Part shown: in pieces, positions 1-40,322 of the stretch
How the letters are laid out: every line of letters starts with the position of its first letter
How positions within the stretch are numbered: the stretch's first letter is position 1
Source: Candidatus Gastranaerophilales bacterium
GTDB lineage: Bacteria; Cyanobacteriota; Vampirovibrionia; Gastranaerophilales; Gastranaerophilaceae
Reading direction: 5' to 3'
Length of the DNA stretch: 40,322 nt
Assembly: GCA_944325535.1 (NCBI GenBank)
Contig: CALVAL010000011.1
Span: 1-40,322 of the forward strand
Program-made: the position numbers and the translations under genes
Notes under the pieces: generated by a model
What the model was told of the DNA's origin: nothing
The model's database searches: none
What the model saw: only the letters and a program-made list of their open reading frames with translations

Positions 1-100
1 GCTAAAGGTCAAACACAAAGCCAACTTTGCCGAATAATCTTTTTATGCGTTCAGATAAAATGTCCCGTTAAATTACATTTATGTCATGAATAAAAATTAA

Positions 101-127
101 AAAAAGCTAGTCATCGACTAGCTTTTT
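101..127. terminator. Hairpin terminator just left of the element (original tRNA terminator)
   Basis: A perfect 12-bp inverted repeat (101-112 with 116-127, 3-nt loop) has A/T runs on both sides, so it can work in both directions. On the minus strand it lies 8 nt beyond the tRNA 3' end preserved in the left att copy. I infer it was the original terminator of the tRNA before the element inserted. Bases 1-100 to its left hold no supported gene. Confidence 0.7.
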
Positions 128-177
128 AAAAATTGGGCCCGGAGGGATTCGAACCCACGACCAAAGGATTATGAGTC
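124..177. repeat. Left attachment repeat (truncated tRNA 3' portion)
   Basis: These 54 bp are identical to 7925-7978 at a constant offset of 7801. On the minus strand they contain the tRNA 3' end through the T arm to the anticodon loop (135-177). After 177 the sequence diverges into AT-rich element DNA, so this copy lacks the D arm and acceptor 5' strand and is not a functional tRNA. Confidence 0.9.
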
Positions 178-230
178 TTTTGATATATAAACATTACAAA
201 AATATTTAAAAACAAAATGTGTTATTATCA

Positions 231-259
231 TTGACTTTTAGAGATTTAAGTTTTAATAT
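231..259 (+). promoter_or_regulatory. Predicted sigma70-type promoter of the integrase gene
   Basis: A -35 box TTGACT (231-236) and a -10 box TAATAT (254-259) are separated by exactly 17 bp. They lie about 90 nt upstream of the integrase ATG. The integrase arm-type repeats (295-318) fall between this promoter and the gene, so integrase binding could feed back on its own expression. The role is inferred from spacing and consensus. Confidence 0.5.
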
Positions 260-294
260 TATTTTGTAATTTTTTGTACTTTTTTGAAAATTAC

Positions 295-318
295 TGCAAC
301 AAAATTGCAACATTTTTT
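295..318 (+). repeat. Left arm-type repeats, putative integrase-binding sites
   Basis: A TGCAAC half copy (295-300) is followed by TTGCAACATTTTTT (305-318). The identical 14-mer occurs at the other end of the element (7854-7867) in the same orientation. Lambda-type integrases bind short direct repeats in the att arms, which fits this position. Binding itself is inferred. Confidence 0.45.
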
Positions 319-348
319 ACAACAATTCTATTTAAGGTTTAAATTTTT

Positions 349-1452
349 ATGGCAACAATTCAAGAACGAAAAAAGAAGAACGGAAAAACAACGTACACCG
401 CAACTATCAGAGTAAAAGGGTATCCACCTATGACTGCAACATTTGATAGAAAATCAGATGCGCGCTTATGGGTACAAGAACACGAACCCGAAATGAAAAA
501 AGGTAAACATATCAAAGATTATGAAGCAAAAAAGCATACATTAGCCGAACTAATTGATAGATATATAGAAAATGAACTTCCACAAAGAAAATCGGATCAA
601 CAAAAATTTTTGACACATTTAGCTTGGTGGAAAGATAAAATTGGATATTATAACCTTTCTAGGATTGATAATATTGTTTTATCTGAATACAGGGATATAT
701 TGTCAAAAGAAAAATGTCTTATTCCTCGAAAAAATATGACTCCAAAAGAAAGCCAAAAAACAAGGTCAAATTCTACTGTAAACCGTTATATGGCTACTTT
801 ATCTATCGTTTTATCTGCTGCAGTAAAAGAATACGGCTGGCTTGATGAAAACCCAATGCTTAAAGTTGTTAAGAAAAAAGAACCGAGAGGACGTGTAAGA
901 TTTCTTGAAGATAAAGAGGTGCAAAGATTACTTGCAGAATGTTTAAAAGAGTCCTATGCGCTTTATTTATGCGTATTAATTGCGCTTTCAACTGGTGCAA
1001 GATATAGTGAAATAACTAATTTAACTTGGAAGAATATAGACTTAAAACATAGACAATTCCACTTCTTGGATACAAAAAACGGAGATGATAGAGGAGTGGC
1101 AATTACATCAAATATCTATAATGAACTTATTAAATTTAAAAAAGTACAAAACATAAATTCAGATTATCTTTTTGCAACCAATGACGGTAAAACTGTTATA
1201 TACTTGCGTGGGCAATTTGAAAGAGCAGTAAAACGCGCTAAACTAGAGAATTTTCATTTCCACGATTTAAGACACACTGCAGCAAGTTTTTTAGCTAAGG
1301 GTGGCGCTAGTTTATTAGAAATTGCAACAATTCTAGGACATAAAACATTACAAATGGTACAGAGATATTCACATCTAACCAAAAATCACACTGCAACCGT
1401 ACTAGAAAATATGAATCAAGAGATGTTTAAAAACATAGCTATAAATGAATAA
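349..1452 (+). CDS. int: Tyrosine recombinase/phage integrase
   Basis: This is the site-specific recombinase expected to integrate and excise the element at the tRNA repeats. The 367-residue length is usual for a phage integrase. The N-terminal part (about 1-55) resembles the arm-binding domain. The SAM-like core-binding domain covers roughly 60-165 and the catalytic domain about 180-350. The catalytic set is visible: R218 in TGARYSE, K243, H305 and R308 in HDLRHTA, H331 in LGHKT, and the nucleophile Y340 in QRYSHL. It starts 171 bp inside the left att repeat and reads away from it, the usual placement. The ATG is preceded by a modest AAGG. The gene looks intact, so the element may still be mobile. 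Confidence 0.95.
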   Translation: MATIQERKKKNGKTTYTATIRVKGYPPMTATFDRKSDARLWVQEHEPEMKKGKHIKDYEAKKHTLAELIDRYIENELPQRKSDQQKFLTHLAWWKDKIGYYNLSRIDNIVLSEYRDILSKEKCLIPRKNMTPKESQKTRSNSTVNRYMATLSIVLSAAVKEYGWLDENPMLKVVKKKEPRGRVRFLEDKEVQRLLAECLKESYALYLCVLIALSTGARYSEITNLTWKNIDLKHRQFHFLDTKNGDDRGVAITSNIYNELIKFKKVQNINSDYLFATNDGKTVIYLRGQFERAVKRAKLENFHFHDLRHTAASFLAKGGASLLEIATILGHKTLQMVQRYSHLTKNHTATVLENMNQEMFKNIAINE

Positions 1453-1461
1453 TGCAATAAA

Positions 1462-1473
1462 CATGCCGGCATG
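1462..1473. repeat. 12-bp palindrome, first copy (CATGCCGGCATG)
   Basis: This is a perfect 12-bp GC-rich palindrome in otherwise AT-rich sequence. It lies between the integrase stop codon and the next gene. An identical copy occurs at 4918-4929, after the replication genes. Eight-base partial matches occur inside genes (for example near 4299). It is a candidate protein-binding site. Confidence 0.5.
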
Positions 1474-1484
1474 AGGTTAGAATA

Positions 1485-2357
1485 ATGACAAGTGAAACAA
1501 ATTACTATCAAGTTATATATGACTTAAAAAATTATCAAAATTCACTATCTAAAATCAAAGATTATGAAGATTTAGACATGTTTCTTGCAGAGATTAAAGC
1601 TTATATTTTTTCGATAAAAGAACTAAAAGAAATTTTTATATCTAAAATAAAAGAATATGATAGAGCCAAAACAGTTTTAGAAGAAAAAATTAAAACTCTA
1701 TATCAAGAGATACAAAAAAATAATACTAACTTAACATATATACCTTTAAATACAGATGTTGTAAATGTCTTTCACGGCGATACTCAATATTTTGATACAA
1801 GTAACGCTTTTGATTATCCTTTACTTTTCTATTTTCCGTCATTCAAACTTAGCAAAAATGATAAAGTTTATCGTTCAGAGCTATGTATAAATGCGTTTTA
1901 TATTCAAATAGAAAATAAGGAATTTGTAGGAAAAATCAGCAAATTAATATCTAAAATGGGTAACTGTTTAGATTTTGCGATATTAAGTCAGAACATAATT
2001 CCAACAGTTCCAACAATTAACTTTTATATCTCGTATGTAAGGACTGCCTTATATAGTGTTTTAAACATTCTAGAGATAAAAACACAAAAACTGGCAATGC
2101 GCAATTTGTATAATTATTCAGATTATCAGATAACAAAAGAATTATATCTTGATAATTTAAAAAAACTATCTCAAGCCGAACTAAGAGTATACAATAAATT
2201 ACTTGAAAACCCTACATATACAAATGATACTATCGCAAAAGCCTTGGTAATTGATAGAACTACTGTAAAATCTCATATTGAAAATATCTGTGCTAAGTTT
2301 GAGTTAATTAAAGCCAATAAGAAAACATTAGTACGATATATTTTAGAAAACAAATAA
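1485..2357 (+). CDS. LuxR-type HTH regulator with an unknown N-terminal region
   Basis: This 290-residue protein has a C-terminal LuxR/GerE-type helix-turn-helix at about 228-290. It begins LSQAELRVYNKLL and contains the recognition-helix pattern TTVKSHIENI, followed by the usual lysine-rich tail. The N-terminal 220 residues match no domain I recognise; residues 20-80 are lysine-rich and helical, probably coiled-coil. GAGG precedes the ATG. It directly follows the integrase and lies just upstream of four phased TCCTCTCT repeats (2361-2401), which could be its operator. I infer a transcriptional regulator of the replication or excision genes; the signal it senses is unknown. Confidence 0.65.
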   Translation: MTSETNYYQVIYDLKNYQNSLSKIKDYEDLDMFLAEIKAYIFSIKELKEIFISKIKEYDRAKTVLEEKIKTLYQEIQKNNTNLTYIPLNTDVVNVFHGDTQYFDTSNAFDYPLLFYFPSFKLSKNDKVYRSELCINAFYIQIENKEFVGKISKLISKMGNCLDFAILSQNIIPTVPTINFYISYVRTALYSVLNILEIKTQKLAMRNLYNYSDYQITKELYLDNLKKLSQAELRVYNKLLENPTYTNDTIAKALVIDRTTVKSHIENICAKFELIKANKKTLVRYILENK

Positions 2358-2360
2358 AAA

Positions 2361-2401
2361 TCCTCTCTTTTCCTCTCTAAATCCTCTCTTTTTTCCTCTC
2401 T
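2361..2401 (+). promoter_or_regulatory. Four TCCTCTCT repeats at about helical-turn spacing
   Basis: Exact TCCTCTCT octamers start at 2361, 2371, 2382 and 2394, which is 10, 11 and 12 bp apart, so all lie on roughly the same DNA face. They sit just after the LuxR-type gene and upstream of a possible -10 box (TATACT, 2431-2436). Each octamer is also the exact reverse complement of AGAGAGGA (2477-2484), the ribosome-binding region of the next gene. They could be protein operators or RNA elements that mask that site. Confidence 0.6.
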
Positions 2402-2493
2402 AAGAGATGATTATTTGTGATGGAATTTTTTATACTATGTAAAACATACAGAAACAAAAAAAAAGTTTACAAACAAAGAGAGGAGAAAAAAAC

Positions 2494-2721
2494 ATGCCAG
2501 AAAATTTAACAGAAAATGCGCAATCTAAACCGGAACTAATTCCAGTTACAAAATGGAATACTTATTATGATTATCCTACTTTGGGAAGCATAAGACAATT
2601 AATTTTCTACAATACTGACAATTTTAACGACAAAGTTCTACGTAAAATAGGCAAACGTCAATATATTAAAGTGTCAGAATTTTTTAAATGGGTAGAAGAC
2701 ACCAATAGAAAAACAATTTAG
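2494..2721 (+). CDS. Small excisionase-like/AlpA-type winged-helix protein
   Basis: This is a 75-residue protein. Residues about 26-71 carry the pattern YPTLGSIRQLIFYN, then KVLRKIGKRQYIKVSEFFKW. That layout is found in small phage and island proteins annotated as excisionase or AlpA-like MerR-type DNA-binding proteins. A strong GAGGAG site precedes the ATG and is complementary to the upstream TCCTCTCT repeats. It lies between the integrase/regulator pair and the replication gene. I infer a recombination directionality factor or transcriptional activator. The family resemblance is moderate and no structure can be checked here. Confidence 0.55.
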   Translation: MPENLTENAQSKPELIPVTKWNTYYDYPTLGSIRQLIFYNTDNFNDKVLRKIGKRQYIKVSEFFKWVEDTNRKTI

Positions 2722-2737
2722 TAGACAGGCATGCAAT

Positions 2738-2774
2738 AAAAAAAGACTCTCCAAATGAGAGTCCCAACAATTCT
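2738..2774 (-). ncRNA. Predicted short antisense RNA upstream of the replication gene
   Basis: A minus-strand promoter (2781-2809) would start transcription near 2774. The product ends about 37 nt later at a hairpin with a 7-bp stem (2745-2751 with 2757-2763), followed by seven U residues (A2738-A2744 on the plus strand). It is therefore a complete promoter-to-terminator unit. It is antisense to the leader of the O-like replication gene that starts at 2840. The layout resembles counter-transcribed RNAs that limit plasmid replication. The RNA and its function are inferred. Confidence 0.5.
2745..2763 (-). terminator. Rho-independent terminator on the minus strand
   Basis: The stem GACTCTC/GAGAGTC has a 5-nt loop, with seven T residues following on the minus strand. 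No minus-strand protein gene lies upstream of it, which is why a small RNA is proposed. On the plus strand the same hairpin would sit in the leader of the replication gene. Confidence 0.65.
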
Positions 2775-2780
2775 ATATCC

Positions 2781-2809
2781 ATTATAGGTGCGTTGGTTTT
2801 CTATTGCAA
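2781..2809 (-). promoter_or_regulatory. Predicted minus-strand promoter for the antisense RNA
   Basis: On the minus strand, TTGCAA (2804-2809) and a perfect TATAAT (2781-2786) are separated by exactly 17 bp. It points away from the replication gene toward the hairpin at 2745-2763. Confidence 0.55.
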
Positions 2810-2839
2810 GTACAAACATCATAGAAAGGCTATCAAATA

Positions 2840-3784
2840 ATGGCAGATGTAAAATTGAAAAACGGATATTTAAGAATTGCAAATAGTCTATATGAAAACT
2901 TATACTTTAGGAATTTTAGCAAACGTGAACTTCTAGTAATATCGCTCATTTTGCGTTTGTCATATGGTTTTAACAAAAAAACGGCTATTATTAAGCCTAA
3001 AACTTGGTTTAGCGTTTGCGGATTGTATCAACCAGACATTAACAAAGTATTAAACGGGTTAATTGCTAAAAATGTTATTAAAAACCTTGGTGATAACGTA
3101 TATTCTTTGAATAAAAATTATGATGAATGGGGCGTAAACTTCCCTGAAAATTATGACGAAAATAAATTAAATATTTTAAAAATGTTTCAACAAACAGAGC
3201 AAAATACTATACAAAATGATAGTAATTTACTATCAAATAATATAGTAAATTGCTATTACGAAAAAACAGACATAGAGCAAAATACTATACCAAACCATAG
3301 TAAAAAACTATCAAAAGATATAGTAAAAAGCTATATAAAAAATGCCCAAAACAAAGACGGCAAAAACGATTTAACCACCTCTAAAAACAATAAATACAAT
3401 ATAAAGACATATATTAAACACACATATATAGGTGGAGAAAATAAAAAATCTAATGAAAAAATAGACCCCTATTTTAATAATCCCATAGCAGATTATTTCA
3501 AATCAGAGTATAAAAGAATCTCTCAAAAAGATGATTGTTACTTAGATAACTCAAAGTTAAACAAATTACTTGAAATTAGTGCAGATTATCCAATATTTAA
3601 GGAACGACTCCCCGAAATTTTAGAAAAGTTTTTTAAAATTACTTTTCCTAGTGGAAATAAACCTTCTACAAAATGGCTAATTAATGATGGAAACTGGGCG
3701 GGAATTTTAAACGGAGATTACGATCAATACATAACAAATACTACGCAGAAAAAAGAAAAGGAGATTGACGGGTGGACTCTATAA
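2840..3784 (+). CDS. Phage replication protein O-like initiator
   Basis: The N-terminal domain (about 6-100) follows the phage replication protein O pattern. It has NGYLRIANSLYENL, then LLVISLILRLSYGFNKK, and a winged-helix-like stretch ending LNGLIAKNVIK. Lambda O family proteins bind the element's origin through this domain and recruit the helicase loader. The middle (about 110-200) is rich in N, K and T and low in complexity. The C-terminal part (about 205-300) is likely a partner-binding domain. The length of 314 fits the family. The next gene is a DnaC-like loader, as in O-P or O-DnaC pairs. AAAGG precedes the ATG. The antisense RNA unit upstream suggests post-transcriptional control. 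Confidence 0.75.
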   Translation: MADVKLKNGYLRIANSLYENLYFRNFSKRELLVISLILRLSYGFNKKTAIIKPKTWFSVCGLYQPDINKVLNGLIAKNVIKNLGDNVYSLNKNYDEWGVNFPENYDENKLNILKMFQQTEQNTIQNDSNLLSNNIVNCYYEKTDIEQNTIPNHSKKLSKDIVKSYIKNAQNKDGKNDLTTSKNNKYNIKTYIKHTYIGGENKKSNEKIDPYFNNPIADYFKSEYKRISQKDDCYLDNSKLNKLLEISADYPIFKERLPEILEKFFKITFPSGNKPSTKWLINDGNWAGILNGDYDQYITNTTQKKEKEIDGWTL

Positions 3785-3827
3785 ATAAAATATTGAATAA
3801 TACAACTAAAGAAAAGAATCCGAAAAA

Positions 3828-4580
3828 ATGCAGGCATGCCAGTATTGCGGTAAACCCTACGTATGGTTTGAAAAAGAATTATTTAGCGGTGTGCAGAAAA
3901 GATTATTAAAAGTACAAGTCCCTGCTTGTAAATGCATTGAAGAAAGAGAAAAACAACAAGAACATCAAATAAAAATGCACAACATAGCGGAAAAACAAGC
4001 GAGATTGTTTGAAAATTCCTTGATGACTGACCTATTCAAAGATAAAACATTTGAAAATCTATTAAAGGCAGAAAATTTACTAAAATACAATAATGCACCT
4101 ACAATTCATAAGTGCCAAGAATATGCTAGACAGTTCAAGCCTAAAGAAAGTTACGGTATTCAAATGATAGGAAATCCCGGTACGGCAAAAACAACTCTTT
4201 TAGCTGCAATTTGTAACGAGCTTATAAGAAAAAATTATTCTTGTTTATTTACAACTTTATCAAATTTAATAGATAAGTTTGCAATTTACAGTTATGAGCA
4301 TGCCGGTAACATAACACCTCTTTTAAATTGGCTTACAACCTTTGATTATGTTGTTTTAGATGATATTGGCAGAGAAACATACAGCGACAAAAGAAAAGAA
4401 CTTGTATTTCGGATAGTAGATACATTACTAAACAATAAGGTAGTTACAGCTTTTAGTGCAAATCCTGAATGTATTACGAAATTAAAATCTATACCAGAGT
4501 TAAACGCAGTAATTGATAGATTAAAAGATATGTGTCGTATAAGTCTTGAGTTTAAAGGTGAAAGTTTTAGGGGAAGATAG
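3828..4580 (+). CDS. DnaC-like helicase-loader ATPase
   Basis: This AAA+ ATPase is expected to load the host replicative helicase at the element's origin. It has Walker A GNPGTAKTT at about 115-123 and Walker B VVLDDIG at about 175-181. A sensor-like FSAN lies near 205, with a downstream arginine in AVIDRLKDMCR. The N terminus has a possible zinc site: C4 and C7 in CQYCG, and C34 and C36 in CKC. DnaC/DnaI proteins often carry such a site. The length of 250 is normal. It lies 43 bp after the O-like gene and 3 bp before the next one, so the three are probably co-transcribed. Confidence 0.85.
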   Translation: MQACQYCGKPYVWFEKELFSGVQKRLLKVQVPACKCIEEREKQQEHQIKMHNIAEKQARLFENSLMTDLFKDKTFENLLKAENLLKYNNAPTIHKCQEYARQFKPKESYGIQMIGNPGTAKTTLLAAICNELIRKNYSCLFTTLSNLIDKFAIYSYEHAGNITPLLNWLTTFDYVVLDDIGRETYSDKRKELVFRIVDTLLNNKVVTAFSANPECITKLKSIPELNAVIDRLKDMCRISLEFKGESFRGR

Positions 4581-4583
4581 CTG

Positions 4584-4859
4584 ATGAACTATGTTATGCA
4601 CTTTTGCCGTAATAAGCAATGTAATAATGGTTGGATTGATAAAGATTTGACAAATGTCAAAACTAATCCACCTAGTTGGAAGTATTGCAGAGAATGTGCA
4701 GAAAAACTCGGAATAGATTACGATTCACAAACTCCAACAAGTAATTTAACAGAAAAAGAATTAAAAGAGCGAGAAAGAAAAATTTTACTCTCTAAAAAAG
4801 CTACAGAAGCAAGATTAAAAAAAATTAAATTTGCGACCATAAAACAGGGGTATTTTTAA
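4584..4859 (+). CDS. Small zinc-ribbon-like protein of unknown function
   Basis: This 91-residue protein has a likely zinc-binding N-terminal half, with CRNKQC at about 8-13 and CREC at about 35-38. It is followed by a highly charged helical tail rich in K, E and R (about 55-85). It starts 3 bp after the helicase-loader stop codon, so it belongs to the replication operon. I do not recognise the family; small zinc-ribbon proteins in this position are common in phage replication modules. A nucleic-acid-binding accessory role is an inference from context. Confidence 0.55.
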   Translation: MNYVMHFCRNKQCNNGWIDKDLTNVKTNPPSWKYCRECAEKLGIDYDSQTPTSNLTEKELKERERKILLSKKATEARLKKIKFATIKQGYF

Positions 4860-4917
4860 TAGTTCACCCCTTGGAGAATATAAATCTACATCACAAGCAA
4901 TAAACTCGTCAAATATT

Positions 4918-4929
4918 CATGCCGGCATG
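4918..4929. repeat. 12-bp palindrome, second copy (CATGCCGGCATG)
   Basis: This is identical to 1462-1473. It lies 58 bp after the replication operon and at the edge of an unusually GC-rich stretch (4945-5040). The pair roughly brackets the regulator and replication genes. Confidence 0.5.
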
Positions 4930-5042
4930 GGAAAATAGCAAAAACCCCACCCCTCACGCTCACCTTACTTGTGCATTTTTTGAAGCTGGGGACGCGGTCT
5001 TCTGGACTGGAGTTTTTTCAAAAATTATGGGGGGAGGGAGTT
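4930..5042. other. GC-rich non-coding segment, possible origin or structured RNA region
   Basis: Between the converging replication operon and the ArpU-like gene lies a strand-asymmetric stretch. C-rich blocks at about 4945-4960 (CCCCACCCC, then CTCAC repeated as CTCACGCTCACC) are followed by G-rich blocks at about 4986-4993 and 5030-5039. The C and G blocks could pair imperfectly over about 80 nt. It contrasts strongly with the AT-rich surroundings. An origin or a shared terminator is possible; nothing decides between them. Confidence 0.3.
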
Positions 5043-5564
5043 TTATATGACCAAAGACTTTACTTTATTAAAGAACTCTTGATATGAACACTCTTTTTCT
5101 TCACACATTTTTTTTATAATTTTCAGCTTTTTTGTTGCGGTTTTCTCTTCTTCATTAGTTTGTTCTAAGTAATACAATGCTTTTCTATGCCAAAGCAAAG
5201 CTTTATCCTTGTATTTATATTCTTTTTCTTCTTCAAAATCGTCATTATCTCCGAATAATATTTCAATGATTTTAGACCACTTATAAAGATATAAATAACG
5301 CATAGTTAGAATGTTTTTATGATGACTTTTTTTAAGCTTACTAATTTGGTTTTTAATAATTTTTTGATTAGTGATAGTACTCTTTTTTAATTGTTCATAA
5401 GCTAAATTAGTCCTTGAAAGTGCAATTTTGTATTTTGCAAGCTCTTCCCCAGTTGCAGAATTGAGTTTAGCTTTAAATAGTTTTCGTTGCCTGCAGTAAT
5501 GACTGTATTCTAAGAGATTGTCTTTATACTGTTCTAGGTCTTTTTTAGTAATAAGTTTATCCAT
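5043..5564 (-). CDS. ArpU/DUF1492-like phage regulator (tentative)
   Basis: This 173-residue, lysine-rich and largely helical protein starts MDKLITKKDLEQY. Residues about 94-133 read as a sigma-region-4-like helical unit. They comprise NILTMRYLYLYKWSKIIEIL, a short acidic stretch, and LLWHRKALYYLE. This order (RY...W..I...L, then H..AL..L) is what I associate with ArpU/DUF1492 proteins, which control late phage or satellite transcription. The N-terminal 90 residues are probably coiled-coil. It is convergent with the replication operon and downstream of DUF3800 on the same strand. The ribosome-binding site is weak. The resemblance is from memory and moderate. Confidence 0.5.
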   Translation of the reverse strand: MDKLITKKDLEQYKDNLLEYSHYCRQRKLFKAKLNSATGEELAKYKIALSRTNLAYEQLKKSTITNQKIIKNQISKLKKSHHKNILTMRYLYLYKWSKIIEILFGDNDDFEEEKEYKYKDKALLWHRKALYYLEQTNEEEKTATKKLKIIKKMCEEKECSYQEFFNKVKSLVI

Positions 5565-5669
5565 ATGATAATTTTAAAGCTTGGGGGAAATTAAAACAAT
5601 TTTCAAAACAATAGTCATTTTGTATAGTTATTTTGTTGAAATAAAAATAATAATCTTTTGTATTATTGC

Positions 5670-6359
5670 TTATTGACAAAACTTGAGCTTTTCAACGTGT
5701 TTTAAAAAGTTTTTTCTTAACTTTCTTGCAGAGCCGAAAAACTTATTTTCTGAATTTGTTAAATTTCTATTATTATTCAACTTTTCTTCAAGCAATGATA
5801 ATGTACATAAAAAATCTGCGGTCTGGAATAACTTATATTCGTTAGGTACGCCACCTCTAAATTCCACATTATTTTCATCAAATAAAGATCCAAAAACGGA
5901 ACTCAATATTTTTGTTAATTGCATTTGTCCGTTATCATAATAAACAATTATGTTATCAAATTTATTGAAGTAGTTATAATTTTCTTTAATAAAAGCAGCT
6001 AATTTTTTTGATAGCATTTGAATTAATTTCAAATCGTCATTACATTGCTTTTTGTTGATTGTGATATTTTTATATTTTATTGGAACTTTACAAGTAAAGC
6101 GATATAATTTTGTAAAAATACTATATCTTTCTTTCAAACTATTGTTTTGATATTCTTTTTCTCTTCTTATTAAAGGCCCTGTATGTATAGTGTGATTTTG
6201 TAAGCCAATTTGTGAAAGCGAAATATCTAAATTTTCTACTTGTGTTTTTATACTATTTTTTTGCTCATGTAAGACTAACGTAATTAAGTAATATGGGCAT
6301 TCTTCACATAGTTTGCCAAAATCTCCAGATTCATCAATAAAAATACTTAATTCCTGCAC
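5670..6359 (-). CDS. DUF3800-domain protein
   Basis: The start IFIDESGDFG (about 6-15) is the hallmark of DUF3800, a predicted RNase H-like-fold family common in phages and accessory regions. The conserved C-terminal motif is present as FQTADFLCTL at about 178-187, and another acidic site lies near YYDNGQMQL. The length of 229 is normal. I chose the GTG start because GAGGG lies 5 nt upstream. A small RNA with its own promoter and terminator (6375-6431) lies immediately upstream. Conserved RNA motifs named DUF3800-I and so on are known in this position. The biochemical role is unproven; nuclease, defence or toxin-like activity is plausible. Confidence 0.8.
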   Translation of the reverse strand: MQELSIFIDESGDFGKLCEECPYYLITLVLHEQKNSIKTQVENLDISLSQIGLQNHTIHTGPLIRREKEYQNNSLKERYSIFTKLYRFTCKVPIKYKNITINKKQCNDDLKLIQMLSKKLAAFIKENYNYFNKFDNIIVYYDNGQMQLTKILSSVFGSLFDENNVEFRGGVPNEYKLFQTADFLCTLSLLEEKLNNNRNLTNSENKFFGSARKLRKNFLKHVEKLKFCQ

Positions 6360-6374
6360 TTAATCCCTCGTATT

Positions 6375-6431
6375 AAAAAGACGGGGAGTTTCCCCCGTCG
6401 TGGTGGACCGAGAGCACAATGCCCAGCCCGT
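6375..6431 (-). ncRNA. Candidate DUF3800-associated structured small RNA
   Basis: The minus-strand promoter at 6438-6466 predicts a start near 6431. The RNA is about 57 nt and G/C-rich in an AT-rich context. It ends in a hairpin with a 20-nt span (6380-6399) followed by five U residues. It stops 16 nt before the DUF3800 GTG, so most transcripts would end before the gene and readthrough would express it. The 5' half can form a small GGGC/GCUC hairpin; a pseudoknot cannot be judged by eye. I call it a DUF3800-type RNA by position, not by a covariance-model match. Confidence 0.6.
6380..6399 (-). terminator. Terminator between the small RNA and DUF3800
   Basis: The stem of GACGGGGG against CTCCCCGTC closes a short A-rich loop, followed by a T-run on the minus strand (A6375-A6379 on plus). 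It lies between the RNA promoter and the DUF3800 start codon. This is the same relative place as the attenuating terminator in type III toxin-antitoxin loci. Confidence 0.8.
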
Positions 6432-6437
6432 TAATAC

Positions 6438-6466
6438 ATTTTAACACATATTGTTTGTATTTTCAA
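6438..6466 (-). promoter_or_regulatory. Strong predicted promoter of the small RNA/DUF3800 unit
   Basis: On the minus strand, TTGAAA (6461-6466) and TAAAAT (6438-6443) are exactly 17 bp apart. The initiating A is predicted near 6431. Confidence 0.65.
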
Positions 6467-6508
6467 GAGTCCTTTTGTATTTTTTTAGATTCGTTTAAAT
6501 TTATTATA

Positions 6509-6715
6509 TTATTTTCTCTTCACCCATTCGATATCATAGCCTAATAAATCAGCTATTTGCGAAATTTCTATATAGTCAAAGCTTGCTTTTTTTATACGTT
6601 GGGAAATATTTGCTTGTGAGGTACCCAACTTTTCAGCTAATTTGCTTATATTCAAACCGTTTTCTGCTAGTTTTCCTTTTAGAAAATACTCAAATTCTAT
6701 TTTGTTATTAATCAT
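6509..6715 (-). CDS. Xre/Cro-CI family repressor
   Basis: This 68-residue single-domain HTH protein has LNISKLAEKLG, then TSQANISQRIK (about 20-42) as the helix-turn-helix pair. The tail IADLLGYDIEWVKRK is typical of Xre-family HTH_3 domains. AAAGGAC precedes the ATG. Its promoter (6736-6764) carries an operator-like ATTATAATT in the spacer, implying autoregulation. It is divergent from the small-gene operon at 6869, in the layout of a CI/Cro or Stl switch. It is the most likely master repressor of the element. Confidence 0.85.
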   Translation of the reverse strand: MINNKIEFEYFLKGKLAENGLNISKLAEKLGTSQANISQRIKKASFDYIEISQIADLLGYDIEWVKRK

Positions 6716-6735
6716 AAATATGTCCTTTCGATTAA

Positions 6736-6764
6736 ATTATAAACTATTTAATTATAATTTTCAA
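6736..6764 (-). promoter_or_regulatory. Promoter of the Xre repressor gene
   Basis: On the minus strand, TTGAAA (6759-6764) and TATAAT (6736-6741) are separated by 17 bp. One copy of the palindrome-based ATTATAATT (6751-6759) lies inside the spacer, where a bound repressor would block RNA polymerase. Confidence 0.6.
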
Positions 6765-6820
6765 TTATATAATTATAAAGTTTTGTAAAAGATTATAATT
6801 ATTATATTGATATTATAATT
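6751..6820. promoter_or_regulatory. Three identical operator-like sites (ATTATAATT)
   Basis: Exact copies lie at 6751-6759, 6792-6800 and 6812-6820. The core ATTATAAT is its own reverse complement. The outer copies fall in the spacers of the two divergent promoters, with one between them. Half-matching AATTATAA occurs near 6771 and at 6838-6845. The region is extremely AT-rich, so chance similarity is possible, but the placement is that of a two-way repressor switch. Confidence 0.5.
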
Positions 6821-6835
6821 GTTTAGTTATATAAT
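6807..6835 (+). promoter_or_regulatory. Promoter of the right-end operon
   Basis: TTGATA (6807-6812) and TATAAT (6830-6835) are separated by 17 bp. An ATTATAATT site overlaps the -35 end and the spacer (6812-6820). The promoter drives the gene at 6869 and probably the following ones. Confidence 0.55.
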
Positions 6836-6868
6836 ATAATTATAAGATTTAATAATAAGGTAAGCAAA

Positions 6869-7114
6869 ATGAAGCAATCCGAAATCAAAACAAATGAATT
6901 AGAAGTAAGAAACTATGATGTAAATTACAGATATGGAACCGATTGGGTTACAGAATTTACATTTATCAGCGAAGAAAATCTAACTCTTGACCAGTTCCAA
7001 TTAATTTTAGAAGGCAAAGGGGCTTATGGTTGCTTAACCTTTATTAAAAAAGTTATGAATTTTGCAAACGGCAAAAAACTTTATAAACACATTTGCAAGG
7101 CTGTAATGTATTAA
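6869..7114 (+). CDS. Small protein of unknown function, first gene of the right-end operon
   Basis: This 81-residue protein has no domain I recognise. The first 55 residues alternate like a small alpha/beta fold (NYDVNYRYGTDWVTEFTF, then LDQFQLILEGKG), and the C-terminal 20 residues are basic. AAGG lies 7 nt before the ATG. It is the first gene right of the repressor switch, the position of cro or early regulatory genes. It lies 19 bp from the next gene and is probably co-transcribed with it. Confidence 0.55.
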   Translation: MKQSEIKTNELEVRNYDVNYRYGTDWVTEFTFISEENLTLDQFQLILEGKGAYGCLTFIKKVMNFANGKKLYKHICKAVMY

Positions 7115-7133
7115 TAAGAAAGGATTTAGAAGG

Positions 7134-7409
7134 ATGAACAAGCAAGAACTATTAAAACAAATCCAGGAACTAAAAGAATTAAAGGTAATGCAAGAGGAAT
7201 TACAAGCGGAAATTACATCTATTGAAGATAGTATCAAGGCAGAAATGACAGCTCAAAAGGTCGAAGAAATGCAGGTCGGAATATTTAAAATCAGATGGAC
7301 TCAAGTTGTAAGTAATAGATTTGATACAACACAATTTAAAAAGATTTACGCAGATCTATACAACCAATTTTCAAAAAAATATAAAACAAGACGTTTTAGC
7401 ATTGCTTAA
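7134..7409 (+). CDS. Phage-early-type coiled-coil protein
   Basis: This is a 91-residue protein. Residues 1-45 form a coiled coil of repeated L, K and E heptads, ending in IKAEMTAQKVEEMQVG. The C-terminal half reads FKIRWTQVVSNRFDTTQFKK, then a tail ending in RRFSIA. I recognise this organisation (a helical half, an RFDT/FKK block and a terminal RRFSI) from small proteins in the early or replication-recombination clusters of gut Firmicutes phages. Their function is not established. AAGGA precedes the ATG. It supports a phage origin for the element. Confidence 0.6.
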   Translation: MNKQELLKQIQELKELKVMQEELQAEITSIEDSIKAEMTAQKVEEMQVGIFKIRWTQVVSNRFDTTQFKKIYADLYNQFSKKYKTRRFSIA

Positions 7410-7548
7410 AATTCATTCTCTGCAGAAACGAGATGAGTCAAAATCGATTTTTATATCTTGTTAGGTAGTTTGATATCTAAAATAAATTTAACCCGCCTTA
7501 ACGGTACTTAGTAGCATATGAAATTTAATTAAAAAGGAGAATACTAAA

Positions 7549-7827
7549 ATGAACGAACAACCAAAATACAAACAATTAGAAAATTTAGGCATTGATATTG
7601 ATTTAATGAATATGATTTTAGGTAGATTAGACAATATGAAACTATTAGTATCTTATATTTCCAGTGAATTGGAAAATATTAGCGATATTGAAGATTTATC
7701 AAGATATTCGGACATAACTTTACTTGATACAATAAAACGAGTTGTGCAACTTACATATATTTTTGATAATGAATTTAAAGAAGCAAATAAAAGTGCTGAG
7801 TTGCTGAATAAACAAATGAACTTTTAA
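7549..7827 (+). CDS. Small acidic helical protein of unknown function
   Basis: This 92-residue protein is almost entirely helical and acidic (LGIDIDLMNMILGRLDNMK, then SELENISDIEDL). I do not recognise a family. A strong AAAAAGGAG site precedes the ATG. It lies 139 bp after the coiled-coil gene; that gap holds no recognisable gene, hairpin or consensus promoter. It is the last gene before the right att arm. In satellites this slot often holds cargo, but the sequence gives no clue to activity. Confidence 0.5.
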   Translation: MNEQPKYKQLENLGIDIDLMNMILGRLDNMKLLVSYISSELENISDIEDLSRYSDITLLDTIKRVVQLTYIFDNEFKEANKSAELLNKQMNF

Positions 7828-7842
7828 AATTTTAATTTTCAA

Positions 7843-7867
7843 TTGCAACATTTTTGCAACATTTTTT
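7843..7867 (+). repeat. Right arm-type repeats, putative integrase-binding sites
   Basis: Two overlapping copies of TTGCAACATTTTT lie at 7843-7855 and 7854-7867. The second carries a sixth T and is identical to the left-end copy at 305-318. They lie 58 bp inside the right att repeat. Confidence 0.45.
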
Positions 7868-7890
7868 AAATAACAGTAAGTATAAAATAA

Positions 7891-7918
7891 AATAGCAAAG
7901 GCTAAAACCTTTGCTATT
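7891..7918 (-). terminator. Element-encoded replacement terminator for the tRNA
   Basis: An 11-bp stem (7891-7901 with 7908-7918, 6-nt loop) is followed on the minus strand by a T-rich run. It lies 17 nt beyond the tRNA 3' end, inside the element. Its sequence differs from the chromosomal hairpin at 101-127, but it takes the same position relative to the tRNA. Confidence 0.65.
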
Positions 7919-7924
7919 GTTATC

Positions 7925-7978
7925 TTTTAAAAATTGGGCCCGGAGGGATTCGAACCCACGACCAAAGGATTATGAGTC
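7925..7978. repeat. Right attachment repeat within the intact tRNA
   Basis: This exact 54-bp copy of 124-177 begins 10 nt beyond the tRNA 3' end and reaches into the anticodon region. Integration here restores a complete tRNA gene. Confidence 0.9.
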
Positions 7979-8006
7979 CTCTGCGCTACCGCTGCGCCAC
8001 AGGCCC
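7935..8006 (-). tRNA. tRNA-Met (CAU anticodon; tRNA-Ile2 not excluded)
   Basis: On the minus strand the acceptor GGGCCTG pairs with CGGGCCC. The D arm is GCGC/GCGC, and the anticodon stem GAGGA/TCCTT encloses CTCATAA, so the anticodon is CAU. The T loop is TTCGAAT. The T stem has one apparent U-U mismatch at its second pair. No CCA is encoded. A CAU anticodon can belong to Met or, after lysidine modification, Ile2; the choice needs a model. Its 3' half is the integration target. Confidence 0.85.
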
Positions 8007-8233
8007 TTATATTGTGGCGATTTATATTTAATTGTCATGCCCTTGCCTGTGTCTTGCGCTCCCGAACTATCATAAAGTCTAGCGTTTAGTTCGTAGATAT
8101 TGAGTGGTATTTGTTGAGTTTTGAATATAACTCATTTACCCCTCGGCAGAGTACCACAGGCCCGTATTCTGTGACAAGCTTTATTCTATCAACTAAATAC
8201 TAAAAAATCAAGTTTATTTCTCTTTTCTATTTT
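8007..8233. other. Gene-free stretch with a tRNA 5'-end copy and nested hairpins
   Basis: The tRNA end CCACAGGCCC (7997-8006) recurs at 8154-8163. GCCTGTG (8045-8051) pairs with CACAGGC (8155-8161). Within that pair are two further hairpins, CGAACTA/TAGTTCG (8063-8069 with 8087-8093) and TGAGTT/AACTCA (8115-8120 with 8129-8134, extended by GGTA/TACC). The tRNA promoter should also lie here. No protein gene is supported. Confidence 0.4.
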
Positions 8234-8542
8234 CTAATGTACATGTTTTGGTCTTAATAACAGCATTTTTGTATCTTCTATCGCTTTTAGTCCATGAGGA
8301 GTTTTAGCTGGCATGACTATCATTTCATTCGCTTTTAATACAAATTTATCCTTACCGATAGTGACTTCAGCTTTCCCTTCAATAATTTGTGCGACCTCAT
8401 CCTGCTCATCCACATGAAGTGCTCTTTCAGTTCCAGATTTGAACGAAATTAACGTCAAAGAGCTATTTTGATTATCAAAGACAAGTTTTTTGTTATATTT
8501 TTCACCGTATTCTATATTATATAAATTTATTATTTCTGACAT
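8234..8542 (-). CDS. Small cupin-domain protein
   Basis: This 102-residue single cupin barrel has motif 1 as ERALHVDEQDEVAQIIEGKAE (about 39-59), with H43 and glutamates. Motif 2 is IVMPAKTPHGLKA (about 75-87), with H83. Small stand-alone cupins of this kind bind a metal and act as isomerases, dioxygenases or stress proteins, so the substrate cannot be named. It is divergent from gyrB with 89 bp between the start codons. AAGGGGG lies upstream of the ATG. Confidence 0.8.
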   Translation of the reverse strand: MSEIINLYNIEYGEKYNKKLVFDNQNSSLTLISFKSGTERALHVDEQDEVAQIIEGKAEVTIGKDKFVLKANEMIVMPAKTPHGLKAIEDTKMLLLRPKHVH

Positions 8543-8631
8543 AAAGCCCCCTTTTTAAAAAGTGATTACCTAAATTTTGCTTTTATGATACAATTATAAT
8601 ATAGATTATTTTTGATGATTGAGGGGGATGA

Positions 8632-11064
<2,433 letters not shown>

Positions 11065-11102
11065 GGTGTATTGGAGTAAATAAAAAGAGAGGAAATCCAT
11101 AA

Positions 11103-13487
11103 ATGAGAGTAGTGATTGTTGGCGGTGGTGCCTGCGGAGCTAGTGCAGCAGCAAGGATTAGAAGACTTGATGAGTCCGCAGAGATTGTAGTACTAGAGAA
11201 AACAGGAGAAACTTCAATCGCTAACTGTGGTCTACCTTATTATGTATCAGGGGTGATTGATGAAAGAGAGAAAATTCTAGTTTCATCTCCTCAAAAATTT
11301 AAAGAGCTTTTTAATATTGATGTAAGAATATTTTCAGAAGTTGTTGATATTAATACTGAATTGAAATCTGTTAAATTAGCAAGTGGTGAAGATATCTCTT
11401 ATGATAAATTAGTATTAGCTCAAGGTGCTTCTCCTTTTATTCCTCAATTTGAGAATATGCCTGTAGATAGGATTTTTGCAGTAAGAACTCTATTTGATGC
11501 TGATAAAATCAAGGATTATATAAAAGAAAATAATTCTAAAAAAGCTGTTGTCATAGGCGGTGGATTTATCGGTATTGAAATGGCTGAAAATCTTGTAGAA
11601 ATGGGGATAGAAACTGCTCTTGTAGAAATGCAAAAACAAATTCTTGCTCCCCTCGATTGGGAAATTGCAGCTTTTGCACAAAATGAGATGCGGGATAGAG
11701 GTGTTGAAATAATTTTAGGTGATGGTGTTGAAAAATTCCAAGATGATAAAATTATCTTATCTTCATCTCGTGAAATCGAATTTGATATTGTAATTATGGC
11801 AATTGGTGTTAGACCTGAGCTTGAGCTTGCAAAAAAAGCAGGAATTGAGATAAATCGTGGAATTATAGTTAATGAAAAAATGCAAACCTCAAATCCTGAT
11901 ATTTACGCAGGTGGTGATGGTGTTGAAGTAGAAGATTTTATTTCACAAGAAAATACTCTAATTCCTCTTGCAGGTCCTGCAAATAGACAAGGTAGAATTA
12001 TTGCTGATAATATTTGCGGAATGAAATCCTCATATAAAAAATCTCAAGGAACTTCTGTACTAAAAGTCTTTGATTTTACTGTCGCAGCAGTAGGAAATAA
12101 TGAAAAACAGCTTATGAAACGCGGCGAGTCTTATTGGAAAACTTTTGTATTTTCAAGAGACCATGCAGGATATTATCCTAATTCTACTCAAATTTGTTAT
12201 AAATTATTGTTTACAAATGAAGGAAAGATTTTAGGTGCTCAGGCTGTAGGCTTAGATGGGGTTGAAAAAAGAATTGATGTCATTGCATCTGTAATGAGAA
12301 ATAACGGTACAGTCCAAGAGCTTCTTGATAGTGAATTATGCTATGCACCACCTTATTCATCTGCAAAAGATGGTGTAAATATTTTAGGAATGAACGCAGA
12401 TAATATTTTAAAAGGGTTTGTAAAACCTGCTTATTATGAGGATTTAGAAGGTGCATACTTGATTGATGTGAGACCTCGTGAAATATTTGAAGTATCAACT
12501 ATAGGTAGTGCTATAAATATTCCGATTACTGAATTGCGTAATAGAATAAATGAAGTCCCAAAAGAAGGAAAAGTAATTTTATTCTGTAATACTGGATATA
12601 ATAGCTATGTAGCATCAAGAATATTAATCCAAAAAGGTTTTAATAACGTCTATTCTTTAGCGGGCGGAATCAGCTTGTATAAAGAATTGAAAAAAGATAA
12701 AGATGGTGCTGTAAAAAAAGAGAAAGTATATTCTTTAGCAAAAGCTAAGGAAAATCTTTCAACAAATCACATAAAAGTAGATGCTTGTGGATTGCAATGT
12801 CCTGGACCTATTATGAAAGTTGCTTCTAAAATTATTGAAGTGAATGATGGAGATATTCTTGAAGTGACATCAACGGATAGGGGATTTAAGTCTGATATCG
12901 ACGCCTGGTGTGAGTCTACAGGAAATACGCTTTTAGATTTGAGTGTAGAAAATAAAGTTATTAAAGCTTTGATACAAAAAGGGAATTTGAAATCAGCTGA
13001 GAATAAAATAATTCAGACAGGAAATGCTCAGACAATAGTTGTATTTTCTAATGATTTAGATAAAGCTCTTGCCGCTATGATTATTGCAAATGGTGCAAAA
13101 GCAGCAGGAAAAGATGTTACATTATTCTTTACTTTTTGGGGGCTAAATATTTTAAGACGACCTGATAAGAATGTTAAAAAAGGACTAATAGATAAAATGT
13201 TCGGGCTTATGATGCCAAAAGGAGCTGATAAATTGACTCTTTCAAAAATGAATATGGGTGGAATGGGCTCGATTATGATGAAATGGGTTATGAAAAATAA
13301 GAATGTTTCAACATTGAATGAGCTTATTCAGCAAGCTAAAGATAATGGGGTTAAATTTATTGCCTGCAATATGTCTATGGATGTTATGGGAATAAGACCA
13401 GAAGAGCTTATTGATGGAGTAGAAATCGGCGGAGTTGCAAAATATATTCAAGAAAGTTCCAGCGCAAATTCTAATTTATTCATATAA
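11103..13487 (+). CDS. CoA-disulfide reductase-rhodanese-TusA-DsrE-like fusion
   Basis: Four sulfur-handling modules are fused in 794 residues. Residues 1-445 are an FAD/NAD(P)H disulfide oxidoreductase, with FAD motif VIVGGGACGASAA. C42 in NCGLPYYVSG is the single redox cysteine of CoA-disulfide/polysulfide reductases, and a second nucleotide motif VIGGGFIGIE is present. Residues about 450-540 are a rhodanese with C495 in FCNTGYNS. Residues about 555-625 are TusA-like with CPGP (C566). Residues about 640-790 are DsrE-like, with C755 in ACNMSMD. The family reduces persulfides and CoA disulfides and relays sulfane sulfur. It lies 38 bp after gyrB, with a GAGAGGA site before the ATG. All four key cysteines are present, so it is probably active. 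Confidence 0.9.
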   Translation: MRVVIVGGGACGASAAARIRRLDESAEIVVLEKTGETSIANCGLPYYVSGVIDEREKILVSSPQKFKELFNIDVRIFSEVVDINTELKSVKLASGEDISYDKLVLAQGASPFIPQFENMPVDRIFAVRTLFDADKIKDYIKENNSKKAVVIGGGFIGIEMAENLVEMGIETALVEMQKQILAPLDWEIAAFAQNEMRDRGVEIILGDGVEKFQDDKIILSSSREIEFDIVIMAIGVRPELELAKKAGIEINRGIIVNEKMQTSNPDIYAGGDGVEVEDFISQENTLIPLAGPANRQGRIIADNICGMKSSYKKSQGTSVLKVFDFTVAAVGNNEKQLMKRGESYWKTFVFSRDHAGYYPNSTQICYKLLFTNEGKILGAQAVGLDGVEKRIDVIASVMRNNGTVQELLDSELCYAPPYSSAKDGVNILGMNADNILKGFVKPAYYEDLEGAYLIDVRPREIFEVSTIGSAINIPITELRNRINEVPKEGKVILFCNTGYNSYVASRILIQKGFNNVYSLAGGISLYKELKKDKDGAVKKEKVYSLAKAKENLSTNHIKVDACGLQCPGPIMKVASKIIEVNDGDILEVTSTDRGFKSDIDAWCESTGNTLLDLSVENKVIKALIQKGNLKSAENKIIQTGNAQTIVVFSNDLDKALAAMIIANGAKAAGKDVTLFFTFWGLNILRRPDKNVKKGLIDKMFGLMMPKGADKLTLSKMNMGGMGSIMMKWVMKNKNVSTLNELIQQAKDNGVKFIACNMSMDVMGIRPEELIDGVEIGGVAKYIQESSSANSNLFI

Positions 13488-13517
13488 ATTATTTATTTCA
13501 GAATTTAATATGTATGG

Positions 13518-13523
13518 TATAAT
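13518..13523 (+). promoter_or_regulatory. -10 box exactly 6 nt before the AsmA-like gene start (leaderless)
   Basis: An extended -10, TGGTATAAT (TATAAT at 13518-13523), is followed by six bases and then ATG. Transcription would begin at or next to the A of the start codon. No Shine-Dalgarno sequence is present. Confidence 0.55.
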
Positions 13524-13529
13524 TTAGCT

Positions 13530-16301
13530 ATGAGAGGACTTAAATTATTTTTAGGAATATCAGTTTCCATATTAGTAGTCGTAATGTTAGCTGTAGGAAC
13601 TTATTTGTGGGCTGTTCCCAAAATAGCTTCTAGTGAATTATTAATTGATACAATTGAGGATATTGTAGAAGATTCTTTGAAAGTTGATTTGGATATAGAG
13701 AATCCTAAGCTTGCAACTTCATTAAGTCCTGTAGTAGCTTTTTCTGTGGATAGAATTTCTATTGAAAAAGATGATATTGTTATTTTCGATTTAGAAAAAT
13801 TAGATACACAATTTTCTTTCAATCAAATCTTTAAGAAAACTTTGAAGATTGATAGAATTTTAGCGGATAGAATTTTTGTCGATACTTATGAATTAATTTC
13901 AATCTTGCCAAAACAAGAACATAAAAAAGAAACTAAGCCTTCTGATTTTAATATAGATTTTTATTCAACAATTTTGGGTGTAAAAGAATGTCTTATAACA
14001 TATAATGCTCCTGAAATTGCTATGAAATTTGATTCTAAAAATATGCTTCTTGATAGATCAAAAGTTAAGAAATTCTTACATTTTGATTTTGACTTTGAGA
14101 TGAAAAAAGGCAATGATAGAATTTTAGTTTCTGCTAATGATAAAAATAGAATCTATATGGGAAATGGTGAATTACATATAGATAAATTCCCAATTGAAAT
14201 TGATCGCTCAAAAATTGTTATTGATGCTTTTGCTGCCAGAAAAAAAGGATATGAATTAAATATTTCTTCTCAAAACTTTAGTGCAAGAGATATTTATAAT
14301 ATTGCAGCATCAAATATGATTATTCCGAATGGAAAAGAACTACTTGCTCCTATTTGTGATGTTACTGGAAGCGTTGATTTTAATTTAAATCTAACTAAAA
14401 ACAATATTCGTGGTGATATTAATGTTAATCAATCTGAATTTAAAATAAAAGATTTATTAAAACTTCCTGTAAAAATCACTCAAGGGATAGTAGAAATCGG
14501 AAATAAAGATATCACGTTGAAAGATTTCAAAGGATATTATAATAACAAAAAAGAAAACAGTATTGTAATGTCCGGTGATGTTAAGGATTATTGGAAAACT
14601 TGTGATACAAAAATTGTTTCTGATATTTTTGTTAATAATGACTTTTTTGCAAATTATGTTTCAAAAATGCTTAATGCACCAATTGGTTTAGTAGGAGATG
14701 CCGGCTCTAGACTTACGTTGACTTCTAAAAACGGCTCTTGTGATGTAGTTTGGTATTTTCTATTAAAAGAAAATGAAGGATTTATGCTTGGTGGTGAGTC
14801 AATGGTATTGAAACAATATCAGACTCTTTTCAAAGTTGATTTAAGCGTTGTAAAAAATATCTTAAAAATTAATACGATTGATTATTATATTACGAACGAG
14901 CTTAAAAAAGGAATGACACCTGTACTTGCTATAAATGGAAATATTGATATGGTTGATAATATGAAATTATTAGATATCAATTTGAATATTCCAAGACCAT
15001 TGCCAAGTGAATTTTTGAATTTCTTAGCTTGTCAAAAGATTTTCAAAAAAGGAACAATTTCAGGCAATCTAAGTATTGATAATCATGGCGAGTTTCCTAA
15101 AATGGCGGGTGTAATTTCATTAGATAAAGTATTTATTCCTGCTCAAAGATTGTTTATTAAATCTGCAAAAATCGGTGCTAAGGATGACAAATTAGGAGCG
15201 ATTGCAAAAGGAAGGTATAAAAAAACAAAATATGACTTTAATGGATATATTGTTAATGATTTAAGACTTCCAATTGTGGTGAAAAGTGTTAATTTAACAG
15301 TAGATAATGTTGATGTAGAAAGAATGCTTCTTTCAAATAGCTCTAATCAACATACAACAGAGCCTGCAAAAGAGGTTTTAACTGATACAAGTGCTGCAGA
15401 TATTTCTGAAGAATCTTTAGGTAATGATAATGCTCCAACATTTACAAAAGGACTTATTATTGTAGAAAAATGTGCATTAAATCTGGTAAAAGGAAAATAT
15501 AAATCTGTAGATTTTGGAAACTTACATGCAAATTTAACTCTTGATAAAGATGGTATATTGAATGTTCAGTCAAATAGATTTGATATTGCAAAAGGTATTT
15601 CTTCCTTGAAAGTCAATGCTGATTTAATCAAACAAAAATATTATCTTCGTTTAGGTATAAAAGATGTTGATTCAGATGTTATGGCAACTGCAATTTTAGG
15701 ATTACCTAGAGAAATTTCAGGGAAGGCAAGCGGGTTAATTGAACTTAATTCTGATCAAAGCTTAAAATTGAATGGTAATATTAAGTTTGCGATTAAGAAT
15801 GGAACTATTGAAAAAGTTGGTTATGTTCAATATCTATTGAATTTTGCTTCAATTTTCAGAAATCCTCTTGCTATGATATCACCTGCTACATTTAGCGATT
15901 TGGTAACTATTCCTGATGGAAGCTTTGATAAGATTTCAGGAGAGTTGATATTAAAAGATAATGTAATTAGTCTTATAAAAATCAAATCATCAGCTGAACT
16001 ATTAAGTTCATTTATTATAGGTCGTTATGATTTGATGACAAATGATGCAACACTTAGAATTTATACAAAAATGTCAAATAAAGGTGAAGGATTTGCAGGA
16101 TTCTTGAGAAACTTCTCATTAAATAGCCTAGCTAATAGAATTTCAGATAGTGGAAGAAATGATGCAAATTATTATTCATCAGAAATTTCTCAGCTGCCAA
16201 AAATCAATGCAGATGAAAAAGATTGCCAAATCTTCCTAACAAAAGTAGATGGTGATGTAATAAACTTCAATTTCCTATCATCATTAAAGAGAATTAAATA
16301 G
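13530..16301 (+). CDS. AsmA-like inner-membrane/periplasmic protein
   Basis: This 923-residue protein has one N-terminal membrane anchor (about 5-28, LFLGISVSILVVVMLAVGTY). The long body is rich in beta strands, with repeats such as KNILKINTIDYY and SGNLSIDNHG. The C-terminal part (about 720-880) contains the AsmA_2-type pattern ISGELILKDNVISLIKIKSS. AsmA/TamB-related proteins span the envelope as hydrophobic grooves implicated in lipid transport and outer-membrane homeostasis. This implies a double-membrane cell. A linker at about 605-640 is rich in S, T and E. The mRNA looks leaderless. It converges on the phosphatase gene, with 2 bp between stop codons. The family call is by overall pattern. 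Confidence 0.65.
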   Translation: MRGLKLFLGISVSILVVVMLAVGTYLWAVPKIASSELLIDTIEDIVEDSLKVDLDIENPKLATSLSPVVAFSVDRISIEKDDIVIFDLEKLDTQFSFNQIFKKTLKIDRILADRIFVDTYELISILPKQEHKKETKPSDFNIDFYSTILGVKECLITYNAPEIAMKFDSKNMLLDRSKVKKFLHFDFDFEMKKGNDRILVSANDKNRIYMGNGELHIDKFPIEIDRSKIVIDAFAARKKGYELNISSQNFSARDIYNIAASNMIIPNGKELLAPICDVTGSVDFNLNLTKNNIRGDINVNQSEFKIKDLLKLPVKITQGIVEIGNKDITLKDFKGYYNNKKENSIVMSGDVKDYWKTCDTKIVSDIFVNNDFFANYVSKMLNAPIGLVGDAGSRLTLTSKNGSCDVVWYFLLKENEGFMLGGESMVLKQYQTLFKVDLSVVKNILKINTIDYYITNELKKGMTPVLAINGNIDMVDNMKLLDINLNIPRPLPSEFLNFLACQKIFKKGTISGNLSIDNHGEFPKMAGVISLDKVFIPAQRLFIKSAKIGAKDDKLGAIAKGRYKKTKYDFNGYIVNDLRLPIVVKSVNLTVDNVDVERMLLSNSSNQHTTEPAKEVLTDTSAADISEESLGNDNAPTFTKGLIIVEKCALNLVKGKYKSVDFGNLHANLTLDKDGILNVQSNRFDIAKGISSLKVNADLIKQKYYLRLGIKDVDSDVMATAILGLPREISGKASGLIELNSDQSLKLNGNIKFAIKNGTIEKVGYVQYLLNFASIFRNPLAMISPATFSDLVTIPDGSFDKISGELILKDNVISLIKIKSSAELLSSFIIGRYDLMTNDATLRIYTKMSNKGEGFAGFLRNFSLNSLANRISDSGRNDANYYSSEISQLPKINADEKDCQIFLTKVDGDVINFNFLSSLKRIK

Positions 16302-16303
16302 AA

Positions 16304-16936
16304 TTAATCTGAAAAAATAAATTCTTCTTTTCCATCTTCATTTAGGATTAATGCGCAAAGCTTTGCATGAGGATATTTTCCACAGCCTAAGTCTATGCAG
16401 ATTTTATCATCCTGAATTAGCGGCTCATCAAATTCTGTATGTCCAAATATAATTTTTTGAGGCAGATTGTGCTTTGAATAAATAAATTTGCCGCGGATAT
16501 AGACTAAATCAGTTTCGTTTTGATCTTCTAGTGAGTAATTAGGATTAATCCCAGCATGTACAAATAAATACTTAGGAGTTAAGTAGTAGAATTTTAGGCT
16601 TCTAAAAAAATCACCATGGATTCTAAAAATATTGTTGTAGCTTCCATAACTTCTAATAGTAGCAGGTCCGCCGTAGTTATCGAATAAATATTTATAATAA
16701 TCATCAGATGGGGAATGCAAAAGTGCATATTCATGAGAGCCGATTAAGTAAATACATTTATGAGTATTAGCCTGCTCAATAATTCTATCAACAACACCTT
16801 TTGAATTTGGACCTCTATCGATATAATCACCCATAAAAACGAAAATATCATCAGGCTTTGTCTCAATTTTTGATAAAACATTTTCGAGCTTATCAAGCTC
16901 ACCATGGATATCCGTAATTGCAATATATCTAGACAT
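16304..16936 (-). CDS. Calcineurin-like phosphoesterase with an altered GNHE motif
   Basis: This 210-residue phosphoprotein phosphatase/ApaH-type metallophosphoesterase has DIHG (9-12), GDYIDRGPNS near 36-45, HAGIN near 127 and GHTEFDEP near 165. The block that is normally GNHE reads GSHE near 66-69. The asparagine, usually a metal ligand, is replaced by serine while the catalytic histidine stays. Bacterial relatives dephosphorylate proteins or hydrolyse diadenosine tetraphosphate. AAGGA precedes the ATG, with a TATAAT further upstream. Activity may be changed in metal use or rate. Confidence 0.85.
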   Translation of the reverse strand: MSRYIAITDIHGELDKLENVLSKIETKPDDIFVFMGDYIDRGPNSKGVVDRIIEQANTHKCIYLIGSHEYALLHSPSDDYYKYLFDNYGGPATIRSYGSYNNIFRIHGDFFRSLKFYYLTPKYLFVHAGINPNYSLEDQNETDLVYIRGKFIYSKHNLPQKIIFGHTEFDEPLIQDDKICIDLGCGKYPHAKLCALILNEDGKEEFIFSD

Positions 16937-17032
16937 AGTGAAATCCTTCTTTAATAAAATTATATACTAAAGATTGTTTAATAAAAAAATTTTTAAATTG
17001 TTGAATATGGTAGATTAAAAAAAGATTTCGCG

Positions 17033-17038
17033 TATAAT
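17033..17038 (+). promoter_or_regulatory. -10 box exactly 6 nt before the PLD-like gene start (leaderless)
   Basis: TATAAT is followed by TGTAGA and then ATG at 17045, which puts the predicted start of transcription at the start codon. Confidence 0.55.
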
Positions 17039-17044
17039 TGTAGA

Positions 17045-18310
17045 ATGAAAAAGATCTTATTAATATTAATTATTTTTTTTGTATCAAGTATTTTATATGT
17101 ACATGCTAGTAATATTAATAGTATTCAAATATTTTATGTAAATCCTTTAGTTTATAAAAAACCTTGTAATGATTGCAATAATGGTGCTTGTAAATCTCTA
17201 TTAGAAATTATAAATAATTCTAAAACATCAATAGACTTTGCAATTTATGGAATAGGTGATGAAGATAAAATTTTTAAAGCTTTGATTAATGCAAAAAATA
17301 GAGGGGTAAAAATTCATGGAATTACTGACATGAATATCAATAACAAAAATCCCTATTTTGATACTTGGAAATTAATCAATACTCTAGGAAATATAAAAAC
17401 AGATTATTCATCTGATATAAAACTATTAGAAGAACAACAACTAAAACAAAAATATGCGAGTAATATAAAAGATTATGCAAAAGTTCAAGAAGGTAAAAAA
17501 ATGAAAGTTCCTGGTGCAATTATGCATAATAAATTTTTCATTGTAGATAATGAATATTTATGGACAGGCTCAACTAATGTAAGTAGTAGTTGTATGACAT
17601 ATAACGCAAATAATGTTATTTTAATAAAGTCAAAAGAAGTAGCTGAAATTTACCAAAAAGAATTCAATGAAATGTTTTATAATAATAATTTTCATAAATA
17701 TAAAAATAAAACTTCAAATGGAAATACTATAAAACTTAATAGTGACACAAATTTAAAAATTTTCTTTTCTCCATCATATCCTCCAAATGATATTGCAATA
17801 AAACCTTTGATTGAAAAGGCTGAAAAATATATTTATGTACCAATGTTTTTTCTTACTAATAGAGATTTAATAAATGCTTTAATAGAAGCAAAATCAAGAA
17901 ACGTAGATGTAAAAATTATTGTAGATTCAGCTGCAAATATTGTAAATCCTAAGTATGTAAAAATTCTCCGCAACAATAACATACCTGTCAAAGTAGAAAA
18001 TTGGGGAGGAAAAATGCACATGAAATCTGCAATAATTGATGATAAAAATATTGTGATTGGCTCAATGAATTGGACTGGTGTTGCAGAAAAATCTAATGAT
18101 GAAAACACTATTATTGTAGAAAATCAACAATTAGCTAAAGAATTTAAAAGTGAATTTCTAAAACTATGGAAATCTATTCCTAATAAATGGTTATACGACA
18201 GTCCAAAGCCAGAAAGTCTTGATAGTATTGGCTCTTGTACTGACGGTATAGATAATGATCATGATGGACTTATTGATCAAGATGATCCAGATTGTAAAAT
18301 ATTACAATAA
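17045..18310 (+). CDS. Secreted phospholipase D-like protein with a calcium-binding tail
   Basis: This 421-residue protein has a signal peptide (about 1-21, MKKILLILIIFFVSSILYVHA). Both HKD half-sites of the PLD superfamily are present: HNKFFIVDNEYLWTGSTN near 160-177 and HMKSAIIDDKNIVIGSMN near 327-344. Together they form one active site that cleaves phosphodiesters in phospholipids or nucleic acids. The C-terminal tail DGIDNDHDGLIDQDDPDC (about 398-415) is an acidic, calcium-binding type repeat seen on secreted bacterial proteins. A cysteine group CNDCNNGAC lies near 40-48. The location is periplasmic or extracellular. The stop overlaps the convergent PP-loop gene by 9 bp. The substrate is unknown. 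Confidence 0.85.
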   Translation: MKKILLILIIFFVSSILYVHASNINSIQIFYVNPLVYKKPCNDCNNGACKSLLEIINNSKTSIDFAIYGIGDEDKIFKALINAKNRGVKIHGITDMNINNKNPYFDTWKLINTLGNIKTDYSSDIKLLEEQQLKQKYASNIKDYAKVQEGKKMKVPGAIMHNKFFIVDNEYLWTGSTNVSSSCMTYNANNVILIKSKEVAEIYQKEFNEMFYNNNFHKYKNKTSNGNTIKLNSDTNLKIFFSPSYPPNDIAIKPLIEKAEKYIYVPMFFLTNRDLINALIEAKSRNVDVKIIVDSAANIVNPKYVKILRNNNIPVKVENWGGKMHMKSAIIDDKNIVIGSMNWTGVAEKSNDENTIIVENQQLAKEFKSEFLKLWKSIPNKWLYDSPKPESLDSIGSCTDGIDNDHDGLIDQDDPDCKILQ

Positions 18311-19069
18311 TTCAATTAAATTTCTATATAATTCTTTTTGACAATCTGTTTTAATATCTGAACAAATAGTATTTTTATTTTCAATAAGTTCTTTTAGAGA
18401 ATATTTAGTATTCCAACCAAAACGAGATTTTTTTAAATCATCTCCTGATTCAAACTCATATTCCATAGCTTTTTTATATAAATTAGGGTGATATTTGTAT
18501 AAATTGAGCCAATCATTTGGTGATTGAAAAAAACAAAAATAACATCCTGAGCGTTTTCGCCACTTATAATAATCTGATATTCCTATACCTGCATTTTTTA
18601 AAATATTTTCTACATCTTTTTTTATTATTCCAAAATCAATAAAGGGATGTTTTTCTATAATATTCTCTACTTTATTTTTTTTAGAACTCTCAATTCGATA
18701 AAATTCATCAGCTCTAATACCAATATACAAATTTATTAAAGAATTATTTACTATTTTCTCCTTAATAAATTCCTTAAAAACATTTGTTTTTAATAGCGGA
18801 GTACACCATCTGCGATTAACTGATGGCAAAATTTTCAAAACTGAATAAAGATGGTCAAATGATTTTTTAGGTTTGATTTTTGTAATTTTTTTATTCAAAA
18901 AAACTTCTATTTTATTTAGATAGTCATATGTTTCAGGAATTTCTTGTTCCGTATCACAAAAAACAAGTTCTAATTTTTCAAAAATATCAGGCATATTTTC
19001 TTTCATAAAAAAAGCTAATGCTGTTGAGTCTTTACCACCTGATAACGATAAAATATGGTATTCTTTCAT
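18302..19069 (-). CDS. PP-loop ATPase of the PAPS reductase/DndC-like family
   Basis: This 255-residue protein has the PP-loop SLSGGKDSTALAF (about 8-20), which activates a substrate by adenylation. It also has FCDTEQEIPETYDYL near 37-51 and RRWCTPLLKT near 88. A cysteine pair lies in RSGCYFCFFQSPNDW near 169-183, with the arrangement used by PAPS reductase-like sulfur-transfer proteins. Members take part in sulfate assimilation, DNA phosphorothioation (DndC) or unknown phage and accessory functions. No other assimilation or dnd gene lies nearby, so an accessory role is more likely. The ATG follows AAGGAG. Base composition is strongly AT-rich like the adjacent PLD gene, so the pair may be acquired. 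Confidence 0.75.
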   Translation of the reverse strand: MKEYHILSLSGGKDSTALAFFMKENMPDIFEKLELVFCDTEQEIPETYDYLNKIEVFLNKKITKIKPKKSFDHLYSVLKILPSVNRRWCTPLLKTNVFKEFIKEKIVNNSLINLYIGIRADEFYRIESSKKNKVENIIEKHPFIDFGIIKKDVENILKNAGIGISDYYKWRKRSGCYFCFFQSPNDWLNLYKYHPNLYKKAMEYEFESGDDLKKSRFGWNTKYSLKELIENKNTICSDIKTDCQKELYRNLIELL

Positions 19070-19146
19070 AATTTCTCCTTATTAATTTTATACTCTTCCC
19101 TAACCTAGACTTCTACTTTTATGGGTACACTTCAACTTCCTATTTT

Positions 19147-19166
19147 CTCTCCCCTGCTGGGGAGAG
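19147..19166. repeat. REP-like palindrome 1
   Basis: CTCTCCCC and GGGGAGAG form a perfect 8-bp stem with a TGCT loop, followed by CTAGAGTGGGGTT. Such C/G-rich hairpins are common as dispersed intergenic repeats. It is GC-rich against its surroundings. Confidence 0.6.
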
Positions 19167-19327
19167 CTAGAGTGGGGTTCAATTTAGACGTTTTTTGTTC
19201 ATCTTATCAATATTGATTGAGGTGAAAAATTTCTTTTCTAAACTATTTAATTTTTGTGGGGATTTTTTTAAGAAAAAGATAATAACTTTTTCTTAACTTC
19301 TAAACTTAATTTTCTTCCCCATCCTAG

Positions 19328-19347
19328 CCTTCCCCAATAGGGGAAGG
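19328..19347. repeat. REP-like palindrome 2
   Basis: CCTTCCCC and GGGGAAGG form a perfect 8-bp stem with an AATA loop, preceded by CCCCATCCTAG. The stem-loop dimensions match the first copy, 181 bp upstream. The flanks CTAGAG and CCTAG suggest related units. Confidence 0.6.
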
Positions 19348-19535
19348 AAACTCTAATATTCAATTATTTACATAAGTTTGTATAGTAAAAAGTCTAAAAT
19401 TTCTTCTAAACTTATAGATTACTCAACTTTTATATATTTATTAGCGAACAACATTTACATTATTAATGCCTTTTGATTTATTTTGCTTATTTTTAATCTT
19501 TTTTTAATGTTTTTCTGCTCGAATAATCAAAAATA

Positions 19536-19563
19536 TTTACTTACAAGCTTTTTTTTATATAAT
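19536..19563 (+). promoter_or_regulatory. lepA promoter giving an almost leaderless mRNA
   Basis: TTTACT (19536-19541), 16 bp and TATAAT (19558-19563) lie just before the lepA ATG at 19573. Transcription would start near 19570. There is no Shine-Dalgarno sequence. Confidence 0.5.
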
Positions 19564-19572
19564 AAATTTATT

Positions 19573-21375
19573 ATGAAACATCGAGATAACGTTAGAAATT
19601 TTTGTATAATAGCACATATTGATCATGGAAAATCAACTCTTGCTGATAGACTTTTAGAAGCGACAGGTACAATTGCAGAGCGTGATATGCAAGATCAGCT
19701 TTTAGATACTATGGATATTGAGCGTGAGCGTGGTATTACGATTAAATTAAATGCTGCTCGTATGAATTACACATCAAAAGCTGGTGAAAAATATATTTTC
19801 AATCTTATTGATACTCCAGGGCACGTGGATTTTTCTTATGAAGTATCTCGTTCGCTTGCTGCTTGTGAGGGTGCATTGTTGATTGTTGATGCTACTCAAG
19901 GGGTAGAAGCTCAGACACTAGCGAATGTTTATATGGCGATTGAGCAGAATTTGGAAATTATTCCTGTAATCAATAAAATTGACCTTCCATCTGCTGATGT
20001 AGAGCGTGTAAAAGCTGAAATCGAAGAAATTTTAGGTATAGACACTTCAATGGCAATTCCTGTAAGTGCAAAAACTGGTATAGGAATTGATGAGGTACTA
20101 GAGGCAATTGTTAAATATGTTCCACCTCCTGTAGATACTACTGAAAAACCTCTAAGAGCTTTGGTATTTGACAGTGCTTATGATCCTTACTTAGGTACAT
20201 TATGCTTCTTTAAGATTATGGATGGAAAAATGAAGCTTGGGGATAAAGTTCGCTTTATGGCTTCAGGTAAAGAATATGAAGTGGTTGAATTAGGCTATCT
20301 AACTCCTAATCGTGTTCAGGTGAATGAGCTTGTATGCGGTGATGTAGGTTATTTTGCAGGGTCTATAAAAGAGATAACAAGATTTGTTGGTGATACAGTT
20401 ACAAATGTTGAAAACCCATCAAATGAACCACTTCCTGGGTATAAAGAAGCTTTGCCGATGGTATTTTCAGGAATGTATCCTGTGGATAATGAAGATTATC
20501 ATGAACTTAAGGAAGCTTTAGAAAAATTAAAGCTTAGTGATAGTTCGATAACATTTGAGCCGGAAACATCAAGTGCATTAGGATTTGGTTTCCGTTGCGG
20601 CTTTTTGGGTATGTTGCATATGGAAATTGCTCAAGAAAGACTGGAAAGAGAATATGATTTATCGATTGTAACAACTGCTCCATCTGTAATTTATAAAGTA
20701 CATAAAACTAATGGTGAAGTTGTGGAAATCGATAACCCTGCCAATCTTCCTGCTGCGCAGTATCGTGATTATATAGAAGAGCCTTATGTTAGGGTATCAA
20801 TAATTACTCCAAATGATTATGTTGGTACTTTGATGGATTTATGTCAATCAAAACGTGGTATTTTTATCAATATGAATTATTTGGATAAAATAAGAGTTGA
20901 TTTAATCTATCATTTGCCTTTGAGTGAGGTTATTACTGATTTTTATGATCAACTTAAGTCTCGTTCAAAAGGTTATGCAAGCTTAGATTATGAGTTTGAA
21001 GATTACAAGCGCTCAAAATTGATAAAATTAGATATTATGCTCGCTGGAGAAGTTGTTGATGCTCTATCAGTAATTTGTCATGAAGATAATGCTTATTATA
21101 TCGGACAAAAATTGACTGAAAAATTAAAAACCATAATTCCGCGTCAGATGTTTGAAGTTCCAATACAGGCTGCAATTGGCGGTAGAGTAATCGCAAGAAC
21201 TAATATTAAAGCTCTAAGAAAAAGTGTATTGGATAAATGCTATGGTGGTGATATTACTCGTAAGCGTAAGCTTTTAGAAAAACAGAAAAAAGGTAAAAAA
21301 CGTATGAAGGCTGTAGGACGGGTAGAAGTTCCACAAGAAGCATTTATGGCGGTATTGAGTTTAGATGCAGAATAA
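19573..21375 (+). CDS. lepA: Elongation factor 4
   Basis: LepA/EF-4 is a translational GTPase that acts on stalled ribosomes. The GTPase motifs are AHIDHGKST (about 11-19), [16 protein letters not shown] near 77-92 and NKIDLP near 131. The LepA-specific C-terminal domain includes [20 protein letters not shown] near 557-576. At 600 residues it is full length. I start at 19573 because the family begins with [12 protein letters not shown] a few residues in. A longer reading from 19483 would add 30 hydrophobic residues and lies upstream of the predicted transcription start. Confidence 0.96.
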
Positions 21376-21382
21376 TAACAAT

Positions 21383-21412
21383 AATGGCGAAAATCTTTTG
21401 ATTTTCGCCATT
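21383..21412. terminator. Bidirectional terminator between lepA and fliD
   Basis: A perfect 13-bp stem (AATGGCGAAAATC with its complement, TTTT loop) lies between two converging genes, with AT-rich flanks on both sides. Confidence 0.8.
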
Positions 21413-21433
21413 TAAATTTGTTCACAGTTATTT

Positions 21434-23170
21434 TTAGCTTAAAAATGAACTGTAGTTTTGTTGCATTTGAGAAATAGCAAGCTCCATTTTGTAGAATTTA
21501 TTTTCAAGTTGAGACTTATAATTATCTACACTTGTTTGTTGTTTTTTAATTTTTTCTTCCATGCTATTAATGTCAGAATCAAGTGTTGATGTTTTTACAT
21601 CAAAGTATCCAACTGTTGCTTTTAGGCTTTGTTCTACAGCATTTTCCATCATTGTAAGTACGCCATTTTCTCCAGCAAGAATTGATTTTACTGAATCAGG
21701 GTTTTCTTCTAGAGCTTTCATGAATTTTTCTTCATCTAGAGTTAATTCACTAGTATCTGCAGAAAGGTTGTTACCATCAGCAGCAGCAGTTGTAATACCT
21801 ATATCTGATAATAGCTTATAAATACCACCATTAGTCGTATTTGAACTTGTTGTATAATTTCTTAGAGTATTTTTTAGACTTGTTAATGATGTTTCACCGT
21901 TTAAATCTGCACCGTTTGCAGTAACCTCATCAACTTTTGCAATCATTTCATTATAGGCAGTTATAAATTCATTAACTGCATCTTTTAGTTGAGAAGTGTC
22001 TTGTTCTATTTTTAATGTTGCATTACCATCTTCTTCTGTACTTACTTTGTTTAAAGTAATTGTAACACCTTGAATTCTTGATACATCTGAGGTTATAGTA
22101 TTAGATGTTGATACCATGCTTGTTCCATTAATTGTAAACATAGCATTTTTACCTAACTCCTGAGCATCTGTGTACATCTTTGATGATGTAACATTACCAT
22201 CAGCATCCCATTCAGATTGTGTAAATCCCATTACATCAGTAAAGTTACTTGTGCCAGCTTCGATATTGATATATGATGCACCTTCTTTTTTAGATGTGAT
22301 TGATAGTTTACCAGTCGCATCATCCCAGTAAGCATAAGCTTGTGCATCATCATTGCTATTGATTTGAGAAATTAGTGAAGATAAAGTTGTTTTATCATCT
22401 ATAGTAAAGGTAGCATCTCCAATTGAGAATGTTCCAGCAGTAATTTGTTCTTTGAAACCAGAATCAGCTGCTGTTAGCTTGGAAGCTACTGAAGCTTTAT
22501 ATAAAGAGCTTGTAGAAGCATAAGTTCCATCTTCTTGTTTTGTTAGTCCAATTAAAGATGTTAAGTTTGAACTATCAGTAGTTGAGCCGATATTCACTGT
22601 ATCGCCTTCTTTTTCTGCAGAAAAACGAAGTACACCAGATTCATCAATCTCTGTTTTTACACCAAAACCTGCTAATTGGGCTTTTAAATCTCCCAATGTA
22701 TCAGTCTCATCAATATTTACAGTACATTTTTGTCCATTTACATATGCGGTTAGTGTTCCTTTAGTTATACCAAGGTTTTTAAGTAATGTATCATCATCTG
22801 CAACAGCGCTTGCAGCTTCTTTAGAATTAGCTTTTGTATATGTAGCTAACTGTTGTATTGTAATATCATAATTTTGTCTTGCTGCATCACTTGTCGCAGT
22901 TGCAGTGAATAAGTCTTCATTCGATGATGTTGCGATATTTTTGCCAAATAAGTCGAAAGAACCACCAAATTTCATATCAGTTAGTTTTTCTATAGCACTT
23001 CTTAGCGCCGTAAAAGCACTTCTAGTGTCGTTCAAAGTTGTTTTAGTAGTCTGTAGAGCTTTTAATTCTGTTTCTAAAGCTGTTACTTTTTCTTGCTTTA
23101 CTGATACAAATGCTTCAACCCATGAAGATGTATCCAACCCTGAAGCCAGCCCGCTAAATGATATTGTCAT
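21434..23170 (-). CDS. fliD: Flagellar hook-associated protein 2 (filament cap)
   Basis: FliD caps the flagellar filament and helps flagellin polymerise outside the cell. The N-terminal domain starts ISFSGLASGLDTSSWVEAFV, the family signature, followed by a coiled coil (about 25-70). The variable middle (about 100-380) is rich in T, S and D. The C-terminal domain contains ITAYNEMIAKVDEVTANG near 405 and ends in a long coiled coil (about 510-578). At 578 residues it is at the long end for FliD. AAGGA precedes the ATG. No other flagellar gene is in the window, so it stands apart from the main clusters. Confidence 0.93.
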   Translation of the reverse strand: MTISFSGLASGLDTSSWVEAFVSVKQEKVTALETELKALQTTKTTLNDTRSAFTALRSAIEKLTDMKFGGSFDLFGKNIATSSNEDLFTATATSDAARQNYDITIQQLATYTKANSKEAASAVADDDTLLKNLGITKGTLTAYVNGQKCTVNIDETDTLGDLKAQLAGFGVKTEIDESGVLRFSAEKEGDTVNIGSTTDSSNLTSLIGLTKQEDGTYASTSSLYKASVASKLTAADSGFKEQITAGTFSIGDATFTIDDKTTLSSLISQINSNDDAQAYAYWDDATGKLSITSKKEGASYINIEAGTSNFTDVMGFTQSEWDADGNVTSSKMYTDAQELGKNAMFTINGTSMVSTSNTITSDVSRIQGVTITLNKVSTEEDGNATLKIEQDTSQLKDAVNEFITAYNEMIAKVDEVTANGADLNGETSLTSLKNTLRNYTTSSNTTNGGIYKLLSDIGITTAAADGNNLSADTSELTLDEEKFMKALEENPDSVKSILAGENGVLTMMENAVEQSLKATVGYFDVKTSTLDSDINSMEEKIKKQQTSVDNYKSQLENKFYKMELAISQMQQNYSSFLS

Positions 23171-23299
23171 AATAAAAATCCTTTTTTATGTTAATTGGTA
23201 TATACAATATATACACATTATAATACATGTTATATTGCATTTCAACCCTATATCCGTATGAGATTGTTACAATTGTAAATATTAATACTTTTTATATGA

Positions 23300-23305
23300 T
23301 ATAAT
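23300..23305 (+). promoter_or_regulatory. -10 box that decides the phosphohexomutase start
   Basis: TATAAT lies only 3 nt before an in-frame ATG at 23309. Transcription would start near 23312, past that ATG. The next ATG (23339) has AAAGGGAGA before it and is therefore preferred. Confidence 0.5.
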
Positions 23306-23338
23306 AGAATGTATATTTTAGTAAAGGGAGATATATTT

Positions 23339-25600
23339 ATGTTAAATAAAGAGCCTAAAAGCGTATTAGAAAAAGAATTGTTCAAAAATGTTTTTGATAA
23401 AACGCCTGATTATGTTAAGAACTTAGATTTATTGGATTTTAATAATAAGAATGAATTTACTTTTACATTAAAAAAAGAACATTTATATCCTCATTCATCT
23501 GAAAATCCAGAAGGTTTAAATTTGCTGGATTGGTTTGCTAATTATTCTAAAGAAGCAAAAGTTTCAACAGCAGGTATAAGAGGGCCTCAAAATATTTTAT
23601 ATCCTCAAGATACAAGATTTCCTATTAATTTAGTAGGAATAGTTCTTGCTACATTAGCGAAAGCTCTTGTTGCCAGAGAAAAGTATGAAGGAAAAGAAAT
23701 TATTAAGCTTGCAGGTAGCGAAGTAAGATATAATTCTGATTTGTATTTAGAAGCGATTGCAAGAATTCAAGCTGCACAAGGAATTAAGACTTTAACACCG
23801 CAGGGAAGAAAAACTATTCCAATATGGTTAGCTTCATTTTTAGCTTTCAAATTGGATTTAGTAGGTGGTGAATATATTACATCAAGTCACGGGATTTCAG
23901 TTAAGACTGCAACAAAGGATTTGAATTCTCAAGGTAGTCAGTATTTGCCTGAAGAATCTTTAGAATTTGTAAATAAAATTCAGGAAATCTTTGATATTAC
24001 CGAAAAAGAAGGTAAATATGAGATTAAAATCGCTGCAAGTAATAATCCATTAATTGACGAAGCTGTTATGTCTAAGTTAAACGATGGTGTTGATTTGTAT
24101 GTTGAATATTTAAAATCAGGGGTTGCTCAAAATCTTGATGGTATTAAAAAAATGAAGTCAAAACTATTTATAGAAAGTGTTGGCGGATGTGCTTATAGAA
24201 CTTTGAGCAGAGTTTTAGAAAAATTAGGTATTCAAGACAAATTTGTATGGAATAATACAGAAGAAGATCCATTTTTCCATGGTATTGGAAAATATGATAC
24301 TGATCCTAAGGGAAATAAGGTTTTCTATGATTATTCAGTAGATGCAACAGTTCTAGCAAAAAGACCTAATGGCGAGAGATTTTTCCCAGTAATAGAATCT
24401 TTGCATTATGAAAAAGTATTAGCAGACTATCCTGTTGGTACTGTTGTGTTAATTACGGATCCTGATCATGATAGACTCACAGTTTGCCAAATAGAAGCTA
24501 GTGGTAATATTGCTAATTTAGATGAATATGGTATTTCTTATATTCAATTAGATGAAGATAGGGTGCTTACTGTATATAGCGCAAACCAAGCATTTTTAAT
24601 GCTTATGAATTATCGTGTAAAACAACTCAAAGCTAGTGGAAAATTCAAAAATCATCCGAGATTTATGATCAAAACAACTGCTTCAGCTCTATCTTGGGAT
24701 GAGTGGGCTAAGGCTCATGGAATTAAAGTTGTAAATGTTCCTGTAGGATTCAAAGAAATTGCAAATATAATGAAAAAAGTTGAGCTACAGATTAAGAATA
24801 ATCCTCAAGGTGAAGTTGTTGTAGATGATGTATTTGGAAATTCTATTAATTTAGGTGTCCAACCAAGATTAATTTTCGGTGGTGAAGAATCTGGCGGAAT
24901 GATTATGGGATCTGAAGATTTAATTGAATCTTTAGCAGGTAGAAAAGCAATTGCTATGAGAGAAAAAAGTGCAACAGAAGCTATTATTGTTGCAGCGTCA
25001 TTAGCTGCTAAATTAGAAGAGGATAATAAGACTCTTTCTGAGTATTTAGTAGAAATTTTTGAAGAAAATAATATTATTGCGAAATTTGATGTTAGAGAAG
25101 ATATTTCATATTACAACGAATCAGAGCCTGATATAGAAAAATTAAAACTTGCCAAGGTTGAAGGTGAAAAGTTGAGAACTAAAAATGATATGTTCTATTT
25201 ATCATTAGCAATTGCAATAAAAGAAGGTGTTGCAGATATTGAAGCTGTTAAAAAAGTTCTTAATAATGCTTTTGCAGAATTAAGTTTTGATAATTTGGTT
25301 TCTGTTAAATTTGTAGGTGATGGAACATATTTACAATTTAAAGATAAGTATGTAGAAATTAGACCTTCAGGTACAGATGCTAAAACAAAGGCTTATTCAG
25401 GTGGTGAAAATCTTGAAATGATTGAAAAATTTTCAAGAGTTTTAGGTAACTATTCAGGTGATAGAACTGAATTACACAGAGAGCTTATTTCTGAAGAGTT
25501 TTATGAAACTGCAAAGGAAAAAGCTTTGAATTATTATTTGCAGTTTGTAGAAAAGGATGCAAATAATGAGGAGTTTGTAATTCCTGAATATAAATTTTAG
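23339..25600 (+). CDS. Phosphoglucomutase/phosphomannomutase family protein, long form
   Basis: This alpha-D-phosphohexomutase would interconvert hexose 1- and 6-phosphates. It has an N-terminal TAGIRGPQNI near 71 and a phosphoserine loop ITSSHGISVK near 179-188. The metal site LITDPDHDRL is near 369, the sugar-binding FGGEESGG near 518 and the phosphate-binding IRPSGTDAK near 674. At 753 residues it is far longer than the usual 450-580, with extra sequence between the serine loop and metal site and in the C-terminal part. The serine loop normally reads TASHNP; here HGIS replaces HNP. Substrate preference cannot be assigned. AAAGGGAGA supports this start. Confidence 0.85.
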   Translation: MLNKEPKSVLEKELFKNVFDKTPDYVKNLDLLDFNNKNEFTFTLKKEHLYPHSSENPEGLNLLDWFANYSKEAKVSTAGIRGPQNILYPQDTRFPINLVGIVLATLAKALVAREKYEGKEIIKLAGSEVRYNSDLYLEAIARIQAAQGIKTLTPQGRKTIPIWLASFLAFKLDLVGGEYITSSHGISVKTATKDLNSQGSQYLPEESLEFVNKIQEIFDITEKEGKYEIKIAASNNPLIDEAVMSKLNDGVDLYVEYLKSGVAQNLDGIKKMKSKLFIESVGGCAYRTLSRVLEKLGIQDKFVWNNTEEDPFFHGIGKYDTDPKGNKVFYDYSVDATVLAKRPNGERFFPVIESLHYEKVLADYPVGTVVLITDPDHDRLTVCQIEASGNIANLDEYGISYIQLDEDRVLTVYSANQAFLMLMNYRVKQLKASGKFKNHPRFMIKTTASALSWDEWAKAHGIKVVNVPVGFKEIANIMKKVELQIKNNPQGEVVVDDVFGNSINLGVQPRLIFGGEESGGMIMGSEDLIESLAGRKAIAMREKSATEAIIVAASLAAKLEEDNKTLSEYLVEIFEENNIIAKFDVREDISYYNESEPDIEKLKLAKVEGEKLRTKNDMFYLSLAIAIKEGVADIEAVKKVLNNAFAELSFDNLVSVKFVGDGTYLQFKDKYVEIRPSGTDAKTKAYSGGENLEMIEKFSRVLGNYSGDRTELHRELISEEFYETAKEKALNYYLQFVEKDANNEEFVIPEYKF

Positions 25601-25610
25601 TTAATAGAAT

Positions 25611-25642
25611 AATACTGCGGCTCTTAATTGAGCCGTAGTATT
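25611..25642 (+). terminator. Terminator after the phosphohexomutase gene
   Basis: The inverted repeat AATACTGCGGCTC with GAGCCGTAGTATT (one G-U pair, 6-nt loop) is followed by TTTT. It lies 10 bp after the stop codon. Confidence 0.75.
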
Positions 25643-25661
25643 TTGAGCAAGTGAGGAAGTT

Positions 25662-26069
25662 TTGAAAAATATTTGGTTTAGCTTATCTGATAAAATAAGA
25701 TTTTTATTAGTAGGAGGTTTTAATGCCGGTGTTTCATATCTTATTTACGCAATAATTTGTCTTGTTTTTGGTGAAAAAGCATACCAAATTGCTCTAGCCC
25801 TTGCTTGGGCTCTTTCATCTGTAGTATCTTTTACAACCCAAAAATTCTTGGTATTTAGAAGTAAAGGCGATTGGAAAAAAGAATATCTAAAATGCTGTAC
25901 AACTTGGATATTCAGTTATCTTATTAATGCCGGTTTGTTAGAGTTTACTGTTAAATTTTTGCATTTAAATGTATTTATAGCTCAGTTTGTTTCTACATTT
26001 GCTGCTGCAGTATTTACATATGTTTTATTTAAAAAATTTGCTTTTAGAGTTAAGCATCAGCAGGGGTAA
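25662..26069 (+). CDS. GtrA-like membrane protein
   Basis: This 135-residue, four-helix membrane protein contains RFLLVGGFNAGVSYLIYAII (about 12-31), FTTQKFLVFRSKGDWKKE near 57-74, two later helices, and KKFAFRVK at the end. The F..QK.WVF-type loop is characteristic of the GtrA family. Members take part in moving undecaprenyl-linked sugars across the inner membrane or in polysaccharide decoration. The start codon is TTG, preceded by GAGGAAG. It lies after a terminator, so it is probably a separate transcript. The partner glycosyltransferase is not adjacent; a GT2 gene lies at 35781. Confidence 0.85.
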   Translation: MKNIWFSLSDKIRFLLVGGFNAGVSYLIYAIICLVFGEKAYQIALALAWALSSVVSFTTQKFLVFRSKGDWKKEYLKCCTTWIFSYLINAGLLEFTVKFLHLNVFIAQFVSTFAAAVFTYVLFKKFAFRVKHQQG

Positions 26070-26083
26070 ATTTAAAGCTAAGT

Positions 26084-26878
26084 CTAAGAGAGTCCCCATT
26101 TTTTTCTCATTCTATTTATTACATTTCTTTGTTTCATATCATTTATTGCAAAATCAATATTTTCTTTTAATTTTTTTGTAGTTTTACCTTTTCTCATTGC
26201 AATTCCATAAGGTTCTTTGGAATAACGTTTTGGTAATATTTTTACTGATTTATCCTCATAAGCGAATGTGCTTATAATAGTATCGTCAGATGTTAGGGCA
26301 TCAATTTTTCCCTTTTTTAGTGCTTCATAGGCTACTCTATAATTTCTAAATCCAACTATTGTAGCTGTTGGCATTAATAATTGCATATTTTTTTCAGCAG
26401 TTGTTCCAAAAACAACACCAACTCTTTGTCCAGCTAGGTCTGCTATTGATGTGATTTTGCTGTTTGCTCGGATTAGTAAAGCTTGCCCAGCATAATCATA
26501 AGGTATAGAAAAATCTATAACTTCTTGTCTTTGAGGAGTAATTGTCATGGTCGCAATGACAATATCAACATCGCCTGTTGAGACTTTTAACATTCTATTT
26601 CTAGGTGTTACCGGATGAAATTCAACGGCATTAGGATCCTTAAGAATGTACTTTGCGATGTTATGTGCTAAATCAACATCATAGCCAGTCAATTTCCAAT
26701 CCTTATCGTAAAATCCAAAAGGCTTAGAGTCTGCATTTATTCCGACTCTTATTTTTCCTCTTTCAAGAATTGATTCATATAAATCTTTCTCATTATATTT
26801 TTCAGGACTAAGCACAAAAATTTGGAATAATACCATTCCAAGAAAGATTATTGAAAGGATAATGCCTAATTTTTTCAT
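26084..26878 (-). CDS. Family 3 (amino-acid type) extracellular solute-binding protein
   Basis: This 264-residue periplasmic binding protein has an N-terminal hydrophobic segment (about 4-22) that acts as a signal or anchor. The PBPb domain follows: KIRVGINADSKPFGFYD near 42-58, LTGYDVDLAHNIAKYI near 63-78 and DIVIATMTITPQRQEVIDFS near 104-123. The family captures amino acids such as glutamine or arginine for an ABC importer. No permease or ATPase gene is adjacent. Its ATG overlaps the thyX stop codon in an ATGA arrangement, so the two are translationally coupled. Confidence 0.85.
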   Translation of the reverse strand: MKKLGIILSIIFLGMVLFQIFVLSPEKYNEKDLYESILERGKIRVGINADSKPFGFYDKDWKLTGYDVDLAHNIAKYILKDPNAVEFHPVTPRNRMLKVSTGDVDIVIATMTITPQRQEVIDFSIPYDYAGQALLIRANSKITSIADLAGQRVGVVFGTTAEKNMQLLMPTATIVGFRNYRVAYEALKKGKIDALTSDDTIISTFAYEDKSVKILPKRYSKEPYGIAMRKGKTTKKLKENIDFAINDMKQRNVINRMRKKWGLS

Positions 26879-27573
26879 ACTTTAGCTTTTGGCATCCTTC
26901 CACAAGATTTATCTTCATCACAAAAGCCATTTCTTACACACTTTGGAACAAGATATGGTGCAAGCCAAGCCTCTTCTTTAATTAATTCATCGCACATCAT
27001 TTTGATTAGCGTTCTGATTTCATATTGTGCTCTTGTACAAAGTCTTAAATTAGCAAGGTGAATCAATTCTCTTAAATTTAAACTTGCAACAATAGAGCTT
27101 GAAGCAGCATTTGGTAGGACTGCTCTAGCATCTTCTGCAGGGATTCCTGCATCTGTAAATTCGCAGTACATTTTAGAAATTTCTTCCATAAATCCTACAA
27201 ATTTTGCTTTTAATTCTTCATTTCTTTCAATCGTAGGTGGTATTATATAATCAAATTGACCTTTTTCTTTAACATAACGTTGTGATTTTTGAGAAAAAGA
27301 CATATGACGATGTCTGACAAGCTGGTGTGTGCAAGCTCTTGAAACATTAGATATTGCAAAAGATACCTGAATATGTTCAATTACGGAATAGTGACCTGAA
27401 CCTACTACTCTTTCAATAAGATTAAGCATTTTTTCTTCATCTTCTGCTTTATCATAAATGTTAATAGGTGTATCTGCACTATAGCAAGTTCTTGCTGCTG
27501 TATAAATTGTCCTTAACATGTTGTCAGGTTTTGATATAAGCTTGACAACAGGCTTATTATTTTTCTCTTCCAT
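26875..27573 (-). CDS. thyX: FAD-dependent thymidylate synthase
   Basis: ThyX makes dTMP from dUMP using methylene-tetrahydrofolate with FAD and NADPH. The signature RHRHMSFSQKSQRY (RHR, seven residues, then S) lies near 84-97. Other conserved blocks are HYSVIEHIQVSFAI near 56-69 and NLRLCTRAQYEIRTLI near 173-188. At 232 residues it is normal. I start at the ATG at 27573, which has GGAG 6 nt upstream; an in-frame GTG four codons earlier lacks a site. It is upstream of, and overlaps, the solute-binding protein gene. Confidence 0.95.
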   Translation of the reverse strand: MEEKNNKPVVKLISKPDNMLRTIYTAARTCYSADTPINIYDKAEDEEKMLNLIERVVGSGHYSVIEHIQVSFAISNVSRACTHQLVRHRHMSFSQKSQRYVKEKGQFDYIIPPTIERNEELKAKFVGFMEEISKMYCEFTDAGIPAEDARAVLPNAASSSIVASLNLRELIHLANLRLCTRAQYEIRTLIKMMCDELIKEEAWLAPYLVPKCVRNGFCDEDKSCGRMPKAKV

Positions 27574-27651
27574 ATCATACTCCACATAAATATTATCTAT
27601 GACAAAATCATAGCATAATAAATTGAATGTGTTAATATTTTACTAAAAATT

Positions 27652-27981
27652 TTACATAGATGTTGTTGCAAAACTAGCTGCTTCTTCGTATGGATTTGCT
27701 ACACCTGCATCTTGTGCAGCTTTAAATGCCATTTCGAAAGCTTTGTCAGAATTTTCTGCTATTTGAGGATTTTCTAATAATGCTTTTAAATCGTGTGTAG
27801 TATCATCAACACCTTTAAATAGCATTGAGCGTCCTAGTGCTTCTGCTTTTGGATCAGAAAAATCTTTAATCTGTGGTGCATTATTTTCAACAGCTTCTGG
27901 AGTTACTTCAGATTGTTGCTTTTGAATGCCACTGTAGTTTACTTGATTAACACTAAATTTAGGACCATTAATTTCACTCAT
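27652..27981 (-). CDS. Small acidic protein of unknown function
   Basis: This 109-residue protein has no signal peptide or membrane segment. The first 45 residues are rich in N, Q, P and E and probably disordered (GPKFSVNQVNYSG). The C-terminal part is helical, with ALGRSMLFKGVDDTTHDLKA near 48-67 and KAFEMAFKAAQDAGVANPYE near 80-99. I do not recognise the family. GAGG precedes the ATG. It stands alone between thyX and the divergent TPR gene, and its codon use resembles that of its chromosomal neighbours. Confidence 0.65.
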   Translation of the reverse strand: MSEINGPKFSVNQVNYSGIQKQQSEVTPEAVENNAPQIKDFSDPKAEALGRSMLFKGVDDTTHDLKALLENPQIAENSDKAFEMAFKAAQDAGVANPYEEAASFATTSM

Positions 27982-28126
27982 ATTATACCTCGCTTTATTT
28001 ATTATTAAATTATATCATTTTTTTTGTATAATCAACCATCCATTTGCTCTAAAACGTAAAAATAATTTTTTTTGCTAGTTGGAGAATAAAAATTTTACAA
28101 AAATTTACTATTCTAATATACTTTGT

Positions 28127-28132
28127 TATAAT
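28127..28132 (+). promoter_or_regulatory. -10 box exactly 6 nt before the TPR gene start (leaderless)
   Basis: An extended -10, TGTTATAAT (TATAAT at 28127-28132), is followed by TTACTT and then ATG at 28139. The predicted transcript begins at the start codon. This also argues against a longer reading from 28079. Confidence 0.55.
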
Positions 28133-28138
28133 TTACTT

Positions 28139-29371
28139 ATGGATTATGATATTGAAACATTGCAAAATTTATTAAAGGAAGACCCTTCTAATTTTCAAGC
28201 TAGACGAGAGCTCTCAATAATGCTTGTGAATCAAGGTTTTAATGAAGAGGCTGAGGGAAATTTAAAGTATTTGATTAAGTATTTCCCTGATGATGCTGAA
28301 TTATATTATAATCTTGGTATTGTGCAAGAAAAATTAAAAAATTTTGCTCAAGCAAGAATTGCCTATGAAAAGGCAATAGAATTATCTCCTCAGGAGGATT
28401 TTTATTATAATTTGGGAGAGGTTTTAGTGGAGCTTAAAGAGTGGGATGATGCTATTTCTACATTCAAAAAAGTTTTAGAGACTGATCCTGATGATGGAAA
28501 TTGTTATTTTAACTTAGGGCTGTGTTATTTAAAAAAAGAAGAAAAAAATCTTGCCCTTGATAATTTTCAAAAGGCTGTGCAGATTAATCCTAAGGATATT
28601 TTTGCTTATTTTTATCTAGGATATATCTATGAAGAAGATGGCTTAACAAATTTTGCAATTGAAAGTTATCAAAAAGTCTTAGAAATTTCTCCTGACTATA
28701 GTTGGGCATATTTTAATTTAGCCTCAATTGCATATAAGTCCGGTAATATTGAAGATGCAAAAAATTATTTATTGAAGACTGTAGAATATAATCCGCATGA
28801 TGTTCAGGCTTATGAGCTTTTAACAAAAATTTGTCTTAAAGAAGAAAATGTAGAAGAGATTCTTGAAATTTTGCATACACAATTGGACAAAGAGCCAAAT
28901 GGTGATTTGTATTATTGCCTAGCTCGTGTGTATAAGTTTATTGGTAATCTTGAAGAGTATTATGAAAACTTAAAAAAATCTCTTGAAAATCCTTATACTT
29001 TGACATCTTTTCCTAAAGATATAGTAAAAAAAGAGTTTAAGAAGGCAGAGTCGCAGCTTGGAAAAGAAGAATTACCTCCTCCAAAAGAAGTTGAGGAATA
29101 CCAAGAGGACGATAATCATATAGAAGATACTTCTAGCGATATTGACGAAGATGTTGAGGAGTTTGAGGATGAAGCCGAAGAAGGACAAGTAGATAGTTCT
29201 GACGACGAAGATTTAGACGAAGCTATGGATTATGATGCTGAAGAATCTGAGGATGAAATTTCTGAAGATTATCAAGAATATGAAGACTATGAAAATGAAA
29301 ATAGCGACTTTGATGAATCTTTAGAATATAATGAAAATGAAGTTGAGGAAGATGAAAATATAGAAGAGTAG
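28139..29371 (+). CDS. Tetratricopeptide-repeat protein with a long acidic tail
   Basis: This 410-residue soluble protein has about seven TPR units of 34 residues between residues 20 and 270. Examples are AELYYNLGIVQEKLKNFAQA, DGNCYFNLGLCYLKKEEKNL and YSWAYFNLASIAYKSGNIED. They form a scaffold for protein-protein contacts. Residues about 320-410 are almost entirely D, E, S and Y, a highly acidic disordered tail. No enzyme motif is present. The mRNA looks leaderless. It lies 6 bp before recN, so the two are co-transcribed, although a functional link is unknown. Confidence 0.85.
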   Translation: MDYDIETLQNLLKEDPSNFQARRELSIMLVNQGFNEEAEGNLKYLIKYFPDDAELYYNLGIVQEKLKNFAQARIAYEKAIELSPQEDFYYNLGEVLVELKEWDDAISTFKKVLETDPDDGNCYFNLGLCYLKKEEKNLALDNFQKAVQINPKDIFAYFYLGYIYEEDGLTNFAIESYQKVLEISPDYSWAYFNLASIAYKSGNIEDAKNYLLKTVEYNPHDVQAYELLTKICLKEENVEEILEILHTQLDKEPNGDLYYCLARVYKFIGNLEEYYENLKKSLENPYTLTSFPKDIVKKEFKKAESQLGKEELPPPKEVEEYQEDDNHIEDTSSDIDEDVEEFEDEAEEGQVDSSDDEDLDEAMDYDAEESEDEISEDYQEYEDYENENSDFDESLEYNENEVEEDENIEE

Positions 29372-29377
29372 TCGGAT

Positions 29378-31027
29378 ATGTTATCGAAAATTTTTATAAA
29401 AAATTATATATTAATTGATGAATTAGAATTGGACTTTTCAGATGGGCTTAATATTATTACAGGTGAGACCGGTGCCGGTAAGAGTATTTTAATAAATGCA
29501 ATCGATATTGCATTTGGAGCTAAGGTTTCAAAAGAGGTGATCAAAACTGGTGCTGACAAAGCTGTAATAGAGCTTACTATTTTGAATAAAAAGCAAGATG
29601 TTTCAAGCTTATTTGAGGAGTATGGGATTGATAATTTAGGTGAAGAAATTATTCTTTCCAAAGAGATTACACCTACAGCATCACGTTCAAGGGTGAATGG
29701 ATGTCTTGTAAATCAAGAGTTTATGAAAATTTTTCGTGAGATGTTTTTGGATGTCCATTCTCAACATCAAACTTATTCTTTTTTGCAGCCTAAATACCAT
29801 ATCGTGTTATTAGATTCTTATGCTAAGAATACTTGTGGTAGTTTGCTTGAACAATATCATGATGGTTTTGCCGAGTATAAAAATATGTTGGCAAAACTTG
29901 AAAATTTAAAAAATTCTGCAGATAAGACAGAAGAGCAAATAGATTTTTTAAAATTTCAAGTGAATGAAATAGACGAGGCACAGATTCAATCTCCAAGTGA
30001 AGATGAAGAGTTGGAAAATGAACTTGCTGTATTAGAAAATGTTGAGAAACTAAAAGATTTGACGGGCTCATCATATTGGTCAATTTCTGGGGATGACAGC
30101 TCAATTTTAGATGGGCTAATACAAATAAAATCTAACTTGACTAAGGCTGCTTCAATGGATAGTAGTTTAGAGGAATATGAAAGTGAGCTTATTGATTTAA
30201 TTGAAAGAACAAAAATTCTAGGATCTTCTCTTAGAGATTATTCAAGCTCATTAGATAATGATGAGGAAAGGATTAATTCTATTCAAGAACGATTGTTCTT
30301 GTTAGAAAAATTAAAAAGGAAATATGGTGGTACTCTTGAAAAGGTCATTCTGCAGGGAGATGCTCTCAGAAAAGAGTTAGAAGGTATCGAGTTTTCTACT
30401 CAAAATATTGAGGATTTAGAAAAAGAAATTATATTAAAAAAAGAGGAACTCGAAGCATTGGCAGAAGAAATTTCTTCAGAAAGAAAGAATTATGCGAGAG
30501 TATTATCATCATTAATTGTAGAAAAACTCGAAAAATTGGAGCTTCCAAAAGTAAGGTTTGAAATAGATTTTCAAAGAACAGAATTATCTTCAAATGGAAT
30601 TGATAAGGTAGAATTTCTTATTTCTACTAATATTTCAGAGGGGCTAAAACCTCTTGCGAAAGTGGCATCAGGTGGTGAAATATCAAGGGTTATGCTTGCA
30701 ATAAAGACGATATTTGCTCAAAGTGATAATATTGATACGGTAATTTTTGATGAAATTGATACTGGGATTTCTGGTAAAACTTCTCAGGCAGTAGCAGATG
30801 AGGTCAAAGAACTTTCTAAATATATGCAAATAATTATGATTACTCACCAAGCTATTATTGCTTCAAAGTCTGATAAACATATCTATGTTAAAAAGACGCA
30901 AGATAGCGCTACTAGTGTTAATATCTCTGAGCTGTCAGGCGAAGCTAAATTAAAAGCGATTGCGGAACTTGCAGGAGGTGAAGTTACTCAGCAATCATTA
31001 GAGTTTGCAAAAACACTTATTTCATAA
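29378..31027 (+). CDS. recN: DNA repair protein RecN
   Basis: RecN is an SMC-like ATPase that joins broken DNA ends during recombinational repair. Walker A is TGETGAGKSILINAI (about 28-42). A Q-loop region with HSQHQTY lies near 127, and a long coiled coil runs over about 155-380. The ABC signature ASGGEISRVMLAIK lies near 429-442 and Walker B VIFDEIDTGISG near 456-467. At 549 residues it is full length. It follows the TPR gene by 6 bp, and its last codons overlap a small convergent gene. Confidence 0.95.
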   Translation: MLSKIFIKNYILIDELELDFSDGLNIITGETGAGKSILINAIDIAFGAKVSKEVIKTGADKAVIELTILNKKQDVSSLFEEYGIDNLGEEIILSKEITPTASRSRVNGCLVNQEFMKIFREMFLDVHSQHQTYSFLQPKYHIVLLDSYAKNTCGSLLEQYHDGFAEYKNMLAKLENLKNSADKTEEQIDFLKFQVNEIDEAQIQSPSEDEELENELAVLENVEKLKDLTGSSYWSISGDDSSILDGLIQIKSNLTKAASMDSSLEEYESELIDLIERTKILGSSLRDYSSSLDNDEERINSIQERLFLLEKLKRKYGGTLEKVILQGDALRKELEGIEFSTQNIEDLEKEIILKKEELEALAEEISSERKNYARVLSSLIVEKLEKLELPKVRFEIDFQRTELSSNGIDKVEFLISTNISEGLKPLAKVASGGEISRVMLAIKTIFAQSDNIDTVIFDEIDTGISGKTSQAVADEVKELSKYMQIIMITHQAIIASKSDKHIYVKKTQDSATSVNISELSGEAKLKAIAELAGGEVTQQSLEFAKTLIS

Positions 31028-31205
31028 AAAAGCTCGAATTATCATTGATAAAATTAAATAGATTGACATGGGATTGTCTGATTTTTGCTTGAAATTTATG
31101 TTTTATTGCTATCCTTCTTTGAGGGTTTGTCGCGTGTTCTTTTTTTATTGGGCTATATTTTGATTTTATATTTTGAGACAACAAAGTCAGATTATTGCTA
31201 ATCAT
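31017..31205 (-). CDS. Small basic protein of unknown function (tentative)
   Basis: This 62-residue, lysine- and arginine-rich protein (ATNPQRRIAIKHKFQAKIRQ) has no recognised domain. Two features make it more than a chance reading frame. AAAGGA lies 6 nt before its ATG, and a good minus-strand promoter (31263-31290) lies about 55 nt further up. It converges on recN and overlaps its 3' end by 11 bp. It may instead be the coding-like part of an antisense RNA to recN. Confidence 0.4.
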   Translation of the reverse strand: MISNNLTLLSQNIKSKYSPIKKEHATNPQRRIAIKHKFQAKIRQSHVNLFNFINDNSSFFMK

Positions 31206-31262
31206 AATTATTCCTTTCGGACAAGTGTCTAAATTCCTCTCCCAAATTTAGGGGGTTCTATC

Positions 31263-31290
31263 ATTATAATTAAAAAAATTTTTTTGCCAA
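31263..31290 (-). promoter_or_regulatory. Predicted minus-strand promoter facing recN
   Basis: On the minus strand, TTGGCA (31285-31290) and TATAAT (31263-31268) are separated by 16 bp of A and T runs. It is the only candidate promoter for the small basic gene at 31017-31205. Confidence 0.45.
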
Positions 31291-31343
31291 GTAAAATTTT
31301 AAAAATAAGTCAAGTGGTTATGTTTACTTGAATTTGGGCATAG

Positions 31344-31372
31344 TTGCGAGAAAAAATCATTTATGTTAGTAT
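31344..31372 (+). promoter_or_regulatory. Predicted efp promoter
   Basis: TTGCGA (31344-31349) and TAGTAT (31367-31372) are separated by 17 bp. They lie about 50 nt before the efp ATG, which has AAGGAG (31410-31415). This is a conventional leader, unlike the leaderless genes in the window. Confidence 0.4.
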
Positions 31373-31420
31373 CGAAATAAGAATAGAATTAGTATTATAT
31401 ATGAATTTTAAGGAGTACGT

Positions 31421-31978
31421 ATGATATCAGTAAATGATTTAAAAAACGGTTTAACATTAGAATTAGATAACGGTCTTTGGACAGTTGTTGAGTTTTTACA
31501 TGTAAAACCTGGTAAAGGTGCAGCATTCGTAAGAACAAAATTAAAAAACGTTGAATCAGGTAACGTAATTGAAAAAACATTCAGAGCCGGTGAAAAAGTT
31601 GCAAAAGCTATGCTTGACCGTAGAGAAATGCAATACTTATATAAAGAAGGAAAAGATTTCGTTATGATGGATAACGAATCATATGAACAAATTCAATTGA
31701 ATGAATCTCAAGTAGGAGATGGTGTTAAGTACATGAAGGAAAATATGGTTGTACAAGTACTTATGCACGATAAAAGAATTATTGGTGTAGATATTCCAGC
31801 TCACGTTGAGTTAGAAGTAGTAGATACTCCACCATCAGAAAAGGGTAATACAGCTCAAGGCGGTACAAAACCTGCAACATTAGAAACAGGTGCTGTTGTA
31901 CAGGTTCCTTTCTTTGTATCAAATGGTGATGTAATCAGAGTAGATACTAGAAGTAATGAATATTTAGATAGAGTTTAG
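31421..31978 (+). CDS. efp: Translation elongation factor P
   Basis: EF-P enters the ribosomal E site and relieves stalling at polyproline stretches. The 185 residues cover the three expected beta domains. The N-terminal KOW-like domain carries the loop KPGKGAAFVRTKLKN, with K32 as the likely tip lysine. The C-terminal domain ends SNGDVIRVDTRSNEYLDRV, the family signature. AAGGAG lies 5 nt before the ATG. The accB gene follows 88 bp later; this efp-accB order is characteristic of cyanobacteria and relatives. Confidence 0.97.
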   Translation: MISVNDLKNGLTLELDNGLWTVVEFLHVKPGKGAAFVRTKLKNVESGNVIEKTFRAGEKVAKAMLDRREMQYLYKEGKDFVMMDNESYEQIQLNESQVGDGVKYMKENMVVQVLMHDKRIIGVDIPAHVELEVVDTPPSEKGNTAQGGTKPATLETGAVVQVPFFVSNGDVIRVDTRSNEYLDRV

Positions 31979-31989
31979 AAGGAAATAAG

Positions 31990-32040
31990 TTTAGGAGTTT
32001 AGGAGAAGTTATACATTATAAATTCTTTTTGACTCCTAAA
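31990..32040 (+). promoter_or_regulatory. Long-loop inverted repeat between efp and accB
   Basis: TTTAGGAGT (31990-31998) pairs with ACTCCTAAA (32032-32040) across a 33-nt loop, followed by five T residues. It could partly terminate efp transcripts before accB. The stem is AT-rich, so this is weak. Confidence 0.35.
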
Positions 32041-32066
32041 TTTTTAAATCTTCAAAGGAGAAAATA

Positions 32067-32528
32067 ATGAAATTCGAATCAGATTATATAGAAAAACTAG
32101 CAAAAATAATTGCAGATAATGGCCTTACAGAAATTTCTTTAGAAGATGGCGAGCAAGCTATTACAATAAGAAAGGATTTACCTGAGGTTAATATGGTTGC
32201 AGCTCCTGCTGTTCAAGCTGCTGCACCGGTTGCTTCTCAAACTCCACAAGCAGCTGCTCCTCAAGCTCCTGCTGCAAAAGAAGCAGAAGTTAAAGGAAAA
32301 CCAATTACATCTCCAATGGTAGGAACATTCTATGCAGCATCATCTCCTGATGCAGCACCATTTGTAGAGGTTGGTTCTACTGTCGCAGTAGGTGACGTAG
32401 TTTGTATTATTGAAGCTATGAAATTGATGAATGAAATTAAATCAGAACAAGCTGGTAAAGTAGTTCAAATTTGTGTTAAAAATGGTGACCCAATTGAGTT
32501 TGGTCAAGTTTTAATGTATGTAGAATAA
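32067..32528 (+). CDS. accB: Biotin carboxyl carrier protein of acetyl-CoA carboxylase
   Basis: AccB carries the biotin that shuttles carboxyl groups between AccC and the carboxyltransferase in the first step of fatty-acid synthesis. The N-terminal helical part (1-45) is followed by an A/P/Q-rich flexible linker (about 46-75). The biotinyl domain (about 78-153) contains the biotinylation motif EAMKLMNEI (lysine near 118). At 153 residues it is normal. AAAGGAG precedes the ATG. It forms a unit with efp and accC. Confidence 0.97.
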   Translation: MKFESDYIEKLAKIIADNGLTEISLEDGEQAITIRKDLPEVNMVAAPAVQAAAPVASQTPQAAAPQAPAAKEAEVKGKPITSPMVGTFYAASSPDAAPFVEVGSTVAVGDVVCIIEAMKLMNEIKSEQAGKVVQICVKNGDPIEFGQVLMYVE

Positions 32529-32529
32529 T

Positions 32530-32564
32530 TAGTGAATAGTGAATAGTGATTGGTGAATAGTGAA
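32530..32564 (+). repeat. Five tandem heptamers (TAGTGAA type) between accB and accC
   Basis: Five contiguous 7-bp units lie at 32530, 32537, 32544, 32551 and 32558. They are TAGTGAA three times, TAGTGAT and TGGTGAA. Directly after them, TTTACTATTTACT (about 32567-32579) can pair with the last units through two G-U pairs. Cyanobacteria carry such short tandem heptamer repeats (STRR). Confidence 0.7.
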
Positions 32565-32598
32565 AATTTACTATTTACTGATTATAAGGAATGGGAAT

Positions 32599-33951
32599 AT
32601 GTTTAAAAGAGTTTTGGTAGCAAATAGAGGTGAAATCGCAGTAAGAGTAATACGTGCTTGTAGAGAATTAGGAATTCCTACGGTTGCAATTTATTCACAA
32701 GCAGATGCAAAGTCTTTACATGTAAGATTAGCAACAGATGCTTATTGTATTGGACCAGCGCCAAGCTCTCAGAGTTATTTAAGCATTCCTGCAATTATTT
32801 CTACTGCATTAATGACAGGCTGTGATGCCATTCATCCAGGATATGGTTTTATGTCAGAAAGAGCTGATTTTGTTGATATTTGTACTGAACATGGCATCAA
32901 ATTTATTGGGCCATCAGCAGAATCAATGCGTAAAATGGGTGATAAAGCTACAGCGCGTAAGACAATGATAGAAAATAATGTTCCTGTAACTCCTGGAACA
33001 GGGCTTTTAGAAAGTGTAGAACAAGCAAGAGAATTTGCTCATAAAGCCGGTTATCCTATTATCCTTAAAGCTACAGCAGGTGGCGGCGGAAAAGGAATGA
33101 GAATTGTAAGAAATGATGATGAATTAGAATCAAATATGACTCTATGTCAGCAGGAAGCTGAAAAATTCTTTGGAAATCCAGGGGTTTATGCTGAAAAATT
33201 CTTGGAAAACCCAAGACATATTGAGGTTCAGATTTTAGGAGATTCTTTTGGTAATGTAATTCACTTAGGTGAAAGGGATTGCTCTATCCAAAGACGTCAT
33301 CAAAAGCTATTAGAAGAAGCTCCATCTCCTGCTATTGATGAAAAGACTAGAAAAGAAATGGGTGCAGCAGCTGTAAGAGCTGCAAAAGCTATTGGATATG
33401 AAGGTGCAGGTACTTGTGAATTCTTGCTTGATCATGATGGGAAATGGTATTTTATGGAAATGAATACAAGAGTTCAGGTAGAGCATTGTGTTACTGAAAT
33501 GATTTCTCAAATTGATATCGTAAGAGAACAAATACTTGTTGCTTCTGGACAAAAATTAGGATACACACAAGATGATGTTTTATTAAGAGGTCATGCTATT
33601 GAATGTAGAATAAATGCAGAAGATCCTGATAATGATTTTATGCCTTGTCCAGGAAAAATTGACGGATATTTTGCTCCAGGAGGATTTGGAATAAGAGTTG
33701 ATTCCCATGTATATCCTGGATATTCTATACCACCTTATTATGATTCAATGATTGGAAAATTGATTTGCTGGGGTGAAAATAGAAATGAAGCTAGACGCAG
33801 AATGTATCAAGCTTTAAAAGAGTATGTTGTAACCGGAATTAAGACTACAATACCTTTCCATCAAGAAATTGTTGAAGATGAAGTATTTATGAGCGGTAAG
33901 TTTAATACCGGTTTTATTGAAGATTATTATAAAAGAAAAGGCAAGAATTAG
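32599..33951 (+). CDS. accC: Biotin carboxylase subunit of acetyl-CoA carboxylase
   Basis: AccC carboxylates the biotin on AccB using ATP and bicarbonate. It starts MFKRVLVANRGEIAVRVIRA, as expected. The ATP-grasp glycine loop AGGGGKGMRIV lies near 160-170. The catalytic region has HIEVQILGD, then a MEMNTRVQVEH block near 283-293. At 450 residues it is full length. I start at 32599, with AAGGA upstream; an upstream in-frame ATG at 32560 would add 13 residues out of the repeat region. Its stop codon overlaps the GTG of the next gene. Confidence 0.97.
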   Translation: MFKRVLVANRGEIAVRVIRACRELGIPTVAIYSQADAKSLHVRLATDAYCIGPAPSSQSYLSIPAIISTALMTGCDAIHPGYGFMSERADFVDICTEHGIKFIGPSAESMRKMGDKATARKTMIENNVPVTPGTGLLESVEQAREFAHKAGYPIILKATAGGGGKGMRIVRNDDELESNMTLCQQEAEKFFGNPGVYAEKFLENPRHIEVQILGDSFGNVIHLGERDCSIQRRHQKLLEEAPSPAIDEKTRKEMGAAAVRAAKAIGYEGAGTCEFLLDHDGKWYFMEMNTRVQVEHCVTEMISQIDIVREQILVASGQKLGYTQDDVLLRGHAIECRINAEDPDNDFMPCPGKIDGYFAPGGFGIRVDSHVYPGYSIPPYYDSMIGKLICWGENRNEARRRMYQALKEYVVTGIKTTIPFHQEIVEDEVFMSGKFNTGFIEDYYKRKGKN

Positions 33952-34352
33952 TGCTTAAACTTATAATAGCAATCATAGTTTTGATAATTTTGGGATTGTA
34001 TGTTGTTCTATCTTCGAGCAAGAAAATGGCAGGAGTGCCAAGTCATAATCAACTTGCAGTTTATGAAGAACGTATAAAGTCTAACCCTAATGATGCTGTC
34101 GCATATATGGAAATTGCAAGAGATAATATTACAGCTTATCCGGAACCATATGATTCAGAAAAAGCTTTGAGAGATATAAGTAAGGCTATAGAACTTGATC
34201 CTAGTTTGGTAGAGGCTTACAAGTTACGTTCTATGTTGTATTTTTATACCTTTAAAAATAAAGAGATGGCTTTAGCTGATGTAGAAAAAATATTGCAGTT
34301 AGCGCCAAATGATGATTTTGCTCTTGATATGAAAAAGGATATAAATAATTAG
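33951..34352 (+). CDS. Membrane-anchored small TPR protein
   Basis: This 133-residue protein has one N-terminal membrane helix (about 2-21, IIAIIVLIILGLYVVLSS). Two or three TPR-like units follow (about 33-125), including NDAVAYMEIARDN and PSLVEAYKLRSMLYF. The GTG start overlaps the accC stop codon by one base, so translation is coupled. It is probably exposed on one side of the inner membrane as a protein-binding module. A link to fatty-acid synthesis is only positional. The tRNA-Gly gene begins 4 bp after its stop codon. Confidence 0.8.
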   Translation: MLKLIIAIIVLIILGLYVVLSSSKKMAGVPSHNQLAVYEERIKSNPNDAVAYMEIARDNITAYPEPYDSEKALRDISKAIELDPSLVEAYKLRSMLYFYTFKNKEMALADVEKILQLAPNDDFALDMKKDINN

Positions 34353-34355
34353 TAA

Positions 34356-34427
34356 GCGGATGTAATTCAGTGGTAGAATGCAACCTTCCCAAGGTTGACG
34401 TCGCGAGTTCGAGTCTCGTCGTCCGCT
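34356..34427 (+). tRNA. tRNA-Gly (CCC anticodon)
   Basis: The acceptor GCGGATG pairs with CGTCCGC. The anticodon stem CAACC/GGTTG encloses TTCCCAA, giving anticodon CCC. The T loop is TTCGAGT and the discriminator base is T. CCA is not encoded. It starts 4 bp after the small TPR gene and is followed by a strong terminator. Confidence 0.92.
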
Positions 34428-34430
34428 GAT

Positions 34431-34462
34431 AAAACAAGGCAGAATTATTCCTGCCTTGTTTT
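34431..34462 (+). terminator. tRNA-Gly terminator
   Basis: A perfect 12-bp stem (AAAACAAGGCAG with its complement, 8-nt loop) ends in TTTT, 4 nt after the tRNA. Confidence 0.85.
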
Positions 34463-34494
34463 ATTAATGATATAGAATCGAGAACTCGCGACAC

Positions 34495-34616
34495 GCAAGT
34501 TCGAGCGACCTGTGAGCAGAGAGCGGAGGTATTTTGCTTCTAAGAATAAAATTCTTTGAAGCGAAAACCGTAGACTTGTTTAATGCGAACAGGTCAAGAC
34601 AGTCTCGTCGTCCGCT
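34495..34616 (+). pseudogene. Second tRNA-Gly 3' end split by a 97-bp structured insert
   Basis: Bases 34495-34505 match the tRNA-Gly T-arm segment 34403-34413 at 10 of 11 positions. Bases 34601-34616 match 34412-34427 exactly. In the intact tRNA these pieces are contiguous, with a 2-bp AG overlap; here 97 bp (34506-34602) separate them. The insert has GACCTGT (34507-34513) opposed to ACAGGTC (34589-34595). It also has an inner hairpin, GCTTC-AAGAAT with ATTCTT-GAAGC (34536-34562). Confidence 0.55.
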
Positions 34617-34793
34617 TATTTAGTATTAAATAAAAATGAGAAAAGCTTAGAGTTATAAGTGTGTATACATTAAGAGTTTCTATTACATTAGAGCAGTGCA
34701 TATTGTGTTTTGTTGTGCTTTTATATTTATGTAACATTTATTTGATTATCTGTTCTTATAAATGTTATAATTTAAAAAAAGGGTATACTGAAT

Positions 34794-35225
34794 ATGAAAA
34801 AACTTTTTGTATTATTCGCTTTAATATTACCATTAGCGGTTATCGCAGAAGATGTTGTAACATTTGATGGTGTATCTGAGCCTCAGTGGAAAGATTTTGT
34901 TCCATCTGCATATGTTGACGTACAAGAACCTAAAGGCTTAGGGAAGCTTAACGAAACAGCTGCTTATTGGTACCAAAGAAGAGTGGATTTTGATGAAGCT
35001 ATAAATAATTGCAGGGCGATAGAGGCAAGTGATGAAAAATTTAGTTGCTATCAGCAGGTCAAAGTAAAACAATACCAAGCAAATAGTGATTATAATGCTA
35101 AAATTGAAGCTCAAGAGAAAGCTAGAATGGGTCCTTCTGAAATGTTTGATAGAACTGATACTATGATTCCTATTGGCGGGTATTTAAATAATTTTACTCG
35201 TTTTCAGCCAAATGAGCTTCACTAA
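34794..35225 (+). CDS. Small exported protein of unknown function
   Basis: This 143-residue protein has a signal peptide (about 1-18, LFVLFALILPLAVIA, cut before EDVV). The mature part has two cysteines (in NNCRAIEA and FSCYQQ), which could form a disulfide. A helical middle (about 57-112) is rich in Q, K and A. The end reads [17 protein letters not shown] recognise no family. GGG about 14 nt before the ATG and a TATAAT further up support expression. Its 3' end overlaps the convergent rdgB gene by 32 bp. Confidence 0.7.
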   Translation: MKKLFVLFALILPLAVIAEDVVTFDGVSEPQWKDFVPSAYVDVQEPKGLGKLNETAAYWYQRRVDFDEAINNCRAIEASDEKFSCYQQVKVKQYQANSDYNAKIEAQEKARMGPSEMFDRTDTMIPIGGYLNNFTRFQPNELH

Positions 35226-35784
35226 TATAGGATAAAACTTTTTTTAATGCTATTGAACGATGAGAAATTTCATTTTTCTCATCGTCATTTAGTTCTGCCA
35301 TTGTTTTGTTAGTGTTTTTAACTACAAAAATTGGGTCATAGCCGAATCCGTGTTCTCCTTTTGCTTCAAAGGCAATTTTACCTTCACAAATTCCTTTATA
35401 AGAGAATTCAACTTTACCATTAGGATTGATAAGAGTCATTGCACAAGCAAAAAAAGCCTCTCTAGAATTGATATTTTTCATTTCATTTAGTACTTTTTCA
35501 ATCCGTTTTTGAGGAGTCTCTGCATATCTTGCAGAAAAAATCCCAGGTCTATTATCAAGAGCTTTGATACATAGGCCTGAATCATCAGCTAGGCACCAAG
35601 TATGAGTTAATTCCCAAGCGGCTTTTGCCTTAATAAGAGAATTATCTTCAAAAGTGTTTCCATCTTCTACTGGATCAAAATCACCTTCAGGTAAAATAAA
35701 TTCAATATTATATCCTAGTTTTTCAACTATTTCGTTAATCTCTTTCACTTTATGTGCATTTGATGATGCTAGTACTATTTTCAT
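35194..35784 (-). CDS. rdgB: Non-canonical purine NTP pyrophosphatase (RdgB/HAM1)
   Basis: RdgB hydrolyses dITP and XTP to monophosphates, keeping deaminated purines out of DNA. The N-terminal [12 protein letters not shown] (about 4-15), the metal site [11 protein letters not shown] near 62-72 and the substrate-binding [12 protein letters not shown] near 143-154 are present. [10 protein letters not shown] closes the domain. At 196 residues it is normal. AAAGGG precedes the ATG, which overlaps the stop codon of the glycosyltransferase gene by 4 bp. It is the last gene of an hpf-glycosyltransferase-rdgB unit. Confidence 0.95.
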
Positions 35785-36575
35785 AATTCCCTTTTATTGT
35801 AATAATTTAACTCTTTTTCTTTATCTAATATTTTTCCATTATTATCAAATAGTTTTATTTTTAAACCCATTTTAGCAAGACGGTATTTGATACTTACTAA
35901 CAATACCTCTAATCCGTATTTACAAGATCGTGCAAAGTTAATAGAAGATGCTTCTTTGAAATACTTTGTAGGACAAGATATTTCTCCTATTTTGTACCCA
36001 TTAAATAAAATTAATGCGAGCATTTGATTATCAAATATAAAATCATCGCTACAATCTTCAAGAGGTAATGTTTCTAGAATTTTTTTAGTAAAACCTCGAA
36101 ATCCTGTATGATATTCAGATAACTTTTCACCTGTTAATATATTTTCAAATTCTGTAAGAAATCTGTTTGATATAAATTTATAAAAAGGCATTCCACCTTT
36201 TAGGGCAGAATTTCCAAGCATTCTTGAAGCGATTACTGCGTCATATTCTTCAAAAGCCATCATAGAAGCTATTGCAGGAATAAGCTTTGGCGTATATTGG
36301 TAATCAGGATGTAGCATAATTACAATATCAGCGCCAGCTTTTAATGCTGCTCGGTAACAGGATTTTTGGTTAGCTCCATATCCTTTATTTTTTTCATGCA
36401 AAATTGTTGTAATATTCAATTTTTTAGCAATTTCTTTTGTAGAATCAGAAGAGAAATCGTCGACAAGGATAATCTCGTCGACGAAATTTTGATAAATCTC
36501 ATTATAAGTTTTCTCTAAAGTTTTTTCTGCATTATATGCAGGCATAATTATTACAACTTTTTTGTTGTTAATCAT
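35781..36575 (-). CDS. Family 2 glycosyltransferase
   Basis: This 264-residue GT-A-fold enzyme starts with [18 protein letters not shown] (about 7-24). It has the nucleotide-sugar site [19 protein letters not shown] near 35-53 and a DXD-like region [12 protein letters not shown] near 84-95. The acceptor-side block is [17 protein letters not shown] near 153. There is no clear membrane helix, so it is cytoplasmic or peripheral. It resembles dolichol-phosphate-mannose-type or polyprenyl-phosphate glycosyltransferases. A partnership with the GtrA-like protein is possible but unlinked. It lies 5 bp after hpf. Confidence 0.88.
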
Positions 36576-36580
36576 TTATT

Positions 36581-36946
36581 TTAGCTTTCTACTGCCTCAG
36601 CATCATTTTTATCTTCCATTTCAATGCCACGAATTGTAGCCTTGTCAGAAGTCAATGCTTTGTCTTTGAATTTTTTTACTTGTCTTGATAGTTTATCAGC
36701 TAATAAATCGATACTTGCGTACATTGATTCAGCTGATTCTTCGCAATGAACAACTCCTGTATTCATTTTGCAAGATACTTCTGCAACGTGTTTACCTGTT
36801 GCAGCGGGGTTTTTGATTACAGATAAGATTACATCAATGCCTGTAATTTGGTCATAATGATTAGCCACTTTTCCAATTTTCTCTTTTACATAAGCCTTGA
36901 TAGCATCTGTAATCTCAATGTTTTTACCGTTTACGTGTATATGCAT
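36581..36946 (-). CDS. hpf: Ribosome hibernation-promoting factor, short form
   Basis: This 121-residue HPF/RaiA-type protein binds in the decoding region of the 30S subunit and silences ribosomes in poor growth. It starts MHIHVNGKNIEITDAIKAYV, then KIGKVANHYDQI and a late MYASIDLLADKLSRQVKKFK. These give the beta-alpha-beta-beta-beta-alpha fold. It lacks the C-terminal dimerisation domain of long HPF, which cyanobacteria and Gram-positives usually have. AGGAGG precedes the ATG. A TTTAAA-17-TACAAT promoter lies upstream (about 36980-37010). It heads the operon with the glycosyltransferase and rdgB. Confidence 0.9.
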   Translation of the reverse strand: MHIHVNGKNIEITDAIKAYVKEKIGKVANHYDQITGIDVILSVIKNPAATGKHVAEVSCKMNTGVVHCEESAESMYASIDLLADKLSRQVKKFKDKALTSDKATIRGIEMEDKNDAEAVES

Positions 36947-37031
36947 TTACACCTCCTAATGTCTACCTTTCTATTGTACAATATTTTTCTCTATTTTTAA
37001 AGTGTTTGTAGCAAAAAAGTTAGGCATTAGA

Positions 37032-37247
37032 TTATTCTAAAATTTGAGGTAATTCTACATTAGGAGTCCCGATAGTTCTTACAAGCTCTAATACTGCTGC
37101 TTTCATTTGACATTTTTGTGCAGTCGCACTAAAAAAATCACTGTAAAAGCATCCTTCACATACGCATCCTCTTTTATAGCACTCTAATGCTGTAGGTGTC
37201 CATCTTTTAACAGCAACAGCTCTCCCCATATCACGACTCTTAAACAC
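37032..37247 (-). CDS. Cysteine-rich small protein of unknown function
   Basis: This 71-residue protein has a dense cysteine block in ALECYKRGCVCEGCFYSDFF (about 20-39), plus a further cysteine in AQKCQMKAAV. The five or six cysteines suggest a zinc or iron-sulfur site. The rest reads KRWTPTA before and LVRTIGTP after. I recall similar unnamed proteins in diverse bacteria but no established function. I chose the GTG start because GGAGG lies 7 nt upstream. It is not overlapped by other genes. Confidence 0.7.
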   Translation of the reverse strand: MFKSRDMGRAVAVKRWTPTALECYKRGCVCEGCFYSDFFSATAQKCQMKAAVLELVRTIGTPNVELPQILE

Positions 37248-37560
37248 TTATTCCTCCCCAAAAATATTTTTATTATTTGTGATTTTATTTACTGTGGATT
37301 TTCCCCAAAATCCTTTCCATACTTTTATTATATTGATTAAGAATTGATTTACAACCCTAAAAACCTTAATTGTAACGATTTCTTAAAAAACTTGAAATGC
37401 TTAATATTATTGAAAATAGTATATTCTAGGCATGTGTTTCTCTCACGGCTACATGCTTTGCGCGATTTTATTCATGGAAACGCATGCTGCTAGCATGTTT
37501 TCATGGGTTTTATGTTGGGTTAAGTTTTGTAACGATGTTGGCATGTTTGAATGTTTTGAG
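37248..37560. other. 313-bp gene-free stretch with CATG-rich hairpins
   Basis: It holds a 7-bp hairpin GGATTTT/AAAATCC (37296-37313) and GCATGT/ACATGC (37430-37435 with 37451-37456). It also holds a larger imperfect palindrome at 37473-37505, whose arms both contain CATG, AAA and CATGCT around a GCT loop. Eight CATG words occur between 37430 and 37545. No protein gene is supported; a small structured RNA is possible. Confidence 0.4.
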
Positions 37561-38856
37561 TTATTTTAGAAGCTCTATAATTTTTTCAAATCCCATACTG
37601 CGTGATGCTTTTAGGAAAATTGTAGAAGATTTTTTTATATTCTTTTTTATATATGGAATAATTTCTTCAATGCTATCAAAATGATTTGGGTAGCAATTTA
37701 CAATTTGAGAAGAAATTTCTTTTGAGAGCTTTCCGACTGTTAATATTTTAGCATTTTTATCAAGTAATTTATGTGAGTTTATATATTCACCTAATTCTTT
37801 ATGATATTTAATTTCATTTTCTCCTAGCTCTCCCATATCGCCAAGAATCAGAACGTAATTTTTGTAGTGTTCAAAAATCGTATCAACAAATGCTCGCATT
37901 GATTCAGGGTTTGCATTGTAACTGTCGTTTATTATTTCAAAACCACTTGCGTTTACTCCTTCCCAGCGTTTTTCAATAGGAGAATATTTTTTTAAGCCTT
38001 CTTTTATCTCGTCCTCATTCATCCCAAGCGCTAGTCCTGCATTAATTGCGCTTAGAGCATTTTCAATATTATAGTCTCCGCCGACGTTGAGTTCATATGT
38101 ATGATTTTTGTACTCAAATTGTGAGTAATTTGCGTTTTTTTCTAGAATTTTTACATCTTTTATTGAATAAAATATTTTTTTACCGCTAAATTCTACAGTC
38201 TTTTTAATTAGCTCATCATCATGTGCTATAAAAATATTTCCTCGTTGGTATTTAACAATCTCGCATTTTGCTTTTGCGATGTTTTCTTTTGAGCCTAATC
38301 TTCCGATATGAGCGGTTCCAATATTCGAAATGATTGTAATATCAGGTTCTGAATATTTTGAAAGTAATTCAATTTCCCCAAGACCTCGCATTCCCATTTC
38401 AAGCACTAGGACTTCGGTATCATCTGGAGCTTCAAAAATTGTCTGACAAAATCCTATTTCATTGTTATGATTTAGCGGAGTTTTGAATGTTTTAAATTTT
38501 TCGCTAAGAGCTGATGCTACAAGCTCTTTGGTAGTAGTTTTGCCTGAGCTTCCTGTAATTGCTACAACTTTGAAATTGAGCTTGTTTCTTCTCCAATTTG
38601 CAAGTTCTAAATATGCTTTTAGTGTATCTTCGACCTGAAGAGTTCCGTTCTCTCCGGTAGAAAAAGCTCCAACAGCGCCTTTTTCTAGCGCTTGTTCTAT
38701 AAACTTTTCACCATCAAAAGAAGCGCCTTTAAGTGGCAGGTAAAAATCTCCTTTTGAAATAGTTCTAGTATCAGTAGAAATTTTTACATCTAAATTTTCA
38801 TCAATATCTTTTAAAACTTTTGCATTAGTAGCTGCAATTAAATCTCTTATTTTCAT
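37561..38856 (-). CDS. murF: UDP-MurNAc-tripeptide D-alanyl-D-alanine ligase
   Basis: MurF adds D-Ala-D-Ala to the UDP-MurNAc tripeptide, the last cytoplasmic step of peptidoglycan precursor synthesis. The N-terminal substrate domain ends near 95. The ATP-binding loop AITGSSGKTTTKELVASAL lies near 100-118, the central block NNEIGFCQTIFEAP near 130 and LVLEMGMRGLGEI near 150. The C-terminal domain has INDSYNANPESMRAF near 307-321, which holds conserved Mur-ligase residues. At 431 residues it is normal. TATAAT (38866-38871) lies 9 nt before the ATG, so the mRNA leader is almost absent. It is divergent from mnmE. Confidence 0.95.
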   Translation of the reverse strand: MKIRDLIAATNAKVLKDIDENLDVKISTDTRTISKGDFYLPLKGASFDGEKFIEQALEKGAVGAFSTGENGTLQVEDTLKAYLELANWRRNKLNFKVVAITGSSGKTTTKELVASALSEKFKTFKTPLNHNNEIGFCQTIFEAPDDTEVLVLEMGMRGLGEIELLSKYSEPDITIISNIGTAHIGRLGSKENIAKAKCEIVKYQRGNIFIAHDDELIKKTVEFSGKKIFYSIKDVKILEKNANYSQFEYKNHTYELNVGGDYNIENALSAINAGLALGMNEDEIKEGLKKYSPIEKRWEGVNASGFEIINDSYNANPESMRAFVDTIFEHYKNYVLILGDMGELGENEIKYHKELGEYINSHKLLDKNAKILTVGKLSKEISSQIVNCYPNHFDSIEEIIPYIKKNIKKSSTIFLKASRSMGFEKIIELLK

Positions 38857-38865
38857 AACAGGATT

Positions 38866-38895
38866 ATTATATGATGAATTTTTTTGAGCTACAAT
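38866..38895. promoter_or_regulatory. Back-to-back murF and mnmE -10 boxes in a 45-bp gap
   Basis: On the minus strand, TATAAT (38866-38871) serves murF, 9 nt before its ATG. On the plus strand, TACAAT (38890-38895) serves mnmE, exactly 6 nt before its ATG at 38902. The polymerase footprints must overlap, so the two genes probably compete for initiation. Confidence 0.5.
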
Positions 38896-38901
38896 AGGTA
38901 T

Positions 38902-40236
38902 ATGAATATTTTAGATGAATTTGATACGATAGCTGCGATTGCTACTCCCATAGGTGCTGGGGGTGTTGGTGTAATAAGAATTTCAGGTGAAAAAGCTTTT
39001 GAAATAATAGAAAAAATTTTTACTAGTCCTAAGTTTGAGCCAAGAAAATTCAATCATGGCTGGATTGTTGATAATGGCGTGAAAATTGATGAAGTGATTG
39101 TTCTTCCGTTTTTTGCTCCAAATAGTTATACAGGTGAAAATGTTGTAGAAATTCAATGCCATGGCGGTGTGAATGTTGTAAAAAATATTCTTGAGCTTGT
39201 ATTAAAAAATGGGGCTAGATTAGCTGAGCGTGGAGAGTTTACAAAACGTGCTTTTCTTAATAAAAAAATGGATCTTTCACAAGCTGAATCAGTCGCAGAT
39301 ATAATTCACTCAAAGACTTCTAATTTTGCTAAAGTCTCTATGAAAAATCTTTCAGGGGTTTTAAAAGGAAGAATTAATGAAATAAGAAATGATATTTTTG
39401 AAGTCTTATCAAGAATAACTGCGGGAATTGATTTTCCTGATGATGTAAAAGAGCCTGAATATGAATATTTAGAAACAAGTTTTGAGTCAATAATTTCTAA
39501 AATTGATAAAGTATTATTAGGAGCAAAGACTTCAAATATATTTAGACAAGGTGCGAATGTTGCAATAATAGGTAAGCCAAATGTTGGAAAATCATCTTTA
39601 TTCAATGCTTTATTAAATTTGGATAGAGCTATTGTTACTGATATTGCAGGTACTACAAGAGATGTGCTAAGAGAGACTCTTGATTTGGGAATTCCGGTGA
39701 CTCTTATTGATACAGCAGGGATTAGAGAGGATGAGGATGTTTCTAAGGTAGAAAGAATTGGGATAGAATATTCTAAGCAATCATTAGATGAGGCAGATTT
39801 GATTTTGTTTGTATATGACGCTTCAAAAGGCTTGGATAATGAGGATAAAGAAGTCTTAGATTTGATTAAAGATAAAAATTATATCCTAATTGCTAATAAA
39901 TCAGATTTAGCAGAAAATGGAAATTCTGAAGCTCTTCAAATTTCTGCTCTTAATGGTACTGGAGTGAATGAATTAAAAGAATTGCTTAAAAAAAGAGTAT
40001 GCGATATTGAGCCTGAATCTCTTGATTTTGTTACAAATTCTCGTCAGCAGCTATGTCTTACAAAAGCTCGTGATGCACTGGAACAGGCTCATTTGGCTGC
40101 AAAATTGAATGAATTACAGGATTTAATCTCAATAGATGTAAAATCAGCTATTCTTGCTCTTGATGAGCTCACTGGGGAATTAATTACTGATGATGTGCTG
40201 GATAATATTTTCTCACATTTCTGTATAGGAAAATAG
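38902..40236 (+). CDS. mnmE: tRNA modification GTPase MnmE
   Basis: MnmE works with MnmG to place the (carboxymethyl)aminomethyl group on wobble U34 of certain tRNAs. The N-terminal folate-binding domain starts DTIAAIATPIGAGGVGVIRI (about 8-27). The helical domain contains AFLNKKMDLSQAESVADII. The G domain has GKPNVGKSSLFNALL near 223-237, DTAGIREDED near 270 and NKSD near 333. The C-terminal CIGK supplies the conserved cysteine. At 444 residues it is full length. I start at 38902 because the -10 box lies 6 nt upstream; an in-frame alternative start at 38884 would lie upstream of transcription. Confidence 0.96.
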   Translation: MNILDEFDTIAAIATPIGAGGVGVIRISGEKAFEIIEKIFTSPKFEPRKFNHGWIVDNGVKIDEVIVLPFFAPNSYTGENVVEIQCHGGVNVVKNILELVLKNGARLAERGEFTKRAFLNKKMDLSQAESVADIIHSKTSNFAKVSMKNLSGVLKGRINEIRNDIFEVLSRITAGIDFPDDVKEPEYEYLETSFESIISKIDKVLLGAKTSNIFRQGANVAIIGKPNVGKSSLFNALLNLDRAIVTDIAGTTRDVLRETLDLGIPVTLIDTAGIREDEDVSKVERIGIEYSKQSLDEADLILFVYDASKGLDNEDKEVLDLIKDKNYILIANKSDLAENGNSEALQISALNGTGVNELKELLKKRVCDIEPESLDFVTNSRQQLCLTKARDALEQAHLAAKLNELQDLISIDVKSAILALDELTGELITDDVLDNIFSHFCIGK

Positions 40237-40246
40237 TCGCTAAATG

Positions 40247-40281
40247 AGTTTGCGGAAAAATTAACATTTTTCTCGCAAACT
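40247..40281. terminator. Long hairpin after mnmE
   Basis: AGTTTGCG plus GAAAAAT pairs with ATTTTTC plus CGCAAACT, a stem of about 15 bp with one bulge and a 4-nt loop. It begins 10 bp after the mnmE stop codon. There is no T-run after it, so it may be an end-protecting hairpin or a rho-independent terminator of weak form. The remaining bases to 40322 hold nothing I can assign. Confidence 0.5.
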
Positions 40282-40322
40282 GCTGGGAACGGTTTCACAT
40301 CAGGTTGTGTGCTATCCCGCAC

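Follow-up and report, generated by a model that had tools for sequence, protein, structure and literature searches.

A short RNA transcribed convergently in front of a replication gene is already a known kind of arrangement. In phage lambda, the convergent promoter pO lowers the pR transcription that reaches the origin, and mutation of pO lowers the copy number of lambda plasmids; the OOP RNA acts on cII mRNA through RNase III (PMC3985674). In plasmid pMV158, the 48 nt RNAII, located between copG and repB and termed the smallest characterised, blocks the translation of repB (PMC4485353). In the cyanobacterial plasmid pSYSA, asRNA1 is cis-antisense at a small gene that precedes a primase/helicase Rep gene, and it has been tied to copy number (PMC9978351).

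Here we describe a unit of this general kind in a 40,322 nt stretch of DNA from a Candidatus Gastranaerophilales bacterium (the window), where a promoter and a terminator on the minus strand face the replication operon of an integrative element. In the open-licence literature that we searched there was no description of such units in these elements.

Results

The integrative element

The window contains a 7.8 kb integrative element, located in tRNA-Met and bounded by a 59 nt repeat (Table 1). In addition to a tyrosine integrase, the element encodes a regulator with a LuxR-type HTH and, in one direction, a 75 aa protein, an O-like replication initiator and a DnaC-like helicase loader. The 75 aa protein had no match in Pfam and PHROG searches; we call it excisionase-like from its size, its position and the type of its sequence. 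By analogy with lambda O, the iteron-like repeats inside the O-like gene (repeat score, p 0.01) are probably the origin. No phage structural genes were found among the element proteins examined with Pfam and PHROG, and megablast of positions 1-8400 against phages gave no match. Nor did viral contigs contain a match to the excisionase-like protein or to the pattern GACTCTC-N5-GAGAGTCCCAAC.

Other features of the element lie outside the replication leader. Upstream of the excisionase-like gene, four CCTCTCT-type repeats (2358-2490, plus strand) are complementary to the ribosome-binding site of that gene, AAAGAGAGGAG. Transcripts that read through from the regulator gene could cover the excisionase-like ribosome-binding site by way of these repeats, or the repeats may bind a regulator. 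The palindrome CATGCCGGCATG occurs twice together with its flanks, once after the integrase gene (1456-1473) and once after a 91 aa gene (4912-4929). Finally, minus-strand positions 6384-6430, directly upstream of a DUF3800 gene (6359-5670, minus strand), match the Rfam DUF3800-XI RNA with 25.9 bits, compared with a gathering score of 37.8 (targeted search, E 2.4e-4); this is probably a genuine member of the family.

Table 1. Features of the integrative element and of the promoter-terminator unit in its replication leader (positions in the window)
Feature	Position	Strand	Basis or remark
Left attachment repeat	124..182	+	59 nt, 97% identical to 7925-7983 (3' part of tRNA-Met)
Tyrosine integrase gene	349..1452	+	Pfam Phage_integrase, E 1.2e-32
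Excisionase-like protein gene, 75 aa	2494..2721	+	Upstream gene of the operon; conserved beside int in related elements
Intercistronic leader of the O-like gene, 118 nt	2722..2839	+	Runs from excisionase-like to O-like gene; holds the unit
Predicted antisense RNA, 37-39 nt	2736..2774	-	Sequence prediction; 5' tail of about 9 nt, terminator hairpin, U tail
Intrinsic terminator hairpin, 9 bp stem and 5 nt loop	2743..2765	-	T-tract 2742-2736 next to it
-10 hexamer TATAAT	2781..2786	-	17 nt spacer; identical in relative L023; TANNNW at the equivalent place in other units
-35 hexamer TTGCAA of the convergent (antisense) promoter	2804..2809	-	Sequence scan; identical in relative L023
O-like replication initiator gene	2840..3784	+	Pfam PF04492, E 1.3e-22; PHROG DnaD-like / O-like
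Iteron-like repeats in the O-like gene	3196..3334	+	Two 61 nt copies 78 nt apart; inverted ATAGT/ACTAT units
DnaC-like helicase loader gene	3828..4580	+	PHROG phrog_50, E 1.3e-38; Pfam IstB_IS21
Right attachment repeat	7925..7983	+	Inside tRNA-Met(cat) gene 8006-7935 (-)

A convergent promoter and terminator in the replication leader

The first-pass annotation of this DNA had reported a minus-strand TTGCAA-17-TATAAT promoter, a short transcript and a U-tailed hairpin at the front of the replication gene, with no minus-strand gene for them to serve. We found all of these in the sequence, at the coordinates given, the transcript as a prediction. The promoter matches the consensus at 10 of 12 positions, and the unit as a whole, from promoter to terminator, spans about 70 bases. 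Transcription would start at A2774, 7 nt past the -10 hexamer. Read on the minus strand, the hairpin has the sequence GGGACTCTC-ATTTG-GAGAGTCTT and is followed by the T-tract TTTTTATT, which specifies seven U; the folding energy of the predicted short RNA is -11.9 kcal/mol (z -3.0). On one side, 14 nt separate the T-tract from the stop codon of the excisionase-like gene, so that the upstream coding region is not overlapped; on the other, the RNA 5' end lies 66 nt upstream of the ATG of the O-like gene, and the ribosome-binding site of that gene is left uncovered. The curated covariance models of Rfam gave no match within 2700-2850, up to an E value of 5.

Is the hairpin a terminator, and if so for which strand? 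Because the same stem and U-tract are also found 3' of a tRNA-Gln gene and of another tRNA gene, in the same or a related genome, it is a terminator of a type used in this lineage. That it serves the upstream gene on the plus strand is ruled out, since the U-tract is missing on the sense side of the hairpin.

Each part of the unit, taken alone, is close to what shuffled sequence would give: the 3.5 kb region has 25 promoter-like sites (17.7 expected) and 2 terminator-like sites (1.4 expected). The case for the unit therefore depends on the combination of its parts and on the relatives. These counts are what would be seen if a promoter-like and a terminator-like sequence had come together by chance in AT-rich DNA, but distinct elements have the unit in the same position and orientation, and it is conserved in the closest relative. 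Chance is accordingly a barely credible explanation and, given the recurrence in related elements described below, an untenable one.

The closest relative (locus L023, genome G276) was the only true homologue in a DNA search with the leader across the family; the other matches fell on terminators of the tRNA type or on the beginning of an O-like gene. The first-pass annotation had looked to relatives for conservation of the promoter and hairpin, and L023 provides it: its leader is nearly identical to that of the window, with the -35, the -10 and both hairpin arms intact, and differs by three substitutions, in the spacer and start region, and by one A added at the T-tract. The O proteins of the two elements are 59-60% identical and the DnaC proteins 92%. 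DNA identity is about 90% on either side of 2880-3383 and only 30-60% over most of that interval, which covers the O N terminus and the iterons, forming a sharp mosaic. Between the window and L023, then, the leader has been retained and the initiator-origin module has either diverged or been exchanged. The mosaic also points to a swap of initiator-origin specificity.

Recurrence in related elements

The excisionase-like protein is present in 49 of the 383 genomes of the family, and the leaders 3' of it have the same architecture with different sequences. The common layout consists of a TTGNNN-like -35, 17 nt, a TANNNW -10, an A at +7, a hairpin of other sequence and a U-tract. We used a strict scan for this layout, requiring a promoter with 9/12 or more matches or an extended -10, a stem of 6 bp or more with 4 GC, 5 or more T in 8, and a distance of 4-40 nt. 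With thresholds that were partly fixed after the first cases, and among loci that are not all independent, the scan found the unit on the antisense strand in 11 of 28 related loci (9 distinct sequences) and on the sense strand in none, the background being 10 in 6000 random 190 nt windows. Relaxing the scan gave 12 of 26 on the antisense strand, again none on the sense strand, and 25 in 4000 random windows. Codirectional gaps of 60-220 nt elsewhere in the fetched loci held a unit in one case out of 78. Among seven loci that had not been used in noticing the pattern, two have the unit: L241, and L245, which is close to L176. As a control, the scanner was applied to lambda, where it recovered pO, with a start near 38676, together with the terminator.

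Fourteen distinct units were listed by eye. In all but one, which has G, the +1 is A, and their predicted RNAs, 33-53 nt long, all run from a 5' tail through a hairpin, which differs in sequence from unit to unit, to a U tail. The units of L175, L179, L188, L190 and L194 were recognised by eye and fail the strict scan. Between lineages the sequence of the antisense RNA is not conserved, and automatic alignment of the units misregisters the hairpins. If the replication ORF is read from its first possible start, its 5' end takes in the unit in L166, L176, L188, L189 and L194. The unit is absent from the xis-bearing elements L169, L171 and L173.

Sixteen loci were extended. In 14 of them the excisionase-like gene stands next to an integrase match of the same kind, and in most there are tRNA-end repeats spaced 4.6-12 kb from each other. 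We also noted a set of Gastranaerophilales elements of satellite size (L259-L271, L029 and L027; 4.6-12 kb), bounded by repeats of the ends of tRNA-Phe, -Met, -Lys and -Glu, that carry an integrase, an excisionase-like gene and diverse replication genes.

The unit is not tied to one replication gene

The replication gene behind the unit varies. It is O-like in the window, a DnaD-like loader in L170, L172, L175, L176 and L195, a primase or helicase in L166, L188, L189 and L241, a replication initiation protein or replisome organizer in L186, and a primosomal or initiation protein in L179; no function is assigned to the downstream proteins of L191 and L194. Three O-bearing loci of the order (L024, L025 and L026) are without the unit, the O-like gene following another gene with no room between. 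As a general feature of O-like replicons the unit is ruled out by a survey that took in 106 O-like loci of many taxa and produced two scanner matches, L125 and L058 (the latter the close relative itself), against a background of 0.8% per window. The varied replication genes behind the unit and the O-like loci without it together lead us to conclude that, judged by sequence, the unit belongs to a class of element and to the position before the replication gene, and not to the O family. Iteron-like repeats in the replication gene, present in only part of the loci, are likewise ruled out as its constant companion.

Structure of the leader on the plus strand

It might be argued that what is conserved is a plus-strand structure of the leader, a three-way junction or an attenuator, and that the minus-strand promoter is incidental. 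The leader of the window does fold well below its shuffles (z -3.56); it can adopt a three-way junction in which the -35 and T-tract regions come together as the outer stem, and an outer inverted repeat can be seen in the window, L186, L190 and L195 (p 0.04, 0.002, 0.01 and 0.004). However, only L186, L190 and L195 have this repeat at a significant level; in the window it is marginal and in the other loci absent, which rules out the three-way junction as a general conserved object. Beyond the hairpin the folds have no common shape, the U-tract is on the minus side only, and it is the promoter hexamers, their spacing and the A at +1 that recur. We conclude that a plus-strand structure is improbable as the conserved object.

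Where the inverted repeat occurs, in the leaders of L190, L186 and L195 and at 2722-2809 in the window, it encloses the whole promoter-terminator unit. This raises the idea that DNA synthesis is primed here, by the short RNA or from a single-stranded-DNA promoter that the outer repeat would form, in the manner of a single-strand origin or of the old lambda oop primer proposal. The unit is indeed beside the probable origin, and in some elements the outer repeat pairs the promoter with sequence past the terminator. But the repeat is not general and the terminator is strong; moreover, a pair of O and DnaC-like proteins normally, we presume, loads the helicase and uses the host primase, and for lambda a primer role has been judged unlikely (PMC3985674). 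We therefore regard priming as very improbable.

Comparison with lambda and with plasmid antisense RNAs

The first-pass annotation had considered such a unit unexpected for an O/DnaC replicon. This is mistaken, as lambda has its pO/OOP unit exactly between cII and O. The likeness considered here is one of layout. In both cases a convergent promoter lies immediately before an O-type initiator; a short RNA, predicted in the window, stops at an intrinsic terminator located between O and the gene for a small DNA-binding protein; iterons lie inside the O gene (annotated in lambda, iteron-like in the window); and a downstream partner loads the helicase. The two also differ. OOP is 77 nt long and overlaps the end of the cII coding region, whereas the shorter RNA predicted here (37-39 nt) ends 14 nt beyond the upstream stop codon. 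The upstream gene is not cII, its coding region is not overlapped by the RNA, and related units here also stand before non-O replication genes.

The predicted RNA has the anatomy of pMV158 RNAII. Both are below 50 nt (48 nt for RNAII), both consist of a 5' tail, a single terminator hairpin and a U tail, and both lie wholly between a small DNA-binding-protein gene and a replication gene, directed against the operon. To this extent the likeness to plasmids under antisense control that had been suggested for this locus is supported; the unit itself is a feature of element class and position, and not of the O replicon. The settings are different: pMV158 is a rolling-circle plasmid with the CopG repressor, whereas the element in the window integrates and has O-like and DnaC-like proteins, and the target of RNAII is immediately upstream of the repB initiation signals, whereas the target here is well upstream of the ribosome-binding site. 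The asRNA1 of pSYSA, from a sister lineage, is comparable in its gene context, before a replication gene; it differs in its proposed RNase E, ColE1-like mode and in belonging to a large plasmid (PMC9978351).

Discussion

Our preferred interpretation, which we think is probably correct, is that a convergent promoter-terminator unit produces an untranslated RNA of about 37-39 nt antisense to the leader, and that it lowers or tunes the excisionase-replication operon by interference, by the antisense RNA or by both. We infer from the sequence that the unit is transcribed, that it affects the operon and that the effect has this sign. Down-tuning of the operon would in turn reduce replication of the excised form, and it is plausible that the unit controls copy number.

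There are two routes by which this could occur. RNA polymerase firing against the operon would hinder transcription into the replication gene and the probable origin within it, as shown for lambda pO. By the second route, the RNA would use its 5' tail and hairpin to pair with the nascent leader; the outcome could be inhibition of translation, as with pMV158 RNAII, or cutting of the duplex by RNase III, as with lambda OOP and cII. The RNA is unlikely to mask the ribosome-binding site directly, since its 5' end is 66 nt short of the O-like start codon; transcription interference or a duplex with the nascent leader is more likely.

Could the first of these routes be the whole explanation? In that case only the convergent promoter would matter, the RNA would be a by-product, and the terminator would shield the upstream gene from antisense transcription. 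It fits this idea that promoter and terminator are kept and the RNA sequence is free to vary, that in the five loci named above the unit falls within the start of the replication gene's coding sequence, counted from the first possible start codon, and that lambda pO reportedly affects replication via pR transcription and not via OOP RNA (PMC3985674). On the other hand, the arrangement of tail, hairpin and U tail closely resembles that of pMV158 RNAII, which does act as an RNA, and a perfectly complementary RNA arises in cis anyway. We consider it unlikely, although deserving real weight, that interference is all there is.

A wider proposal is that the unit is a portable replication-control cassette, in which a convergent promoter and a self-terminating RNA of 33-53 nt are placed before whatever replication gene is present, sometimes inside its coding start and, in some members of the family, within an inverted repeat that could form a single-stranded-DNA promoter. 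In this full form we think the proposal quite unlikely.

Overall, two things make the unit interesting: it is found in front of replication genes that are unrelated, and its predicted RNA is shorter than the known examples. If transcribed, this would be among the shortest antisense RNAs in replication control, and its recurrence before unrelated replication genes would represent a solution like that of lambda pO/OOP, tied to a position in the operon and not to one initiator. The mobile elements of this bacterial order are hardly described in the literature that we searched, and the differences among their units supply natural variants with which the part played by the convergent promoter could be told from that of the RNA.
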